From NCBI RefSeq assembly GCF_002214525.1, contig NZ_CP015104.1:930001-994000 (forward strand): DNA of 64,000 bases, written 5' to 3'. Position numbers and translations under genes: made by a program. Source of the DNA: Thermococcus sp. P6 (GTDB lineage Archaea > Methanobacteriota_B > Thermococci > Thermococcales > Thermococcaceae). This document shows positions 1-64,000 of the stretch, piece after piece. Numbering within the stretch: the first letter of the stretch is position 1; every line of letters starts with the position of its first letter. The notes under the pieces are model-generated. The model saw only the letters and a program-made list of their open reading frames with translations, was not told the DNA's origin and did not search any database.

Positions 1-211
1 ACTCCTCGTTCCTTCCCGGATCGTTTATGCGTTTGTAGGTTAGAAAAGAGCGGTCGAGGTTACGTATCCGCCTTACCCTGAGGAGTTCCGGGAGGGGGAT
101 CGAGAAGTAGAGGTCCTCCTGAAGTTCTTCCCTCACGAAAGTTGCCCCTAAGGACTCTATTGCCCTCCTGATCTCCTCGAAGTTGACGCGGAACTTAACT
201 TCGATTTCCAT
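1..211 (-). CDS. CYTH-domain protein (class IV adenylate cyclase/CyaB-like), partial
   Basis: This is the N-terminal 70 residues of a gene that runs off the left window edge. It begins MEIEVKFRVN, the EIExKF-type opening of the CYTH (CyaB/thiamine triphosphatase) superfamily, whose members bind triphosphates and divalent metal in a beta-tunnel. A basic LRVRRIR stretch and a YKR follow, as expected for phosphate-binding strands. The ATG directly abuts the TGA of the Lrp-type gene, so the two are translationally coupled at the end of the ubiX operon. Archaeal relatives are usually annotated class IV adenylate cyclase, but cAMP synthesis is not shown for most, and triphosphatase activity is equally possible. 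Confidence 0.85.
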   Translation of the reverse strand, partial: MEIEVKFRVNFEEIRRAIESLGATFVREELQEDLYFSIPLPELLRVRRIRNLDRSFLTYKRINDPGRNEE

Positions 212-694
212 TCAAACCCCCACGAGGAAGCCCGCAAGGTCGCCTCCCTTCGCGAACTCGTCCAGCTCGAAAACCTCGACCCTTTTGAGCGTTGGGAGGG
301 TTCTGATGGTCTCGTCGATGAAGCGGTTTAACCTTTCGGGGGAATCCTCCCCAATGAGCGCCACCACCCCGTCCTTTCCGCTTCTGGCCACGGCCATGAC
401 GTTCGGGAGCATGGAAAGGGTTCTCATCACGTACCTAACGTACCTCTCGAGGAACTCCTCGATCACGGGGGTCTCGGCCTGTATGTAGACGAGGGCGAGG
501 TTCCTCGGCCTGAAGCTGTCCCCGAGAACTATGGTGTACCTATCGATTACCCCCTTCTCCTGCAGTTTTTTAATCCTGAAATGGATCGTCGATTCCGGCC
601 TGTCGAGTTTCTGGGCTATCTGGGAGATGGTTAACCTCGCATCCTGCTTCAGGACGCGGATGATGGCCCTATCGAGGTCGTCAAGCTGGGTCAT
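212..694 (-). CDS. Lrp/AsnC-family transcriptional regulator
   Basis: This 160-residue protein opens with an AsnC-type winged helix-turn-helix (MTQLDDLDRAIIRVLKQDAR then SQIAQKL and STIHFRIKKL). A C-terminal RAM-like alpha-beta domain follows at about residues 65-155. Such proteins form dimers or octamers and usually sense amino acids or similar small molecules. I chose the ATG at 694 because GGAGGAG lies 5 bases upstream and it sits two bases after the ubiX stop. The longer reading from 736 would overlap ubiX and lacks a good ribosome site. The gene lies inside the ubiX-lrp-CYTH operon, so a local regulatory role is plausible but unproven. Confidence 0.92.
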   Translation of the reverse strand: MTQLDDLDRAIIRVLKQDARLTISQIAQKLDRPESTIHFRIKKLQEKGVIDRYTIVLGDSFRPRNLALVYIQAETPVIEEFLERYVRYVMRTLSMLPNVMAVARSGKDGVVALIGEDSPERLNRFIDETIRTLPTLKRVEVFELDEFAKGGDLAGFLVGV

Positions 695-695
695 G

Positions 696-1229
696 TTAAC
701 TCCTCCACCGGGGGTAAACATCGTTGTTGATTCCAATGGTATCTAGGATCTTTCCGATTATAAAGTTTACCATATCGTCCAAAGTTTTGGGTTTTATGTA
801 AAATCCCGGAGATGCTGGCATAACTATACCCCCCGCTTCGGTGATCTTCACCATGTTCTTCAGGTGTATCAGGTTCAGGGGGGTCTCCCTGACGAGCAGA
901 ACGAGCTTTCTGCGCTCCTTCAGGGCCACGTCGGCCGTTCGGGTTATCAGGTTATCTGCATAACCGTTCGCTATCGCGGCGAGTGTCTTCATCGAGCACG
1001 GGGCCACCACCATGGCATCGAAGGGGTTCGAGCCCGAGGCCACGGGGGCGAAAAGATCGTCCTCCCCGTAATCGGGGTGAAAATCCATACCGGTCTCGTA
1101 CTTCGTAACCCTGAGTCCCGTTCTGGAGGCCATCGTAACGACCTCATGGCCGAGCTCCTTCAGAACCTGGATGAGCCTGAGGCCGTAGATAGAACCGCTC
1201 GCACCCGTGATGGCCACTATCACCTTCAT
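696..1229 (-). CDS. ubiX: Flavin prenyltransferase UbiX
   Basis: This 177-residue flavoprotein attaches a dimethylallyl group to FMN to make prenylated FMN, the cofactor of UbiD decarboxylases. The N-terminus [15 protein letters not shown] is the family's FMN-binding motif. Conserved [21 protein letters not shown] and [10 protein letters not shown] segments follow, and the length is typical. GGTGAGGAC precedes the ATG. It heads a three-gene operon (ubiX-lrp-CYTH) and is divergent from dacZ. No ubiD lies in the window, so the decarboxylase partner must be elsewhere. Confidence 0.96.
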
Positions 1230-1282
1230 GTCCTCACCGGAAGGAATAGGGGATGATTCTTTTAACGTTTTTGAGGGCAGGG

Positions 1283-1311
1283 TTTATAAGGTGGAGGAAT
1301 AATCAACGGCG
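1283..1311 (+). promoter_or_regulatory. Promoter of dacZ, near-leaderless
   Basis: A TATA box (TTTATAAG at 1283-1290) lies about 25 bases before the ATG at 1312. Transcription should therefore start at or very near the start codon. A GGTGGAGG element lies between them, at 1290-1297. Confidence 0.6.
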
Positions 1312-2121
1312 ATGGTCATGGGTGAGGAAACGCTTTCCGTTCTGATAAAGGCTGCCGTGGAGATAGTCAGAGCTATCAACGGCAGGGCCCTCGTTATCTT
1401 CGAGGATTTAAAGGCTGAGGACGTTCCGGACGTGGACGTTACGGTTGTGATAGTTGGATCTTCCTTCGATGTTGAGGATGAGAGGGTTAAGAGGGTCTCC
1501 ATTCCCAGAAGCCTCGACATAAACAACGCCCTGAACCTGATCTCGGCCTTTCTGATCGAGCAGGAAATACTGGCCGAGGGGGATCCCTTCGTTTACGTTA
1601 CTCCGGAGCTTATAGGAGTAAAGACCGTTGAGAACAGGATATCTGCCATGAAAGGTTTTTTCGCCGAGAATCAGAACGTTCTTCAGAGGCTCCTTGATAT
1701 AGCGATAGAGCTGAGCGTCGAGGGCAGGGAGGGTCTTTCCGTTGGAACGATCTTCACCCTCGGGGATTCAAGGAGGGTGCTCAGGCACTCCCATCAGCTC
1801 ATACCCAACCCCTTCAAGGGACACAGGATAAACGTCCTCGACAGGAACAGTAAGGAGATCATAAAGGAGTTCGCCCAGCTCGACGGGGCCTTCGTGGTCA
1901 GGGATGACGGAAGGATAGTGGCAGCCGGTAGGTACCTCGAGGCTGAGGTGAAGCCGGGCGAGCTGATGCTTCCGGCGGGACTCGGGAGCAGGCACATAGC
2001 GGCCGCGGCCATAACCCGGCTTACGAAGGCGGTGGCCATAACCCTCTCCGAGAGCGGCACCATAAGGATATTTAAAAACGGCCTCATGCTCCTCGAGTAC
2101 AACCCGAGGCTGAATTATTAA
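1312..2121 (+). CDS. dacZ: Diadenylate cyclase (c-di-AMP synthase, DacZ-type)
   Basis: This 269-residue protein carries a C-terminal DisA_N/DAC domain that condenses two ATP into cyclic di-AMP. The two signature motifs are present: DGA at residues 191-193 and GSRH at 225-228 followed by IAAAAITR. The N-terminal 110 residues form an alpha-beta domain characteristic of euryarchaeal DacZ rather than of DisA or CdaA, and there are no membrane segments. ATG at 1312 is used here; a second in-frame ATG at 1318 is possible. In archaea c-di-AMP has been tied to osmotic and potassium homeostasis. No known c-di-AMP phosphodiesterase or receptor is evident nearby. Confidence 0.93.
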   Translation: MVMGEETLSVLIKAAVEIVRAINGRALVIFEDLKAEDVPDVDVTVVIVGSSFDVEDERVKRVSIPRSLDINNALNLISAFLIEQEILAEGDPFVYVTPELIGVKTVENRISAMKGFFAENQNVLQRLLDIAIELSVEGREGLSVGTIFTLGDSRRVLRHSHQLIPNPFKGHRINVLDRNSKEIIKEFAQLDGAFVVRDDGRIVAAGRYLEAEVKPGELMLPAGLGSRHIAAAAITRLTKAVAITLSESGTIRIFKNGLMLLEYNPRLNY

Positions 2122-2125
2122 AAAA

Positions 2126-2139
2126 GGCTCAAAAGAGCC
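2126..2139. terminator. Short hairpin between convergent genes
   Basis: GGCTC-AAAA-GAGCC forms a 5-bp stem immediately after the dacZ stop and just before the end of the convergent nucleotidyltransferase gene. It may help end either transcript, but archaeal termination mainly uses T-runs, so this call is tentative. Confidence 0.35.
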
Positions 2140-2141
2140 GA

Positions 2142-3382
2142 TCAAAAGAGCCACTGGTTCTCGATGCACTCGTCGCAGGGCGGTTTCTCCCCCGCTATGG
2201 CCTTGAACTTGGTGTAGATGCACTCGGGCAGGCCGAGGGGACAGCGTTCGGGGGTAAGGCCGGGCCTGACCTTCGTTGGATCCAGCTTTATTTTGATGTA
2301 GGCCTCGTACTCCTCAACCTTCTTCCAAGGCAGGACCTTGGCGCCGTATATGACGAGGTTGTCCTTAACCCTCGAGTAGTCGCCAAGGACGGCGTTTTCC
2401 TTTAGTATGACGTTCCTTCCAACTACCACGCCCTCCCCAAGGATAACGTCCTTGAGCTCGGCGCGCTCCTTAACTACGTCGTTGCCCGTTAGTATGGACC
2501 GTTTTACGTAGGCACCGTCTTCCAGTATAACGTTGGGGCCGATGTAGGTGTAGGCCTTTATCTTAACGCCGTGTCCGATTTTTGCCCCTTCGTCTATGTA
2601 AACCGGCCCCTGAATCTCAACGTCCTCGGGGACCTGAGCCGTCTCTTTTATGGTCATGTAACCGTCGTCCCGGGCAATTTCGTTGAGGGCTATCTGGTGA
2701 GCGTAGAAAAGGTCCTCCGGCGTTCCGAGGTCAACCCAGTAGTAATCGCGCGGGATCCTGTAGCCGTAGACTTCCCCCTTCGCCACGTACTTCGGAAGGA
2801 TCTCACGCTCGAAGTAGACCTCCTTTCCGGCGGGAATCTCCTCGAGTACCTTCCTGTTCACGACGTAGATTCCCGCATCCACGAGGTTGGTTCCGGGCCT
2901 GTGGGGTTTCTCCTCGAAGTGGACTATTCTGCCCTCCTCGTCCGTCTCCGCGACACCGTAGCGCTCCGGATCGTAGACCTTGGTGAGGCCCACGGTTATC
3001 AGACCGCCCTTTTCTCCGTGGGCCTTTATCAGCTCCCCGAAGTCGAAGTTCGTGAATACGTCACCGTAGATCACGAGGAAATCCCCGTCCACGTACCCTT
3101 CGACGTTCTTCAGGGCTCCCCCCGTTTCGAGGGGCATCGGGTCGCTAACGAAGCGTAGCCCTTTGGATAGTCCGCCATTTTCTCATCGATGAACTCCCTT
3201 ATCTCACCGCGCATGTAGTGAACGGACAGGATGACCTCGTCGATTTCCTCCACCTTCTCCAGCCTTTCGAGGAGGTACTGGAGGTTGGGCTTTCCAAGGA
3301 CCGGGATCATTGGCTTAGGTCTCGTGGAGGAGAGCGGCCTTAACCTCGTTCCAAAACCGCCGGCGAGAATAACCGCCTTCAT
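2142..3382 (-). pseudogene. Sugar-phosphate nucleotidyltransferase with left-handed beta-helix, frameshifted
   Basis: Two adjoining reading frames together encode one roughly 413-residue enzyme. The first part (3382 to about 3160) begins MKAVILAGGFGTRLRPLSST, the GxGTRLRPLT-like nucleotide-binding loop, and continues to KMADYPK. The second frame carries on with FVSDPMPLETGGALKNV and DFLVIYGDVFT (metal-binding GD), then VYFEREILPKY, and after about residue 240 hexapeptide repeats of an acyltransferase-like beta-helix. At 3153-3160 only 8 bases lie where 9 are needed, a one-base deletion. The start at 3382 has GGTGAT upstream. The last 40 residues carry four cysteines (RCPL, ECIY, PPCDEC). The family transfers NTP to sugar-1-phosphates such as glucose or mannose. 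A sequencing error is possible. Confidence 0.85.
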
Positions 3383-3442
3383 AACATCACCGTTTAACAC
3401 TGCGCCTCCGGACTTATATATTTTACGGCCATTAAATATTCC

Positions 3443-3712
3443 CTACTCCTTGCCACCTTCCTTCTTTCTCCCGGGGTGAAACTCCAGGGGAGCGTACACC
3501 TTGCCCTTAAACCTGAAACAGGAACCGGGGCAGACGCTTTTGAGGGGGCAGGTCTCGCAGGCCGGACTTCCGAGTTCAACCCGTTCGACGTAGCCCATGC
3601 TCTCGAGGATCTTCAAGGCACCCTCCACCTCTTCCCGGGATATGGAGAGCTCCCTGGAGATCTCGTCGACGTTCTTTCCAGCTTTTATGAGTTCGAGTAT
3701 CCTTTCAAGCAC
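3443..3712 (-). CDS. FeoC-like winged-helix protein with cysteine cluster
   Basis: This 89-residue protein has an N-terminal winged helix (LERILELIKAG, VDEISRELSISREEVEGALKIL) and a cysteine cluster CETCPLKSVCPGSC at about residues 52-65 that could hold an Fe-S cluster. Small wHTH proteins with cysteines encoded after feoB are typical of FeoC. In bacteria FeoC stabilises or regulates FeoB. It is the last gene of feoA-feoB-feoC, 9 bases after the feoB stop. Its GTG start has GGTG 5 bases upstream. Iron or redox sensing by the cluster is inference. Confidence 0.75.
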   Translation of the reverse strand: MLERILELIKAGKNVDEISRELSISREEVEGALKILESMGYVERVELGSPACETCPLKSVCPGSCFRFKGKVYAPLEFHPGRKKEGGKE

Positions 3713-3721
3713 GTTTTCACC

Positions 3722-5698
3722 TCAGTAGCCCAGAGCGGTTCCAAGGTTCCAGACGACGATCCCCACGAGGCTCGCGAGGGCCGTCATGTAGATGACGGCG
3801 AAGGCCGCCCATTTCCAGTTGCTCTCCGCCCTTATGGCCCCTATCGTCGCTATGCAGGGTACGTAGAGGGTCGTGACGAGCGCCAGCACGAAGGCCTGCA
3901 GAGGCGTCATAGCTCCTACCATCGCATCGGTGTTGCCGTATATTATCCCGTAGGTCGATATCACGTTCTCCTTGGCTATGATACCGAAGAGCAGGCTAAC
4001 AGCCGCCTTCCAGTCAAGCCCCATAAGTTTCATGTAGGGTTCGAACAATGCCCCCAGCCTCTCGGCGTAACTCCCCCCGGTGCCTATCGGAACGGGGTAG
4101 GCGCTCATGTACCATACGATGACCGAGCCGAGCAGGATTATCGTTCCCGCCTTTTTGATGAACTCCTTGCTCCGCTCCCATGAATGGATCGTCACCGTTT
4201 TCCACGATGGTATCAGGTACTCGGGCAGTTCTATGACGAAGGGACTCTCCTCCCCCTTAATGACGAACCTGCTGAGCAACCACGCCACCGCGAGTGCGAG
4301 CATGATCGCGATGGCGTATATCCCGACCGCCACGAGGGCCTGATTTTTCGAAAAGAACGCACCGGCTATGAAGCTTATGACGCTCAGTCTGGCACTGCAG
4401 GGGATGAGCGGGTTAACGAGCATGGTGACCAGCCTGTCCCTCTCGTCTTCGAGGGTTCTCGTCGCCATAACCGCTGGAACGTTGCAGCCGAAGGCCAGTA
4501 TGAGGGGCATGAAGGCCTTCCCCGGGAGGCCGAACTTCCTCATGATGCGCTCCATCACCACGGCCGCCCTCGCCATGTAGCCGATGTCCTCCAGTACGGA
4601 GAGGGCGAAGAAGAGGAGGAACACGAGGGGGAAGAAGCTCAGGACAGAGCCGACGCCAGCGATTATTCCATCGACGATAAGACCGCGGAGCATCTCACTG
4701 GAGATCATGAGGGCCAGCCATTCACCGAAGGCCGAGAACGCGTCATCCAGCAGCTCCTGAAGGGGCAGGCCAAGGACGAAGACGAACTTGAAGATAACGT
4801 AGAACACCCCGAAGAGTGCGAGCAGGCCGTAGACGGGGTGCGTGAGGAAGCTGTCCAGCCGATCGCTGAAGGACCTCCCCTGCTCCTTTGAATACCTTAC
4901 AAAGCCGTGCATGAGGCCGTCTATGAACTCGTACTTCTGGCTCGCTATGATAAGATCCATCGCCCTTTTGTAGCGTTCCTCAACCTCCGAGATGTGCCCC
5001 ATTATCTCGTCGAGCTTTTCCTTTCCGAGGTGTTTGAGAACGAGTTTCATGACGTCCCCATCACGCTGAAGGAGTTTCACCGCGAGCCAGCGGAGGCTGT
5101 ACCTCTCGGCAAGGGGGGTGTCCCTGAGGACAAGGGTTACGTGTTCTATCTCCCTCTCGACCTCGGGATCGTAGGTCGGGATCCGGGGGCGCGTTTCGAT
5201 CTTCCCGTGGGCCATGAGGGCTATCTTCTCCTTCAGTTCCTCTATGCCGACCCCTTCCTTGGCGTTGAGGGGAACCACCGGGACGCCGAGCAGTTCCTCC
5301 ATCCTCTTGACGTCTATCCGGATCCCCCTCTTCTCCGCAAGATCGATCTTGTTGAGTGCTATTATGACGTTCTTCAGCCCCATCTCGAGGATCTCCATCG
5401 TCAGGAAGAGGTTCCTCATGAGTGCGGTTGAATCGACAACATCCACAACCACGTCGGCGTTTCCCCCGAGGAGGAAGTCCCTCGCAACGAGCTCGTCAAC
5501 GGAGTGTGCCGTCAGGGAGTATATCCCGGGGAGGTCCACCACCAGAAACTTCTCATCTCCGTGAACCATCACGCCCTCCTTCTTCTCCACCGTCACCCCG
5601 GGCCAGTTACCAACGTGCTGTCTCAGCCCGGTCAGGGAATTGAAGATGGTGGTTTTACCAACGTTGGGGTTGCCGGCGAGTGCGACCACCTTCATCAT
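3722..5698 (-). CDS. feoB: Ferrous iron transport protein FeoB
   Basis: This protein of about 658 residues is the inner-membrane Fe(II) transporter. Its N-terminal G domain has the P-loop GNPNVGKTT, switch region GVTVEKKEG, DLPGIYSL (G3) and NKIDLA (G4), followed by a GTPase-regulating helical spacer. From about residue 285 come the two Gate-type membrane regions with conserved AFGCNVPA and PLIPCSARL motifs. Two methionine starts (5698, 5695) follow GAGGAT. The GTG at 5707 is less likely. It lies 11 bases after feoA and 9 before the FeoC-like gene, in an operon probably repressed by an iron-loaded DtxR-type regulator. Confidence 0.97.
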   Translation of the reverse strand: MMKVVALAGNPNVGKTTIFNSLTGLRQHVGNWPGVTVEKKEGVMVHGDEKFLVVDLPGIYSLTAHSVDELVARDFLLGGNADVVVDVVDSTALMRNLFLTMEILEMGLKNVIIALNKIDLAEKRGIRIDVKRMEELLGVPVVPLNAKEGVGIEELKEKIALMAHGKIETRPRIPTYDPEVEREIEHVTLVLRDTPLAERYSLRWLAVKLLQRDGDVMKLVLKHLGKEKLDEIMGHISEVEERYKRAMDLIIASQKYEFIDGLMHGFVRYSKEQGRSFSDRLDSFLTHPVYGLLALFGVFYVIFKFVFVLGLPLQELLDDAFSAFGEWLALMISSEMLRGLIVDGIIAGVGSVLSFFPLVFLLFFALSVLEDIGYMARAAVVMERIMRKFGLPGKAFMPLILAFGCNVPAVMATRTLEDERDRLVTMLVNPLIPCSARLSVISFIAGAFFSKNQALVAVGIYAIAIMLALAVAWLLSRFVIKGEESPFVIELPEYLIPSWKTVTIHSWERSKEFIKKAGTIILLGSVIVWYMSAYPVPIGTGGSYAERLGALFEPYMKLMGLDWKAAVSLLFGIIAKENVISTYGIIYGNTDAMVGAMTPLQAFVLALVTTLYVPCIATIGAIRAESNWKWAAFAVIYMTALASLVGIVVWNLGTALGY

Positions 5699-5709
5699 AA
5701 TCCTCACTC

Positions 5710-5937
5710 CTATAACTTCCTCACCATGACCCCGCTGGCGAGCCCCTTGCCCACGGCGACCCTAACGCCGCCGGTGGAGATTATCACGGGACCCCACGGG
5801 TAGGATTCGAGCACCTGAACCGTCGCCCCCGGGACGATGCCAATGGAGGTGAGCCTCTGCCGGGCGAGTTCTCCCTTGAGAATGTTAACGACGACCCCCC
5901 TCTCGCCGGGTTTCATCGTGCTTAAAGGTACTATCAT
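5710..5937 (-). CDS. feoA: Ferrous iron transport protein FeoA
   Basis: This 75-residue SH3-like protein accompanies FeoB and is thought to stimulate its GTP-driven iron uptake. Typical features are VPLSTMKPGERGVVVNI, QRLTSIGIVPGATVQVL and the C-terminal VAVGKGLASGVMVRKL. I chose the ATG at 5937 because GGTGAT lies 4 bases upstream. GTG at 5946 or ATG at 5943 are alternatives. It is the first gene of the feo operon. Confidence 0.95.
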   Translation of the reverse strand: MIVPLSTMKPGERGVVVNILKGELARQRLTSIGIVPGATVQVLESYPWGPVIISTGGVRVAVGKGLASGVMVRKL

Positions 5938-5948
5938 GATCATCACCG

Positions 5949-5967
5949 TTAGGTTATTCTAATTCAA
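5949..5967. promoter_or_regulatory. DtxR/IdeR-type operator downstream of feoA TATA
   Basis: TTAGGTTATTCTAATTCAA matches the classical bacterial DtxR box (TTAGGTTAGGCTAACCTAA) at 14 of 19 positions. It lies between the feoA start and its TATA box, where a bound repressor would block initiation or early elongation. Iron-dependent repression is inferred from the match and the gene context. Confidence 0.65.
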
Positions 5968-5984
5968 TGTTCTATGGCATGAAA

Positions 5985-5996
5985 ACTTTAAAAAGT
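5985..5996 (-). promoter_or_regulatory. feoA: TATA region of the feo operon
   Basis: On the minus strand CTTTTTAAAG lies about 50 bases before the feoA ATG. It is embedded in a near-palindrome AAAACTTTAAAAAGTTTT and is flanked by the two DtxR-like boxes. Confidence 0.5.
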
Positions 5997-6015
5997 TTTA
6001 GTGAGCCTAACTTGA
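5997..6015. promoter_or_regulatory. Second DtxR/IdeR-type operator, upstream of feoA TATA
   Basis: Read on the minus strand, TCAAGTTAGGCTCACTAAA matches the DtxR consensus at 14 of 19 positions, including the GTTAGGCT core. With the box at 5949-5967 it brackets the TATA element. It also lies some 70 bases from the divergent PP-loop gene's TATA, so it could influence both directions. Confidence 0.6.
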
Positions 6016-6106
6016 CTTGAAAGTTTGAATATAGAATGTTCCCGGTTCGAAGGCATCTCCGGGGCCTCGAGCTCAGGTTTTTAAGCTCTCACTCCAAGCT
6101 TCCCGT

Positions 6107-6892
6107 ATGATCGAACGGGCCGTTGAGGAGGTAGTGAAGTTCTCGGAGAAAACCGGACTGCATCGTAAGAGGGTCCTCATCCTTTTCTCCGGGGGGAAGG
6201 ACAGCTCTCTCGCTCTGTACCTCCTTAGGGAGGCGGGGCTTGACGTTTCGGCCCTGACCTTCTTTCACCGCTGGAGCTGGAGGGAACCCCTCAGCCGGGC
6301 AATGGGCTTCACCCGAAGGCTCGGCGTTGACCATTTCCTCATAGACATCACCGACGGTCTTCTGCGTGAGGCCGTTGGGAGGAAGGGGCCCGTCTGTATA
6401 AACTGTAAGAGGGTCATGCTCTGGAACGCGAAGTGGTTCGCCCTCAACAACGGGTTCGAGGTCATCGCCAAGGGGGACAACGCTAACGACAAGGTCGTGG
6501 GCGCGTTGCTCGACCGCTGCAGGGAGCCGAGGCTCTGCGAGCTGCCGAAGATGGGCCTCCCGATCTTTAGGCCCCTGATAGGGTACACCGCCCGGGAGGT
6601 TGAGGAACTCGCGGAAGAGGCCGGCGTAAGGCCCTACCGCATGTACGAACACGGCAGAAGGAGGCAGTGGCGCGAGGGCTGTCCCCTCCAGTACATAGAG
6701 GGGGAGGAGACGGTGAGTGTGGAACTGATGGACCTCTCCTACAGGGTTAACCACGAGATAAGCAGACTCGCCCGGAGGAGAAAGGTCCGTATGAGCGTCA
6801 GGGTCCCGAGTTTTGAGATCATGTGCTGGAACTGCGATGGCGAAACGCTGGAGGAAGCGGAAAGGATCGTTTCCCGTTTCAGGAGGGTTTAA
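6107..6892 (+). CDS. PP-loop ATP pyrophosphatase, unknown sulfur/selenium-transfer type
   Basis: This 261-residue protein has the PP-loop SGGKDSS at about residues 28-34, the hallmark of enzymes that adenylate a substrate and often pass sulfur to tRNA or a cofactor (TtcA/Ncs6, ThiI, LarE, MnmA). A CxxC (CINCKR, about residue 100) and further cysteines (EGCPLQ near 192, MCWNCDG near 244) fit thiolation chemistry or a metal cluster. The order of motifs does not let me assign a subfamily. A TATA box (TTTTTAAG) lies about 25-30 bases upstream. One base after its stop begins a PurM/HypE-like gene, and the pair very likely act together. Confidence 0.75.
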   Translation: MIERAVEEVVKFSEKTGLHRKRVLILFSGGKDSSLALYLLREAGLDVSALTFFHRWSWREPLSRAMGFTRRLGVDHFLIDITDGLLREAVGRKGPVCINCKRVMLWNAKWFALNNGFEVIAKGDNANDKVVGALLDRCREPRLCELPKMGLPIFRPLIGYTAREVEELAEEAGVRPYRMYEHGRRRQWREGCPLQYIEGEETVSVELMDLSYRVNHEISRLARRRKVRMSVRVPSFEIMCWNCDGETLEEAERIVSRFRRV

Positions 6893-6893
6893 A

Positions 6894-7907
6894 ATGAAGC
6901 TCCCGCCCGGAAAGTTGAGGAACGACCTTTTGAGGGAGGTTGTGCTGCCCAACCTCGGGATGGAGGATGAGAGGATAATCTACGGGCCGAGGGAAGGGTT
7001 CGACTCCGCGGTTCTCGAATACGACGGTGAGAACTACCTGATAGTGGCCACGGATCCGACCCTCGGCGTTCCCGAAGAGGGCTTTGGCTTCTTCACCTAC
7101 CACTTCGCCTCGGGTGACGTTGCCGTTTTCGGTGCGAGGCCGCGGTGGCTCGTCGTCGATCTCCTCCTTCCCCCGGGAACTCCGGAGGCTTTTCTGAAGA
7201 GGACCATGGAAGAGCTGAACTCCGAGTGCAGGAGGTACGGAAGCTCCATAGTGGGTGGCCACACGGGGGTTTACCCGTCCCTTAACGAGCCCACCGCAAC
7301 GACCACCGCGATGGGGACGGTTAGAAAGGAGGAGCTGAAGCTTCCCCTCGCGAGGCCCGGCGACAGGATAATTGTCACAGCTAAGGTCGCCCTCGAGTTC
7401 GCGGTTTCGGCTTCCCACTTCAGGGGAGAGCTTAGGAGAGTCCTAAAACCCGGGGAGCTTTCGAGACTCAGATCCATGTACAGACTTGAAACCGTGGTTC
7501 CCGATGCGCTAACGGCCAGACCCTTCGTCAGGGGAATGCACGACGCGACCGAAGGTGGTCTAACGGCCCTGCACGAGATAGCGGACAACTCCGGCCTTGG
7601 CTTTCTGGTAAAAGCCTCCGAATTAAAGCTCGATCCCCTCGTCAGGAAGGTTCTGGAGTTTTACGATCTCGAGCCCTGGAGCGTTTCCTCGAGTGGAACG
7701 CTGATAGCCATAACCCCTCCGGAAAACTCGGCCCCCCTGATCGCGGAACTGCGTAAAAACGGAATCGAGGCCTTCGACATCGGGGAGTTCACGGAGGGAA
7801 GGGAGCGTCTTTTGATGGAGGACGGCTCGGAGAGGCCGTTTCCCCGGTTCGAGGGCGACCCCTACGTTGAACTCTACGCCCGGCCTTCACCGGACTTTGA
7901 ACCTTAA
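6894..7907 (+). CDS. AIR synthase (PurM)/HypE-like ATP-dependent protein
   Basis: This 337-residue protein belongs to the PurM/HypE/SelD/ThiL fold. It has DSAVLEYDG near the N-terminus, VVATDPT-type and FGARPRW segments, GGHTGVYPSLNEPT, DATEGGLTALHEIAD and SSGTLIAI near the C-terminus. Members use ATP to activate carbonyl oxygen or selenide. True HypE ends in a PRIC-like cysteine; this protein ends SPDFEP without one, so it should not be a standard hydrogenase cyanide-transfer factor. AGGAGGG precedes the ATG at 6894. It is coupled to the PP-loop gene and overlaps the convergent Pelota gene by 21 bases. Confidence 0.8.
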   Translation: MKLPPGKLRNDLLREVVLPNLGMEDERIIYGPREGFDSAVLEYDGENYLIVATDPTLGVPEEGFGFFTYHFASGDVAVFGARPRWLVVDLLLPPGTPEAFLKRTMEELNSECRRYGSSIVGGHTGVYPSLNEPTATTTAMGTVRKEELKLPLARPGDRIIVTAKVALEFAVSASHFRGELRRVLKPGELSRLRSMYRLETVVPDALTARPFVRGMHDATEGGLTALHEIADNSGLGFLVKASELKLDPLVRKVLEFYDLEPWSVSSSGTLIAITPPENSAPLIAELRKNGIEAFDIGEFTEGRERLLMEDGSERPFPRFEGDPYVELYARPSPDFEP

Positions 7908-8960
7908 GAGGGCCGCGAGCCCTCCGAGGGCCCTCAACTTCTCCCCCCCTTCGTGCTCCGAGCTTACCACGACGACCTCTCCCCTCGAATGCCTGACGGC
8001 CTCCATTATCTCCTCGATCCTCTCCCTGTTCTCACCCTTGAGGAGCTCGTCAAGGACGAGTAGCGTCTCCACCGCACCGTAGTTAACGGCCTCTTCGACC
8101 TCTCTCAGACCGTAGGCAGAGAGACCGTTGTTCTTCGCCACGTTCTCGAGCACCTTCTCGACGAGCCTGACCTCTTTGGCCACGCGGTTCTCGTGATAAA
8201 CCTTTTCAACGGTTCCGCGCCTGATAACCTCGTATATCCCCGTTCTTCCGGTTACACTGGTGTCCTCGAGCACAACCTTCCCTGCCAGCGCCGGGTACTT
8301 CTCCCGCAGGAAGGCGTGGAAGTCCTCCTTAACGAAGCCGGGGCCCGCCACGATGACCCTCTCGATACCCTCGCGCTCCATCACCTCCTCTATGGCCCTT
8401 GCCACCTCGTGGAAGAACCTCTTCTCCTCTCCCTCGCGGTCGGTGCCGTACATCTTCCCCCCGAGGTTGTGGCGTATCCCCTTGAGCATCTCAACGCCGT
8501 AGGCCCTGATGACGGCCATGTCGGCCTCCCCGTAGTCGATGACCACCACCATAACGCGGGCCCTTCTGGATGCCTGAACCGCCTCCCTGAGCCTTTCCAG
8601 ATGGTGTTCCCTCCAGCGCTCCTTTTCTATCGTTACGACCGTTCCCTCCTCGACGGTTATGGTGTGGTACTTACCGAGGGGAACGTCCTCCCTCGAGGCG
8701 TACACTATCGGCCCCGTAACCCTCAGCTGGTTGGCGAACCTATGGAAGTTCACCTTCTCGGCCCTGACCCCGAGGAAGACGGGAACGACCTCCACCTTCT
8801 CGGCCCTGAGGGAATCCGAGCGCTGGGCCTTTTTCCTGAGGGTTTTGGCGTAAACCCTGTCCCCGGGGTCTATGATGTGGTAGAGGTGCCAGAGATCGTC
8901 GAGGGTCTCCGCCCTGACCTTCACCCTGCCCTCCTTGACGTCCTGATGGATTATCTGCAC
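7887..8960 (-). CDS. pelA: Archaeal Pelota (aDom34), ribosome rescue factor
   Basis: This 357-residue eRF1 paralogue enters stalled ribosomes with aEF1A/aABCE1 to split them. The N-terminal Sm-like domain (MQIIHQDVKEGRVKVRAETLDDLWHLY), a basic KTLRKKAQRSDSLRAEKV segment and central and C-terminal eRF1-like domains (VVVIDYGEADMAVI, VIVAGPGFVKEDF) are all present. It lacks the GGQ loop, as expected for Pelota. The start is GTG with GGTGGA upstream. The 3' end overlaps the convergent PurM-like gene by 21 bases. Confidence 0.96.
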   Translation of the reverse strand: MQIIHQDVKEGRVKVRAETLDDLWHLYHIIDPGDRVYAKTLRKKAQRSDSLRAEKVEVVPVFLGVRAEKVNFHRFANQLRVTGPIVYASREDVPLGKYHTITVEEGTVVTIEKERWREHHLERLREAVQASRRARVMVVVIDYGEADMAVIRAYGVEMLKGIRHNLGGKMYGTDREGEEKRFFHEVARAIEEVMEREGIERVIVAGPGFVKEDFHAFLREKYPALAGKVVLEDTSVTGRTGIYEVIRRGTVEKVYHENRVAKEVRLVEKVLENVAKNNGLSAYGLREVEEAVNYGAVETLLVLDELLKGENRERIEEIMEAVRHSRGEVVVVSSEHEGGEKLRALGGLAALLRFKVR

Positions 8961-8993
8961 CCTTCCACCCCCGGGTCGCCCATGGAGAGGTCC

Positions 8994-10040
8994 TCAGATG
9001 AGCTCCCTCTCAGTTTTGGTCAGCCTTACCGGGCCTTCCCTTGTGATCAGTACCGTGTCCTCTATCCTCACCCCGCCGAAGCCGGGGAGGTATATCCCGG
9101 GTTCCACGGTTATCACCATCCCCGGCCTGAGCTCCGTATCGTCCTGCTGGCTTACCCTTGGCCACTCGTGGATCTCCAGTCCAACGCCGTGCCCGGTTGA
9201 GTGGATGAAGTAATCTCCGTAGCCGTATTCGGCTATGACCTCCCTGACGGCCCCGTCAACGTCCTTTGCTTTAGCTCCGGGTCTGGCCATCTCAACGCCC
9301 TTTTTCTGGGCTTCGAGGACGGCGTAGTAGATGTCTTTTTGCTTCTCGTTCGGACTGCCGGCGACTATCGTTCTGGTCATGTCGGAGTTGTAGTGCCTGT
9401 AGAGTGCCCCCTCGTCTATGACCACCAGATCGCCCCGTTCGATCCTTCTGTCGCCGGCAATCCCGTGGGGCAGGGCCGAACGAGGACCGCTCGCTACTAT
9501 CGTGTCGAAGGCCGGCTTCTCGGCCCCGTTCATCTTCATTACGTACTCCATTCTGGCCGCCACTTCTCTCTCCCGCCTGCCCTCGCGTACCTCCTCGAGC
9601 GCCGCCATCATCGCCATGTCGGCTATCTCGCAGGCGGCCTTTATGGCCTCGATCTCTTCGGGTTCTTTTATTATCCTGAGGTCCCTCACGACCTCGTCTA
9701 TGGAGGTAAACTCCCTCACCCCCACCTTCTCCCTGAGGGTCTGAAGCGTTGAAAAGCTTGTTTTCCCCTCGATCCCGAGCTTTTTCAGGTTGAGGGAGGA
9801 GAGCTTCTCGTAGAGTTCCTTTCCCGTCTTGAACTTCTCCACGGGAACCCTCGAGGTTTCCCTTGCCTCCTCGTACTCGAGCTCTGGAACGATGAAGAGG
9901 GCATCGTCCGGGGTGACAACGAGGTAACCGCCGAGGACGGGGGCGCTCCCTGAAAAGTAGAACAGGTTCTCCCTTCCCGTTATGAGTGCCCCGTCGAGTT
10001 CCTTCCCGGCTATGAATTCCCGAAGTCTTTCGATCCTCAT
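8994..10040 (-). CDS. pepQ: Xaa-Pro dipeptidase (prolidase)
   Basis: This 348-residue M24 metallopeptidase cleaves dipeptides with C-terminal proline. It has a creatinase-type N-terminal domain (GALITGRENLFYFSGSA) and a pita-bread catalytic domain with metal ligands in VVIDEGALYRHYNSDMTRT, STGHGVGLEIHE, TVEPGIYLPGFGG and RIEDTVLIT. Length matches Pyrococcus prolidase. GGTGATCGT precedes the ATG. With the M42 peptidase and prolyl oligopeptidase in this window it fits a peptide-degrading lifestyle. Confidence 0.96.
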   Translation of the reverse strand: MRIERLREFIAGKELDGALITGRENLFYFSGSAPVLGGYLVVTPDDALFIVPELEYEEARETSRVPVEKFKTGKELYEKLSSLNLKKLGIEGKTSFSTLQTLREKVGVREFTSIDEVVRDLRIIKEPEEIEAIKAACEIADMAMMAALEEVREGRREREVAARMEYVMKMNGAEKPAFDTIVASGPRSALPHGIAGDRRIERGDLVVIDEGALYRHYNSDMTRTIVAGSPNEKQKDIYYAVLEAQKKGVEMARPGAKAKDVDGAVREVIAEYGYGDYFIHSTGHGVGLEIHEWPRVSQQDDTELRPGMVITVEPGIYLPGFGGVRIEDTVLITREGPVRLTKTERELI

Positions 10041-10138
10041 ACGATCACCGGTTCTACTAAGCCGGGTGCAATAAAACCCTTTCGGGGCCGGGCCGGAAGG
10101 GATATAAACCGCGCTGAGGAAACACCACGGGACCGGAG

Positions 10139-10792
10139 ATGACGGTGTACCTTTTTGATTTTGACGGCACCCTCGTGGACAGCACCGGGGCGGTTGAAAA
10201 GGCCCTCAGGATAGCCATAGAGAAAACCCTGCCCGCGGTGATAGAGAGCGATCTCTACGACGATTACTATCAGGCCCTCTTCCTCTTCATCAAGGGCAGG
10301 CTCACCTACAGGCACCTTACCGTTATCCACGAGCTCGTCGCCCAGGGGACGATCCATGAGTACTACAAGCTGATGCCACGCTACATAAGGGACCTGCCCT
10401 TTGCCAGAGAACTGGTTAAGGAACTGAGGAGGCGCGGCAGGAGGGTTATAAGCTTCTCGGGTGAGCACACCTACCCCGGGGGAAAGGTCATCTTCATGAA
10501 GAAGACCAACTGGTACGACGAGTTCGATGAGGTCATAACCTTCAACGGAACCCGGGACATGCTCGAGAAGTTTGCCACACTGCGCGAACTTCATCCGGAT
10601 GAGCCCTTCGTCTGGATAGACGACAGCGCGAGCAGGTTCACCTACGTTCTGGACGACAACACCCTCTTCATTCAGAAGGCCTCACCCTACAAGAGCGACG
10701 TTGCCCTGCTCCAGGAGAGGATCAACTTCATTAAGATACGGGAGCTCCGCAGGGTGCTGGAGATAGACGACGACCTGCAGCAGTTCCTTTAG
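10139..10792 (+). CDS. HAD-superfamily hydrolase
   Basis: This 217-residue protein has HAD motif I DFDGTLVD at the N-terminus, a helical cap, motif II SFSG near residue 104 and a motif IV-like WIDDSASRF near residue 160. The substrate cannot be told; the family mostly hydrolyses phosphate esters. A TATA box GATATAAA lies about 30-38 bases upstream, so the leader is very short. It is likely monocistronic or co-read with trm1 52 bases downstream, which has its own TATA-like CTTTAAAC. Confidence 0.85.
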
Positions 10793-10844
10793 GTCCGCGG
10801 GTAAATCCTTTAAACCCCTCAGCTCTCCTTCCCACGGTGGGAGG

Positions 10845-11975
10845 ATGGGATTTCGTAAGCTGAAGGAGGGCCTCGCGGAGATCCTTGTTCCCGATGCTGA
10901 GAGAATTTACGACGCCCCCGTTTTCTATAACCCGGTCATGGCCCTGAACCGGGACCTGAGCGTTCTGGCCGTTGATATCTTGGAGCCGAAAAGGGTCCTC
11001 GATGCCTTCTCCGCGACGGGCATAAGGGGAATCCGCTACGCCCTCGAAACCCCTGCTGAAGAGATCTGGCTCAACGACATAAGCGGTGAAGCGTTCAACC
11101 TCATACTGAAGAACGTCTGGACGAACCTCGGGCTGGAGGGAAGCTGGGCCGGGAAAGGAAGGGTTCACTTCCTCGGGGAGAAAAGGGTCGTGGTGAATCT
11201 CGGCGATGCGAACGGGCTCATGGCAGGGAAGTTCCGGTACTTCGATTTCATAGACATCGATCCCTTCGGATCGCCGGTGTGGTTCCTCGATAACGCCCTG
11301 AGGAGCGTGAAGAGGAGGGGCGTTGTAGCCCTCACGGCAACCGACGCCGGAGTTCTCTGCGGGGCCTACAGAAACGCCTGCCGCAGGAAGTACCTTGCGG
11401 AGCCCATAAGGGGGGAGCTGTGCCACGAGGCAGGTCTCAGGATCCTCATAGGAACGGCCGTCAGGTACGCCGCTAAATACGACCTCGGTGTGGACGTTCT
11501 GCTCGCCTATTACCGGGACCACTACTTCCGCGCTTTTCTAAAGCTCAAGAGCGGTGCCAGAAAATCCGATGAGAGCCTTTCCAGCCTCGGCTACCTGTGG
11601 CAGGATGCCAGCGGGGAGTTTGAATACCTGACCGGAACGCTGCCGGGGAAACCCGGGCCCCATGGTCCCCTGTGGCTCGGTCCGCTGAAGGACGAAGATT
11701 TCACCCGTGAAATGCTGAAAAGGGCCCGTGATAAAGTTCTGTCCCACAAAAAGACCCTTCCCTTCCTCAAGACCCTCGTGGAGGAACTGGACGTGCCCTT
11801 CCTCTACGACACCCACGCCCTCGCGAGAAGGAACGGCCTCGAGGTTGGCAGGCTGGAGGGGATCATTGAAACCCTCAGGGAACTCGGCTACCGCGCCACG
11901 AGGACCCATTTCTCGCCCACGGCCCTGAAGACGGACGCACCCTTCCGGGAGGTCCTCAAAGCCATGGGGGGATGA
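10845..11975 (+). CDS. trm1: tRNA (guanine26-N2)-dimethyltransferase Trm1
   Basis: This 376-residue SAM-dependent enzyme makes N2,N2-dimethylguanosine at tRNA position 26. It shows the Trm1 opening ([33 protein letters not shown]), SAM-binding [17 protein letters not shown], the catalytic DIDPFGSP motif near residue 140, and [20 protein letters not shown] with the family cysteines. Length matches archaeal Trm1. GGTGGGAGG lies just before the ATG. Confidence 0.97.
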
Positions 11976-12015
11976 CTTTATAACCTCCGTCTCGAACCAT
12001 CTCGGGGGAGCGGGG

Positions 12016-13110
12016 ATGAAGGATATGATAGCCCTCGCCCGGGAATTTTACAGGGATGAGTACGCCGATTCGGTACTCTATGCGAAGCTTGCGAAGTTTG
12101 AGCGGGACGAGAAGGTGAGGAACGAGTTTATGCGGCTCTCGCGCATGGAATCCAGCCATGCCCGGTTCTGGCACGATTTCGTAAAGAGGCGCGGGGGAAA
12201 GGTGCCAAGGCCTTCCGTAAAAGGGCTCACGGTTTTCTGGGTTAGACTGCTCAGGAAGGTTCTTGGACCGGGTGCCGTGGCTTCCCTCCTCGAGATGGGA
12301 GAAAACAGCGCCGTTCAGAAGTACCTAAAATACCTGACGACCTACTCTGGAGAGCTCACGGAGGAGGAGAGGGAATCCCTAAAACGGATTGTTCTGGAGG
12401 AACTCGAGCACGAGAAGTTCTTCAGGGAGGAGGAGAAACGCTTCCACGTTGAGAACACGCGTGATCTGATCCTCGGCATGAACGACGGCCTCGTCGAGAT
12501 TCTCGGCGCTGTTACCGGTCTCTCCGCGGTCTACCCGGGGAACCCTCATCTGGTGGGGATAAGCGGTCTTATCGTTGGGGTCGCGGGGGCCCTCTCCATG
12601 TCCATAGGGAGCTTCGTCTCGGTCCGCTCCCAGAGACAGGTAAAGGAATCCGTCAGGGAGAGGATGGAGGTTCTCTTCAGGGTTTCCCCCGAGAGGGTAA
12701 TGGAAGAGCTCGTCGAGAGGCTCGTTGAGGGGGGAATGCCCGAGGATGTGGCAAGGGAGGTTTCCAGAGAGCTCTCCAGCAACAGTGAAGCCGTTATGGG
12801 CCTTCTCCTTCCCGAGGCCGAGGAGAACGAGGTGAGGGCGGCCCTGTATACGGGCCTTTCCTACCTGCTGGGCGTGGTCTTTCCGGTTACCCCCTACTTC
12901 CTCGCCTCAAGCTCCCTCGTGGCCCTCCCCCTGTCCGTGCTTTTCGCGGGTTCTGCCCTCGCCGTAGTGGCGACTTTGATATCGCTCCTCTCGGGAATAT
13001 CCGTGAGGAAGAAGGTCGTCGAGATGGTTACCACGGGCCTTGGGGCGGCCTTCTTAAGCTACGCCTTTGGAAGGCTTATGGAGGCCCTCTTCCACGTCTC
13101 GGCCCTTTAG
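12016..13110 (+). CDS. Erythrin-Vit1 fusion: ferritin-like domain plus Vit1/CCC1 membrane iron transporter (MbfA-like)
   Basis: This 364-residue fusion has an N-terminal ferritin-like four-helix domain (residues 1-145) with di-iron ligands in RDEYADSVLYAKL, RMESSHARFWHDF (ExxH) and LEELEHEKFF (ExxH). Residues 150-364 are a Vit1/CCC1 transporter with five membrane segments (GMNDGLVEILGAVTGL, GLIVGVAGALSMSIGSFVSVRSQ, and three C-terminal helices). Bacterial MbfA of this architecture exports iron under iron or peroxide stress. Its presence about 6 kb from feoAB makes iron export likely, though manganese cannot be excluded. GGGGAGCGGGG precedes the ATG. Confidence 0.9.
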   Translation: MKDMIALAREFYRDEYADSVLYAKLAKFERDEKVRNEFMRLSRMESSHARFWHDFVKRRGGKVPRPSVKGLTVFWVRLLRKVLGPGAVASLLEMGENSAVQKYLKYLTTYSGELTEEERESLKRIVLEELEHEKFFREEEKRFHVENTRDLILGMNDGLVEILGAVTGLSAVYPGNPHLVGISGLIVGVAGALSMSIGSFVSVRSQRQVKESVRERMEVLFRVSPERVMEELVERLVEGGMPEDVAREVSRELSSNSEAVMGLLLPEAEENEVRAALYTGLSYLLGVVFPVTPYFLASSSLVALPLSVLFAGSALAVVATLISLLSGISVRKKVVEMVTTGLGAAFLSYAFGRLMEALFHVSAL

Positions 13111-14481
13111 TCATACCTTTACGCTTTTCCATCCTCCCCTCTTGAAGGCCCACCAGAAGAGCCCCGCGGTGGTGAAGGTTTCGAGGCTCATGGCCACCCA
13201 CGCGGCAACAACGCCGAGACCACCGATGTGAATCCCCCCAATCGTAACGCCGAAGCCGAGGATGTAAGCCGGGATCAGGCGGAAGAGGGGCTTGCTTACC
13301 GCCGTTATGTACATCGGCGTTTTCGTGTCCCCGGCACCTCTGAGCGCGCCGCTGAGGACGAAGAGCCATCCGAGGGGTATCTCGCTTATCCCGACGATCG
13401 TCAGGTACACTGCTGCGAGTCTCACAACATCCAGACGGTTCGGATCGGTCGGGCTCACGAAGGGCATCACGAGGTAGCGGGGGAAGGCTATCAGGATGAA
13501 GGCCATAACGGCCATGAAGAGCCCCACCATCTTGAGGGCTTCGTAGGTTATCCTTTCGGCCTTTTCAGGCTTTCCCTCACCGAGACTCTGGCCGACGAGG
13601 GCGGAGGTTGCCACGTTGAAGCCGAAAGCCGGCATGTAGGCTATGCTCTCGACCCTGAGGCCAACCTGATGGGCGGCAAGGGGCACCGTTCCGAAGCGGG
13701 TTACTATGCTCATGTAAAGGAAGTTGTAGAAACTGAAGATGCCACGCTCTATCATCGCCGGTATACCTATCCGGAGAATGCGCCTTGCCATGTCCGGATG
13801 GAAGCTCCAGCTCGGTCTGAAGTGGAGCACCAGCCTTCCGCTCCAGAGGAGGTAGAGGCCGATGAGGAAGGAGGTGGTTATCCCTATCCCCGATGCCCAC
13901 GCCGCACCGACCGCTTCCAGTCTTGGAAAGCCGAGCTTTCCGAACACCAAGAGGTAATCGAGGACCCCGTTTACAGCGTTCATCAGAATGCCGAGTTTCA
14001 TGGGCGTTTTCGTGTCCCCGGCACCCCTGAGGGCGGAGAATGCCGTGAAACCGGCGAATCTAATTGGATAGAACGCGAACAACACCCTGATGTACCCGTA
14101 GCCAAGGGAAATCACGTCCGGCTTTGCACCCATTATCCTGAGGATATCGTCCCCAAAGAACCATCCGAAGAGGGTAACGGGAACCCCGAGGAGAAACGAG
14201 AGGTAAAGGCTCTGTTCAAGTGTTAAGATTGCGCTGGCCTCGTCCCTCGCACCCACGAACCTCGCTACGAGCGCGAGGGTTCCCGTTGAGATGGCGATCA
14301 TGATGGGCATCATGAACCAGCTCACCTGACCGGCCAGACCCACAGCTGCAAGGGCGAGGGTACCGAGGTGGCCCACTATCATCATATCCACCAGGTTGAG
14401 GAGGGTCTGGGAGATGTTCCCGGTTATGGCCGGCCACGCCAGTTCCCAGAGGCGGCGCTGGTGTTCGTTGAGGCGAATCAT
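13111..14481 (-). CDS. MATE-family multidrug/cation efflux transporter
   Basis: This 456-residue membrane protein has about 12 hydrophobic segments arranged as two homologous halves. The repeated hallmarks are FSALRGAGDTKTPM in the first half and LSGALRGAGDTKTPM in the second, both classic MATE motifs, and the N-terminus ELAWPAITGNISQTLLNLVDMMIVGHLG. MATE pumps exchange Na+ or H+ for organic cations. The substrate is unknown. It ends one base after the convergent erythrin-Vit1 gene. Confidence 0.93.
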   Translation of the reverse strand: MIRLNEHQRRLWELAWPAITGNISQTLLNLVDMMIVGHLGTLALAAVGLAGQVSWFMMPIMIAISTGTLALVARFVGARDEASAILTLEQSLYLSFLLGVPVTLFGWFFGDDILRIMGAKPDVISLGYGYIRVLFAFYPIRFAGFTAFSALRGAGDTKTPMKLGILMNAVNGVLDYLLVFGKLGFPRLEAVGAAWASGIGITTSFLIGLYLLWSGRLVLHFRPSWSFHPDMARRILRIGIPAMIERGIFSFYNFLYMSIVTRFGTVPLAAHQVGLRVESIAYMPAFGFNVATSALVGQSLGEGKPEKAERITYEALKMVGLFMAVMAFILIAFPRYLVMPFVSPTDPNRLDVVRLAAVYLTIVGISEIPLGWLFVLSGALRGAGDTKTPMYITAVSKPLFRLIPAYILGFGVTIGGIHIGGLGVVAAWVAMSLETFTTAGLFWWAFKRGGWKSVKV

Positions 14482-14571
14482 TAAGACGTCCCTCTAAACG
14501 GGGAGAAGGGGGTTTGACTTAATAAGGGTTGCGGTGGCGCTTGATCTAACCGGGCCAAAAAGAAAATAAAA

Positions 14572-14763
14572 TCAGTAGCGGAGGTTTCTCTTCTTTCTCC
14601 AGGAGTGGGACCAGCTGTACTTCTTCATGCGCCTGCTCCTTCCGAAGCCACAGGCGGCACAGTAGCCCTTCTTAACGTTGTAGGCGCGTTTTCCACAGCG
14701 CCTGCATTTTATGTGGGTTGGAGTGTGGTTCCTCCTGCCCTTTGGTGCAGTCCCGCTTCCCAT
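14572..14763 (-). CDS. rpl37e: 50S ribosomal protein L37e
   Basis: This is a 63-residue basic zinc-ribbon protein of the large subunit. It has the typical [12 protein letters not shown] start and two CxxC pairs ([10 protein letters not shown] and CAACGFG). GGTGGT lies 5 bases before the ATG at 14763. It follows the LSm gene by 24 bases, a pairing conserved across archaea. Confidence 0.98.
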
Positions 14764-14787
14764 CGTTACCACCCGCTGGATCTCACT

Positions 14788-15018
14788 TCACTCAACCTCA
14801 ACGGGGGAGATGGCCAGAACGTTGTCTCCCCTGATAACGATTTTACCGTAACTCTTAACGACCTCACCGTTCTGGATGAGGTCAGCATCCGCAAGGACGA
14901 TGTTCAGGTGGATATCGTAACCGATGAGCCTGCCCCTGAACTCGGAACCCCTCTTCAGGAGCACGAGCACGTCCGTGTCGAGCGACCTGTGAATAACGTC
15001 AAGTGGTCTTTCCGCCAT
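14788..15018 (-). CDS. Archaeal Sm-like RNA-binding protein (SmAP/LSm)
   Basis: This 76-residue protein has Sm1 (LDVIHRSLDTDVLVLLKRGSEFRGRL, DIHLNIVL) and Sm2 (IVIRGDNVLAIS) motifs and forms a heptameric ring that binds U-rich RNA. The ATG at 15018 has GGAGGTG 7 bases upstream. It is co-transcribed with rpl37e. Confidence 0.97.
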   Translation of the reverse strand: MAERPLDVIHRSLDTDVLVLLKRGSEFRGRLIGYDIHLNIVLADADLIQNGEVVKSYGKIVIRGDNVLAISPVEVE

Positions 15019-15120
15019 TTTCGCGCACCTCCAAATAATCAAAGTTCGTAACGATAACGAGAGAAACGGTTTATAACTCTTTCCCCCTCCCCGCGGTCTG
15101 GCTCCGGGGGAATCCGGAGA

Positions 15121-15159
15121 TTATATAAAGGTATCACCCGTGGTGAATATGGTGGTATC
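15121..15159 (+). promoter_or_regulatory. Pullulanase promoter with Thermococcales glycolytic motif
   Basis: TATATAAAG (15122-15130) is followed at 15132-15148 by TATCAC-CCGTG-GTGAAT. This matches the glycolytic motif TATCAC-N5-GTGATA at 10 of 12 fixed bases, and then GGTGGT (15151-15156) precedes the ATG. In this clade the Tgr/TrmBL1 regulator represses when its site is downstream of TATA and is released by maltodextrins. The sequence is seen; repression here is inference from that known rule. Confidence 0.75.
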
Positions 15160-17388
15160 ATGAAAAGGACGGGTTTGCTGATTTTCCTTCTCCTCCTTAC
15201 CGCGGTGGTGAGCGGCTGCATCTCCACCGGAAACCTCCCGGAGACGCCTTCCGAAGCGACTTCCGCCGCGGCCCGGCCCGGGGTCGGCCTTCCCTCCGGG
15301 AACTACACCCCCCTCTACACCGGATCCGGGAAGGGGTGTCCGGCCGGAATGGTTGGCGTCAGGTTCACCTATCACCCGGAGAACGGGACGGTGGAGTCGG
15401 TCAGCCTTCGGGGGAGTTTCAACGGATGGAATGAGTGGCCGATGAAGGAGGAAAATGGAACGTGGAGCAGAACGGTCTGCCTTAAACCCGGAAAGTACGA
15501 GTACAAGTACTTCATCAACGGCCAGTGGGTCAGGGACATGTCCGACGACGGCACCGGAAAGCCCTACGACCCCGAAGCGGACGGGTATGCAAACGACGGT
15601 TACGGCGGGAAGAACGCCGTCAGGATCGTTAAGGGAAGCCCCGGTTTCTACGTCCGCTTTGATCCCGAAGACCCCGCCTACCTGAGCGTTGCCGACAACA
15701 GGACAGTTGTGAGGATTGAGGCCGGGAAGGAGACGGTGAGCTCGGCACTGCTCGTAACGGACGCTGGAAACTACACGATGAAGCGCCAGCTCTGGTGGGA
15801 CTCGGGGGAGATGTGGAGGGCAGAGGTGCCTTTCGTTAGCCCCATGAGGTATTACATCCTCGTGAATTCCACAGATGGTGGCCTTTTCGCGATCCTCAAC
15901 ACGAGCGAGAACCCCTTCTTCAACTTCGACGGCGTCGACAGGTTCCCCCAGCTTGAGTGGGTGAGCAACGGGATAACCTACCAGATATTCCCCGACAGGT
16001 TCAACAACGGCAACGAGAGCAACGATGCTCTATCCCTCGACCACGACGAGCTTCTCCTCAACCAGGTTCATCCCGGAAGACCCCTGCTCTCGAACTGGAG
16101 CGATCCAATTACACCCCTTCACTGCTGTCACCAGTACTTCGGGGGGGACATAAAGGGGATAACGGAGAAGCTCGACTACCTGGAAAGCCTCGGGGTCACG
16201 ATAATATACCTCAACCCGATATTCCTCTCCGGGAGCGTCCACGGTTACGACACCTACGACTACTACAGGCTCGATCCCAAGTTCGGGACCGAAGATGAAC
16301 TAAGGGAGTTTCTCGACGAGGCCCACAGGAGGGGCATGAGGGTCATCTTCGACTTCGTGCCAGACCACGCGGGCATCGGAAACCCGGCCTTCCTCGACGT
16401 CTGGAAGAATGGAAACCGGAGCCCCTACTGGAACTGGTTCATCGTAAAGCAGTGGCCCTTCCTTCTGGGCGATGGAAACGCCTACATGGGCTGGTGGGGG
16501 CTCGGCAGTCTGCCGAAGCTCAACACGACCAACCCGGAGGTCAGGGAGTACCTGATAAACGCCGCACTTTACTGGCTCGACTTCGGGTTCGACGGGATAA
16601 GGGTCGATACGCCGGGCGATCTCCTCGATCCTGAGACGTTCTTCTCCGAGATGAGGGAGCGTGTAAAGGAGAAGCATCCCGATGCCTATCTGGTGGGCGA
16701 GATATGGACGCTTTCTCCGGAGTGGGTTAAGGGGGATCTCTTCGACTCGCTGATGAACTACGCCCTCGGAAGGGACATCCTGCTTAACTACGCAAGGGGT
16801 CACCTGAGCGGGGAAGCGGCCATGAAGATGATGGGCAGGTACTACGCCTCCTACGGGGAGAACGTGGCCGCTATGGGCTTCAACCTCGTCGACTCCCACG
16901 ACACTTCGAGGGTTCTCACGGATCTCGGCGGGGGGAGCCTCGGGGAGGGGCCGACCAACGAATCCATCGTGAGGCTCAAACTCCTCTCCACGCTCCTCTA
17001 CACCCTTCCCGGCACTCCTGTGACGTTTCAGGGGGACGAGAGGGGACTTCTGGGCGATAAAGGACACTACGACGAACAGCGCTACCCGATAAGGTGGGAT
17101 GAGGTGAACGAGGATGTGCTTAACCACTACCGTGCCCTGGCCGCGCTGAGGCGGAACGTTCCCGCCCTGAGGAGCAGTGCCATAAGGTTTTACACCGCCA
17201 GCGGGGGCGTGATGGCCTTCTTCAGGGGGCACGAGGATGAGGTTCTCGTGGTGGCCAACAGCTGGGAAAAACCCGCTGAAATCACCCTTCCCGGGGGAGA
17301 ATGGCGGGTCCTGTGGCCCGGGGATTACGCCGTCTCGGGTACTCTGGAGGTGCCGCCCCTGAGCGTCCTCGTTCTGGGAAGGGATTGA
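15160..17388 (+). CDS. Secreted lipoprotein pullulan hydrolase/alpha-amylase (GH13)
   Basis: This 742-residue exported starch enzyme has a lipobox signal VSGC (Cys20). A Ser/Thr/Pro/Ala linker follows, then a CBM48-like domain at about residues 65-155 (VSLRGSFNGWNEWPM, PGKYEYKYFINGQW). The GH13 barrel has region I DFVPDH (residue 398), the nucleophile in GIRVDTP (Asp483), acid/base VGEIW (Glu514) and region IV DSHD (Asp581). A C-terminal beta domain ends the protein. It resembles Thermococcus pullulan hydrolase type III, which cuts alpha-1,4 and alpha-1,6 bonds; the exact specificity is not proven by sequence. It probably feeds maltodextrins to the cell and is controlled by the glycolytic motif in its promoter. 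Confidence 0.9.
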   Translation: MKRTGLLIFLLLLTAVVSGCISTGNLPETPSEATSAAARPGVGLPSGNYTPLYTGSGKGCPAGMVGVRFTYHPENGTVESVSLRGSFNGWNEWPMKEENGTWSRTVCLKPGKYEYKYFINGQWVRDMSDDGTGKPYDPEADGYANDGYGGKNAVRIVKGSPGFYVRFDPEDPAYLSVADNRTVVRIEAGKETVSSALLVTDAGNYTMKRQLWWDSGEMWRAEVPFVSPMRYYILVNSTDGGLFAILNTSENPFFNFDGVDRFPQLEWVSNGITYQIFPDRFNNGNESNDALSLDHDELLLNQVHPGRPLLSNWSDPITPLHCCHQYFGGDIKGITEKLDYLESLGVTIIYLNPIFLSGSVHGYDTYDYYRLDPKFGTEDELREFLDEAHRRGMRVIFDFVPDHAGIGNPAFLDVWKNGNRSPYWNWFIVKQWPFLLGDGNAYMGWWGLGSLPKLNTTNPEVREYLINAALYWLDFGFDGIRVDTPGDLLDPETFFSEMRERVKEKHPDAYLVGEIWTLSPEWVKGDLFDSLMNYALGRDILLNYARGHLSGEAAMKMMGRYYASYGENVAAMGFNLVDSHDTSRVLTDLGGGSLGEGPTNESIVRLKLLSTLLYTLPGTPVTFQGDERGLLGDKGHYDEQRYPIRWDEVNEDVLNHYRALAALRRNVPALRSSAIRFYTASGGVMAFFRGHEDEVLVVANSWEKPAEITLPGGEWRVLWPGDYAVSGTLEVPPLSVLVLGRD

Positions 17389-17447
17389 TTTCCCTTTTTC
17401 CAAAAGCTTTTTATGAAACGCCCCCACTCCAGTCTCAGGTGGTGGTT

Positions 17448-19151
17448 ATGGGAACCGATAAGTACGATGTTCTTCAGGATCTCATGAGGAGGAGGGGCTT
17501 TGCGTGGGGGAGCTTTGAAATCTACGGCGGTGCGAGAGGCTTCTACGATTACGGTCCCCTCGGGGCGAGCATAAAGAGGAAGATCGAGGGGAAGATCCGG
17601 GAGGCTTTTCGGAGGGAGGGCTTCTTCGAGCTTGAAACTCCCGACATAACCCCGGAGAAGGTTTTCATAGCGAGCGGGCACGTTGAGAAGTTCGTCGACC
17701 CCATGGTGGAGTGCACGAAGTGCGGGGCCAGATTCAGGGCCGACCACGTGGTCGAAGAAGCGCTCGGTATAGACGCCGAGGGCCTGAGCGCCGGGCACCT
17801 CACCCGGCTCATAAGGGAGCACGACATCCGCTGTCCCGAGTGCGGCGGTGAGCTCGGTGAGGTGTGGTACTTCAACCTCATGTTCGAGACGGGGATAGGG
17901 CCCTACGGTGATCAGAAGGGCTACCTCAGACCCGAGACCGCTCAGGGGATCTTCGTGAACTTCAGGCGTCTGAACGCCTTCGCTCGAAACAGGCTTCCCT
18001 TTGGCGTCTTCCAGATAGGAAAGGCCTACAGAAACGAAATATCCCCGAGACAGGGAATGCTTCGCCTCAGGGAGTTCACGCAGGCGGAGGCTGAAATATT
18101 CTTCAATCCAGCGGAAACCGAACATCCCCACTTCGACGAGGTCAGGGAAGAGGTTTTGAGGCTCTACCCAATAGAAAACCAGCTCAAGGACCTCGGGGAG
18201 ATAGAGGTAACCGCAGAGGAGGCCGTTAGAAGGGGCTACCTCCTTAACACCTTCTTCGCCTACTACATGGTCATGGTCAAGCGCGTTCTCCTCGACATAG
18301 GCATCCCGGAGGAGGCCATACGCTTCAGGCAACAGCTCCCCGAGGAGAGGGCCCACTACTCAAAGGACACGTGGGATGGAGAAGTTAAAAGCGAGCGCTT
18401 CGGCTGGGTGGAGTGCGTTGGCATAGCCTACCGCGGCGACTACGACCTGAGCAGGCACATGAGGATGAGTGGTGCCGACCTTACCGTCATGATCCACTAC
18501 GATGAGCCAAAGGTTGTGAGGCGCCTCGAAGTTGGCCTCAACATGAAGCGCGTTGGACCGAGGCTGAAGAAGGACGCGAAGAGGGTGGCAGAGCTGATCC
18601 GGGGCTGGGACGAGGAAAAGCTCAGGGGAATGCTTGAGATCCTCGAGAGGGACGGGAAAATCACGATAGAGGGCTACGAGCTCGAGAAAGAGGACTTCAT
18701 CATCAAAGAGGTCGAGGAAAAGGTTGCGGGCGAGAAGGTAGTTCCCCACGTGCTCGAGCCGAGCTTCGGCGTGGACAGACCCTTCTACCTCCTCCTCGAG
18801 AACTCGCTGGTTATGGAGGAAGACAGGACCTACCTGAAGATCAAGAAGGACATGGCCCCGATCGAGGTGGCCGTTTTGCCGCTCGTCGCCAAGGAACCGC
18901 TTAAGAGCATAGCCTACGACGTCTTCAGAACCCTCCAGAAGGCCGGCTTCATAGCGGTTTACGACGAAAAGGACACCGTTGGGAGGCGCTACATGAGGTA
19001 CGACGAGATAGGAACGCCCTACTGCGTCACCGTGGACAACCAGACACCAGAGGACGGAAAGGTGACGGTCAGAGATAGGGACACGAGGGAGCAGATCAGG
19101 GTTGCGATCGAAGAACTACCCGGAAAGCTGAGGGAGCTTATTTTTGGATAA
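17448..19151 (+). CDS. glyS: Glycyl-tRNA synthetase (archaeal/eukaryotic alpha2 type)
   Basis: This 567-residue class II synthetase opens with YDVLQDLMRRRGFAWGSFEIYGG. It carries class II motif 2 (FQIGKAYRNEISPRQGMLRLREFTQ region), motif 3 (VLEPSFGVDRPFYLLL) and a C-terminal anticodon-binding domain (IEVAVLPLVAK to YCVTVDNQT). Two CxxC pairs (CTKCGARF and CPECGGEL) form a zinc knuckle in the insertion domain. The ATG at 17448 has GGTGGTGGT upstream and a TATA-like AAGCTTTTTATG at 17404. Longer upstream readings overlap the pullulanase. It heads a run with two small genes. Confidence 0.97.
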   Translation: MGTDKYDVLQDLMRRRGFAWGSFEIYGGARGFYDYGPLGASIKRKIEGKIREAFRREGFFELETPDITPEKVFIASGHVEKFVDPMVECTKCGARFRADHVVEEALGIDAEGLSAGHLTRLIREHDIRCPECGGELGEVWYFNLMFETGIGPYGDQKGYLRPETAQGIFVNFRRLNAFARNRLPFGVFQIGKAYRNEISPRQGMLRLREFTQAEAEIFFNPAETEHPHFDEVREEVLRLYPIENQLKDLGEIEVTAEEAVRRGYLLNTFFAYYMVMVKRVLLDIGIPEEAIRFRQQLPEERAHYSKDTWDGEVKSERFGWVECVGIAYRGDYDLSRHMRMSGADLTVMIHYDEPKVVRRLEVGLNMKRVGPRLKKDAKRVAELIRGWDEEKLRGMLEILERDGKITIEGYELEKEDFIIKEVEEKVAGEKVVPHVLEPSFGVDRPFYLLLENSLVMEEDRTYLKIKKDMAPIEVAVLPLVAKEPLKSIAYDVFRTLQKAGFIAVYDEKDTVGRRYMRYDEIGTPYCVTVDNQTPEDGKVTVRDRDTREQIRVAIEELPGKLRELIFG

Positions 19152-19173
19152 TACTCCCTTTTTGGTGTTTTCC

Positions 19174-19677
19174 ATGAAAATCCACCTGATCTACCGCCGT
19201 GTTCCCGACAGGATCCTTGAACGGGAGGACGAGGTCATAGCCGACCTCGGGGATGTTGTGGTGGCAAAATCCCGGTTCGAGGGCATGCTCGCCCCCCTCA
19301 GGGTGAACGGCGTCGAGGTTATCAAAAACGGCTACACCATGGTTTACTTCGCCTTCGTCGGGAAGAACTACGACGTCCTGAAGGTCTACGACCGGGGGGA
19401 CTTCAAGGGGCTTTACGTGGACGTGCTGGCCTACACGAAGCGCGAGGGAAACACTCTGGAGATGCTGGATCTTTTCCTTGACGTCTTCGTCTTCCCGGAC
19501 GGGAGGGCCTTCCTGCTCGACGAGGACGAGCTTGAGATGGCGCTCAACTACGGTCTCATCGAGAGGGAAACCTTCGACTTCGCCCATCGTGTCGCCGGAG
19601 AGATCCTCGAGGGGCTTAAGCGGGGCGATTTCCCGCCGGAGGTGGTATGGAAATACGGGCCGGAGGGTCTGGAATGA
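19174..19677 (+). CDS. DUF402-domain protein (Ntdp/FAU-1 type fold)
   Basis: This 167-residue protein carries a DUF402-like alpha-beta region (VKVYDRGDFKGLYVDVLAY, MLDLFLDVFVFPDGRAFLLDEDELEMALNYGLI). The pattern of aspartates in LDLFLDVFVFPDG and LDEDEL is the family signature and would hold metal for nucleotide phosphate hydrolysis; in FAU-1 the domain is fused to an RNA-binding part that is absent here. GGTG precedes the ATG at 19174. It follows glyS by 22 bases and overlaps the next gene by 4 (ATGA). Confidence 0.8.
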   Translation: MKIHLIYRRVPDRILEREDEVIADLGDVVVAKSRFEGMLAPLRVNGVEVIKNGYTMVYFAFVGKNYDVLKVYDRGDFKGLYVDVLAYTKREGNTLEMLDLFLDVFVFPDGRAFLLDEDELEMALNYGLIERETFDFAHRVAGEILEGLKRGDFPPEVVWKYGPEGLE

Positions 19678-19961
19678 GCGCCTTCATAAAGGAGACCGGA
19701 GACGGGGTCATCCTCAGGGTTTACGTCCAGCCGAAGGCAAAGGAAAACCGAATAGAGGGGATAGATGAGTGGCGTGGGAGGCTGAAGGTCAGGATAAAGG
19801 CCCCGCCCGTTGAGGGAAAGGCCAACAGGGAGCTCGTGAAGTTCCTTTCCGGGCTTTTAGATGCGAAGGTGAGCATCGTCAGGGGAGAAACCGGAAGGGA
19901 GAAGGACCTGCTCGTTGTGGGAATCGGCAAGGAGGAGGTCATGAAGAGGCTCGGGATTTAG
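19674..19961 (+). CDS. DUF167/YggU-family protein
   Basis: This 95-residue small alpha-beta protein has the family hallmarks VYVQPKAKENRIEG, LKVRIKAPPVEGKANRELVKFLS and VSIVRGETGREK. The biochemical role is unknown even in well-studied members. The start ATG overlaps the DUF402 stop, and the end overlaps the convergent membrane gene by 4 bases. Confidence 0.93.
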   Translation: MSAFIKETGDGVILRVYVQPKAKENRIEGIDEWRGRLKVRIKAPPVEGKANRELVKFLSGLLDAKVSIVRGETGREKDLLVVGIGKEEVMKRLGI

Positions 19962-20314
19962 CGGTATTTCAGGAATGCCATGTAGTAGAAGGCAATCCCT
20001 ATGACCCCGACCCCGAGGATGAAGAGGTAGAGCGTCATCTTCGGTTTTACCCTGATGTTCAGGGTATAACAGCCCTCTGAAAAGGAGTAGTCCGGCTGGA
20101 TCTTCCTCAGGATAACGCTTTCACCCCTCGCCACGAAAACTTCCTGCCCGTCGCTGGAGACCCTCAAAAAGCCGTTTTGAACGCTTACGTAATAATCACC
20201 GAGTGTTCCCCTATCACCCTCGCAGAAAGTTCCACTGAGGTTTTCGTTGGGGAAGAGGAAGAAGAACGTCAGGAGGGCCACCCCGAGGACGATCAGATAC
20301 TCCTCCCGCTCCAT
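19958..20314 (-). CDS. Small membrane protein with extracytoplasmic domain, unknown
   Basis: This 118-residue protein has a hydrophobic N-terminal helix (EYLIVLGVALLTFFFLF, possibly a signal anchor). A roughly 70-residue exposed beta-rich section follows with two cysteines (FCEG and EGCYTL) that could form a disulfide. A C-terminal membrane helix (LYLFILGVGVIGIAFYYMAFL) and a basic tail end it. I do not recognise the family. It stands alone between converging genes, with its own AT-rich upstream stretch (CATTTAAAATTTG at about 20344). Confidence 0.7.
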   Translation of the reverse strand: MEREEYLIVLGVALLTFFFLFPNENLSGTFCEGDRGTLGDYYVSVQNGFLRVSSDGQEVFVARGESVILRKIQPDYSFSEGCYTLNIRVKPKMTLYLFILGVGVIGIAFYYMAFLKYR

Positions 20315-20372
20315 GCTACCACGGAGGGGGTTTCTACGTTAAGACATTTAAAATTTGGGGAAAACGCCCGAA

Positions 20373-21377
20373 TCACTTCAGGATCCCCAGACTTCTGTTC
20401 GTCTTCCTTATGCTCTCCCGCTTGTCCGCCAGCTCGAAGGCGGCCCTTATGGCATCCACGTTCTCGGGAACGACGTCGCTCTCCTGATGAACGGCCTGAA
20501 TGTAGAACAGCCTCTTTCCGCGAACGCTCACGCTCTCCCTCCAGACGGCTATCTCGTAGAGGTTGTTCCACTCGCGGTGAAGGTCCCGGGCGAACTCGAT
20601 GAGCTGGGCGGTGCTCTCGAAGCCCTTCTCCTTCTCGAAGAGGAGCACGCGCGTCGTGTTCTCGAAAATATCGATGACGTCCCTCTCTTCTATGGGTTTC
20701 TTCAGCTCTATCATCACGCTGTGGACGTGCATGAGGGTTGTGGGCACAACAAAAGCCGTCGTCTCTATGTTCACCGGAATGACCGTCTGCACGTCCGGAC
20801 CGTGGTGGGAGGGCACCTCAACGCTCGGCCTTATCGCGTTCACCGGACCCCTCTTGCTGTCGTCCGGGTCGGCGGCCCTTCGAATCATGACGGCGTAAAC
20901 GTAGTCGATGTACTCCAGAAGGGCAGAGAGGGTTCTGCTCAGGCCGGTCGTGTTGCAGGAAACGACCCTAACGTAGTCCTTTCCAAGGGCCCTCTCGTAG
21001 TTCGCCTGGGCCACGAAGGAAACCTGGGCAACTTCGCTCCTTTCACCGCCCTGAAAGATTGCCTTTACTCCAGCCTTCTCGTAGAGCTCCCGGTTTCTGG
21101 CCCCCATTCCCCCGGGGGTTGCGTCCACGATAACGTCAACCTCCTTGAGAAGGTCCTCAAGCGTTCCCGCGACCTCAAAACCTGCCTCCTCGAACCCCGG
21201 TAAAAACCTCTCGTCCGCGGCGTAAACCGGGATTCCGAGTTCCTCTGCCCGGTATGCTTCGAAATCGGGCCTTGTCTTTGTAACGCCCACGAGTTTCATA
21301 TCGTCCTGCTTTGAAACGGCATAGGCGACTCTCTTGCCTATGGTTCCGTAACCGTTGATCCCCACCTTAACCCTCAC
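20373..21377 (-). CDS. gap: Glyceraldehyde-3-phosphate dehydrogenase, archaeal type II
   Basis: This 334-residue enzyme makes or uses 1,3-bisphosphoglycerate with NAD(P). It has [17 protein letters not shown] for cofactor binding, [11 protein letters not shown], and the catalytic Cys141 in [19 protein letters not shown] and HVHSVMIEL follow in the catalytic domain. In Thermococcales glycolysis uses GAPOR or GAPN, so this enzyme serves gluconeogenesis. A glycolytic-regulator site upstream of the TATA box agrees with activation during gluconeogenic growth. Confidence 0.97.
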
Positions 21378-21397
21378 GCTATCACCGGGGGTTTTAT

Positions 21398-21438
21398 GGC
21401 TGTAAAATACTTAAGCCTTGTTTTCACCCGCGGTGAAA
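21398..21438 (-). promoter_or_regulatory. gap: gap promoter with upstream Thermococcales glycolytic motif
   Basis: TTTCAC-CCGCG-GTGAAA at 21422-21438 is a perfect inverted repeat matching TATCAC-N5-GTGATA at 10 of 12 fixed bases. Read on the minus strand it lies just upstream of a TATA-like TTAAGTATTTTAC (about 21400-21413) that is about 25-35 bases before the gap start. A site upstream of TATA is the arrangement in which Tgr/TrmBL1 activates gluconeogenic genes. Function is inferred. Confidence 0.65.
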
Positions 21439-21494
21439 GCCGGCGCTCCGCAGGGGTTATAAACCCAGGGCCGGAAGGATTGGTGGTGGGAACG

Positions 21495-22247
21495 ATGCTG
21501 GCCGAGATACTCACCGTGGGCGATGAGCTGCTCACGGGGAACACCGTTGACAGCAACTCCTCCTTCATAGCGAAGAGGCTCACGGAAAAGGGTTACGTGG
21601 TGAGGAGGAAGACGACGGTGGGGGACGACGTTGAGGAGATCGCCGGCGTCATCGAGGAGATCCTCGGGAGGAAGCCCCGCGTTCTGGTGATCTCCGGCGG
21701 TCTGGGACCGACCCACGATGACGTTACGATGCTGGGGGTTGCAAGGGCCCTTGGAAGGAATCTGGTGCTCTGCGAGCCCTGCCTCGAGAGGATCGCGGAG
21801 TTTTACAGGAAGCTGCACGAGAGGGGTCTTATAGACGACCCGGAGTTGAACGAGGCCCGGAGGAAGATGGCCTACCTGCCCGAAGGTTCGAAGCCCCTTG
21901 AGAACCCCGAAGGGGCCGCCCCCGGAGCCTTCATAGAGCATAACGGCGTTAAAATATTCGTCCTTCCGGGAATGCCCCGCGAGATGAAGGCCATGCTCGA
22001 AAAGGAAGTTCTGCCGGAGCTCGGCGCCGGGAGGTTCACCCAGAGGAAGCTACTGGCAGAGGTAACCGACGAAAGTAAGCTCGCACCCGTCCTGCGGGAG
22101 ACCCTGAAGCGCTTTAACGTGAGGATCCACTCCTCCCCCAAGGGGTTCGGGAGGTACATCGGGATAATAATCTTCTCGGAAAGCGAGGAGGAGATAGAAA
22201 GGGCAAGGGCCTTCATGGAATCCCTGGGGGTTCGCTTTGAGGAGTAA
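21495..22247 (+). CDS. CinA/MoaB-like molybdopterin-binding-domain protein
   Basis: This 250-residue protein begins MLAEILTVGDELLTGNTVDSN, the CinA N-terminal (MoCF) signature, with GGLGPTHDDVT near residue 74 and IFVLPGMPREMKAMLE near 155. The C-terminal nicotinamide-nucleotide amidase domain of bacterial CinA is absent, as usual in archaea. The domain acts on nucleotides, as in ADP-ribose pyrophosphatase or FAD-processing relatives. GGTGGTGGG precedes the ATG at 21495 and a TATA box (GGTTATAAA) lies 32-40 bases upstream. It is divergent from gap and 15 bases before the next gene. Confidence 0.88.
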   Translation: MLAEILTVGDELLTGNTVDSNSSFIAKRLTEKGYVVRRKTTVGDDVEEIAGVIEEILGRKPRVLVISGGLGPTHDDVTMLGVARALGRNLVLCEPCLERIAEFYRKLHERGLIDDPELNEARRKMAYLPEGSKPLENPEGAAPGAFIEHNGVKIFVLPGMPREMKAMLEKEVLPELGAGRFTQRKLLAEVTDESKLAPVLRETLKRFNVRIHSSPKGFGRYIGIIIFSESEEEIERARAFMESLGVRFEE

Positions 22248-22262
22248 CGGGGGCGTGTCCGC

Positions 22263-23090
22263 ATGATTCCGCCGGAAGTTCTCTCGATACTCGAGGAAAT
22301 GCGCGCCGAGCGCATAAAGGGCGCCAGCTGGCTCGCCAGAAGGGGTGCTGAGGCCTATGTGCTTTTATCCCAACTCCTCGAGGGCGATGAGCTCAGGGAG
22401 GCTCTCGAGGAGATGAGGCGTAAAATCCCGGCCGTGAACCCCACCATGGCTTCCCTCTACAACCTCTCACGCTTCGTACCCGTGACGGAGAACCCGGAGT
22501 TCGTGAGGGCTAAAGCCATGGAGTTCATCAGGCTCGGGGAGGAAGCCCGGAGGGAGATAGGCAACATAGGGAGCGAGCTGATAGACGAAGGCGAGGTTGT
22601 CATCACGCACTCCTTCTCGTCAGCGGTTCTCGAGATTTTTAAAACCGCAAGGAAGAAGGGGAGGCACTTCAGGGTTGTGCTGACGGAGAGCTCCCCCGAC
22701 TTCGAGGGTCTCGCCCTCGCGCGGGAGCTCGAGGCCATGGAAGTTCCCTTCGAGGTGATAACTGACGCCCAGCTCGGTCTCTTCACCCGGGAGGCCACGC
22801 TGTCGCTCGTTGGTGCGGACAGCGTAACCCGCGATGGAGCCGTTGTTAACAAGGCCGGAACTTACCTCCTTTCGCTGGCCTGCCACGACGCTGGGGTTCC
22901 CTTCTACGTTGCCGCGGAGAGCTTCAAGGTCCATCCCCGGCTGACCTCGGAGGAGGTTGAGATCGTCGAAAGGCCTTACGTTAGGATGGGCTACCGGGTG
23001 AGGAACTTCCTCTTCGACGTTACCCCATGGAGGTACGTTAGGGGCGTAATAACCGAGCTCGGGATCCTCGTGCCGCCTAAGGAGGTCTAA
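22263..23090 (+). CDS. eIF2B-like family protein (aIF2B alpha / sugar-phosphate isomerase type)
   Basis: This 275-residue protein has an N-terminal helical part and a Rossmann-like C-terminal half with VVITHSFSSAVLEIFKTA, VVLTESSPDFEGLALARELE, DAQLGLF, VGADSVTRDGAVVNKAGTYLLSLACHD and VPFYVAAESFKVHP. These are shared by eIF2B-alpha, methylthioribose-1-phosphate isomerase and ribose-1,5-bisphosphate isomerase. The length is shorter than the R15P isomerase of Thermococcus (about 320), so it is probably a different paralogue of unsettled function. It follows the CinA-like gene by 15 bases. Confidence 0.85.
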   Translation: MIPPEVLSILEEMRAERIKGASWLARRGAEAYVLLSQLLEGDELREALEEMRRKIPAVNPTMASLYNLSRFVPVTENPEFVRAKAMEFIRLGEEARREIGNIGSELIDEGEVVITHSFSSAVLEIFKTARKKGRHFRVVLTESSPDFEGLALARELEAMEVPFEVITDAQLGLFTREATLSLVGADSVTRDGAVVNKAGTYLLSLACHDAGVPFYVAAESFKVHPRLTSEEVEIVERPYVRMGYRVRNFLFDVTPWRYVRGVITELGILVPPKEV

Positions 23091-23111
23091 CAAAAGAGAA
23101 ATAAAAGGGAC

Positions 23112-25274
23112 TCACTCTTCGTGGGCGAGCCAGAGCAGGACGCCCTTGACGAAGGGCCAGTTGGTGTTTATGTAGTGGCCGTAGTAGGCGTCGCTTATGG
23201 CCCTGCTCGAACCGTAAGCAACCACCCTTCCTTCTCCAGCTTCCACGGCCGCGGCCACGACGGGCTTCGAACCCTTCTCGTAGACGATGTTGCCGTCTTC
23301 GTCCTCGGAGTAGGACGTCTCGTAACCCCTGATGAGCCAGACTGCCTTTCCGGTAATCGTTAGCGTGTCGCCGTTGTAGTAAAGCTGGTCCTCCTCCGTG
23401 AGGAACTTCATGGCCGGGTGGTCGAGGTTGTACACGCCGACGAGCGGGAACCATGCCCTTCCGGTGTTGACGTCATCGTCCATGAGTTCGTCGTTGTTGA
23501 AGCTGATTCCGTAATCGCCCACGACCCTGTTGAGGCTCTTGTAGTAGACGTGGCCGTAGTAGCTATCCCCGAGTATGAACAGGCCTCCTCCCTCTTCCAC
23601 GAACTGCTTTATGGCTGCCGCTTCCTCGTCGGTTATGTCCTCGCTCGGATTGGTGATTATCAGCACATCGTAATCCTTGAGCTTCTCGTAGGTTATGGGC
23701 TCGGTGTTCACTTCGACTATCCAGCCGAGTTCGTTTTTGATGTTGTCAATGAGCGTTGACATGCCGTTCTGGTCCGTCTTGGTCGGGTTGTAGTACTGGC
23801 CGTGGGAGGCGTCTATCAGAACTTTGGTTATCCTGATGGTTACGTTGGTCGAGGGAGTAACGTTCGTCTGGTTTGAGGGAGTTACGTTGGTCTGGTTTGA
23901 GGGGGTTACGTTCGTCTGGTTCGAGGTCTCGTTTCCGGGCACGACCGGATGGCAGCTCGGCTCCACCTTGTCGTAGGTCTTCTGAAGGATGGGGAGGACG
24001 AACTCGAGGTCATCCTGCACCTTCCTGCTCAGCAGTGCCGCCTTTCTTACGTGGACCATAAGCATGTAATGGTAGACTTTCAGCCCGGGTTCCTGTTCTA
24101 TGAGAAGATTCTTCAGGGTGGTGTAGATCGAGTACTCCTTCTCGATCTCGTTCATCGTGGCGTTGATCTCCTTCACCTTCCCCTCGATGTCCCCGAGGTT
24201 GACGCCGCAGGAGGTGAGCTCCTCCACGAGGGAGGTGAAGTTCTCGTATAGGGGCGTTACGTTGGCCATCTCCCTGACGTAAAGCCTCTCGTAGTAGGGG
24301 GTGATGCCGTAGGAGACCTGAAACGGATTGAGGATGACCTTAACGGGTATTACCTTCTGGCTCTCCTCCACGGTGATCTTCAGGGTGTGGCTACCAAGGG
24401 TTGAGGGCGTCACGTAGAACTCGACGACCTTCTTTTCGCTTCCCTCCAGTGTGAATTCCGTGGAGTAAACGGTAACCCCTTCGAAGGCAGCTGAGAACGT
24501 TACGTTGGCGGTGTTGCTACCGTTGTTGACCACCGTAACGCTGACCTTCGTTGGAACGTCCTTCAGGAAGGGCCCGTGCTCAACGTTCTCTATCTTGACA
24601 TCAGGGTTGTAGAGCAGGTACTCAACCGGATGAACCTCGTAAATACTGTTCTTGTTCTTGTCAACGTAAACGTAGATGACCCCGATGAAGTACTTGAACC
24701 GGGCCCCCGGTTCAAGCTCATCCGGGAGGTTTTCGTCTGAAAACACGTAGGCTTCACCGCTTCCGTCGTCTATCCACAGCTTGGTGTACCAGCTGTCCGC
24801 TCTTCCGGTGATGTTCGCGTCCACGAACTTAACCAGAACGCTCTGGTATCTGGAATCGCTGTAGTTGGCCGTGGGTATGACGAAGGGCTCGGGGAGGGAA
24901 GAACTGCCGATAACGCTGTAATATTCGTTGTATCTGGAACTCACCGAGAGTTCCCGGAGACCGCTGTAGTACTTCGGGTAACCTTTAACTTCAACCACGT
25001 CTCCCTCTTGGACCGGATCGCCTTCGTTATAGTATTTGGTGTAGACGTAGATGCCCGTGTAGGGACCGCTCCCGTTCTGGATCATGAAGCCATCCTCGTC
25101 CACGTAGGTCACCACGCCCGTGGTCACGATATCGCCGTGGTAGGCATAATCATCGAAGTTCTGGTTTAGTTCCACGATCGGGACGTACGTATCTGCCGCA
25201 GCCGGTTTAACGTACCATGAGGGTACAGCACCCAGAATAAGTACCAGCAATATAACCAGCGCCTGTTTTCTCAT
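23112..25274 (-). CDS. Large secreted multidomain protein with C-terminal GATase-like domain
   Basis: This 720-residue exported protein has a signal peptide (residues 1-27, ending AAADT). An OB-fold-like region (VTTGVVTYVDEDGFMIQNGSG to IDDGSGEAYVF) resembles secreted nuclease-associated domains. A CARDB-like beta sandwich (VTVVNNGSNTANVTF), a helical coiled-coil stretch near residues 340-460, a linker with repeated NQTNVTPS units, and a C-terminal alpha-beta domain (VLIDASHGQYYNPT, LIITNPSEDITDEEAAAIKQFVEEGGGLFILGDS) like DUF4350/GldG follow. The last lacks an obvious catalytic Cys. It probably sits on the cell surface; NxT sites suggest N-glycosylation. GGTGGTTTC precedes the ATG. Confidence 0.8.
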   Translation of the reverse strand: MRKQALVILLVLILGAVPSWYVKPAAADTYVPIVELNQNFDDYAYHGDIVTTGVVTYVDEDGFMIQNGSGPYTGIYVYTKYYNEGDPVQEGDVVEVKGYPKYYSGLRELSVSSRYNEYYSVIGSSSLPEPFVIPTANYSDSRYQSVLVKFVDANITGRADSWYTKLWIDDGSGEAYVFSDENLPDELEPGARFKYFIGVIYVYVDKNKNSIYEVHPVEYLLYNPDVKIENVEHGPFLKDVPTKVSVTVVNNGSNTANVTFSAAFEGVTVYSTEFTLEGSEKKVVEFYVTPSTLGSHTLKITVEESQKVIPVKVILNPFQVSYGITPYYERLYVREMANVTPLYENFTSLVEELTSCGVNLGDIEGKVKEINATMNEIEKEYSIYTTLKNLLIEQEPGLKVYHYMLMVHVRKAALLSRKVQDDLEFVLPILQKTYDKVEPSCHPVVPGNETSNQTNVTPSNQTNVTPSNQTNVTPSTNVTIRITKVLIDASHGQYYNPTKTDQNGMSTLIDNIKNELGWIVEVNTEPITYEKLKDYDVLIITNPSEDITDEEAAAIKQFVEEGGGLFILGDSYYGHVYYKSLNRVVGDYGISFNNDELMDDDVNTGRAWFPLVGVYNLDHPAMKFLTEEDQLYYNGDTLTITGKAVWLIRGYETSYSEDEDGNIVYEKGSKPVVAAAVEAGEGRVVAYGSSRAISDAYYGHYINTNWPFVKGVLLWLAHEE
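23851..23922. repeat. Three tandem 24-bp repeats encoding NQTNVTPS linker
   Basis: Units at 23851-23874, 23875-23898 and 23899-23922 differ by one to three bases each. Translated on the minus strand they give repeated NQTNVTPS, each with two N-x-T sequons, in the flexible linker of the secreted protein. Copy number may vary between strains. Confidence 0.9.
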
Positions 25275-25371
25275 GAAACCACCGGGAGGGGATGGTGGAG
25301 ATCCTATAAATAGTTTTCTTTCCGGCCCCAAAAGGATAAAAATCCTATGCCGAAACTTCGAGGGTGGTACC

Positions 25372-25896
25372 ATGCCCGTGACGACCAAAACCGGAGATAA
25401 GGGTTTGACGGGTCTCTTTACGGGGGACAGGATCGCCAAGTCCTCCCCGATTATCGAGGCCAACGGCACCATAGACGAGCTGGACAGCTTCCTCGGGGAG
25501 GCAAAGCACCACCTCCCGGAGGACATGAGGGCTACCATCGAGAGGATCCAGCTCAGGCTCTACGATATCATGGCGGAACTCGCCAGCAGGGGAAGTTACA
25601 GGAAAATTGAGCCCGGGGATATCCAGTGGCTCGAGGAGCTCATAGAGAGGTACGAGGGGGAAGTTCAGCTGAAGTCCTTCGTCCTTCCGGGGTCGACCGT
25701 CGCCAGTGCAAAGCTTGACGTCTGCAGGGCCGTTACGAGGAGGGCCGAGCGGAGGGTCGCAAAGCTCGTCCTCGAGTACGGTATCGGCCATGACGCACTC
25801 GTTTACCTTAACAGGCTCAGCGATCTCCTCTTCCTGATGGCAAGGGCCATCGAGAAGAGGGAGGGGAAGTTGAGGGAGGTTAAGAACTTTCAGTGA
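25372..25896 (+). CDS. Cob(I)alamin adenosyltransferase, PduO type
   Basis: This 174-residue enzyme transfers the adenosyl group of ATP to cob(I)alamin to make coenzyme B12. The N-terminal TKTGDKGLTGLFTGDRIAKSS loop and IEANGTIDELDSFLGEAK are the ATP-binding signature, and CRAVTRRAERRVAKL and LVYLNRLSDLLFLMAR complete the trimer core. GGTGGT lies 6 bases before the ATG. A TATA-like GGATAAAAATCC is at 25334. It overlaps the convergent MFS gene by 17 bases. Confidence 0.96.
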   Translation: MPVTTKTGDKGLTGLFTGDRIAKSSPIIEANGTIDELDSFLGEAKHHLPEDMRATIERIQLRLYDIMAELASRGSYRKIEPGDIQWLEELIERYEGEVQLKSFVLPGSTVASAKLDVCRAVTRRAERRVAKLVLEYGIGHDALVYLNRLSDLLFLMARAIEKREGKLREVKNFQ

Positions 25897-27130
25897 CGGC
25901 TTCCCCCTTTTCACCGTCTTCCAGCAGTATTTTTCTGTATCTGACGTAATAGCAGGCTATCACGACGGCCTCAACCACCCAGATGGCGAGGGTGACCTTC
26001 CAGGCGGCGTAACGATCGACCAGTGGACCCACCACGATGAGACCAAGGGGTGCCGAGACGTTCGCAAGAAGGGCCAGAGCGGAGAACACCCGGCTTCTGA
26101 GCTCCGTTGGGATCGCCCGCTGAACCTTTGCGTTGAGGGGGACGTTGATTATCGCGCTGCTTACGCCTAAGAGCACCCCCAGTGTTGCCAGTACCATAAA
26201 CGCGGAATCCCGGGGGATGGCTATCAGCGGGGAGATGAGCCCCACGAAACTCAGCATCAGGAGTTCGCTGATGGCCAGCGCCTTGAAGAGATACCTCCCG
26301 GCTTTCTTTCCGAGCTTCACCGCCACGATGAAGTTCCCGAGGAGCATGCCGCCCATGAAGGCGCTCTCGAGCAGTCCGAACTGTCTGCCCGTAAACCTGA
26401 GGACGACCCTGAAGGCGTAGGGCATTATGACCGCGCTAAGGGGCCGGTCAACGGCGTTTATGAAGAGGATGAAGCCGAGCAGCACCATGAGGTAACGGCT
26501 GGAACGCAGAAACGCGAGACCTTCCTTCAAGTCCTCCACTACCTGCCGGGCACTTTCGAGGCCCCTCGTCTTCCATTCGTATCGTATCAGGGCCTCAAAC
26601 AGACCGGAACCGAAGAAGCTGACCGCGTTTATCAGTATGGCCAGCCTTATCCCGCCGAGGGTGTAGATAACCCCACCGAGGGCAGGGCCTACGAGCCAGG
26701 CTATCACGGAGAAAGAGCTGACGGTTGAGTTGGCCCTCTCAAGCTCGTCCGGTTCCACAAGATCGGGGAACATCGCGCTCGTGGCGGCGCCGAAGAACGT
26801 TCCCATGAGGGCCATGATAACCTGAACGGGGAGGAGCTGGTATACCCCGAGGAAGTTGAGGGCCACAACGCCAAAAAGGAGAAGGCCCCTCGCGAGGTCA
26901 AAACCCACCATGAGTCTCTTTCTGTTGTAGCGGTCACCCACGACACCCGCGAAGGGCATGACTATCATGGAGGGGATTACATCGGCCAGAACGAAGAGGG
27001 TCATCACCGTTCCGCTTCCGGTTCTGTCGAGGACGTAGAGGGGCAGCGCAACCTCCTGCACCGCCCAGCCGAGCTCACTGACAAAGCGTCCGATGGCGAA
27101 GAGCCAGAAGTTCCTGCCGGGTCCTTTCAT
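25880..27130 (-). CDS. MFS efflux transporter (MFS_3/EntS-MefA type)
   Basis: This 416-residue membrane protein has about 12 hydrophobic segments. The opening RNFWLFAIGRFVSELGWAVQEVALPLYVLDRTGSG and the cytoplasmic loop GVVGDRYNRKRLMVGFDLARG (MFS motif A) are typical of drug or siderophore exporters. I chose the ATG at 27130 with GGTGAAGGGA upstream; a GTG nine bases earlier is possible. It is the last gene of the ArsR-headed operon. The cargo is unknown. Confidence 0.9.
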   Translation of the reverse strand: MKGPGRNFWLFAIGRFVSELGWAVQEVALPLYVLDRTGSGTVMTLFVLADVIPSMIVMPFAGVVGDRYNRKRLMVGFDLARGLLLFGVVALNFLGVYQLLPVQVIMALMGTFFGAATSAMFPDLVEPDELERANSTVSSFSVIAWLVGPALGGVIYTLGGIRLAILINAVSFFGSGLFEALIRYEWKTRGLESARQVVEDLKEGLAFLRSSRYLMVLLGFILFINAVDRPLSAVIMPYAFRVVLRFTGRQFGLLESAFMGGMLLGNFIVAVKLGKKAGRYLFKALAISELLMLSFVGLISPLIAIPRDSAFMVLATLGVLLGVSSAIINVPLNAKVQRAIPTELRSRVFSALALLANVSAPLGLIVVGPLVDRYAAWKVTLAIWVVEAVVIACYYVRYRKILLEDGEKGEAVTESS

Positions 27131-27142
27131 TCCCTTCACCCG

Positions 27143-27748
27143 CTATGGCTGGGGTGCAAGCTCAACACTCACGCTGCCGTTTACGGTCTTCACCTCCACC
27201 TTGTAGGTTCCGGAGCCTATCAACGGCTCCTCCGGATCGATTCCAACGAACCGCACGCTACCGTTGACCCTCCTAACGCTTATCCTCGCATCGCAGAAGT
27301 CCGAGAGCCGAATGTTCACGTCCCCGTTTACCGTGCTCACATCGATGTCCCCTTCGATCTCTTCCAGGACGATATTAAGCCTTCCGTTGACGGTTCTGGC
27401 CCTGAGGGGGCCGGCAATGGTAAACCGGGCATCGATTTCGCCGTTGATGGTGTCCAGATACTCCGCCCTGCACCCCCTTATGATGACGGTTCCGTTGACG
27501 TTCCTGACCTTCAAAGGGACATTCACCGGAAGTTTTACCTCTATCTCGGCTCCTCCGGAGTTCAGGCCGAAAATCCTCCTTTCGGGTTCCTCCCTTACGA
27601 TGAGCTTCCTTCCCTTCAGCTCTGTCTTCACCTTAACCCTGCCGTGGGTGACGTAGTTAACCTCCACGATATCGCTCTCCCATCCCTCAACCCTCATCCG
27701 GGCGTTGATGCCCCTCAATTCCACCTCTTCAACGTTCTCGAACATCAT
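27143..27748 (-). CDS. DUF4097-like beta-helix protein (putative adhesin fold)
   Basis: This 201-residue protein is built almost wholly of short beta-repeats with the recurring phrase VNG (VRNVNGTVIIRG, DTINGEIDARF, RTVNGRLNIV, STVNGDVNIRL, RRVNGSVRF, KTVNGSVSVEL). This periodicity of about 20 residues is diagnostic of DUF4097/GIN-type right-handed beta-helices. There is no signal peptide, so it is probably cytoplasmic or on the inner membrane face. Two adjacent ATGs (27748, 27745) follow a GGAGGGAGGGGG tract. It sits between the membrane gene and the MFS gene of the operon. In bacteria such proteins often accompany envelope-stress regulators. Confidence 0.85.
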   Translation of the reverse strand: MMFENVEEVELRGINARMRVEGWESDIVEVNYVTHGRVKVKTELKGRKLIVREEPERRIFGLNSGGAEIEVKLPVNVPLKVRNVNGTVIIRGCRAEYLDTINGEIDARFTIAGPLRARTVNGRLNIVLEEIEGDIDVSTVNGDVNIRLSDFCDARISVRRVNGSVRFVGIDPEEPLIGSGTYKVEVKTVNGSVSVELAPQP

Positions 27749-27795
27749 CCCCCTCCCTCCGCTTACATCATCCAAAAAAGGAAATCGAAGGGACG

Positions 27796-29097
27796 TTACT
27801 CGAGGTATCCGGTCAGCTCGTCGAGGAGTTCCCTCACGCGCTTCCGGAGCAGCGTCCTGTCTATTCCGAGGCCCTCTATCAAACCGGCGCTCTGCTCCTC
27901 GACTATTTCCCGGGCTTTGTCCATGACGAGCCTGTAAGCTCCGGGGTTCTTCAGGTAGTGGGTCTTTCCGCCGGCCCTTATCCTCACGCTCCCTTCCCGG
28001 GCGGAGATCACCGCATCCCCTATGCGTATCTTCGCCCTTCCCCTGCCGACAACCACGGATATGTCACTGGAGCGCAGGGAAACGGTCTCGCCGAGGCTCA
28101 GCACCTCGTCCCCGCTTCTGTAGGTTACCCTCTCGCCTTCGACCTCGATGGAGTACTCCTCCGTCTGGACCATCAGCCTGTCGCCCACTTTCGTCAGCTG
28201 GAAGCCGTTGCGAAGCTCCCTGACCGTTATGGCCTCCTTGGGAATCGTTTCAGGAGTGCCCTCGCGGAACCTCAGGGGGCCTATTCTGACCTCTTCCCCC
28301 GTGGGGCTTTCAATGACCTCGATGAAGGGAAGCCTGACGTACTCGAAGCCCTCGCCCTCGTAGACCTTGATTATCCCCAGATCGACAGCGTTGCCTTTCT
28401 TATCCTTCCGGTAGATTTTCCCGACCTTCAGGAGCTCGTTCGTCCTTTCCACGAAGGCCGGATCTGCCGAAGCCTTCCTTCCGGCTATGTCACGCTCCGT
28501 CCAGACCACGAAGGGGCTCAGGAGTTTTCTGGTTATCCTCCCGATGGGGGTCTCGGCGTGGAGTGTTACGTTCCCGTCCACGACGTAGCCAACCCTCTTC
28601 CGCCCGAACTTTACCGGGTAGGCCTTTCCGGTCCCCTCGAGCCCGATGTTGCCAAACTCCGCCCCGTTGAACTCGTAGGCCTTTCTCTCCACCTTCAGAT
28701 CGAGGCTCTTTTCGTCGAACTTCGCCAGCAGGAGCCCGGCTATGGCGAGGACCACCGAGTAGGCAAAGGCCGTTCCGGCGTAACCATGAAGTTCTTCGGA
28801 CATTCCCAGCCACCGGCCGAAGAACAGGAAGACGCTCGTCCAGAAGGAGCCCTTGGCGAGGGCGAAGATTACCCCGCTAACCGTTACCCCGAACCACCTT
28901 CCCACGCTCAGCAGTTCGAAGGCAAACAGGAGCGCAACTATTGAATAAACCAGCCAGTCGTTGTATTTTCCAAGCCTGAGGGGGTCCCTGAAAAGCCAGA
29001 TGATGAGGAGCACCGCCGCGATAGCCTTCAGATACCCGGCGAGTTTAAACCTCGGGCTCTCATGGGCAAATGCTCTGTGGTTCCAGTAAAAACTCAT
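27796..29097 (-). CDS. Membrane protein with large cytosolic beta-rich domain, unknown
   Basis: This 433-residue protein has four hydrophobic segments within residues 20-150 (YLKAIAAVLLIIWLF, WLVYSIVALLFAFELL, GVTVSGVIFALAKG with FWTSVFLFFG, FAYSVVLAIAGLLLA). A roughly 280-residue soluble part follows, rich in short beta strands (ITVRELRNGFQLTKVGDRLMV, VSLRSSDISVVVGRGRAKIRIG), with a helical C-terminus (DELTGYLE). I do not recognise the family. It overlaps the ArsR gene by 4 bases and precedes the DUF4097 gene, so the regulator, this protein and the beta-helix are translated together. Confidence 0.75.
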   Translation of the reverse strand: MSFYWNHRAFAHESPRFKLAGYLKAIAAVLLIIWLFRDPLRLGKYNDWLVYSIVALLFAFELLSVGRWFGVTVSGVIFALAKGSFWTSVFLFFGRWLGMSEELHGYAGTAFAYSVVLAIAGLLLAKFDEKSLDLKVERKAYEFNGAEFGNIGLEGTGKAYPVKFGRKRVGYVVDGNVTLHAETPIGRITRKLLSPFVVWTERDIAGRKASADPAFVERTNELLKVGKIYRKDKKGNAVDLGIIKVYEGEGFEYVRLPFIEVIESPTGEEVRIGPLRFREGTPETIPKEAITVRELRNGFQLTKVGDRLMVQTEEYSIEVEGERVTYRSGDEVLSLGETVSLRSSDISVVVGRGRAKIRIGDAVISAREGSVRIRAGGKTHYLKNPGAYRLVMDKAREIVEEQSAGLIEGLGIDRTLLRKRVRELLDELTGYLE

Positions 29098-29504
29098 TCT
29101 TCCACCTCCAGTGCGGTTATTATCTCAAGCAGGCGCAAAAACAAACGTCCGTCGGGCGATATCCGGTATTTACCGGTTTTCCTCACCATTCCCGTCCTTA
29201 CGAGGAGCTTCAGGTGATGGGAAACGGTTGGGCTTTCGACCTTCAGGGCTTCCTTTATCTCCTTGAAGCCCATGTCCTCACGGGAGAGCATCTTCAGTAT
29301 CCTTATCCTGTCGGGATTGGCGAGGGCCTTCAGGATTTTTGCCGCCTTCTCCTCGTCAACCTCCGGGAGCGTCCCCCCTTCGAGCTTCAGTCTGAGGCGC
29401 GTCTTGAGGGAGAGCATTATCTCGTCCACGGGATCTATGCTCTCCTCCAGCACTTCCAGACGTTTCTTAAGTTCCTCAAGCTGGGCCCTCAGATCGTTTT
29501 CCAT
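29094..29504 (-). CDS. ArsR-family transcriptional regulator with N-terminal coiled coil
   Basis: This 136-residue protein has an N-terminal helical coiled coil (RAQLEELKKRLEVLEES, residues 6-25). A winged helix follows (KILKALANPDRIRILKMLS, FKEIKEALKVESPTVSHHLKLLVRTGMVRKTGKYRISPDGRLFL). No CxC-type metal site is present, so it is not a classical arsenic or metal sensor. GGTGGTAGC precedes the ATG. It heads the four-gene operon, and an inverted repeat over its own TATA box suggests autorepression. Confidence 0.88.
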   Translation of the reverse strand: MENDLRAQLEELKKRLEVLEESIDPVDEIMLSLKTRLRLKLEGGTLPEVDEEKAAKILKALANPDRIRILKMLSREDMGFKEIKEALKVESPTVSHHLKLLVRTGMVRKTGKYRISPDGRLFLRLLEIITALEVEE

Positions 29505-29528
29505 GCTACCACCGGGTACAGGTTTTTG

Positions 29529-29548
29529 TAGTATATTTTTCTGTACTA
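29529..29548. promoter_or_regulatory. Inverted repeat over the ArsR-operon TATA box
   Basis: TAGTA-N10-TACTA spans the minus-strand TATA element (AAAAATATAC) lying about 25-40 bases before the regulator's ATG. It is a natural candidate operator for the ArsR-type protein encoded next to it. A plus-strand TATA box (TATATATAA at 29564-29572) for the divergent AEC gene lies close by, so both promoters could respond. Confidence 0.6.
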
Positions 29549-29626
29549 AACTGGGGTGAGAGGTATATATAAATTTATCGGCCTGTGTGCCAAAAACGTT
29601 TTAACGCTTAAATCTAAGTCTCAACC

Positions 29627-30508
29627 ATGGACGTCTACGAGATGCTCGCCCTCATAGCCCTCGGCTACGTTCTTAAGAGACTCATAAAGAGGGATGACGT
29701 ATTCAGGTGGCTCAACCTGTTCTCAACCAGATTCCTCCTCACGCTCTTCGTTTTCGGCAACGTGGCCAGCAAGGACCTGAATTACCTCATAAGCATAAAG
29801 CCCGTCTTCGTCTACGTTTTCCTTGTGATAGCCCTGAGCCTCGGTTTCTCCTACGCCTACGTCCGCCTTTTCGTCTCCGATGAAAGGTGGGCCGGGGCGC
29901 TCATGATACTCTCAACCTATCCCAACACGGCCGCGATGGGCTTTCCGATAGCGAGCCTCTTCCTCGATGACATAACTCCCGCCATACTCTACTCAACCAC
30001 GAACAGCCTCGTAGTCCTTCCACTGGCGACTTTCATAGCCGCCCATTACTCGAGCGGTAAGGCCTCGCTGAGGAAGAGCTTCCTCGGGGCCCTAAAGTTT
30101 CCTCCGACGGTGGCAAACCTTCTGGCCCTTTTCCTCGTTCTTCTCGGGGTGAGTCTTCCGGGGTGGCTGATAGAACCCATCAAATCCATCGGCTGGTGGA
30201 GCATACCCCTGCTTCTGGTGTACTTTGGCACCATAATGAACCTGAGGGAGTTCAGGTGGAGGCATCTGATTGAAGTCGGGCTCTTCAGGAGCGTTCTTCC
30301 GTTCCTCTTCGTCTTCCTGACCCTGAGGGGTTCCGGTGATGTGTACGTTGCCGTCCTCGTGGAATCCTCCATGCCCCCGGCGATAATGGCGAACGTTATA
30401 CTTTCCCACTACGACCTCAGGGCGGAGGAGGCGGTAGGCGTGACGGTGGTTCTGACGCTCCTTGTACTGGTGTTTTTCCTCGCCGTTGCTTCCCTGACCC
30501 TTCCATGA
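29627..30508 (+). CDS. AEC-family (auxin efflux carrier-like) transporter
   Basis: This 293-residue membrane protein has about ten hydrophobic helices arranged as two five-helix halves. ILSTYPNTAAMGFPIASLF near residue 105 is the conserved AEC motif, and MPPAIMANVILSHYD near the C-terminus is the second. Microbial members export small organic or amino acids such as malate. There is no clear ribosome site before the ATG (TCAACC), so it may be leaderless or have a short leader. It is divergent from the ArsR operon. Confidence 0.88.
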   Translation: MDVYEMLALIALGYVLKRLIKRDDVFRWLNLFSTRFLLTLFVFGNVASKDLNYLISIKPVFVYVFLVIALSLGFSYAYVRLFVSDERWAGALMILSTYPNTAAMGFPIASLFLDDITPAILYSTTNSLVVLPLATFIAAHYSSGKASLRKSFLGALKFPPTVANLLALFLVLLGVSLPGWLIEPIKSIGWWSIPLLLVYFGTIMNLREFRWRHLIEVGLFRSVLPFLFVFLTLRGSGDVYVAVLVESSMPPAIMANVILSHYDLRAEEAVGVTVVLTLLVLVFFLAVASLTLP

Positions 30509-30554
30509 GCCGATGGCTTTTTTAACGGTTCCACTATCTTTCGGTGGTGGGACT

Positions 30555-31571
30555 ATGGAACGCGTGGTCAACCTCCTCAGGGAGATTCTGGAGATACCTT
30601 CCCCAACCGGTTACACGGGAGAGGTTATGGAGCAGATCTCCAGCTTACTGAACGGGAAGGGGATAGGAACGTACTACACGAACAAAGGTGCACTCGTGGC
30701 CGGGAACCATCCCGAACCGGAGCTCGTGGTGGCCGCTCACGTCGACACGCTCGGCGCGATGGTGAGGGGAATCCTCCCGGACGGACACCTGAGCTTCACG
30801 AGAATAGGTGGCCTGAACCTTCCCGCCTTCGAGGGTGAGTACTGCACGACAATCACCCGCTCGGGAAAGCGCTACCGTGGAACGCTCCTCCTAAGGAACC
30901 CCAGCGTCCACGTGAACAGGGAGGCTGCCAAAAAGGAACGTACAGAGGAAAACATGTATATAAGGCTCGATGAGCTCGTTGAAAAGAAGGAGGACACTGA
31001 AAAGCTCGGCATCAGGCCCGGCGATTTCATAGCCTTTGATCCAAAGTTTGAGTACGTCAACGGCTTCATTAAAGCTCACTTCCTCGACGATAAGGCGAGC
31101 GTTGCGGTTCTCATAGACCTGATGCTCGATCTCAAATCCGCCCTTGGGGACCTTCCCGTGGCGTTCTTCTTCTCGCCCTACGAGGAGGTTGGTCACGGCG
31201 GCTCTGCTGGGTATCCCGGGAGCATGAAGGAGCTCCTCGTTGTGGACATGGGCGTGGTTGGTGAAGGGGTCGCCGGCAAGGAGACGGCCGTTTCGATAGC
31301 GGCGAAGGATTCGAGCGGTCCCTATGACTACGGGATGACGACGAAGCTCATCGAACTGGCGGAGAAACGCGACGTTCCCCACGTGGTGGATGTCTTCCCC
31401 TACTACGGTTCCGATGGTTCCGCCGCCCTTAGGGCTGGCTGGGACGTCAGGGTGGCACTCGTGGGCCCGGGGGTTCATGCAAGCCACGGAATGGAGAGGA
31501 CGCACATCGAGGGCCTCCTCGCCACGAAGAAGCTTTTAAGGGCCTACATCGAGGAGAAGTTTGGTATTTAG
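30555..31571 (+). CDS. M42-family aminopeptidase (TET/deblocking type)
   Basis: This 338-residue dodecameric zinc/cobalt aminopeptidase trims peptides. Metal ligands appear as AAHVDTLGAMV (His-Asp), HFLDDKASVAVLI (Asp), SPYEEVGHGGSAG (catalytic Glu and ligand Glu), VVDMGV (Asp) and GPGVHASHGMERTH (His). Length matches Pyrococcus TET enzymes. The ATG at 30555 has GGTGGTGGG 5 bases before it; the longer reading overlaps the AEC gene's end region without a ribosome site. Confidence 0.95.
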   Translation: MERVVNLLREILEIPSPTGYTGEVMEQISSLLNGKGIGTYYTNKGALVAGNHPEPELVVAAHVDTLGAMVRGILPDGHLSFTRIGGLNLPAFEGEYCTTITRSGKRYRGTLLLRNPSVHVNREAAKKERTEENMYIRLDELVEKKEDTEKLGIRPGDFIAFDPKFEYVNGFIKAHFLDDKASVAVLIDLMLDLKSALGDLPVAFFFSPYEEVGHGGSAGYPGSMKELLVVDMGVVGEGVAGKETAVSIAAKDSSGPYDYGMTTKLIELAEKRDVPHVVDVFPYYGSDGSAALRAGWDVRVALVGPGVHASHGMERTHIEGLLATKKLLRAYIEEKFGI

Positions 31572-31591
31572 GCCTTCTTTGAGAAGGAGTT

Positions 31592-32260
31592 CTACGGGGA
31601 CTGACTCCCCATAATTTTCTTTACGAGCTCGATCAGTTCTGTGAGGTCCTCAACGTAGTAATCCGCTCCCTCGACCTTCCCGAAGCGGGTGACGTTGATC
31701 ACTTTCACCCCGGCCCCCTTTCCGGCCAGCACGTCGTGATAACTGTCCCCCACCACAATTGCCTCTTCGGGCTTCAATCCGAGAGCTTTAAGGGCCTTCT
31801 GGATTAGATAGGGGCTGGGCTTGACGCCGTCGAGGTTCGAGTAGTCCTTTCCGAAAACTGCGTCGAAGTGCTTCCTCAGGTCGAAAAGGTCCAGCACAAA
31901 CTCCACGCAGTCCTGAGAGGCGTTGCTGACGGCAGCGAGTTTTAATCCCCTTCTTTTGAGCTCTTTTAAAGCATTAACATCCGGGAAGGCTTTTATCTTC
32001 CCTTTTTCTGCAGCTTCAATGCGGTATTTTAGGTTTGCTTTATCAACAGTTTTCCAGAACTCCACGGGATCCACTCCAAAGCGCTCCACGTAGGTCCTCG
32101 GAAGCTCACCGGTTACCGTCTTTCTGTAGGTTTCGTAGTCGAGCCCCATTCCCCTCTTTCTCAGTTCCGGCAGAACCCATCCCTCGTACCATTCCCTGTG
32201 ATCGTAGCCCTCGTAGTAGACGAGCGTCTCGTCAACGTCGAATAAAAGCCCCCTGAGCAT
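31592..32260 (-). CDS. HAD-superfamily hydrolase (haloacid dehalogenase/phosphoglycolate phosphatase-like)
   Basis: This 222-residue protein has motif I LLFDVDETLVYYEG with DxDET in place of DxDGT, motif II AVSNAS, the motif III lysine in GVKPSPYL and motif IV VVGDSYHDVLAG. This is a canonical subfamily I HAD phosphatase; the substrate is unknown. GGTGGCGGGA precedes the ATG at 32260; the GTG at 32269 overlaps that ribosome site. Confidence 0.9.
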   Translation of the reverse strand: MLRGLLFDVDETLVYYEGYDHREWYEGWVLPELRKRGMGLDYETYRKTVTGELPRTYVERFGVDPVEFWKTVDKANLKYRIEAAEKGKIKAFPDVNALKELKRRGLKLAAVSNASQDCVEFVLDLFDLRKHFDAVFGKDYSNLDGVKPSPYLIQKALKALGLKPEEAIVVGDSYHDVLAGKGAGVKVINVTRFGKVEGADYYVEDLTELIELVKKIMGSQSP

Positions 32261-32303
32261 TCCCGCCACCTTTATCCTGTTGAAGATAAAGAAAGGAAAA
32301 CCC

Positions 32304-33032
32304 TCAGAACAGCTCCTCGAGTTTGACGTCTATCTTGTCCGGGTTGAAGGGCAGCACGTGTCTGGTCGTCTTGGGGGAGTAAACCTCGCCGCGCTTGACG
32401 AGCTCCATCACCTCTTCCTTGGTCGGGGCCTTTCTGATGAAGACGTAATCTATCTCACCCTTCGCCATGTCCTCCCTCGCGTCCTCTTTGAGACCGTAGT
32501 AGATGAGCTCAATGCTTCCCTCAACGCTCATTTCGTCGAGTACTTTACTGACCTTTTTCTGCTCATCGAGTGATCCGGGTATGGCAAAGCTCTTCTCTCC
32601 AACGAGGGCGAAAGCTATCTCTCCCCTTTCGGCCTTCTCCTCCGCTTCCGGGTCCTCTACGACCTCGAGGCCCTCCTTCCTGAGTCTCTCGATGACCTCC
32701 TCGAGACTCCCCCTGAAGGCCGGGTACCACGTGTAAACCTTGACGTCGTCGCTGAAGTAGTCGAGGATCACCGATGGGGCGCGTTTGGCGCCGAGCCTCT
32801 GCAGTCCGGCCCAGCGGTGGTGGCCGTCAACTATGAGGTAAAGATCCTCCCCCGGAACCTTTGCGAGGAGCATGGGCTTCCAGAAGATCCCGGAGCCGGT
32901 GACGCTCTCAATAAACGCCTCGAGTTCCTTCTGGACGAGCTGTTCGTGGGGCTTCATCCGGTCGAGCTCGATAAAAACGTAGTCAACCTTCCTGGTCGGG
33001 ATGTCGTATTTGGGAACCTTTTCAACCCCCAT
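32304..33032 (-). CDS. serK: ADP-dependent L-serine kinase SerK (ParB/Srx fold)
   Basis: This 242-residue protein phosphorylates free serine with ADP to give O-phosphoserine for cysteine synthesis, a pathway known from Thermococcus. It has the ParB-like core with Glu30 (MKPHEQLV), the residue reported as catalytic in T. kodakarensis SerK, and DGHHR at residues 69-73. The second ATG (33032) has GGGGAGG seven bases upstream and gives this numbering. A TATA-like element (AGGTTTTTATCC) lies about 45-55 bases upstream. Confidence 0.9.
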   Translation of the reverse strand: MGVEKVPKYDIPTRKVDYVFIELDRMKPHEQLVQKELEAFIESVTGSGIFWKPMLLAKVPGEDLYLIVDGHHRWAGLQRLGAKRAPSVILDYFSDDVKVYTWYPAFRGSLEEVIERLRKEGLEVVEDPEAEEKAERGEIAFALVGEKSFAIPGSLDEQKKVSKVLDEMSVEGSIELIYYGLKEDAREDMAKGEIDYVFIRKAPTKEEVMELVKRGEVYSPKTTRHVLPFNPDKIDVKLEELF

Positions 33033-33141
33033 GATCATGCCTCCCCGGGTTTTACGGTGAGGTAAACGTGGGGAAGGATAAAAACCTTATGGCATCGTTT
33101 CGAGGTTCCCCGTAAGGCCCTTCGAAGGCTATGGGAGAAGC

Positions 33142-33219
33142 TGGTGGGCCCGCGGGGCTTCGAACCCCGGACCTCCACCTCGTAAGGGTGGCGTCATAAC
33201 CAGACTAGACCACGGGCCC
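33142..33219 (-). tRNA. tRNA-Val (anticodon TAC)
   Basis: This is a complete cloverleaf with acceptor stem GGGCCCG/CGGGCCC, D arm around GTCTAGTCTGGTTATGAC, anticodon stem CCACC/GGTGG with loop CTTACGA (anticodon TAC), and T arm CGGGG-TTCGAAG-CCCCG. The CCA end is encoded in the DNA (33142-33144). There is no intron. A TATA-like TTTATAAC lies about 30 bases upstream on the minus strand, in the gap before tgtA's end. Confidence 0.97.
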
Positions 33220-33254
33220 GCCCGAAATAGGAGAAAGGGTGGGGGTTATAAATT

Positions 33255-35003
33255 TTACCCCCCTATCCCCCTGCGAACCTTAACCGCAAGACCGCTCCGG
33301 AAAACCTTCAGTTCTTCGCCGTTGAGAAGGCTCTGCCCCGTGGCGAGGAGCTCGTCCTCCTCGTTTACCACGAGCACCTCGTCGTAGGGTCTGATCCCTT
33401 CGTCGGCATCCACCACGAACTTGGCGAACACGTTCTTCCCCTTCCTTGCGAAGGGCTCCGCGTCCTCATTCACGACCACCCTCATCCCCGGGAAGGGGAG
33501 AACCCTGTGGAGCCTTCTCGCTCCCTCTATGCCGAGGGTCAGAAGCCCGTCTTCGGCCCTGAAGGTTGCGAGGTGCTTTCCTCCCGCCTTTATCTGCCTC
33601 GGCATGCCGGTCTTCCTCGAAAGCTCCACGGAGGCGTCCTTAAAGGCCTCGCCGGCTCCCCTTCCGAACTGGTACTCCGCTATGGCCATAATGTAGTTCC
33701 TGACCTCATCCCCTGAGAGCTTCTCTATCGTGAAGTCCTCCTCGCCTTCGCTCTGGGCGAAGGGGTAGCTGAGGCTCAGGTACTTTGGAATCTCGCCGAA
33801 CACCGGGTGGTTTATCCTTTCCGGGAACCTTTCGGCAACTCTCTCTGCCCTCTTTCTGGCGCGGTAAACCGTTGGCCACCTCATGGCCTCCTCGCTTACC
33901 TTTAGAAAGGCGCCCGGCTTGGTCACGGGTTCGTTCTTTTCAAGGTATTCGCGGTACTCGAGCAGGCGTTTGTAGGCCGCGAAGAGCTTGGGATGCCCCC
34001 TCGCCCGCTCGTCAACGAGCTCCCACAGGGTTCCCTCCCTCACTGCCTGCTTCACCCGGTTGAGCTCTTCCCGTATCACCCAGAGGTTGTGAAGGGCCAG
34101 AAGCCTCGTGCGCTCCTCCTTTGGCATCTCGCGGAGTTCTTGGGGAGTGTGGCGTGAGCATACGGGACAGGAGCAGGGAAAGTACTCCAGCTCCTCGAGC
34201 CTTTTCGTTCCTTCGGGGGTCATGTACCTGTCGTCCCGGGCGTAGAGAACGTAGCTGGCCGAGTCAAAGAGGTCCACCCCCATGGCCACCGCCATGGCGA
34301 ATATCATCGGGTGGCCGGCTCCAAAGAGGTGTACCGGCCTGTCTGCCCTCAGGCCGAGCTTTGAGGCTATTACCACATCGACGAGGTCCCTGTAGCGGTA
34401 GCTCTCCATCAGAGGAACCACGGCACCTATCGGGTGTATCTCGAAGTTCATCTCGCTGAGCTTTCTGGCGGCGCGGGTTCTGAGGTCCGGGTAGCTCGAC
34501 CCCTGAACCGCGGCGTTCATCGGGATATTTTTGATCTCCTCGGCCTCTCTGGCCCTCTCGAGGGTTGTTCTTAGATCCTCCTCGGCCTTTTCCCTTGGAG
34601 CATCCGGCGGGGTTGGAATGTCGAGAAACGTCCCCACGTCAACTCCAATCCTCTCCTGAAACTCGATTATCTCCCTGTTCGTAACGTCAACGTCCCCGTA
34701 GCGCATGAGCTGGAAGGAGCCGGAATCGACCTCGACGATGCCATCGTAATCGAGAAGCCGGTGAATGCCGAGTTCGAGGGCCCTCTCCCTGAGCTCGGGC
34801 GTTTTGTAGATTATGTAGGAGTTGGTTATCAGTATCCCGAATCCCATCTCCTTCAGTTCGGCCGGCGTTACCACCATCTGCTTCGGGTTGATAACCGGCA
34901 TTATGGCCGGGGTCTCCACGGTCCTGCCGTTGACGGTAAGCTTTCCGATCCTTCCGGCGGCATCCCGCGCCTTAATCTCGAACCTGAACTTCAACCTCAC
35001 CAC
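33255..35003 (-). CDS. tgtA: tRNA-guanine(15) transglycosylase (archaeosine), full length with PUA
   Basis: This 582-residue enzyme swaps G15 of tRNA for preQ0, the first step of archaeosine formation. The barrel has EVDSGSFQLMRYGDV with the nucleophilic Asp and VFLD-like DIPTPPDAPRE. The zinc site is YFPCSCPVCSRHTPQE. C-terminal domains end in a PUA domain (RVVVNEDAEPFARKGKNVFAKFV). Two successive GTG codons (35003, 35000) could start. Its pathway partner RaSEA is encoded at 58.4 kb in this window. Confidence 0.96.
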   Translation of the reverse strand: MVRLKFRFEIKARDAAGRIGKLTVNGRTVETPAIMPVINPKQMVVTPAELKEMGFGILITNSYIIYKTPELRERALELGIHRLLDYDGIVEVDSGSFQLMRYGDVDVTNREIIEFQERIGVDVGTFLDIPTPPDAPREKAEEDLRTTLERAREAEEIKNIPMNAAVQGSSYPDLRTRAARKLSEMNFEIHPIGAVVPLMESYRYRDLVDVVIASKLGLRADRPVHLFGAGHPMIFAMAVAMGVDLFDSASYVLYARDDRYMTPEGTKRLEELEYFPCSCPVCSRHTPQELREMPKEERTRLLALHNLWVIREELNRVKQAVREGTLWELVDERARGHPKLFAAYKRLLEYREYLEKNEPVTKPGAFLKVSEEAMRWPTVYRARKRAERVAERFPERINHPVFGEIPKYLSLSYPFAQSEGEEDFTIEKLSGDEVRNYIMAIAEYQFGRGAGEAFKDASVELSRKTGMPRQIKAGGKHLATFRAEDGLLTLGIEGARRLHRVLPFPGMRVVVNEDAEPFARKGKNVFAKFVVDADEGIRPYDEVLVVNEEDELLATGQSLLNGEELKVFRSGLAVKVRRGIGG

Positions 35004-35045
35004 CTCTGGAACCTTTGACGGGGACTTTAAAAGCCTGTGTCCGCC

Positions 35046-36092
35046 TCAGGCCCTCCCCAGTAAAAGGGAGACATAGCCGTAGAGGTGTAGAACGAGGTAG
35101 AAGACCGCCCAGAACCACAGAAGGAGCGGGAAGAGGAGGAGGTTCAGGATCCTCCCGCCCTCGAAGAGCGTGGCCGGAAGCATCGTGGCCGTCTCAAACA
35201 ACCACCAGAGGACGAAGAGCCCGGGCCGACCGGTAATTAGAAGGAGGGGAATGAGCAGGTCGAAAAGCGCCACGACATCCGAGAGGAGCAGGAAGGTCAG
35301 CTCTTTGGTGAAGCCGCCGCCGAGGTTCTTCAGATCGCCGAGGAACCAGCGTTTTCTCTGTTTCCAGAGGGTCGAGAGGCTCTTCGGCATCTCGGTCCAG
35401 ACCCTTGCGCGTGGAGCGTAGACGACCTTTCCGAGGGTTTTAACGGCCTTTGTAGTGGCGTAGTCCTCGACGGCATCATCAACGAAACCCCCGATCCTCT
35501 CCAGAGCTTCCCTCCTGAAGGCCGCTACGGGGCCCGGGGCGAGGCTCAGGTCCTCGAGCTCCTTAGCTTGTCTGAACATCGCTATCCTCAGGTGCTCGAC
35601 ATCCTGGGCCATCTCGAGGAAGGAGCTTCCCCTCACCCTGACGCTCCCGCCGACGCCGAGGACATCGTCCGAATGGAAGCGCTTCACGAGTTCCCTGAGG
35701 GCTTTCGGCTCGAGGCTGCTGTCCGCGTCCGTGGTTACGATTACCTCCCCCGATGCCCTTGAGAGACCGAAGTTGAGGGCCTCCGCCTTGCCGCCGTGTT
35801 CCTTCTTGTAGACCCTGAGCCGGGGGGAGGTGAGGGAGCGTGCCACCCTGAGGGTATCGTCGTCGCTCCCGTCGTCCACGAGGATAACCTCAAAATCGGG
35901 GTAATCCTGTGAAAGGGCCGATTCAAGAGCTTTAAGGACGTTTTTTTCCTCGTTGTAGGCCGGGATGAGTATGGAAACCCGGGGGGTCCAGTCCCTCGTT
36001 GCGTAACCCCTCAAAAGACCCTTGAGGTAACCGAGAAAGAAGTATCCGTCCCACAGGATGACTATGAGCAGGCAGGGGAGGAGGGGATTCAT
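35046..36092 (-). CDS. Processive GT2 glycosyltransferase, membrane bound
   Basis: This 348-residue protein has an N-terminal membrane helix, a GT2 domain with VSILIPAYNEEKNVLKALES, VDDGSDDDT, TTDADSS (DxD), VEDYATT and the QRKRWFLGD motif of processive synthases. Two to three C-terminal membrane helices follow. This layout matches cellulose/hyaluronan/N-acetylglucosamine synthases. It may extend a surface polysaccharide or act in glycolipid or glycoprotein assembly. There are no sugar-related neighbours, so the product is open. Confidence 0.9.
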   Translation of the reverse strand: MNPLLPCLLIVILWDGYFFLGYLKGLLRGYATRDWTPRVSILIPAYNEEKNVLKALESALSQDYPDFEVILVDDGSDDDTLRVARSLTSPRLRVYKKEHGGKAEALNFGLSRASGEVIVTTDADSSLEPKALRELVKRFHSDDVLGVGGSVRVRGSSFLEMAQDVEHLRIAMFRQAKELEDLSLAPGPVAAFRREALERIGGFVDDAVEDYATTKAVKTLGKVVYAPRARVWTEMPKSLSTLWKQRKRWFLGDLKNLGGGFTKELTFLLLSDVVALFDLLIPLLLITGRPGLFVLWWLFETATMLPATLFEGGRILNLLLFPLLLWFWAVFYLVLHLYGYVSLLLGRA

Positions 36093-36123
36093 GTCCCTGA
36101 CTTCGGCGGGGGATTTTTAACCT

Positions 36124-36393
36124 TTATTCGAGGATCCTGTACCTGATCACGTACCTCCCGTGCTCGAAGCCGTCCATCTCACCCTTGAGAACCTCCACGG
36201 GCTCGATCTTAAGCCCGAAGTCCATGGCCTCCCACTTTATGTCCTCGAAGTAGTCGTACAGGCCGCAGGTCGCACAGAACGAGCCCGAGAACTCGATGAT
36301 GGCTTCTCTCCCTTCCACCCTGAGTATCCTCGCCCGGGCCTCGCTCCCGTGGAGTTCGTTGAACTCCTTTACGATCCTTTCCAGGGGCTTCAT
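36124..36393 (-). CDS. Small CxxC protein, NifU-C-terminal-like
   Basis: This 89-residue soluble protein has a single CxxC in SGSFCATCGLYDYFED (about residues 36-51), preceded by two beta strands (RARILRVEGREAIIEFSG). The order strand-strand-CxxC-helix resembles the NifU C-terminal scaffold domain, but the usual spacing is not exact and I cannot assign it. GGTGGAAAG precedes the ATG. It is divergent from the Lhr helicase gene and 31 bases upstream of the glycosyltransferase. Confidence 0.7.
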   Translation of the reverse strand: MKPLERIVKEFNELHGSEARARILRVEGREAIIEFSGSFCATCGLYDYFEDIKWEAMDFGLKIEPVEVLKGEMDGFEHGRYVIRYRILE

Positions 36394-36482
36394 CTTTCCA
36401 CCAAATTTGGTTCTCCATTGGGCTTAAAAAGTTTATTAGATTAACCGAATAGTTTAAAAACCAAAAACCAGAACGATCACCG

Positions 36483-39077
36483 ATGGGGGAAGAGAGGATA
36501 CGCTTTGCCGAGAGGGAATACGGGGACGAGGAGATATTCGAAATACTGAGCGAGCCGGTTAGGGAGTGGTTCAAAGGGAAGTTCGGAACCTTCACCCCTC
36601 CCCAGCGCTATGCCGTCGTGGAAATCCATAAGGGTGAAAACGTGCTCATCTCCTCACCCACAGGTTCCGGAAAGACCCTCTCAGCTTTTCTATCGGCGAT
36701 AAACGAGCTCATACTCCTGGGCAGGGAGGGAAGGCTCGAGGATAAAATCTACGTGCTCTACGTCTCACCGCTGAGGGCCCTTAACAACGACATCAAAAGG
36801 AACCTCGAGGTCCCCCTGAGGGAGATAAGGGAAGTCGCGAAAGAGCTCGGTCAGGAACTCCCCGAAATCAGGGTGGGGATAAGAACGAGCGATACGTCGA
36901 GCTATGAAAAATCCCGGATGCTGAAGAGGCCTCCCCACATTCTAATAACAACACCCGAGAGCCTCGCGATAGCCCTCAACGCACCCAAGTTCCGCGAGAG
37001 GCTCAGGACGGTAAGGTACCTCATCGTGGATGAGGTTCACGCGCTGGCCGAGAACAAACGGGGAACCCACCTTTCGCTCAGCATCGAGAGGCTCGCCGGC
37101 TGGAGCGAGGAGGGTTTCGTGAGGATAGGGCTTAGCGCCACGATCCATCCCCTTGAGGAAGTGGCGAAGTTCGTGTTTGGCTTCGACGATAACGGGGAGC
37201 CCAGACCGGGTCTTATAGTTGACGTAAGCTTCGCCAAGCAGACCGAAATAAGGGTTGAGAGCGTGGTGGACGATCTCATCTACACCGATGCGGGAACGTT
37301 AAGCAACGCCCTTTACAGGCGCCTCGCGGAGCTCATAAGAAAGCATAAGACGACGCTCATCTTCACCAACACGAGGAGCGGTGCCGAGAGGGTGGCATAC
37401 AACCTGAAGAAGCGCTATCCCGAGTTCGAGGGCCTTGTAGAGGCGCATCACTCAAGCCTCTCGAGGGACGTCCGGCTCGATGTGGAGGAGAAGCTCAAGA
37501 GGGGCGAGCTGAGGGCCGTCGTCACTTCAACGAGCCTTGAACTCGGTATAGACATAGGAACGATAGACCTCGTCGTCCTCATAGGCTCACCGAAGAGCGT
37601 CAACCGGGCCCTGCAGCGCATAGGACGGTCGGGCCACAGGCTGCACGACGTCAGCAGGGGCATAATACTGGCCCTTGATAGGGATGACCTCGTCGAGGTT
37701 ACGGTTCTGGCCCACAACGCCAGAAACCGAAGGCTGGACAGGGTAAGGATACCCCGGAATCCGCTCGATGTTCTGGCTCAGCACCTCCTCGGAATGGCCC
37801 TAAACAGGGTATGGGAGGTGGAAGAAGCCTACAGAGTAGTGAAGCGCGCCTATCCCTACAGGGATCTTCCCTTTGAGGACTTCATGAGCGTTCTGCGCTA
37901 TTTAGCGGGTGAATACGTGGGGCTCGAGGAGAGGAAGGTCTACGCAAAGATATGGCTCGAGGACGGGAAGTTCGGAAGGCGCGGTAAGATGACGAGGGTG
38001 ATCTACTACATGAACACGGGCACGATACCCGACGAGGCAAAGATCAGGGTTTACACAGTCGATAAACAGTTGATCGGGACGGTTGAGGAGGAGTTTGCGG
38101 AAAGACTGATGCCAGGGGACGTCTTCGTTCTGGGGGGGAGAACCTACGAGTTCTTAAGGAGCAGGGGGAACAGGATATACGTGGTCCCCCGCGAGGGGGC
38201 GAAGCCCACGATTCCGGCGTGGTTCTCGGAGATGCTCCCCCTGAGCTTTGATCTGGCCCTTGACGTTCAGCGCTTTAGGGGGGAAATAGCCGGGCTCCTC
38301 AAAAACCCCCGGGCCGAGCGTTTCCTGATGAAGAAGTACGGCATAGATCTAAGGGCCGCGAGGGCCATTCTGGCCTACTTCCGTGAGCAGGAGAAGTACT
38401 CAACTATCCCGGATGAGCGAACGGTTCTGGTGGAGGAGGTTCTCGGAGATAAACGCAACAGGTACTTCTTCCATACCCTGATAGGACGGAGGGCCAACGA
38501 TGCCCTGAGCAGGGCCTTTGCGTACCTCGTGAGCGAGAGGAAGGGAACGAACGTTGGAGTTGCCATAAACGACAACGGTTTCGCCCTTATCCTACCTTCC
38601 GATAAAAGGCTGACTGAGGAGGAACTGCTGGAGCTCTTCAGGATCGCGGACCTCCGGGAGGTTCTCAAAAACGCCCTTGACAACACCGAGCTCCTGAAGA
38701 GACGCTTCCGTCACGTTGCCAACCGCGGATTGCTCATCCTCAGGAGGTACGTGGGGCGGAGGAAGAGGCTTGGCAGACAGCAGGTCATGGCGGTTACACT
38801 GCTGAAGGTCCTCAGGGAGAACCATCCCGGATTTCCCCTCCTCAGGGAGGCCTACAGGGAGATAACCGAGGACAGCATGGACGTTGAGAACGCGGAGTTC
38901 TTCCTCAATCTGGTGGGGGAGGGTAGGGTAAGGATCGTTGTGGAGCACCACGAACTTCCGAGCCCCTTTGCCTTCAACCTCGAGGCGATAGGCTCGAGCG
39001 ACGTGGTCCTGATGGAGGACAGGAGGGAGATGATAAAGCAGCTCCACAGAAGGATAATGGCCATGATATCAGGGTAG
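36483..39077 (+). CDS. Lhr-type DEAD/H-box superfamily 2 helicase
   Basis: This 864-residue ATP-dependent helicase has motif [14 protein letters not shown] near residue 58, [13 protein letters not shown] (Ia), DEVH (II), LSAT (III), [18 protein letters not shown] (IV region), [17 protein letters not shown] (V) and QRIGRSGHR (VI). A long C-terminal winged-helix and Lhr-core domain follows. Lhr family helicases act on forked DNA or DNA:RNA hybrids during repair. There is no ribosome site; a TATA element (AGTTTAAAAACC) lies about 25-30 bases before the ATG, indicating a leaderless transcript. It overlaps the convergent KaiC-like gene by 9 bases. Confidence 0.93.
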
Positions 39078-39773
39078 CGAGATAATCCGATCCTTGTAGA
39101 CGACTATTCCCCTATTGGTTATCTCATAGGGCCTCATACTGTGATCGAAGCTGCTTCCCCTGAACTTCAGGATTCTCAGCCCGCGGTAGAGCGTCCCCTG
39201 TATGTCGAAGGCCCTCATCTCCATAACGCCGCTGACGAGGTATTCTTCGATGTCCGTTTTATGTAACTCCGACGTCATGAGAACCGTTATTCCCCTCTTG
39301 CTCATGCTCTTCACGAAACCAAGGAAGGCCCTTCTGTAATCCTTCTCCTCTGGAGACGTGATTTTCAGCATGCTTATTGGATCGAGGATGATCCTTCTGT
39401 AGGGCCTGAGTTGGAGCTCCTCCAGTATGGCCTTCGTCATCTTTTCCATACTGCTCGCGAAGGACTCGAAGAAATCATTAACGAGGACGTAGCGTTCGGA
39501 GGTCGGGGTCGCGTCTATGATGGTGAGCCTTATGTCGTTCACCCTGAAACCCATTCTGCTCATGTCCGGTTTCAGGTTATCGATGGGCTCCTCAAGGGTA
39601 ACGTAAAGAACGTCCTCGCCGTTGGCTATTCCCGCCATGGCAAAGTGCATCGCCAGAGTGGTCTTCCCCGTTCCGGGGGCACCCTTCACGAGGTAGGCCC
39701 TCCCCGGTATCAGACCCCCGTGGAGCATGGCATCGAGTCCCGGGATACCCGTTGAGATCCGTTCGTCGCTCAT
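39069..39773 (-). CDS. KaiC/RadA-like single-domain ATPase
   Basis: This 234-residue RecA-fold ATPase has [27 protein letters not shown], Walker [10 protein letters not shown] at about residues 32-40, the catalytic-type glutamates in VTLEEP, and Walker [10 protein letters not shown]. The C-terminal strands [11 protein letters not shown] are typical of archaeal KaiC-domain proteins. Such proteins are abundant in Thermococcales and mostly uncharacterised; some take part in signalling or archaellum control. Its promoter carries unusual 16-bp tandem repeats. Confidence 0.9.
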
Positions 39774-39794
39774 CGTTCCCCCCGATCTTCAACT

Positions 39795-39842
39795 TTTCGA
39801 TATAAGAACATTTCGATGTAGGAACCTTTCGAGGTTTTAAAA
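39795..39842. repeat. Three 16-bp tandem repeats over the KaiC-like promoter
   Basis: Units TTTCGATATAAGAACA (39795), TTTCGATGTAGGAACC (39811) and TTTCGAGGTTTTAAAA (39827) all begin TTTCGA at 16-base spacing. The first two match at 12 of 16 positions. On the minus strand the first unit includes a TATA-like TTATATCG about 27-34 bases before the KaiC-like start. This could be a multi-site operator. Confidence 0.55.
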
Positions 39843-39844
39843 AA

Positions 39845-41683
39845 TTAAAGGTTCCTGAGGACAAAGGCCAGAAGGTCCGTCAGTTCCCTCGCCCTCGTTT
39901 CGGGCGATGCTCCCATGTGGCCGCTCATCGTCTCGACCCGCAGGTAAACCGGGGCACCGAGCTCCTTCAGCCGGGCGAAGAACTTGAAGGCATGGCCGGG
40001 ATGGACGCGGTCGTCGTGAAGGCCCGTGTATATCAGGGTTGGCGGGTACTTGGCGGGCCTGACGTTGTGGTAGGGGGAGTACCTCAGGAGAAACTCCCTG
40101 TCCTTCGGATCATCGGGGTTTCCGTACTCGGGGATCCAGACGCTCCCGATGTAGAGCCTGTGGAACCTGAGCATGTCTATGACCGGGTAGCCTATCAGGG
40201 CCGCGTCCATAACGTCGGGCCTTCTGGTGAGCGTTGCGGAAACGAGCAGCCCCCCGTTGCTTCTGCCCCACGCGGCGATTCTATAACCCCTGCCCCTGAA
40301 CCTCTCGAGAACCGCTATGAAATCTTCAAAGACGTTCTCCTTTCTCTCCCTCATTCCATCGCGATGCCAGTCCTCGCCGTACTCGGAACCACCGCGGAGG
40401 TTGGGCATTACGAAGCTCCCCCCGCGCTTGAGGAACGGTATGACCTGCGGGAAGAACCTTGGCGTGAGGGAGATGTTGAAACCGCCGTAGCCGAAGGCCC
40501 AGACCTTCTTTTCGTCTCCCCTTCCCTTCACGTGGAAGTAGTGGATCCTCGTGCCGTCCCTTGAAGGTACGAAATCCTCCTCAACTGTGAAGTCGCCCTC
40601 GACTTTAACTTCCTCCAGAGTTTTGAGATTTCCATCAAAGCTGTAGAGCCTGTAGGGAACTGTGAAACTCTCGTACTTTAAAAGAACCCTCTCCCCGTCG
40701 CCGTCGAGAGGATAAACGCTGCCCGGAGTTTCGAAGGTTATCTCGTCGAGCCTCTCCCCTTCGAGGGAGTAAACCTCGAGCCGGTGGCTGGCGTGCACGA
40801 GTCTGCCGGCTAGGATCCTCCCGCGCGTTATAACGGCCCACTCAAGCGGAAAATCGCCCTCGGGAATCACTTCCACCCCTTTATCCTCGATGCGGACGAC
40901 CTTTCCCAGACCCCCCCCTTCCTTCGTGAGGATGTAGGGCCGGCCGTTGAGGACATCGATCGGTGTGGCCGGAACATCGGAGGAGTAGACCTTTCTCCAT
41001 TCCCCGGGTCTTTCAATGGGTCCAGCGTACACGTCCGCCCGGTTCCAGCCGAAGGTTACCGTCAGGAGGGCCCACTTCCCGTCGGTGCTCTTCTTCAGCG
41101 AGAGAAAGTAACCGGAACCGAGGCCCTCGCCGAAGACCATTTTCTCCCCGCTCCCGTCCTTGAAGAAGAGCCTTACAGCGGGTGCCTTCACGCCGTCGGG
41201 CGTTTCTCCATGTCTGTAGAAGCGGGAGAAGTAGAATCCTTCCTCCGTGAACGTCACGTTCCAGACGGAGGTGAGCTCGTCTATGAGTTCTCCGCTCTCG
41301 AGATCCACGATCCGGGTGGTTCCTTCGTCGGCACCGCCTATCGAGAAGCTGTAGGCAAGGAACTGCCCCTTCCTGTCGACGTTGAAACCCTGCAGAAGGA
41401 CCTCCTTTCCGATCTTCCTTTCGAGTTCTCTGGAGTTAACGACCTCCTCCCCTTCAAGCCATCGAATGACCTGCTCCTTTCCCCGCCGGTACATCGCCAG
41501 AATTCCCCTCTCCGTGAGATTCGCATCGTAGAGAGTGGGCATGGAATAGTACTTCCAGACCTCAGGGAACAGCTCCACGCTCAGGTCACCCACGAACTCC
41601 CTGAAGCGCCTGTTCTCCTCCTTCACAAGCCTTAGAAGGCGCTCGTCCTCAAGGTTCTCCATCCAGAGGTAGGGATCCTCCAT
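39845..41683 (-). CDS. Prolyl oligopeptidase (S9A)
   Basis: This 612-residue serine peptidase cleaves after proline in short peptides. It has N-terminal PYLWMENLEDER, a seven-bladed beta-propeller region (about residues 60-370), and an alpha/beta-hydrolase domain with the nucleophile in AAWGRSNGGLLVSA, acid LHDDRVHPGHAFKF and His in SGHMG. There is no signal peptide, so it is intracellular. GGTGGTTCG precedes the ATG. It complements the prolidase at 9-10 kb. Confidence 0.95.
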   Translation of the reverse strand: MEDPYLWMENLEDERLLRLVKEENRRFREFVGDLSVELFPEVWKYYSMPTLYDANLTERGILAMYRRGKEQVIRWLEGEEVVNSRELERKIGKEVLLQGFNVDRKGQFLAYSFSIGGADEGTTRIVDLESGELIDELTSVWNVTFTEEGFYFSRFYRHGETPDGVKAPAVRLFFKDGSGEKMVFGEGLGSGYFLSLKKSTDGKWALLTVTFGWNRADVYAGPIERPGEWRKVYSSDVPATPIDVLNGRPYILTKEGGGLGKVVRIEDKGVEVIPEGDFPLEWAVITRGRILAGRLVHASHRLEVYSLEGERLDEITFETPGSVYPLDGDGERVLLKYESFTVPYRLYSFDGNLKTLEEVKVEGDFTVEEDFVPSRDGTRIHYFHVKGRGDEKKVWAFGYGGFNISLTPRFFPQVIPFLKRGGSFVMPNLRGGSEYGEDWHRDGMRERKENVFEDFIAVLERFRGRGYRIAAWGRSNGGLLVSATLTRRPDVMDAALIGYPVIDMLRFHRLYIGSVWIPEYGNPDDPKDREFLLRYSPYHNVRPAKYPPTLIYTGLHDDRVHPGHAFKFFARLKELGAPVYLRVETMSGHMGASPETRARELTDLLAFVLRNL

Positions 41684-41722
41684 CGAACCACCGTTGAGAT
41701 AACGGCCGTAACGTTGATAAAA

Positions 41723-42802
41723 CTATCGGCGAGATTCCAGCCCTGCCCTCTCAAGGACCTCCCGTGCCGAGGTTCCGAAGATGGGCTTACCCTCAAGGAG
41801 AAGGAGGCATCTCGTTCCCGGTTTTTTCTTCGCCTCTCGAAGCAGAAGGTCGAAGATGTCCTCGGGGGCACCGAAGGTTATCCTCCCGTTCCTCAGGACG
41901 GCCACGTTCTCCCGGTCTGCTCCATAGGGCATGGGAGGGGAGCATGCGAGGATGGCGTTATCGCCCACCTTCTCCATCACCAAGCTCAGTTCCTCGTAAA
42001 TCCGCCACCTCAGGGCTGGAACGTCCCGCCATGCGTTCTGGTTCACCGGGCAGGGGCCGTGGCCGAGGGGGATCCCGTACCTTATGCCCATCGTAACGAA
42101 CCTCTTTGCCTCCCGAACGGACTTCTCAAGTGGCCTTCCAAGGGCGAGGTTCGCGGTTATCGCCGCCGAGAAGGAGCAGCCGGTCCCGTGGGTGCAGCCC
42201 CTCAAAAGGGGTCCCCTGTATTCTCTGTATCTCCCGTTGTGGTAGAGAACGTCCACCGCCTCGTTGAGGCGGAGGTGTCCACCCTTCACCACCGCCGCCC
42301 CCGCCCCGAGCTCCTCCACGATGAACCTCGCCGCCCTTCTGGCATCCTCCAGGCCTTTTATTTCGATCCCTGTGAGGCGCTCGGCTTCCGGGACGTTGGG
42401 GGTTACCACGGAGGCGAGGGGTATCAGGCGATTTTTGAGCACCTCCACGGCGTCTTCCTCGAGCAGTGCCCTTCCGCTCGTTGCTACCATGACGGGATCG
42501 ACGACCAGAGGGAAGCTGTACTTCTCAACTGCCTCAGCTACGGTCCTGACTATGGCCCCGTTGCCCAGCATCCCGGTCTTTGCGGCATCAACGCCGATAT
42601 CTTCAACCACCGCCTCAATCTGGCCCGCCACCACCTCGGGGGGTACGCCGTGGATTGCCCGCACCTCGAGGGTGTTCTGGGCCGTTACGGCCGTTACAGC
42701 AACGAGCCCGTGAACGCCGAAGGAGGCGAAGGTTTTGAGGTCGGCCTCTATTCCGGCCCCTCCCCCGCTGTCGCTCCCGGCTATCGTCAGGGCCGTTCTC
42801 AT
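41723..42802 (-). CDS. thiD: HMP/HMP-P kinase ThiD with shortened ThiN-like C-terminus
   Basis: Residues 1-255 are ThiD, phosphorylating hydroxymethylpyrimidine twice in thiamine synthesis (ALTIAGSDSGGGAGIEADLKTF, DPVMVATSG, LTPN-like VVTPNVPEAERLTG, VVKGGH, GTGCSFSAAI). Residues 256-359 resemble the start of a ThiN domain (VGDNAILACSPPMPYGADRENVAVL, FGAPEDI, SAREVLERAGLE) but stop short of the usual length of roughly 430-450 for ThiD-ThiN. Only 39 bases separate its end from the next gene, with no remnant. It overlaps thiE by 4 bases, so the ThiE product can supply TMP synthase activity. Confidence 0.9.
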   Translation of the reverse strand: MRTALTIAGSDSGGGAGIEADLKTFASFGVHGLVAVTAVTAQNTLEVRAIHGVPPEVVAGQIEAVVEDIGVDAAKTGMLGNGAIVRTVAEAVEKYSFPLVVDPVMVATSGRALLEEDAVEVLKNRLIPLASVVTPNVPEAERLTGIEIKGLEDARRAARFIVEELGAGAAVVKGGHLRLNEAVDVLYHNGRYREYRGPLLRGCTHGTGCSFSAAITANLALGRPLEKSVREAKRFVTMGIRYGIPLGHGPCPVNQNAWRDVPALRWRIYEELSLVMEKVGDNAILACSPPMPYGADRENVAVLRNGRITFGAPEDIFDLLLREAKKKPGTRCLLLLEGKPIFGTSAREVLERAGLESRR

Positions 42803-43413
42803 CCCATCACCTCGCGTTTGAGCTCCATGGTGGCCCTCTTAACGTCGGGGGCCCCAACCACGGCCGAGATAACCGCCACCCCGCTAACGCCGAGCCTTAC
42901 AACGTCCCTCACGTTCTCGCGGTTTATCCCGCCTATCGCCACCACCGGGAGTCGGGTCACCTTCAGGACCGCCCTGAGGCCGTCGAGGCCTATGTAACGT
43001 GCGTCCGGCTTCGTGCTCGTGGGAAACACCGCCCCCACGCCGAGGTAATCGGCCCCCTCCCTCTCGGCCCTCAGAGCTTCCTCCGGGGTGCGAACGGAGG
43101 CCCCGATGATGAGACCGGGGGCGATCTTCCTCACAAGAGGGACGGGCATGTCTTCAGGCCCCAGGTGAACGCCGTCCGCATCCACGGCGAGGGCAACGTC
43201 CACCCTGTCGTCCACGAAGAAGAGGGCATCGTAATCGAGCGTGAGCTTTCTGAGCTTCTTCCCGACCTCGACCATCTCCCTCGTGGGGGCGTCCTTTATG
43301 CGCATCTGGATCGCGGTTGCTCCCCCCTCCAGAGCGTCCCGGACGGTCGATACCTCGTCCCTCAGCCGCCTGTCGGTTATGACGTAGAGTTTTAGTCTCT
43401 CCCCCAGGTCCAT
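42799..43413 (-). CDS. thiE: Thiamine-phosphate synthase ThiE
   Basis: This 204-residue TIM-barrel joins HMP-PP and thiazole phosphate to thiamine monophosphate. Key segments are LYVITDRRL, GATAIQMRIKDAPTREMVE, FFVDDRVDVALAVDADGVHLGPEDMP, IGASVRTPEEALRAEREGADYLGVGAVFPTSTK and AIGGINRENV. GGTGAGGGT precedes the ATG. A TATA box (GGTTATAAAAATC) lies about 30 bases upstream. It forms a thiE-thiD operon. Confidence 0.97.
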   Translation of the reverse strand: MDLGERLKLYVITDRRLRDEVSTVRDALEGGATAIQMRIKDAPTREMVEVGKKLRKLTLDYDALFFVDDRVDVALAVDADGVHLGPEDMPVPLVRKIAPGLIIGASVRTPEEALRAEREGADYLGVGAVFPTSTKPDARYIGLDGLRAVLKVTRLPVVAIGGINRENVRDVVRLGVSGVAVISAVVGAPDVKRATMELKREVMG

Positions 43414-43483
43414 ACCCTCACCTTAGCCCCCTAAGGCCCGATTTTTATAACCCTTTCCTTTAATCCTATGATTAAGTTATGCA

Positions 43484-44083
43484 TCAAAGGAGGACGCAGA
43501 GCAGATCGAAGAGGACCGACCCAGACCAGTGGAGCAGGAAGCTCGGCAGAAAGCTCCCGCTCCTGAGGTCGAGCTTTGAAAAAACTATCCCGGCCACAAA
43601 GGAGTAGGGAACCTCAACCTCCGGCTTGCCGATGTGGGCGAGGGTGTAGGGAACGTTCTGGGCCAGTATCCCGATCCACTCGTTCTTCTTTGCGAGAGGG
43701 AAGAGGAGAAACCCGCGGTAAAATGCCTCGTGAGAGAACATTATCACCCCGATGGCCAGTTCTTTCAGGAAAAAATCGGTCCAGTTCGAGTAGGTGAAGT
43801 TCGGGTAGTAGGCCTTCATGGAAGGCACCGTGGTCCCGTAGAGGCTCAGGGGAACCGTGAGGAGGAAGAGCAGCAGGGCCCACCTGTAACCACCCCTGCC
43901 GGCGGTTATCCCGAGCTCGGCCGGTTTGAAGCCGAGGGCGAGGGAAAGGGGGAGAGGGAGGATGAAGTAGAAGAGGAGGTTATAGCCCGCCCACCGGAAG
44001 ATTCCACCTCCGGCGTGGCGGAGCAGGAGGATGAAGGGCATCATCGAGATGTAGAGAACCCACGGGTTCCTTCTGAGCCTCAT
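43484..44083 (-). CDS. CPBP-family intramembrane metalloprotease
   Basis: This 199-residue membrane protein has about six hydrophobic helices and CPBP (CAAX prenyl protease-like) motifs: HEAFYRGFLL (the second Glu and Arg of EExxxR, with the first Glu replaced by His), QNVPYTLAHIGKP (His) and a C-terminal FLLHWSG. Archaeal members have no known CAAX substrates, so the target is unknown. It appears leaderless, with a TATA-like CTTTTATTCC about 25 bases before the ATG. Confidence 0.85.
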   Translation of the reverse strand: MRLRRNPWVLYISMMPFILLLRHAGGGIFRWAGYNLLFYFILPLPLSLALGFKPAELGITAGRGGYRWALLLFLLTVPLSLYGTTVPSMKAYYPNFTYSNWTDFFLKELAIGVIMFSHEAFYRGFLLFPLAKKNEWIGILAQNVPYTLAHIGKPEVEVPYSFVAGIVFSKLDLRSGSFLPSFLLHWSGSVLFDLLCVLL

Positions 44084-44116
44084 GGAGAAAAGTTGGGGGA
44101 AGGGAATAAAAGCCTT

Positions 44117-44968
44117 TCACTCACCGCTTTCCTCGCCTTCTTCCTTCCCTTCCACTTCCGGTTCCCCGGTTTCTTCCTTCCCTTCGCTCTCTTCCTTCTC
44201 TTCGCCGTCCTTCTCCTCCGGCTTTTCGGTTTCCTCAGCGGTCTCCCCCTCTTCTCCGGGCGGTTTTAGGAGTTCCTCCACCCCCGGCCTGAAGGTGACC
44301 TCCTCGTAGCCTATGAACTTCAGGTCGCTCTCGAGCAGGATCTCCCCTAGGACGAGGGTGTTTCTGTCAACCTCTCCGGCCACCTGGGAGAAGTCAACGC
44401 TAACGTCCTTCTCGCCTATCTCTATGATGACCTTGTCCTTATCCACCATCGGCATGCGGAGCTCTATGAGGGCCCTGACCTTCTCTATCGGGTCCTCGAT
44501 CTTTTCAAGGATCTCAACCTCGTAGACGAGGTGCTTTCCGGCGTAGGGGTGGTTGAAGTCCACCCTCACCCTGCCACCGCTTACCGTCAGAACCCTGCCC
44601 CGGAGCTTCCTTCCGCCCCCGGTCTCTATCTCAACGGGCATTCCCGGGAAGGGGCTTATTCCCTGCCTCCTGAACTGTCCGAGGGTGAACGTCTTTATGA
44701 GCTTTGGATCGCGTTTTCCAAAGCCCTTCTCGGGCGGAACCACTATCTCGTACTTCTTCCCCACCTCGAGACCTTCGAGAGCCTCGTCCAGCCCCTTGAG
44801 AACGTGACCTGCACCGACGGCTATGGAAACCGGGCCGTAGATGCCTTTCTCGGAGTATATCCCGGCTTCCTTTGCGACCTCCTCATAAGTTGTGTCGAAC
44901 ACCTCACCAGTTTCCCTGATCTTCCCGGTGTAATGGAGTTTTATGACGTCTCCCTTCTGAACCTCCAT
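44117..44968 (-). CDS. FKBP-type peptidyl-prolyl isomerase (long archaeal, SlyD-like)
   Basis: This 283-residue folding helper has an FKBP domain (GDVIKLHYTGKIRETGEVFDTTYEEVA, VPPEKGFGKRDPKLI) with an inserted IF flap (GMPVEIETGGGRKLRGRVLTVSGGRVRVDFNHPYAGK). A C-terminal domain at about 155-235 is characteristic of the 26-30 kDa archaeal forms. The last 45 residues are nearly all Glu, Gly, Lys and Pro, a strongly acidic low-complexity tail longer than usual. AGGAGGTCACGCCC precedes the ATG. Confidence 0.95.
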   Translation of the reverse strand: MEVQKGDVIKLHYTGKIRETGEVFDTTYEEVAKEAGIYSEKGIYGPVSIAVGAGHVLKGLDEALEGLEVGKKYEIVVPPEKGFGKRDPKLIKTFTLGQFRRQGISPFPGMPVEIETGGGRKLRGRVLTVSGGRVRVDFNHPYAGKHLVYEVEILEKIEDPIEKVRALIELRMPMVDKDKVIIEIGEKDVSVDFSQVAGEVDRNTLVLGEILLESDLKFIGYEEVTFRPGVEELLKPPGEEGETAEETEKPEEKDGEEKEESEGKEETGEPEVEGKEEGEESGE

Positions 44969-45097
44969 GGGCGTGACCTCCTTTATCGCTCTAACCCCGA
45001 TTGAAGGATGTGGTTTTTAAGCTTTTGCAGGTTTCGAATTCCGGCAGACCTAAAACCTAATAAAACGCGTTGAGAAACCCGGTCCGGTGGTGGAAGA

Positions 45098-46528
45098 ATG
45101 GCCATAAGGGTTTACAACACCTTAACCCGGAGGAAGGAGGAGTTCAGGCCGATCAGGGAAGGGGAGGTCAGGATGTACGTTTGCGGCCCGACGGTTTACG
45201 ATTACACTCATCTCGGTCATGCCAGAACCTACATAGCCTTCGACGTTATCAGGAGGTACCTCGAGCACCGCGGTTACACCGTTCTGATGGTGATGAACTT
45301 CACGGACATAGACGATAAGATCATCCGGAGGGCGAGGGAAACGGGGGAGGATCCCAGGGAGCTCGCCGAGAGGTTCCTGCGCTACTTCCTCGAGGACATG
45401 GCTTCCCTGAGGGTTAAGCCGGCCGACGTCTACCCGCGCGTTACGGAGCACATCGATGACATCATAGACTTCGTGAGGAAACTTCAGGAGAAGGGCTACG
45501 CCTACGAGGGAAGCGACGGCGTTTACTTCGAGGTCGGGAAGTTCGGGGATTACGGAAAGCTCAGCGGGATAAGGCTCGAGGACCTGAGAAAGGGCGCCAG
45601 AGTGGAGCCCGGCGAGGGAAAGAAGAACCCCGAGGACTTTGCCCTCTGGAAGAAGGCCAAACCCGGTGAACCGAAGTGGGAGAGCCCGTGGGGGGAGGGA
45701 AGGCCCGGATGGCACATAGAGTGCTCAACCATGAGCACCAAGTACCTCGGTGAGAGCTTCGACATCCACGGCGGCGGCAACGACCTGATCTTTCCGCACC
45801 ACGAGAACGAGATAGCCCAGACCGAAGCCTGCACGGGCCACGAGTGGGTAAGGTACTGGCTTCACACGGGCTTCCTGATGGTGAACGGGGAGAAGATGAG
45901 CAAGAGCCTCGGCAACTTCGTCACGGTAAGGGAGATGCTCAGGCGCTACGATCCCGAGGTGATAAGGCTCTTCGTCCTCCAGAGGCACTACCGCTCGCCC
46001 CTCGACTACACGGAGGAGGGCATGGAACACGCGAAGAACAACCTTGAGAGGCTTTACAACACCCTCGAAAACATCCGCGTGGCCATGAAGGAGGCGGATA
46101 TTTCGTTCAGGTGGGAAAAGGAGGAGTTTGAGGCCTACGAATCCATAAGGAACGCGAGGAAAAAATTCTACGAGGCTATGGACGACGACTTCAACACTGC
46201 CGAAGCCCTGAAGGCCGTCTTCGAGGCGAGCACTGCCGTAAACAGGTACCTGAGCGACGTCGAAAGGCCCAAGGAGAGCATTCTGAGGAAGGCCATGGAG
46301 TTCTTTAAGGCTGTAAGCGAGATCTTCGGCCTCTTCGAGGACTACTTCCGGGAGCGGAAGGCGGAGAACGAGGAGGCCTTCATTGAGCTGCTCGTGGAGG
46401 TACGTTCCCGGCTCAGGAGGGAAAGGAACTTCGAGCTGGCGGACGAGATAAGGGCCAGACTCAGGGAGCTTGGAATCCAGCTTGAGGATACGCCAAAGGG
46501 GACGGTGTGGAAGCGTATCCGGGTGTGA
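45098..46528 (+). CDS. cysS: Cysteinyl-tRNA synthetase
   Basis: This 476-residue class I synthetase has the zinc-ligand MYVCGPTVYDYTHLGHART (HIGH motif), HIECSTMS and HHENEIAQTEA with further zinc ligands, and GEKMSKSLGN (KMSKS). A C-terminal helical anticodon-binding part is present. Length is standard. GGTGGTGGAAGA precedes the ATG. A TATA-like AACCTAATAAAAC lies about 45 bases upstream. Confidence 0.98.
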   Translation: MAIRVYNTLTRRKEEFRPIREGEVRMYVCGPTVYDYTHLGHARTYIAFDVIRRYLEHRGYTVLMVMNFTDIDDKIIRRARETGEDPRELAERFLRYFLEDMASLRVKPADVYPRVTEHIDDIIDFVRKLQEKGYAYEGSDGVYFEVGKFGDYGKLSGIRLEDLRKGARVEPGEGKKNPEDFALWKKAKPGEPKWESPWGEGRPGWHIECSTMSTKYLGESFDIHGGGNDLIFPHHENEIAQTEACTGHEWVRYWLHTGFLMVNGEKMSKSLGNFVTVREMLRRYDPEVIRLFVLQRHYRSPLDYTEEGMEHAKNNLERLYNTLENIRVAMKEADISFRWEKEEFEAYESIRNARKKFYEAMDDDFNTAEALKAVFEASTAVNRYLSDVERPKESILRKAMEFFKAVSEIFGLFEDYFRERKAENEEAFIELLVEVRSRLRRERNFELADEIRARLRELGIQLEDTPKGTVWKRIRV

Positions 46529-46605
46529 GTTCCCCTTCTTCCGCTTTATTCACGGGGCGTAACGCTTAAATATACCCTCCCCCCCGCTCCGTTAAGGGAA
46601 GTCAA

Positions 46606-47253
46606 ATGAAGAAGTTTCCGGCCTATCTCGCTTCTTGGGAGGACATAGAAAGGTGGGCAAAGGGAGGCGCCTGGAAGGTTCTGGAGGACGGCTGGAAGCC
46701 GGACGTTGTGGTGGGTCTCGCAAGGGGTGGCTGGGTCGCCGCGAGGCTCTACTGCGACTACCTCGGGGTAAAGGACCTCGTCAGTCTGAAGGTCGAGCAC
46801 TGGGGGGTCACCGCCACCCCCGATGGAAAGGCAAAGCTGAGGTACGGCAGCAACTACGACCTCTCAGGAAAGAAGGTTCTGATAGTCGATGACATAAGCG
46901 ACACGGGGGAGAGCCTGACCCTGGCCAGAAACTACGTGGAGGGCCAGAGACCATCGGAGATAAGGGTCGCAACGCTCCTCACCATAAAAGGCTCCCGTTT
47001 TAAGCCCGACTACTACGGCGAGGAGATAGAGTGGGCGTGGATAATCTTCCCATGGAACTTCGTCGAGGACATGATAAACCTCGTTAACAACCTCTTCGAG
47101 GAGAAGGAAGTCCTGACCACGGAGGAAATCATCGGGCTTTTCAAGGAGCTCCACGGGATAGTCATCCCGGGGGAGAGGATTGAAGAGGCCCTCCGCATGG
47201 CCGAGAGGAGAAACGTTTTTAAGTTCGAAGGGGCCGGCTGGCGTAAGGCCTGA
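46606..47253 (+). CDS. Phosphoribosyltransferase (xanthine/hypoxanthine-guanine type)
   Basis: This 215-residue PRTase has the PRPP motif VLIVDDISDTGESLTLA at about residues 90-106 and the N-terminal DVVVGLARGGWVAARL loop. FPWNFVED near residue 147 recalls the purine-binding region of bacterial Gpt-type enzymes. The C-terminal third (LTTEEIIGLFKELHGI) is an extra helical extension. It likely salvages purine bases, consistent with the nucleoside transporter 1.3 kb downstream. It is followed by two tightly spaced genes. Confidence 0.88.
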   Translation: MKKFPAYLASWEDIERWAKGGAWKVLEDGWKPDVVVGLARGGWVAARLYCDYLGVKDLVSLKVEHWGVTATPDGKAKLRYGSNYDLSGKKVLIVDDISDTGESLTLARNYVEGQRPSEIRVATLLTIKGSRFKPDYYGEEIEWAWIIFPWNFVEDMINLVNNLFEEKEVLTTEEIIGLFKELHGIVIPGERIEEALRMAERRNVFKFEGAGWRKA

Positions 47254-47265
47254 GGGAGTGGTAGT

Positions 47266-47553
47266 TTGGACAGGGAGAAGATGGTTGAGGAGATCAGGAA
47301 CCACAGCGTCTACGCCGGTGAGATCTACAAAATGTACAGCGAGGATATAGAGGGGGTGCTCGAGGAGTACGAGGACCTCAAGGAGGACTACCTGAACGAT
47401 CACTCACGGGCGAGGATAGTGCGCATAGTCTTCAACGAGGACAACGGTCTCCCGCTGGCCATGGAGTTCAACAGAAAGGACGACAGCTTCAGGGGGTTCA
47501 CGATAGCCATCGGCAAGCCCCACATCCGGAGAAACGGGAACGACCGGGAATGA
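47266..47553 (+). CDS. Small conserved-looking acidic protein, unknown
   Basis: This 95-residue protein has an acidic helical N-terminal half (MYSEDIEGVLEEYEDLKEDYLNDH) and a beta-rich end (ARIVRIVFNEDNGLPLAMEF, FRGFTIAIGKPHI). I do not recognise it. The TTG at 47266 follows GGGAGTGG; an ATG at 47281 after GGGAG is an alternative start. It lies 12 bases after the phosphoribosyltransferase and overlaps the next gene by 4 (ATGA). Confidence 0.65.
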   Translation: MDREKMVEEIRNHSVYAGEIYKMYSEDIEGVLEEYEDLKEDYLNDHSRARIVRIVFNEDNGLPLAMEFNRKDDSFRGFTIAIGKPHIRRNGNDRE

Positions 47554-48551
47554 TGGGGGAGGTGGTGGGAACGCGGGCGAAATCTCTGGTAATCCTCCTT
47601 GTCCTCCTTGGAGCCCTTCCCTTCGCGGGGGCCTCCCCTGAGAAGCCCTTAGTGGTTGCCACCATAGCTCCGATAGCTTCGATAGTCGAGGACGCCTTCG
47701 GCGACTCTGTGGAAGTTGTCTACCTGATCCCACCCGGAACCGATCCCCACGAGTACCAGCTCACGGCGAGCCAGATAGAGCTCCTCCAGAGGGCCAGTGT
47801 TATAGTTACAACGGGCGGCCACCTGCCCGTGGAGAAGAGGATATCCGAACTGAAGGCGGAGGGAACCATAACCGCTGAAACGCTCTTCATCGAGGACTAC
47901 GAGCGCCATGGGTTCAGGTACCTTCCGGAGTACTGGTACAACAACAAGGACAACCCCCATGGCGTCTGGCTCGATCCCTACAACGCGCTGGCGATGGCGG
48001 AAGCCACGGAGGGAGCCCTTGAAAAGGTGGATCCCGATAGAGCGGAAATCTACGCCTCCGGTTATCAAAACTTCAGGGATAGAGTGGAGGCCATCGTAAA
48101 GGCTTACAGGGCGCTTGTGGATGCAAACCACACCGCCGTCATTCAGATGCCCCCGGATCAGTACGCTCTGGAGTGGCTCGGGATAAAGGCGGTTGCTTCG
48201 ATAAAACCCGAGGAGGAGGTCCCGGCCTTAGGGGTGGAGGACCTCGTTCCCAAGGCGGAGGGATCGGACTTAATAGTCTACGCCGTGGAAAGCCCCGACC
48301 AGCTGAAAGACGCCGTCAAGGAGCTTTCACTCAAGAGCGGCAGGCCGACGGCTGAGATAAAGGTCTTCTGGAAGGACGAGCCCTACACCGAGGTGCTTAT
48401 CGAGAACAGCGCGGCCATAATCAGAGCCCTCGGGGGAGAAGCCCCCCAGCAGAAACCCGTCCAGAGAAGCGACGTTACCGATTACGTCCTGCTCTCGCTC
48501 GTAACGGGCGTCCTTCTGGGAACCATCATAGGGGTCATCCTGAAGAAATGA
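47550..48551 (+). CDS. ZnuA/TroA-like metal-binding protein with C-terminal membrane anchor, no ABC partners
   Basis: This 333-residue protein (or 328 if GTG at 47565 after GGGGGAGGTG is used) has a signal sequence (SLVILLVLLGALPFAGA). A cluster-9 metal-binding fold follows: VVATIAPIASIVEDAFGDSVEVVYLIPPGTDPHEYQLTASQ (His ligand), TTGGHLPVEKRI and PHGVWLDPYNALAMA (His, Asp). It ends in a membrane helix (YVLLSLVTGVLLGTIIGVIL) that would tether it outside the cell. The expected ATPase and permease are not adjacent, as the next genes are a convergent nucleoside transporter. Metal (Zn or Mn) is inferred. Confidence 0.85.
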   Translation: MMGEVVGTRAKSLVILLVLLGALPFAGASPEKPLVVATIAPIASIVEDAFGDSVEVVYLIPPGTDPHEYQLTASQIELLQRASVIVTTGGHLPVEKRISELKAEGTITAETLFIEDYERHGFRYLPEYWYNNKDNPHGVWLDPYNALAMAEATEGALEKVDPDRAEIYASGYQNFRDRVEAIVKAYRALVDANHTAVIQMPPDQYALEWLGIKAVASIKPEEEVPALGVEDLVPKAEGSDLIVYAVESPDQLKDAVKELSLKSGRPTAEIKVFWKDEPYTEVLIENSAAIIRALGGEAPQQKPVQRSDVTDYVLLSLVTGVLLGTIIGVILKK

Positions 48552-48560
48552 AAGGAGGGT

Positions 48561-49451
48561 TCACTCCCTCCTGTAGGGTTTTCCATCCCACTTCGGCGGT
48601 CTGGCCTTTCCGATTATCCCCGCCACGATTATGAGGGTCAGCACGTAGGGCAGCATCAGGATGAACTGTCCCGGGACCACGTGGAGGGGTGCCAGCCACG
48701 TCGCCAGAGTATCGAAGAAGCCGAAGAGCCAGCCACCGAGCAGAGCGGTGAGGGGGTTCCAGCCGCTGAACACCATGTTCGCCAGTGCTATGAAGCCCCT
48801 TCCTGCCGACATCGTTTTCTGAACGATCCCGAGCCATGCGACGCTCATGTAGGCCCCTCCAAGGCCCGCCAGAGTGTGCCCGTAGACGGTTGACCAGAAC
48901 CTGTACTTTTCGACGTTTATACCGAGAGCATCGGCCGCTTCAGGATTCTCGCCGACAGCCCTGACGCGGAGGCCGAGGGGGGTCCTGAATAGAACCCACC
49001 ACGTTACGAGCGCTATTGCCACCGTCACGAGAACCATGGGGCTTACCTTTCCGTATCTGGTGTCCCAGCTCCACAGGGTAACCGCCACCTGATGCTGGCC
49101 GGCCGTTCCCCAGTAGGCGATTATACCGAAGGGAACGACGCCCATCCCGAGCAGGTTGATTCCTATGCCCGGAATGACGTGGTCACCTTTGAGGTAAACC
49201 GTCAGGATACCGTGGAGCATCCCTAAGAGGGCGCCGGTCAGCATTCCTCCGATGAGTCCGGCCGTCGCGTGTCCGGTGATCTCGGCTACCATTGCCCCGA
49301 AGAAAGCGCTCATGAGGAGCACTCCCTCGTAGCCGATGCTGACGACACCGGCCCTCTCGCTCCAGACCGCACCAACGCTCGTGAGCACTATGGGCACCAT
49401 CGCCATGAAGGAGTTTATCAGGATCGAGATCACGGATCCTGCATCCATCAT
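48561..49451 (-). CDS. Nucleoside ABC transporter permease 2 (BMP system)
   Basis: This 296-residue inner-membrane permease belongs to the ribose/nucleoside BPD_transp_2 family, with 8-9 hydrophobic helices. Conserved segments are VWSERAGVVSIGYEGVLLMSAFFGA, GVVPFGIIAYWG and LGLRVRAVGENPEAADALGINV. It overlaps permease 1 by 4 bases (ATGATG) and is the last gene of bmp-ATPase-permease-permease. Confidence 0.93.
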   Translation of the reverse strand: MMDAGSVISILINSFMAMVPIVLTSVGAVWSERAGVVSIGYEGVLLMSAFFGAMVAEITGHATAGLIGGMLTGALLGMLHGILTVYLKGDHVIPGIGINLLGMGVVPFGIIAYWGTAGQHQVAVTLWSWDTRYGKVSPMVLVTVAIALVTWWVLFRTPLGLRVRAVGENPEAADALGINVEKYRFWSTVYGHTLAGLGGAYMSVAWLGIVQKTMSAGRGFIALANMVFSGWNPLTALLGGWLFGFFDTLATWLAPLHVVPGQFILMLPYVLTLIIVAGIIGKARPPKWDGKPYRRE

Positions 49452-50497
49452 CCTCCCCTCCTCAGGCTCTTCTTAATCAGGTCGTACAGTCCCGGAATGG
49501 CCACGGTGATAACTATGATGCCCTGTATGACTCTGATGATCTCGAGGGGCACCATGGCTCTGGCCTGCATGAGCGAGGTTCCGGCCCGGAGCATCCCGAA
49601 GAATACGGCCGCAAAGATTATGCCCAGGGGGTGGTTCCTTCCCACAAGGGCCACGCCTATTCCGTCGAAACCGAAGCCGTAGACGTTTGCCATCCCCTGA
49701 CTTATGGCGTAGGTTGGGGGTTCCCCCATTATCTTCATGGCCCCGCCGAGACCGCTCATGATACCACCTATCACGAAGGACCATATCACTGCCCTGTCGG
49801 GGTTAACCCCGCCGTATCTGGCGGCCCTCGAGTTTATACCGCTCGCCCTCATCCCGAAGCCGAACTCCGTGTGCCAGAGGAGGTAGTAGGAAAGGACCGC
49901 CGCCACGACCGCCAGCACGAAGGCTATTGAAAGGTCCGTGTTGCCTATCAGGGGCAGTCTGGCGCTTTCAGGGATCCTTATCGTCTTATTGGGATCGCTG
50001 GGGTTGGCGTAGGGGCCGACGACGAGCCAGAGGACGAAGAACCACGCGATCCAGTTGAGCATTATCGTGGATATAACCTCGTGAACGCCGCGGTAGACCT
50101 TGAGGAAGGCTGCGGGAAGGCTCCAGAGCGCGCCGAGGAGCATGCCCATCACGAGGCCGAACCACATGTTCCCCCAGATGCTGGTGAAGATCACCGCGGC
50201 TATGGCACCGAAGTAGAAGGAACCCTCGGCACCGATGTTGAAGATCCCCGTTCTGGCGCTTATGGCGAAGGTCAGTGCCGTCATCATTATGGGCGTTGCG
50301 TAGGAGAGGGTGCTGGCTATGTCGTCCTTCGATCCGAGGGCACCCACGAGGAGCCAGTAGTAGGCCTCTAACGGGCTGTAGTTGAAGGCCAGAAGCACTA
50401 TCGCACCTATCAGGAAGCCTATGAGAACTGCTATCAGACTCTCGATGAGCGGTTTCAGGTTAAGGCGCTCGATTAAATCACTTCCTGAGTTCTTCAT
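49448..50497 (-). CDS. Nucleoside ABC transporter permease 1 (BMP system)
   Basis: This 349-residue permease has 9-10 hydrophobic helices. Family segments are ISARTGIFNIGAEGSFYFGAI, VHEVISTIMLNWIAWFFV, LWHTEFGFGMRASGINSRAARYGGVN and GFGFDGIGVALVGRNHPLGI. Its start overlaps the ATPase gene's end by 20 bases, so the genes are translated together. Confidence 0.94.
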   Translation of the reverse strand: MKNSGSDLIERLNLKPLIESLIAVLIGFLIGAIVLLAFNYSPLEAYYWLLVGALGSKDDIASTLSYATPIMMTALTFAISARTGIFNIGAEGSFYFGAIAAVIFTSIWGNMWFGLVMGMLLGALWSLPAAFLKVYRGVHEVISTIMLNWIAWFFVLWLVVGPYANPSDPNKTIRIPESARLPLIGNTDLSIAFVLAVVAAVLSYYLLWHTEFGFGMRASGINSRAARYGGVNPDRAVIWSFVIGGIMSGLGGAMKIMGEPPTYAISQGMANVYGFGFDGIGVALVGRNHPLGIIFAAVFFGMLRAGTSLMQARAMVPLEIIRVIQGIIVITVAIPGLYDLIKKSLRRGG

Positions 50498-52016
50498 AGC
50501 GTATTCCCCCCATCATCATCCCTATATCCTGAGTGCTAACCTCCCCGGGCCTCACGATCCCCATGAACTCACCCTCGTAGATAACCCCCATCCTGTCGCT
50601 CAGCTGGAGGACCTCATCGAGGTCGGCCGAGATGAGGAGGACGGCTTTCCCCTCGTTTCTGAGCCTTATCAGGTAGTTCCTTATGTACTCCGTGGAGGCG
50701 ACGTCAACGCCCCTCGTGGGCTGTGCCGCTATAACGAGTAGCGGCCGCTTGCTAACCTCCCTCGCCACTATGAGCTTCTGCTGGTTTCCACCGCTGAGGC
50801 TTTTAACAGGGGCTTCCACGCCGGGGGCCGATATCTCGAACTGCTCTATGAGTTTCCTCGCGTGGTTCCTCGCCTTACCCCAGTCTATCGTCCCCTTCCA
50901 GCGCTGGAGTTCCTCCCTCCACTGCATGCCGAGGATGGAGTTTTCAGTAACGGTCATGTCGAGGATCAGGCCCATGTGCGTCCTGTCCTCCGGGATGTGC
51001 GCCATTCCTGCATCGTAAAGCTCCCGGGGAGTCCTGCCGGTAACGTCCTGACCGTTTAGGAGTATCCTGCCCTTTTCCGGCTTTCTAAGTCCTGTGATGG
51101 CTTCCACGAGTTCGGTCTGCCCGTTGCCTTCCACCCCCGCTATTCCAAATATCTCTCCGGCCCTGACCTGAAAAGTGAGCCCCTTAACCGCATCCTCACC
51201 ACGGTCGCCCCTGACCCACAGGTCCTTAACCTCGAGTATTGCCTCCCCCGGTTCCTTCGGCGGCTTGTTGATCCTGAGGACGACGTCCCTGCCCACCATC
51301 AACCTCGCGAGGAGCTGTGGCGTCGCCTCGCTCGTCCTGACGCTTCTGACCACCTCTCCCTTCCGGATGACCGTAATCCTGTCCGTAAGCTCCATTACCT
51401 CGTTGAGCTTGTGGCTGATGAAGATTATCGTCTTCCCCTCGGACTTCAACTTCTTCAGAACCGCGAAGAGCTCCTCGACCTCTATCGGGGTGAGAACCGC
51501 CGTCGGCTCGTCCAGTATGAGAACATCAACGTTCCTGAAGAGCATCTTCAGTATCTCGATCCTCTGCTGAACGCCAACCGGGAGATCTTCCACCGGAACG
51601 TCGAGGGGCACCTTAAAGTTCAAATCCTCCATCAACCTCTGAAGTTTCCCGCGGGCCCTATCGACGTCTATTTTCGAAAAGAGCCCGTGGCCCTCCATTC
51701 CGAGGATTATGTTGTGGAGGGCGTCGAAAACTTCCACGAGGGTGAAGTGCTGGTGGACCATCCCGATGCCCTCCGCAATGGCCTCGGCCGGGCTCCTAAA
51801 CCGGGTCTCCTTTCCCCGGATGTAGATTTTACCAGAAGTCGGGTGAAGCATTCCAAAGAGGATCTTCATGAGGGTTGTCTTTCCGGCACCGTTCTCACCG
51901 AGCAGACCGAGGATCTCGCCCCTGTAAACGGTCAGGTCAACACCCTTCAACGCTCTGGTACCGTCGGGATAAACCTTAACTATGCCCTTCATCTCCACTA
52001 TAGGAGTCTCTTCCAT
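50478..52016 (-). CDS. Nucleoside ABC transporter, tandem ATPase
   Basis: This 512-residue protein carries two ABC domains. The first has Walker A LGENGAGKTTLMKILFG, Q-loop MVHQHFTLVEVF, LPVGVQQRIEILKMLFR signature and Walker B VLILDEPTAVLTP. The second has a weak Walker A (GVEGNGQTELVEAITG) and LSGGNQQKLIVAREVSKRP with IAAQPTRGVDVA. This asymmetry is usual for RbsA/YufO-type transporters. Confidence 0.95.
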   Translation of the reverse strand: MEETPIVEMKGIVKVYPDGTRALKGVDLTVYRGEILGLLGENGAGKTTLMKILFGMLHPTSGKIYIRGKETRFRSPAEAIAEGIGMVHQHFTLVEVFDALHNIILGMEGHGLFSKIDVDRARGKLQRLMEDLNFKVPLDVPVEDLPVGVQQRIEILKMLFRNVDVLILDEPTAVLTPIEVEELFAVLKKLKSEGKTIIFISHKLNEVMELTDRITVIRKGEVVRSVRTSEATPQLLARLMVGRDVVLRINKPPKEPGEAILEVKDLWVRGDRGEDAVKGLTFQVRAGEIFGIAGVEGNGQTELVEAITGLRKPEKGRILLNGQDVTGRTPRELYDAGMAHIPEDRTHMGLILDMTVTENSILGMQWREELQRWKGTIDWGKARNHARKLIEQFEISAPGVEAPVKSLSGGNQQKLIVAREVSKRPLLVIAAQPTRGVDVASTEYIRNYLIRLRNEGKAVLLISADLDEVLQLSDRMGVIYEGEFMGIVRPGEVSTQDIGMMMGGIRYEELRK

Positions 52017-52057
52017 TGGAACACCCCCGGGTTAGAACAAAACAAAAGAGAAAGGGA

Positions 52058-53293
52058 TCAACCAGTGGACTTCATCATTTCCTGCCACGTGTTGGCGTTC
52101 CTGATGGCGTTGATCTCCTCCTTGCTCGTGGCCATCGGGACCGTTATCTCACCGCTGACTATCTTGTCCCTGAGCTCGTCCACTGCCTGCCAGATCCAGT
52201 CCGGGACCTGCTTCCTCGTGTCCTCGAGGTACTTCTTGAGCTCGTCCTTGCTGTTGAACCCAAGCTCCTTGAGCTTCTGCTTCTGGGTGTCCTCCGGGAG
52301 GGAGTTGAACATCTCCATGACATCGTCAACGGTGCTGACGCTTACACCGCCCTCCTTGAGTCCGAGCTCCACGACGCCGCCCGTAAACTCGCCGTTAACG
52401 GCGTCCTTAACGGCGTTGTAAACGCCCACATCAACGCGCTTCATCATGCTGGCGACGATGGCCCCGGGCTTGATCCAGTCCTGAGCGGAGTCAACACCAA
52501 CCGCAAAGGGCGGCCCCATCTGCTGGTTGTGGGCCTTGAGGTACTCGCTGACGGCGTTGAAAACGCCTATACCGGTTCCACCTGCCACCTGATAGATAAC
52601 CCATGCACCCTGATCGAGCTGGGCCTTTGCGGCCTGATAACCCTTCGCCGGGTCGTTGAAGGTTCCGGTGTACTGGTAGAGGATGTTTATCTTAACTTCC
52701 TTCCCGGTTTTTTGCTTGTAGTAATCCTCGGCCCATGCAACGCCGAAGCGGTAACCGCCTTCGAACTTGTAGAGAACCGGTATCTCCATTCCGAGAACGA
52801 TTCCAACTTTGTCCTTACCGCTGTTGGCCGCTATAAGGCCGGAGAGTGCTCCAATGAGCGCGGAGCCCTCGTTCTCCTTGAAGAGCACCATCCTGACGTT
52901 GTCCGGCATGTTTTCATCGTAGCCGTCTATGAGGACGAACTTCTGGTTCGGATACTCCGAGGCGACCTTCTTGACCGCGTCCGTCATCATGAAGCCAACG
53001 GCCACGATGATGAGGTTGTCACCCTGCTTGGCGAGCGTCTCGAGGTTCTTGGCGTAGTCGTCCTCGGTGTTGCTCTGGAGCTCAACGAGCTCGAGGTTGA
53101 AATCCTTGGCGGCCTTACTGGCGCCGAGGTAGGCCATATCGTTGAAGCTCAGGTCCCCCCTTCCGCCGACGTCATAGACGACGGCAATCTTGCCGTTGGT
53201 TTTTGTGGTGGTCTCTTCACTGCCAATACACCCGCTGGCCACCACGCTCAAAGCTAAGAGACCGATTAAGAACAGGCTTAACCACTTCTTCAT
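52058..53293 (-). CDS. BMP-family nucleoside-binding lipoprotein
   Basis: This 411-residue substrate-binding protein has a lipobox signal LALSVVASGCIGSEET. A PBP1_BmpA fold follows: VVYDVGGRGDLSFNDMAYLGASKA, NLIIVAVGFMMTDAVKKVASEYPNQKFVLIDGYD, NEGSALIGALSGL and IYQVAGGTGIGVFNAVSEYLKA. It captures nucleosides outside the cell for the downstream ATPase and permeases. GGAGGATTCCAC precedes the ATG at 53293, and TATA (AAGTATATAT) lies 43-54 bases upstream. It is the first gene of the four-gene operon, with a 41-base gap to the ATPase. Confidence 0.95.
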   Translation of the reverse strand: MKKWLSLFLIGLLALSVVASGCIGSEETTTKTNGKIAVVYDVGGRGDLSFNDMAYLGASKAAKDFNLELVELQSNTEDDYAKNLETLAKQGDNLIIVAVGFMMTDAVKKVASEYPNQKFVLIDGYDENMPDNVRMVLFKENEGSALIGALSGLIAANSGKDKVGIVLGMEIPVLYKFEGGYRFGVAWAEDYYKQKTGKEVKINILYQYTGTFNDPAKGYQAAKAQLDQGAWVIYQVAGGTGIGVFNAVSEYLKAHNQQMGPPFAVGVDSAQDWIKPGAIVASMMKRVDVGVYNAVKDAVNGEFTGGVVELGLKEGGVSVSTVDDVMEMFNSLPEDTQKQKLKELGFNSKDELKKYLEDTRKQVPDWIWQAVDELRDKIVSGEITVPMATSKEEINAIRNANTWQEMMKSTG

Positions 53294-53405
53294 GTGGAAT
53301 CCTCCGGAAGTTTTCAAGCATATATCGGGAAATGGGATATATACTTTATGGTTTTCCGGGAGGTCCCCTCTGGGTTATCAAAACTTAGAAAGTGTGAATT
53401 GCAGG

Positions 53406-53420
53406 CTTTTTATACTGTTA
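53406..53420 (+). promoter_or_regulatory. TATA element ahead of the AT-rich island
   Basis: CTTTTTATACTG lies about 25-30 bases before the small ORF at 53439. It is the only clear promoter before the small ORF and the secreted-protein gene. Confidence 0.5.
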
Positions 53421-53438
53421 CAACTTAGGGTGGTGCTT

Positions 53439-53513
53439 ATGTTAAAGTGGAGGGTCACCCAGTGTAGTGTACATATAACTACAGAAAGTTTTATGTATTA
53501 TAAACAAAAATAA
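53439..53513 (+). CDS. Putative 24-residue small protein
   Basis: This short reading frame encodes MLKWRVTQCSVHITTESF followed by MYYKQK. It is supported by a perfect ribosome site (GGTGGT, 4 bases before the ATG) and a TATA box at the expected distance, both better than those of the following gene. The codon use is AT-rich like the island. It could be a leader peptide, a real microprotein, or the relic of a lost gene. Confidence 0.45.
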   Translation: MLKWRVTQCSVHITTESFMYYKQK

Positions 53514-53546
53514 TGTATTGTGAGAAAGTAATGGGAAGTGAGCCCA

Positions 53547-54869
53547 ATGAGATGGAAGAAGGTTATTGTCTTGAGTGTCGTGGTTTTTGTTATTCTTGCC
53601 ATTGTTCCGGCCAGTCAGGGAGTTTCGACCAGAGACTCACCAGAACTCTATTCTTTGTACTACGACTGGCTCCAAGGAAAACCCGTGGGGCTGGCAACGT
53701 TTAATATTGAACCTCATCTCGATGGAAAGCCGTTCACCGGCGAGCTGATAGTCTCGGTGATTGACTACAACTCACCCGAACCCCGGGTTGTACTGGTCAG
53801 GCGTATTAGGGGGTCGGCTTCAGTATCGTTGAAAATAGACAGGATACCCGTGGGAGTTCAAGAAAGTGTGCAATACGTTAACGGGGATTACAAACCCGTC
53901 ACAAGGACCGTGTTCAGGAATAGGGAATACTTCGTGTCCATTGTGGGGGTACATGGGAGTACCCTTTACTCCGGGGGACGATTCCTCGTGTTCGAACCCC
54001 GGAAGCCGGTAACCAGACTGCACCTGAGCATGAACCTTACCAAAAAAGTCATCGGTGAAGAGGCTGTGAAAAAACTAAAGGAGAGCAAATCAAAGATAAT
54101 ATCAGACCTCAGGAGCAAAGGGATAACCCTGAAGGAATCTGACGGTATTCTGTACAGTGCAACACCAATAGACTCGGGTGCGGATGCCAAGCCATTACCG
54201 GCTGGTGTTATCCATGCAGCTCCTTTTACCAAAGTTGAGTGGCATATCTCGTCGGGGGTAGATTCTGAACCAACGGGACTGTGGTACGATACCTTTTACC
54301 AGAATGTCCCCTACCTCCAAGACCCGGATCCTAATGGGTGGAGGAAGGGTGGCAGGAAAATTGCACTGGCAAACCTTGACGACCACGTTGTTCTGGACAA
54401 CACGAATTGCTCCTATTACAGGAAAAGGGAGGTTTTGGCAACCGTCCAATACAGAATCGATGCATACTACCTCGGGCCTCCAGATTGGCCGGTGATAGAG
54501 TATGTGATAGTTCCCCAATGGATAATGAACTTAGCTGAAGGGGCCATAAGCATGGATTCAGTACCTCCTGTTCCGAGCTACGCCGGGACGATCCATCAGT
54601 CCCCAACGTGGATAAACTTTATAGAGAACACCCACAATACTGTATTGAAACCCCGTGATACTGCATGGAAAGTGCAATCAGTTACGTTCACCTTTGGACT
54701 TGGCGGCGAAACAATAAAGGCAGATGTGAGCGTAACACTCTACAGGGTCTCTGGAATCTCCGACCCCGATTCCAAACCCCCGTACGTCAGAGTGTACGGT
54801 GCAGAGGGCGCGAAGTACTGGTACAAGAACAACGATAAGGCGAGTTATGAGGTGTACTTCCACTGGTAA
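53547..54869 (+). CDS. Secreted protein of unknown function
   Basis: This protein of about 440 residues has an N-terminal signal peptide (KKVIVLSVVVFVILAIVPASQG). The mature part is mostly beta-rich. A central lysine- and serine-rich helical segment (EEAVKKLKESKSKIISDLRSKG) precedes a Gly/Pro-rich part with a tryptophan-rich DGW-type character (TGLWYDTFYQNVPYLQDPDPNGW). I recognise no family motif or active site. GTG at 53538 is an alternative start. Base composition is AT-richer than neighbours, suggesting acquisition by transfer. Confidence 0.7.
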   Translation: MRWKKVIVLSVVVFVILAIVPASQGVSTRDSPELYSLYYDWLQGKPVGLATFNIEPHLDGKPFTGELIVSVIDYNSPEPRVVLVRRIRGSASVSLKIDRIPVGVQESVQYVNGDYKPVTRTVFRNREYFVSIVGVHGSTLYSGGRFLVFEPRKPVTRLHLSMNLTKKVIGEEAVKKLKESKSKIISDLRSKGITLKESDGILYSATPIDSGADAKPLPAGVIHAAPFTKVEWHISSGVDSEPTGLWYDTFYQNVPYLQDPDPNGWRKGGRKIALANLDDHVVLDNTNCSYYRKREVLATVQYRIDAYYLGPPDWPVIEYVIVPQWIMNLAEGAISMDSVPPVPSYAGTIHQSPTWINFIENTHNTVLKPRDTAWKVQSVTFTFGLGGETIKADVSVTLYRVSGISDPDSKPPYVRVYGAEGAKYWYKNNDKASYEVYFHW

Positions 54870-54964
54870 CCCTTTGAACTTTTTTATTTCCCTGAACTGG
54901 ACCCTTCCTTTAACATAAACACCGTCGCTACATTCTTCTCCTATTCCATCAACTTCAACAACTT

Positions 54965-55597
54965 TTAATAAATCTTGAATTCTCGAAAGACCAAGGTGTA
55001 ATTAAAGCTATGGGACACAATATCAAACTCCATCGGCAGTAATGTAGCCTTTCTTATGGTCAATATAAGCGTAGTATTGCCCTGATGAGCCGTCAGTTTA
55101 TATTCTTTTAAATCCTCAGAGACTCTTGCGTTCTCAAAGTAGGAAAGTATATGCGTTATTTCAATCTCCCTTAGATGCTCATATGAAGAACTGGACTCGT
55201 TGCAGGTTATAGTTTTATTTGCATATTTGATTTTGAACAGGTCTGGCTTTTTGAATGTGTATCTGTAAACATTCGATTCCCTTTTACCAAGAACCGATGC
55301 AGTTTCATGAATGGTAACTTCATATCCCCTTGAATTCTCAAACTTTAATTTTACCTCCTCGAGAATAATTTTTGGGTCTGAAAACTCTATCTGGGTTGAA
55401 ATTATAAATATAACACCAATCAAGGCAATGCTGATAAGTGATAGAGCAGCAACTCTCCTCTGAACATTTTTTGAAAATGCAATCCATAGAAAAATTATTA
55501 AATTCAAAACAAACAGCTCCAAAGCCAATTCCATGATGCCGTAGCCAATATAAATCCTCCGAGTTAAGAATAGCAGGGAAGTTAACGCAAAAAGCAA
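54965..55597 (-). CDS. Membrane protein with LolA-like domain, 3' part of a probably frameshifted gene
   Basis: The first ~60 residues are hydrophobic with three membrane segments (LFALTSLLFL, ELALELFVLNLIIFLWIAF, LSLISIALIGVIFIIS). A roughly 140-residue extracytoplasmic beta domain follows (EVKLKFENSRGYEVTIHETAS, YTFKKPDLFKIKYANKTITCN, ATLLPMEFDIVSHSFNYTLVFREF) resembling the LolA/LolB-type fold. The only start in frame is TTG at 55597 with no ribosome site. The frame is open back to 55619 and continues the upstream 73-residue protein if one base is added in its A6 run, so both are probably one protein of about 285 residues. Confidence 0.65.
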   Translation of the reverse strand: MLFALTSLLFLTRRIYIGYGIMELALELFVLNLIIFLWIAFSKNVQRRVAALSLISIALIGVIFIISTQIEFSDPKIILEEVKLKFENSRGYEVTIHETASVLGKRESNVYRYTFKKPDLFKIKYANKTITCNESSSSYEHLREIEITHILSYFENARVSEDLKEYKLTAHQGNTTLILTIRKATLLPMEFDIVSHSFNYTLVFREFKIY

Positions 55598-55803
55598 AGG
55601 AAGTTTCTCGGGCCTTTTTTAATCTCCTCTAATCGATTATAGAAAAGGAAGGAAATCAGTATGAAAGATAAAACCCCTACTATGAAGACTGCGATTTCAA
55701 GGGGAAAGCTATTGAGTATCTCAGGTAACAGACTCTTTTCTATATAGCAACTGAACCCAAAGAGGATAAATCCGAGAAGTGGTAGGATAGGCTTACTCTT
55801 CAT
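55582..55803 (-). CDS. Small membrane protein, 5' part of a probably frameshifted gene
   Basis: This 73-residue reading frame has two hydrophobic segments (PLLGFILFGFSCYIE and EIAVFIVGVLSFILISFLFY). It then enters a hydrophilic LEEIKK encoded by an A6 run (T6 on the plus strand at 55615-55620). Restoring or re-reading one A there changes frame into the following LolA-like gene (EEIKKRPEKLPLLFALT). Its ATG overlaps the upstream gene by 4 bases. No family is recognised. Confidence 0.6.
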   Translation of the reverse strand: MKSKPILPLLGFILFGFSCYIEKSLLPEILNSFPLEIAVFIVGVLSFILISFLFYNRLEEIKKGPRNFLCFLR

Positions 55804-56015
55804 TTCTTTTCACCCCCACCCAATTTTCTCCTCCTGTACCAAACGCGAATCGGGACGGTTAGGAGAGTAATAACTAAGGGTAGCACAACATTTAGGTAGA
55901 GTGGATAGCTCTGATTTGTATGCAGATACCACCAGCCAATTCCAACAAAAATATAAGGAAAAATCCCTATGGAACGTAAAAGCTCTTCTTTCAAGATTCT
56001 GTCCATTGTTACCAT
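55800..56015 (-). CDS. Small two-helix membrane protein
   Basis: This 71-residue protein has two membrane helices (IFPYIFVGIGWWYLH and LNVVLPLVITLLTVPIRVWY) and a basic tail RRRKLGGGEKK. A TATA box TTATATAAAAG (about 56030-56041) lies 15-26 bases before the ATG at 56015; the ATG at 56006 would fit better spacing. It heads the three-gene AT-rich minus-strand operon. Function unknown. Confidence 0.6.
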   Translation of the reverse strand: MVTMDRILKEELLRSIGIFPYIFVGIGWWYLHTNQSYPLYLNVVLPLVITLLTVPIRVWYRRRKLGGGEKK

Positions 56016-56168
56016 ACTTCAACATACGTTAGCTTTTATATAACATTTACGGTCTTCTTCATGGACTTACAGCATAAAAGCAGAATAGGATGCATGTTGC
56101 CATACCAATTTTGACTTCCAGAGATGGAAAGGATTTTTAACCCCTCCCCGGGAGTTTCAGTGAGGAGC

Positions 56169-56618
56169 ATGCTGAAGGAGATCGCCGGGCTCGATGAGGG
56201 GGTCGTTTTAATAACCGGAGATGGAAAGAGGATCGCGAGGGTGTACCTGAACTCCTGGGCGAAGAGGGGCAAGAGGATACTCGCCGAAGGCCTGCCCTTT
56301 CGGATAGAGGGCGAGGTTTACCTGGGTTCCCCCTTTGAGAACGATGGATTCGACGTTTACCTGCTGATTGACCCCCTTTCGCGTTCGAAGGCAGATAGGA
56401 AAACGCTGAGGGAGTGGATTTCCTCCCACAGGGACAGACTCGTCCTGCTCTACGAGCGCAGGTACGTGAAGGACTCGATAACCCGCTACCGTCTGAGAGA
56501 GCTCCTCGATTATCTGGTGGCGTACAGGCGGGAGACGGTCGGTTTCGAGAGGATCGACGTTATGAGGTTCGAGGGCGGAAGGGTCGTCGAGAGCAGAACC
56601 TACGTCAGGAAGCACTGA
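56169..56618 (+). CDS. Hypothetical soluble protein
   Basis: This 149-residue alpha-beta protein (MLKEIAGLDEGVVLITGDGKRIARVYLNSWAKRG) has a hydrophobic strand FDVYLLIDPLS and helices rich in Arg and Lys (DRKTLREWISSHRDRLVLLYERRYV). I recognise no family. A TATA-like GGATTTTTAACC at 56130-56141 places transcription start near 56160-56169. GTG at 56160, preceded by GGGAG, is an alternative start. Its GC-rich composition marks the right edge of the AT-rich island. Confidence 0.6.
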   Translation: MLKEIAGLDEGVVLITGDGKRIARVYLNSWAKRGKRILAEGLPFRIEGEVYLGSPFENDGFDVYLLIDPLSRSKADRKTLREWISSHRDRLVLLYERRYVKDSITRYRLRELLDYLVAYRRETVGFERIDVMRFEGGRVVESRTYVRKH

Positions 56619-56704
56619 GGTTTACCAGGATGCCCGGGCCGGTCACTTCCCGGGAGTTCATAATAATTATATATGACTAAGTCTTCGCTCATTGGGTGAT
56701 GAAG

Positions 56705-57610
56705 GTGCTGGGAAAACTCAGGGAGAAGTTAAACTCCTTTGTGGATAAGGTTTCTCAGACTGAAATAAGCGAAAAGGACGTTGAGAACGCCCTCTGGGAT
56801 CTGGAGATAGAGCTGCTCGAGGCGGACGTAGCCCTCGAAACCGTCGAGGAGCTGAAGGAGAGGATAAAAAGGAAGCTCGTCGGTCAGAAGGTCAGGATAG
56901 GGACGAACAAAAGGGAGATAGTCGAAAAGGCCGTTCGAGAGGCTGTCCTCGAGGTCCTCACGCCCGAAAATAGGATAGACCTTCTGGAGATGATCAGGTC
57001 GAAGGAGGAGAAGCCCTTCGTTATAGCCTTCGTTGGTTTCAATGGCTCGGGAAAGACTACCACCATAGCCAAACTCGCTCACTGGCTCCGGAAGAATGGT
57101 CTGAGCGTCGTCATAGCGGCGAGCGATACGTTCAGGGCCGGAGCTATAGAGCAGGTCGAGGAGCATGCAAAGCGCCTTGGGGTGAGGGTCATAAAGCACT
57201 CCTACGGCGCCGATCCCGCGGCGGTTGCCTACGATGCCATTCAGCACGCCAGGGCGAGGGGCGTTGACGTTGTCCTCATAGACACCGCCGGAAGGAACGA
57301 ACTTAACAGGAACCTCATGGACGAGATGAAAAAGATAGCGAGGGTTGCGAAGCCCGATCTGGTGATATTCGTCGGCGACAGTCTGGCCGGCAACTCGGTG
57401 GTCGAACAGGCGAGGCAGTTCAACGACGCCGTCAGAATCGACGGGGTGATCCTCACGAAGCTGGACGCCGATGCGAGGGGCGGGGCAGCCCTGAGCATAA
57501 GCCACGTTATAGGCGCGCCAATACTCTTCGTCGGCGTCGGGCAGGGCTACGATGACCTGAGGCCCTTCGACGAGAAGTGGTTCGCCGGGAGGATCTTCGG
57601 GGAATCTTAA
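56705..57610 (+). CDS. ftsY: Signal recognition particle receptor FtsY
   Basis: This GTPase of about 301 residues docks SRP-ribosome complexes at the membrane. It has an N-domain helical bundle (residues 1-95) and a G domain with [19 protein letters not shown] (P-loop), [54 protein letters not shown] and [17 protein letters not shown] place the start at GTG 56705 because GGTGAT lies 5 bases upstream; GTG 56696 or ATG 56699 are alternatives. A TATA box (ATTATATATG) is at about 56667. It overlaps surE by 4 bases, convergent. Confidence 0.97.
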
Positions 57611-58377
57611 AGGAGTTCCTTTATCTCCTCCGGATCCACGCGGGCGGTCATGTCTATGTTTATGGGCGTGACGCTGACTTTTCTCTCCACTTTGAGGGCG
57701 TGGCTATCCGTTCCGGGTTCGAACTTCTCGCACTTCCTTCCGACCACCCAGTAGTAGGGATGCCCCCTCGGGTCGATCCTCTCCTCGACCGTCGGTCTGT
57801 ACCTCCTTCTCGCGAGCCTCGTTACTGCTATTTTCGTGCTTGGCGTTGCATTCCCCGGCACGTTCACGTTGAGCATGTCGACCCCTTCGGGAAAGCCTCT
57901 CTTGAGGATCCTCTTTGAGATTCTCCTGAGGAAGTACGCCGCGGTTGAGAAGTCGATCCCCTCGCCTTCTCCGAGGGTCTTCCTCCAGTCGACCTCGAGG
58001 CTGATGGCAACGCTCGGAATCCCGTGGGTGGCCGCCTCTATGGCCGCGGATGCCGTGCCCGAGACGGTTATCTCCGTGCTGAGGTTCTCGCCGAGGTTGA
58101 TGCCGCTTATGGCAAGGTCGAAGTCATCGAAGCGGGCGAGGGCGAAGATGACACAATCCGTCGGCGTCCCGTCGAGACCGTACGAAACCTTCGCCCCGGG
58201 GAGGTTAACGAGCTTTGCCCTGAGCGGTCTGTGAAGCGTCATGGCCCTGCCGCTGGCGCTCCTCTGGAAAAGCGGGGCAACGACGTAAACCTCGCCGAGA
58301 TCCTTTAGGGCCTCAACCGCCGCCCGGATGCCCTTTGAGTATATCCCGTCGTCGTTCGTTACGAATATTCTTGGCAT
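57607..58377 (-). CDS. surE: 5'/3'-nucleotidase SurE
   Basis: This 256-residue metal-dependent phosphatase removes phosphate from nucleoside monophosphates. [21 protein letters not shown] holds the catalytic Asp pair, and [43 protein letters not shown] and VNVPGNA complete the signature. Length matches the family. It may link with nucleoside salvage seen elsewhere in the window. Confidence 0.96.
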
Positions 58378-58436
58378 GGGGTTGAATCTACCTCACATTT
58401 AAAAACCCTGACCCCCAGCCGGCTTCAGGTGAGAGA

Positions 58437-59411
58437 ATGACCTACTGGACTGCCGAAGACAACGTCGCCGGAAGACCCGGAACGGCGCTCTTTGTGATAC
58501 TCCCAACCGTTGGATGCTATCGCTTCAGGATCGGCAAGGCCTGTTACATGTGCTCCTACCCGGCTGATGCTCCAAAGGTTAAGTGGAGTCAGGACGAGCT
58601 GGTTAACTACCTGAGGGAAGCCCTGAGGAAGATCGAGGGCAGGGAGGGGCCCTTTGCCGTGAGAATCTTCACCTCCGGCTCCTTCCTCGACAACGGCGAG
58701 CTGAAACCTGAAACGAGGAGGAGGATGTTTGAACTCCTCTCTGGGATGGAGAACGTCGAGGAGATAGTGGTGGAGAGCAGGAGCGAGCTGGTCCGTTACG
58801 ATGCCGTGAGGGAGCTCGCTGATGTGGTCCCTGACAGGCACTTTGAGGTTGCGATAGGCCTCGAAACCGCCAGCGACGACGTGGCGGAAGTTTCGATCAA
58901 CAAGGGCAACACTTTCTCCGACTTCGTGAGGGCTTCGGAGACGGTTAGAAAGGCCGGTGCGAGGGTTAAGACCTACCTCCTGCTGAAGCCCATCTTCCTC
59001 TCCGAGCGCGACGGCATGGTCGACGTCAGGGAGAGCATCCTCAGGGCGGAACCCTACACGGACACCTTCTCGATAAACATAACGGACATCCAGAGGGGAA
59101 CCCTCTACGAAAGGCTCTGGGAGAGGAACGAGTACCGCCCGCCGTGGCTCTGGAGTGCGGTCGATGTCCTCATCTGGGCGAAGAAGAGGTTTCCCGACAA
59201 AAGGATCCTCAGCGATCCCGTTGGAGCCGGTTCCGTTAGGGGCCCCCACAACTGCCTCACGGAGTACGACAGGGTCATAGGAAGGGCCATAAAGAAGTTC
59301 TCCGCCACTCAGGATTTGAGCTACCTCGAGAACCTCCGCCCGGAGTGCAGGGAAAGGTGGAGTTACATCGTGGAGAAGGGCCTCCTCGACTGGCAGCTGG
59401 TGACGTGGTAG
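58437..59411 (+). CDS. Archaeosine biosynthesis radical SAM protein RaSEA
   Basis: This 324-residue protein has a radical SAM cysteine cluster VGCYRFRIGKACYMCSYPA at about residues 22-40 (with an unusual spacing C-x7-C-x2-C typical of this family). GSFLDNGE (SAM-binding GGE-like), VVESRSEL, VAIGLETASDDV and KTYLLLKP follow, giving an Elp3-like barrel. RaSEA works with ArcS to turn the lysine-adduct on preQ0-tRNA into archaeosine. GGTGAGAGA precedes the ATG. TgtA, the earlier enzyme, is at 33-35 kb. Confidence 0.88.
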   Translation: MTYWTAEDNVAGRPGTALFVILPTVGCYRFRIGKACYMCSYPADAPKVKWSQDELVNYLREALRKIEGREGPFAVRIFTSGSFLDNGELKPETRRRMFELLSGMENVEEIVVESRSELVRYDAVRELADVVPDRHFEVAIGLETASDDVAEVSINKGNTFSDFVRASETVRKAGARVKTYLLLKPIFLSERDGMVDVRESILRAEPYTDTFSINITDIQRGTLYERLWERNEYRPPWLWSAVDVLIWAKKRFPDKRILSDPVGAGSVRGPHNCLTEYDRVIGRAIKKFSATQDLSYLENLRPECRERWSYIVEKGLLDWQLVTW

Positions 59412-59530
59412 ACCCTTTTATTCCCCTCTTCGGCCGGATTTCGTTTTTTGTGGTGAACCCTTAAGGACATAAGCGAAACCTTTAAATTTTGACAAACGTA
59501 AAATCATCAAACGGGTCACGGGTGATGCTT

Positions 59531-59800
59531 ATGGCCGAAGGTTCAAAAACCGCTGTTGAAAAGGAGGGTTACCTCGTTACGGGCAGGGCCACCGGCGTGG
59601 TTGAGATCGACGTGGACACTTTTCTCTGCAAGGGCTGTGGAATATGCGTTGAGATGTGTCCGAGAAAGGTCTTCGAGTGGAGCGAGGAGCTGAGTGAAAA
59701 GGGCGTTCATTATCCGGTTCCGGTCAAGGCTGAGCGTTGCGTCAAGTGCAAGCTCTGCGAGCTCCTCTGCCCGGATTTCGCGATATCCGTAAGGTGGTGA
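59531..59800 (+). CDS. korD: 2-oxoacid:ferredoxin oxidoreductase delta subunit (2[4Fe-4S] ferredoxin)
   Basis: This 89-residue ferredoxin-like subunit has two clusters (CKGCGICVEMCPRKVFE and CVKCKLCELLCPDFAI), passing electrons from the TPP site to free ferredoxin. The second of two ATGs (59531) has GGTGAT 4 bases upstream. A TATA element CCTTTAAATTTTG lies near 59479. It heads the kor operon. Confidence 0.93.
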   Translation: MAEGSKTAVEKEGYLVTGRATGVVEIDVDTFLCKGCGICVEMCPRKVFEWSEELSEKGVHYPVPVKAERCVKCKLCELLCPDFAISVRW

Positions 59801-59803
59801 GTT

Positions 59804-60994
59804 ATGATCGTCCGAGGCGACGAGCCCGAACAGCTCGGGCTCCTGAGGAAGCTCTACAAACCGGGAAACTACTTCCTTCAGGGCAACGAAGCCCTCTCCT
59901 ACGGGGCTCTTTTCGCGGGCTGCAGGTTCTACGCGGGTTATCCGATAACCCCCTCAAGTGAAATCGCCGAAACCATGGCCCGGGAGCTCCCGAAGCTTCG
60001 CGGCTACTACCTCCAGATGGAGGATGAGATAGCGAGCATAGCGGCCATGATAGGTGCCTCGTGGACGGGCTTCAAGGTCATGACCGCAACGAGCGGGCCG
60101 GGCTTCAGTCTTATGCAGGAAAACCTTGGCTACGCGGTCATGACCGAAACACCGCTCGTTCTCGTTGACGTCCAGAGGAGCGGGCCAAGCACCGGGCAGG
60201 CGACCAAGGGAGCTCAGGGAGACTTCTTTCAGGCGAGGTGGGGGACCCACGGCGACCATCCGATCGTTGCCATCTCCCCGGTCAGCGCTCAGGACGCGTT
60301 CTGGGAGATCATAAGGGCCTTCAACGTATCTGAGAGACTCAGGACCCCCGTGGTTTTCCTCTTTGACGGCGTTCTGGCCCACACGAGGGAGCAGGTGAGG
60401 ATACCTGACGTTTCCGAGGTCGAGATAACCTACCGCAGGCTTCCCGCGGGTGAGGAGGATGCCAGGCTTCCCTTTGGGGACCCCTACGGCGACGGCGTTC
60501 CACCCATGCCCCTCTTCGGTCACGGTTACTTCACCCACGTAACGGGCTCCACCCACATGGAGAACGGCCTGAGGGACGTTTACACCCCCGAGGTCCACGA
60601 CAGGCTCGTTAAACGGCTCCACAGGAAGATTGAGAAGAACCGCTCGGTTTATGAGCGCAACGAGGAGCATTTCACCGACGATGCCGAGGTGCTCGTCGTC
60701 AGCTGGGGGGTAACGGCGAGGCCCGCTCTCGGGGCCGTCCTCAGGGCGAGGGAGGAGGGCATAAAGGCCGGCCTCTTCGTGCCGAAGACGGTCCATCCCT
60801 TCCCCGGGGAGAGGATGAGGGAGCTCGGAAAGCGCGTCAGGGCCATACTCGTTCCCGAGATGAACCTCGGCCAGATGAGGCTCGAGGTTGAGCGCTACGT
60901 TAACGACGACGTTCTCGTCCGGGGGGTAAACAGGATAGGTGGCGTGCCGCTAACGGTTGACGAAATACTCCGCGAGATAAGGGGTGTTGCCTGA
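59804..60994 (+). CDS. korA: 2-oxoacid:ferredoxin oxidoreductase alpha subunit (first set)
   Basis: This 396-residue alpha subunit has AGCRFYAGYPITPSSEIAE, MEDEIASIAAMIGASWTGFKVMTATSGPGFSLMQE, LVDVQRSGPSTGQATKGAQGD and the C-terminal VPEMNLGQMRLEVER. These are hallmarks of the 2-oxoglutarate:ferredoxin oxidoreductase group. It lies 3 bases after the delta gene and overlaps the beta gene by one base. Stretches of its DNA are nearly identical to the second alpha gene. Confidence 0.93.
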   Translation: MIVRGDEPEQLGLLRKLYKPGNYFLQGNEALSYGALFAGCRFYAGYPITPSSEIAETMARELPKLRGYYLQMEDEIASIAAMIGASWTGFKVMTATSGPGFSLMQENLGYAVMTETPLVLVDVQRSGPSTGQATKGAQGDFFQARWGTHGDHPIVAISPVSAQDAFWEIIRAFNVSERLRTPVVFLFDGVLAHTREQVRIPDVSEVEITYRRLPAGEEDARLPFGDPYGDGVPPMPLFGHGYFTHVTGSTHMENGLRDVYTPEVHDRLVKRLHRKIEKNRSVYERNEEHFTDDAEVLVVSWGVTARPALGAVLRAREEGIKAGLFVPKTVHPFPGERMRELGKRVRAILVPEMNLGQMRLEVERYVNDDVLVRGVNRIGGVPLTVDEILREIRGVA

Positions 60995-61848
60995 TGGTCA
61001 AGAAGATTTACTCCACTTACCCGATGGTTAAGTACCTCCGGCGGGAGGCCCTTCCCACGGCACTCTGTCCCGGCTGTGGCGGTGGAACGGTTCTCAACGC
61101 CTTCGCCAACGCCGTCGATGCCCTGAAGATCGACCCGAGGGATCTCGTGGTGGTCAGCGGGATAGGCTGCTCGGCGTGGATAGCGTCGCCCTACTTCCTT
61201 GCCGACACCCTTCACACGACCCACGGGAGGGCCATAGCCTTTGCAACGGGCGTCAAGGTCGGCCTGCCGGATAAGAAGGTGGTCGTTATAAGCGGCGACG
61301 GTGATCTGGCGAGCATTGGCGGAAACCACATCATCCACGCGGCCCGGAGGAACGTGGACATCACGGTTATCCTCGTGAACAACTTCACCTACGGGATGAC
61401 GGGCGGACAGGTGGCACCGACAACGCCGGTGGGAGCGAAGACCACCACCAGCCCCTACGGGAACGTTGAGCACCCGCTCCCCATCGCCGAGACCGTGGCC
61501 GCCGCTGGAGCGAGCTACGTTGCCAGATGGACCACGGCTCACGTTTACCAGCTCATAGAGAGCATCAAGAGGGCCCTTCAGGTTAAGGGGTTCTCCCTCG
61601 TGGAGGTCATCTCCCAGTGCCCCGTCCAGTTCGGAAGGAGGAACAGGATGAAGGAACCCGCCGAGATGCTCCGCTGGTTCCTGAAGAACTCGGTGCCCGT
61701 TTCCAGGGCGAGGAATATGAAACCAGAGGAGCTCGAGGGGAAGTTCATCGTTGGGGAGATCGTCAGCAGGAAGAGACCCGAGTTCACGGATGAACTCAAC
61801 GGCATCATCGAAGAGGTTCAGGAGAGGCTTGGACTCAGGGAGGGATGA
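60994..61848 (+). CDS. korB: 2-oxoacid:ferredoxin oxidoreductase beta subunit (first set)
   Basis: This 284-residue thiamine-diphosphate subunit has LCPGCGGGTVLNAF, SGIGCSAW, THGRAIAFATGVK, ISGDGDLASIGGNH and NNFTYGMTGGQVAPTTP, the GDG-NN TPP/Mg site at about residues 95-135. It probably oxidises 2-oxoglutarate to succinyl-CoA with its alpha, gamma and delta partners. It overlaps the gamma gene by 4 bases. Confidence 0.94.
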   Translation: MVKKIYSTYPMVKYLRREALPTALCPGCGGGTVLNAFANAVDALKIDPRDLVVVSGIGCSAWIASPYFLADTLHTTHGRAIAFATGVKVGLPDKKVVVISGDGDLASIGGNHIIHAARRNVDITVILVNNFTYGMTGGQVAPTTPVGAKTTTSPYGNVEHPLPIAETVAAAGASYVARWTTAHVYQLIESIKRALQVKGFSLVEVISQCPVQFGRRNRMKEPAEMLRWFLKNSVPVSRARNMKPEELEGKFIVGEIVSRKRPEFTDELNGIIEEVQERLGLREG

Positions 61849-62366
61849 TCATGCAGATAAGGTTCGCCGGAATAGGCGGTCAGGGCGTTGTTCTGGCCGG
61901 GGTCATACTTGGAGAGGCCGCGGCCATAGAGGGCCTGAACGTTCTCCAGACGCAGGACTACAGTTCGGCTAGCAGGGGCGGTCACTCCATATCGGACGTC
62001 ATAATATCGAAGGGGCCGATTTACGACCTCATGGTTACAGAAGCGGACGTTCTGGTGGCACTCGCCCAGCTCGGTTACGAGACTGCAAAGGACGTGCTCA
62101 GGAAGGACGGACTCCTGATCGTCGATACAGACCTCGTGAAACCCGAAAGGGATCACGTGGGTGCCCCGTTCACGAGGCTGGCCGAGGAGAGCACCGGGCT
62201 TGCCCTGACCGTCAACATGGTGGCCCTCGGCTACCTCGTGGCGAAAACCGGGGTGGTGAAGAAGGAGAGCGTCGAGGAAGCGATAAGGAGACGCGTTCCC
62301 AGAGGAACCGAGGAGATAAACATAAGGGCCTTCAGGGCCGGTTACGAGAGAGGGGTGATATCATGA
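61845..62366 (+). CDS. korC: 2-oxoacid:ferredoxin oxidoreductase gamma subunit
   Basis: This 173-residue CoA-binding gamma subunit begins IRFAGIGGQGVVLAGVILGEAAA and has QDYSSASRGGHSISDVIIS and VNMVALGYLVAKTG. It is tightly coupled on both sides (4-base overlaps). It may serve both alpha-beta pairs, since the second set begins at once afterwards. Confidence 0.94.
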   Translation: MIMQIRFAGIGGQGVVLAGVILGEAAAIEGLNVLQTQDYSSASRGGHSISDVIISKGPIYDLMVTEADVLVALAQLGYETAKDVLRKDGLLIVDTDLVKPERDHVGAPFTRLAEESTGLALTVNMVALGYLVAKTGVVKKESVEEAIRRRVPRGTEEINIRAFRAGYERGVIS

Positions 62367-63511
62367 GGTATCCTTTTCCGGTTGGGAAATCGGACTTCAT
62401 TCAGGGTGATGAGGCCATAGCAAGGGCCGCCATTCTGGCCGGCTGCAGGTTCTACGCGGGCTACCCGATAACGCCCGCAAGCGAGATATTCGAGGCCATG
62501 GCACTCTACATGCCTCTCGTTGATGGTGTAAGCATACAGATGGAGGATGAGATAGGGAGCATAGCGGCGGTGATAGGCGCCTCTTGGACGGGAGCAAAGG
62601 CTATGACGGCAACGAGCGGACCGGGCTTCAGTCTTATGCAGGAGAACCTCGGCTACGCGGTCATGACCGAAACGCCGCTCGTTCTCGTTGACGTTCAGCG
62701 CGGCGGTCCCTCGACGGGCCAGCCGACTCTGGCCTCTCAGGGGGACATTATGCAGGCCATCTGGGGAACCCACGGGGATCACTCCCTTATAGTTCTGAGC
62801 CCGTCGACCGTTCAGGAGGCCTTTGACTTCACGATAAGGGCATTCAATCTGGCCGAGAAGTACAGAACTCCCGTTGTTCTCCTCGCCGATGCGGAGATAG
62901 CCCACATGCGCGAGCGCGTTTACATCCCGGAGCCCTCCGAGATAGAGATCGTTAACCGCAGGCTTCCCGCGGGTGAGGAGGATGCCAGGCTTCCCTTCGG
63001 GGACCCCTACGGCGACGGCGTTCCACCCATGCCGATTTTCGGAAAGGGCTACAGGACCTACGTCACGGGTTTAACCCACGACGAGAGGGGAAGGCCCAGA
63101 ACGGTGGAGGCTGAAGTCCACGAGAGGCTCATCAGGAGGATAATCGGAAAGCTGGAGCGCAACAGGAAGGCCATATTCTCCTACGATGAGTTCATGCTCG
63201 AGGATGCGGACGTGGCGATAGTGAGCACGGGAATAGTCTCGCGCTCCGTCCTCAGGGCGGTTAAGGTTCTCAGGGAGAGGGGAGTTAAGGCCGGGATGCT
63301 CAAGCTCAACACCATATGGCCCTTCGACTTCGAGATGATCGAGGAGCTCGCGGAGAGGGTCGAGAGGATATACGTCCCCGAGATGAACCTCGGCCAGCTC
63401 TACCACCTCGTCAGGGAGGGGGCGAACGGAAAGGCCGGCGTTGAGCCCATACCAAAGATCGGCGGTGAGGTTCACACCCCGATGGAGATAGTTGAGAGGG
63501 TGGTGGGATGA
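62363..63511 (+). CDS. 2-oxoacid:ferredoxin oxidoreductase alpha subunit (second set)
   Basis: This 382-residue paralogue of the first alpha has the same motif order (AGCRFYAGYPITPASEIFEAM, MEDEIGSIAAVIGASWTG, LVDVQRGGPSTGQPTLASQGD, VPEMNLGQLYHLVRE). Its substrate-facing regions differ, so it likely uses another 2-oxoacid; in Pyrococcus furiosus I recall a comparable second set without a firm substrate. It overlaps the gamma and second beta genes. Confidence 0.92.
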   Translation: MRYPFPVGKSDFIQGDEAIARAAILAGCRFYAGYPITPASEIFEAMALYMPLVDGVSIQMEDEIGSIAAVIGASWTGAKAMTATSGPGFSLMQENLGYAVMTETPLVLVDVQRGGPSTGQPTLASQGDIMQAIWGTHGDHSLIVLSPSTVQEAFDFTIRAFNLAEKYRTPVVLLADAEIAHMRERVYIPEPSEIEIVNRRLPAGEEDARLPFGDPYGDGVPPMPIFGKGYRTYVTGLTHDERGRPRTVEAEVHERLIRRIIGKLERNRKAIFSYDEFMLEDADVAIVSTGIVSRSVLRAVKVLRERGVKAGMLKLNTIWPFDFEMIEELAERVERIYVPEMNLGQLYHLVREGANGKAGVEPIPKIGGEVHTPMEIVERVVG

Positions 63512-64000
63512 TGCACCTTAAGTCCGCTTACGAGATTCGCGATAAGTACCTGAGGAAGGACATGCTCCCGACGATATTCTGTCCGGGCTGCGGGATAGGT
63601 TCGGCCTTACAGTACACCCTTCGGGCGATAGACGATCTCAATCTGGATCCGGATAGCATGGTCTGGGTCAGCGGAATCGGCTGCAGTTCCCGGGTTCCCG
63701 GCTTCGTGAACTTCGACGGCCTCCACACGACCCACGGAAGGGCACTGGCCTTTGCAACCGGCATAAAGCTCGCAAATCCCGATCTCAAGGTTATAGCCTT
63801 CATGGGCGACGGCGACGCCGCGGCCATCGGCGGAAACCACCTGATTCACGCCATCAGGAGGAACCTCGACGTTACGGTTATCCTCATCAACAACTTCACC
63901 TACGGGATGACCGGCGGGCAGGTGGCTCCAACCACCCCGAAGGGCCTCCGCGGAACCACCGCTCCCTACGGGCAGTTCGAAAACCCCTTTGACATAGCCG
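63508..64000 (+). CDS. 2-oxoacid:ferredoxin oxidoreductase beta subunit (second set), partial
   Basis: The first 164 codons of a second beta subunit are present before the window ends. FCPGCGIGSALQYTL, SGIGCSSR, THGRALAFATGIKL, MGDGDAAAIGGNH and NNFTYGMTGGQVAPTTPKG show the TPP site. It starts at ATG 63508 overlapping the alpha stop, or at ATG 63511. Confidence 0.93.
   Translation, partial: MMHLKSAYEIRDKYLRKDMLPTIFCPGCGIGSALQYTLRAIDDLNLDPDSMVWVSGIGCSSRVPGFVNFDGLHTTHGRALAFATGIKLANPDLKVIAFMGDGDAAAIGGNHLIHAIRRNLDVTVILINNFTYGMTGGQVAPTTPKGLRGTTAPYGQFENPFDIA

Follow-up and report, generated by a model that had tools for sequence, protein, structure and literature searches.

An ArsR-headed exporter operon conserved in Thermococcales, in which a membrane protein probably partners the putative repressor

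Introduction

The nearest described circuit in the order Thermococcales is that of TFB-RF1/PF1089 from Pyrococcus furiosus, which combines autoregulation with a few extra targets that include a multidrug-type ABC exporter (PMC5937170). The operon presented here resembles this circuit in that a small regulator shares its transcription unit with a four-transmembrane (TM) protein of no assigned function, a palindromic site is conserved across the order, and autoregulation appears to be accompanied by only a few further targets. In contrast to the present locus, TFB-RF1 is an activator that has its motif, TCTGAANTTCAGA, upstream of a weak BRE, while the operon described here displays TACA-N6-TGTA twice, downstream of a strong BRE/TATA, and starts with the regulator gene. 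A second regulator, Phr of P. furiosus, binds 29 bp over the transcription start (PMC6316755). Phr, a heat-shock repressor, is also of the ArsR type and its site, like the one reported below, is about 30 bp long and lies over the start (predicted in our case), but it differs in its C-terminal BAG-like part, its heat-shock regulon and its motif. We know of no membrane partner gene for Phr.

In Bacillus subtilis SdpR is an ArsR autorepressor, and the membrane protein encoded downstream, SdpI, is thought to sequester it. The present operon likewise encodes an ArsR protein with a membrane protein downstream, for which autorepression and sequestration are proposed; in contrast to SdpR/SdpI, however, this membrane protein is unmatched in Pfam and no toxin gene was seen. 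DHA3-type drug exporters under local repressors also consist of a TIGR00900 MFS protein behind its regulator, although here two extra conserved genes separate regulator and pump. Finally, according to one proposal Toastrack (DUF4097) forms a platform inside the cell, beneath the membrane, and is found together with TM sensors and HTH regulators (PMC11237479). The Psp/Lia and HAAS-PadR Toastrack systems share with this locus a small HTH regulator, a multi-TM protein and a Toastrack protein, and a kinase-free dyad logic (PMC11237479), but there the regulator is PadR rather than ArsR, the membrane proteins are unrelated by the tests that were run, and PspA is missing from the genome studied here.

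Here we describe a real, conserved exporter operon whose putative repressor is likely to have a membrane protein as its partner. The system is apparently undescribed, as no paper on the operon was found in the open-access literature searched. An initial annotation had considered the response new to archaea; the literature search agrees with this for the operon itself, but its general style is similar to that of TFB-RF1/PF1089.

Results

The window, a stretch of 64,000 nucleotides, spans positions 930001-994000 of a 1.52-Mb single-contig Thermococcales genome. On its minus strand one promoter serves the genes for, in order, an ArsR-type regulator, a four-helix membrane protein, a DUF4097 protein and a DHA3-type MFS exporter. 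The regulator (29094-29504; 136 aa) consists of a charged N-terminal helix followed by a wHTH (residues 61-110) and is devoid of cysteines. The membrane protein (27796-29097; 433 aa) comprises four TM helices and a soluble domain of about 300 residues, and its start overlaps the arsR stop by 4 nt (ATGA), consistent with the translational coupling of the two genes claimed in the initial annotation. The DUF4097 (Toastrack, PF13349) protein (27143-27748; about 200 aa) and the MFS exporter (25880-27139; 419 aa; PF07690 and TIGR00900, drug:H+ antiporter type) are both present downstream, as had been reported, although the exporter gene lies beyond the interval then assigned to the operon.

Full-strength matches to the membrane protein were obtained for 70 of the 94 Thermococcales genomes searched (the raw count of 71 includes G082, excluded as a weak 48-residue match), and an ArsR orthologue is present in the same 70. 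Neither protein occurs in g6 or in any of the 13 genomes of genus g4, and most of g5 lacks both. Within the window's genus 57 of 61 genomes contain the operon, and three of the four without it are less than 90% complete. ArsR is encoded directly upstream of the membrane protein in each of the 57 loci inspected (57 genomes); the DUF4097 gene follows in 56, with G002 retaining a 36-residue remnant and the rest of the operon; and an MFS gene is found downstream wherever the retrieved flank was long enough. The genes thus remain together in the relatives inspected, which supports the earlier description of a self-contained, apparently autoregulated unit. The number of genes is not fixed at four as had been supposed, however, since relatives add a second MFS gene (at least 11 loci) and/or a second DUF4097-like gene (at least nine).

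The second DUF4097-like protein (MAVRFEGIEEVWMKLVD...) is diverged. At least nine relatives carry its gene before that for DUF4097, for example at 2924-3535 of L013 and 2888-3616 of L021 (both plus strand), and also L046 and L049, in reversed orientation. The L033 copy has no Pfam match. In many relatives, but not in the window, an ORF of 30-48 codons separates the membrane gene from the DUF4097 genes (L003 2808-2945, L008 2809-2946 and L018 2799-2945, plus strand; also L013, L021, L039, L040 and L053). It ends in (G)HERPLFDF...EG(W/L)(L/I), reaches or overlaps the next start codon, and has the appearance of a leader peptide or a conserved microprotein.

When the phylum was searched with a profile, ten further genomes of the class proved to encode homologues of the soluble domain. 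Where the neighbourhood was intact, the distant homologues that were read are 515-533 aa in length, contain more TM segments and adjoin an ArsR of the same layout; their relation to the membrane protein is evident from hhalign (probability 97.8%, E 1e-12). In these lineages neither an MFS nor a DUF4097 gene lies beside the pair, indicating that the regulator and the membrane protein are more constant than the exporter part. A gene for a zinc-ribbon-like protein of 114-130 aa, possibly an extra sensor part, is inserted between the ArsR and membrane genes in L093 (2388-2777), L094 (3510-3887) and L095 (6527-6871), and is absent from L097 and L098.

Comparison of 59 distinct operon loci revealed the control region, all elements of which are given on the minus strand. 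The BRE and TATA box, CCGATAAATTTATATATA, occupy 29564-29581; TATATA is invariant and CCGATAAA is 90-100% conserved. The aligned upstream block reads ACCGATAAACTTTTATATA (BRE and TATA), 17 bp, GTACAGAAAATTGTACTACAAAAATCTGTAC, the ribosome-binding sequence GGTGGT and ATG. In the window the 31-bp operator, GTACAGAAAAATATACTACAAAAACCTGTAC (29516-29546), thus begins 17 bp downstream of the conserved TATA, and is built from two TACA-N6-TGTA palindromes. Palindrome 1 (29532-29545) is TACA-N6-TATA in the window and TACA-N6-TGTA in most relatives, as seen in the alignment of upstream regions, while palindrome 2 (29517-29530), centred 15 bp from palindrome 1, is the only perfect TACA-N6-TGTA in the window. 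Over the 59 loci mean column identity is 0.956 for the operator and 0.99 for its half-sites, compared with 0.70 for the spacer and 0.42 for the flank upstream of the BRE. The GGTGGT (29508-29513) is conserved in relatives and agrees with the Thermococcus kodakarensis ribosome-binding consensus GGDGRD. In T. kodakarensis promoters TATA and BRE are found about 23 and 33 bp, respectively, before the transcription start, a rule with which the placement of the BRE/TATA agrees (PMC4247193). The 23-bp spacing predicts a start at about 29541 (29538-29544), within palindrome 1; the operator, which overlaps this predicted start, would therefore span about -5 to +26.

The initial annotation had reported an inverted repeat, TAGTA-N10-TACTA, covering the TATA of the operon. 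The repeat does exist, as a single occurrence at 29529-29548, but the BRE/TATA sits at 29564-29581, and an operator over the TATA is ruled out by the comparison of the 59 loci. The ‘TATA’ within the repeat is the degenerate right half-site of palindrome 1, which is TGTAC in nearly all relatives; the earlier assignment arose because this half-site reads TATA for TGTA in the window. Perfect 5-bp arms with 10-bp spacing occur 73 times in the window and thus, without comparison, the reported repeat is no better than chance. It does, however, form part of the 31-bp element kept in operon-bearing genomes.

A search of the 94 genomes with the operator pattern, allowing two mismatches, returned matches in 68, all of which are operon holders and usually contain one copy, compared with one match in 94 genomes for the reversed pattern that served as control. 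The window's genome contains no strong site other than the operon copy. In G057 and G060 the region is interrupted by a contig break and the matches were counted as operon copies, while those in G030, G034, G067 and G068 lack A-rich cores and look like chance. A second full-length operator, with the same TATA-operator spacing as in the operon, is present in three relatives. In G018 and G045 it precedes an ABC exporter whose membrane and ATPase domains are fused; in G037 it is followed by an 86-aa ORF and then by the genes of an MFS exporter and an RDD membrane protein. The placement of the extra copies, twice before an ABC and once before an MFS exporter, supports the export function proposed at the outset and, as far as seen, the predicted regulon is small and made of exporters.

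Two side observations concern the operator and its surroundings. In loci L083 and L085, from two Thermococcales genomes, the ABC exporter with fused domains stands behind a near-perfect operator, and in L083 it is followed downstream by an apparent IS607-type recombinase and a TnpB-like gene. In the window GCCAAAAACGTTTTAACGCTTAAATC lies within 29582-29626, upstream of a divergent AEC-type transporter gene (29627-30508, plus strand), and several relatives (L003, L005, L006, L019 and L022) likewise have it beside the AEC gene, so that it may serve to regulate the transporter itself.

Two other readings of the conserved block were considered. As it lies partly within the predicted 5' UTR the block could be an RNA leader element rather than a DNA operator. 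This is barely credible, as the predicted start falls inside palindrome 1 and the block also precedes unrelated genes at differing distances from the start codon. Furthermore, the operon leaders displayed no stable fold at 80 C and no Rfam match, and a DNA site is therefore preferred. The second reading, in which ArsR activates the operon by recruiting TFB, draws on TFB-RF1/PF1089, where a regulator paired with a 4-TM protein also targets a multidrug-type ABC exporter (PMC5937170). It is very unlikely to apply, as the operator follows a strong, conserved BRE/TATA and covers the predicted start, whereas TFB-RF1 sites are upstream of a weak BRE; in addition, the two one-mismatch matches to TCTGAANTTCAGA in the genome are both away from this locus.

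The wHTH of the regulator matches Pfam HTH_5 (48.4 bits; cut-off 22) and the protein matches NF033788 (59.3 bits; cut-off 55), while the SdpR profile is its second best NCBIfam match, at 46.7 bits below the cut-off of 100. The subfamily HTH_metalloreg is also above cut-off and, together with membership of the ArsR family, could point to a metal-responsive operon; some MFS genes of T. gammatolerans are indeed upregulated by Cd, Zn and Ni (PMC3407056). However, no cysteine was found in any of the 53 distinct ArsR orthologues examined, in conflict with the metalloregulator branch, and the C-terminal helix of the window ArsR contains no histidine. The MFS protein, moreover, belongs to a drug antiporter family, and no tie was found between this operon and the cadmium-response MFS and ArsR genes of T. 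gammatolerans (PMC3407056). A metal sensor was discarded on the absence of cysteines from the orthologues, and we regard metal control of the operon as highly improbable. These data, with the charged N-terminal helix region, bear out the earlier view of an ArsR-type protein without metal cysteines. A role in anti-phage defence was also rejected, as the PADLOC matches to ArsR were at the level of the wHTH (Csa3 and similar) and the other three proteins were unmatched.

The membrane protein is predicted to contain TM helices at residues 15-35, 43-63, 73-97 and 107-129, and belongs to no family in Pfam or NCBIfam, in line with its initial description as an unrecognised four-helix membrane protein. 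AlphaFold models of moderate quality (pLDDT 73-74; pTM 0.52 for the one with pLDDT 73) display, besides the four TM helices, a beta domain, a series of short beta strands and a pair of helices at the C-terminus, with low confidence in the strongly conserved stretch 225-282. Fold searches of two of these models against the PDB returned nothing with E below 0.001; a viral-model fold match (E 3.3e-4) was judged chance, its TM-score being below 0.2. The sole match to a solved structure is a weak profile match to the NfeD homologue 2exd_A (E 0.008 over 44 residues). The charges of the loops, by the positive-inside pattern, favour an N-in/C-in topology, in which the soluble domain would face the DNA side and is thus most likely cytoplasmic.

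The DUF4097 protein (PF13349, 32.2 bits; cut-off 22.9) is the only one in the genome, and neither a signal peptide nor a TM segment was seen in its sequence. The exporter scores 115 bits against PF07690 and 330.4 bits against TIGR00900 (curated cut-off 319.6). The assignment of DUF4097 to Toastrack, the proposed sub-membrane platform (PMC11237479), and weak LiaG/LiaX matches (NCBIfam) invite comparison with a Psp/Lia-type envelope stress system. An archaeal system of this type is nevertheless improbable. No PspA (PF04012) match was found in the genome, the same search being positive in nine of 14 control genomes. The membrane protein showed no LiaI-LiaF-TM, PspC or HAAS domain in Pfam or NCBIfam searches, and its soluble domain is not detectably Toastrack, with an hhalign probability of 4-5% against DUF4097. 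The regulator is an ArsR, neither PadR nor LiaR, and in G002 the rest of the operon is kept with only a remnant of DUF4097.

Discussion

The locus is slightly more likely than not to be an autorepressed exporter operon whose ArsR repressor is probably controlled by the membrane protein, a view drawn from sequence comparison. Each palindrome would be occupied by one of two adjacent ArsR dimers, in the same position as Phr in Pyrococcus, where they would block the loading of RNA polymerase and leave the TBP and TFB sites free. The membrane protein, whose synthesis the ATGA overlap would match to that of ArsR, would act as a sensor or tether. Upon membrane disturbance, or in the presence of a membrane-active compound, its soluble domain may bind ArsR or pull it off the operator, switching on the operon. 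This would increase the supply of membrane protein, sub-membrane DUF4097 scaffold and MFS pump, and the pump would ease the stress, closing the loop. The order of the two genes, their overlap and their co-occurrence are the grounds for proposing that ArsR and the membrane protein are in contact.

Ligand-binding autorepressors are common in efflux operons, and the targets seen here are exporters. The main rival view, to which we give a clearly minor share of belief, is therefore that ArsR itself binds the inducer, a hydrophobic compound, and the membrane protein is an effector that stabilizes the membrane or assists the pump. The regulator, however, consists of an N-terminal helix and a wHTH, with no extra ligand domain. 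Furthermore, in distant lineages the pair persists with no exporter beside it, which is more in keeping with a partner of ArsR than with an accessory to the pump. A dyad is favoured because the two genes overlap, co-occur without exception in the genomes studied and persist without an adjacent exporter in other lineages. In a more far-reaching form, which we hold with slightly less than even confidence, the dyad model describes an undescribed kinase-free archaeal pair of an ArsR repressor with an N-terminal helix and a multi-helix membrane protein with a new family of soluble domain. The membrane protein would sense the condition of the membrane and itself release or capture ArsR, and Thermococcaceae would have added a Toastrack scaffold and an exporter to the pair.

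The dyad model could be tested directly if a tractable species such as T. kodakarensis carries the operon. The sensing of membrane damage or toxic hydrophobic compounds by archaea is largely uncharted, and the operon provides a compact candidate circuit for it, in which the 31-bp site is defined, the start point is predicted and the membrane protein represents a family without an assigned function.
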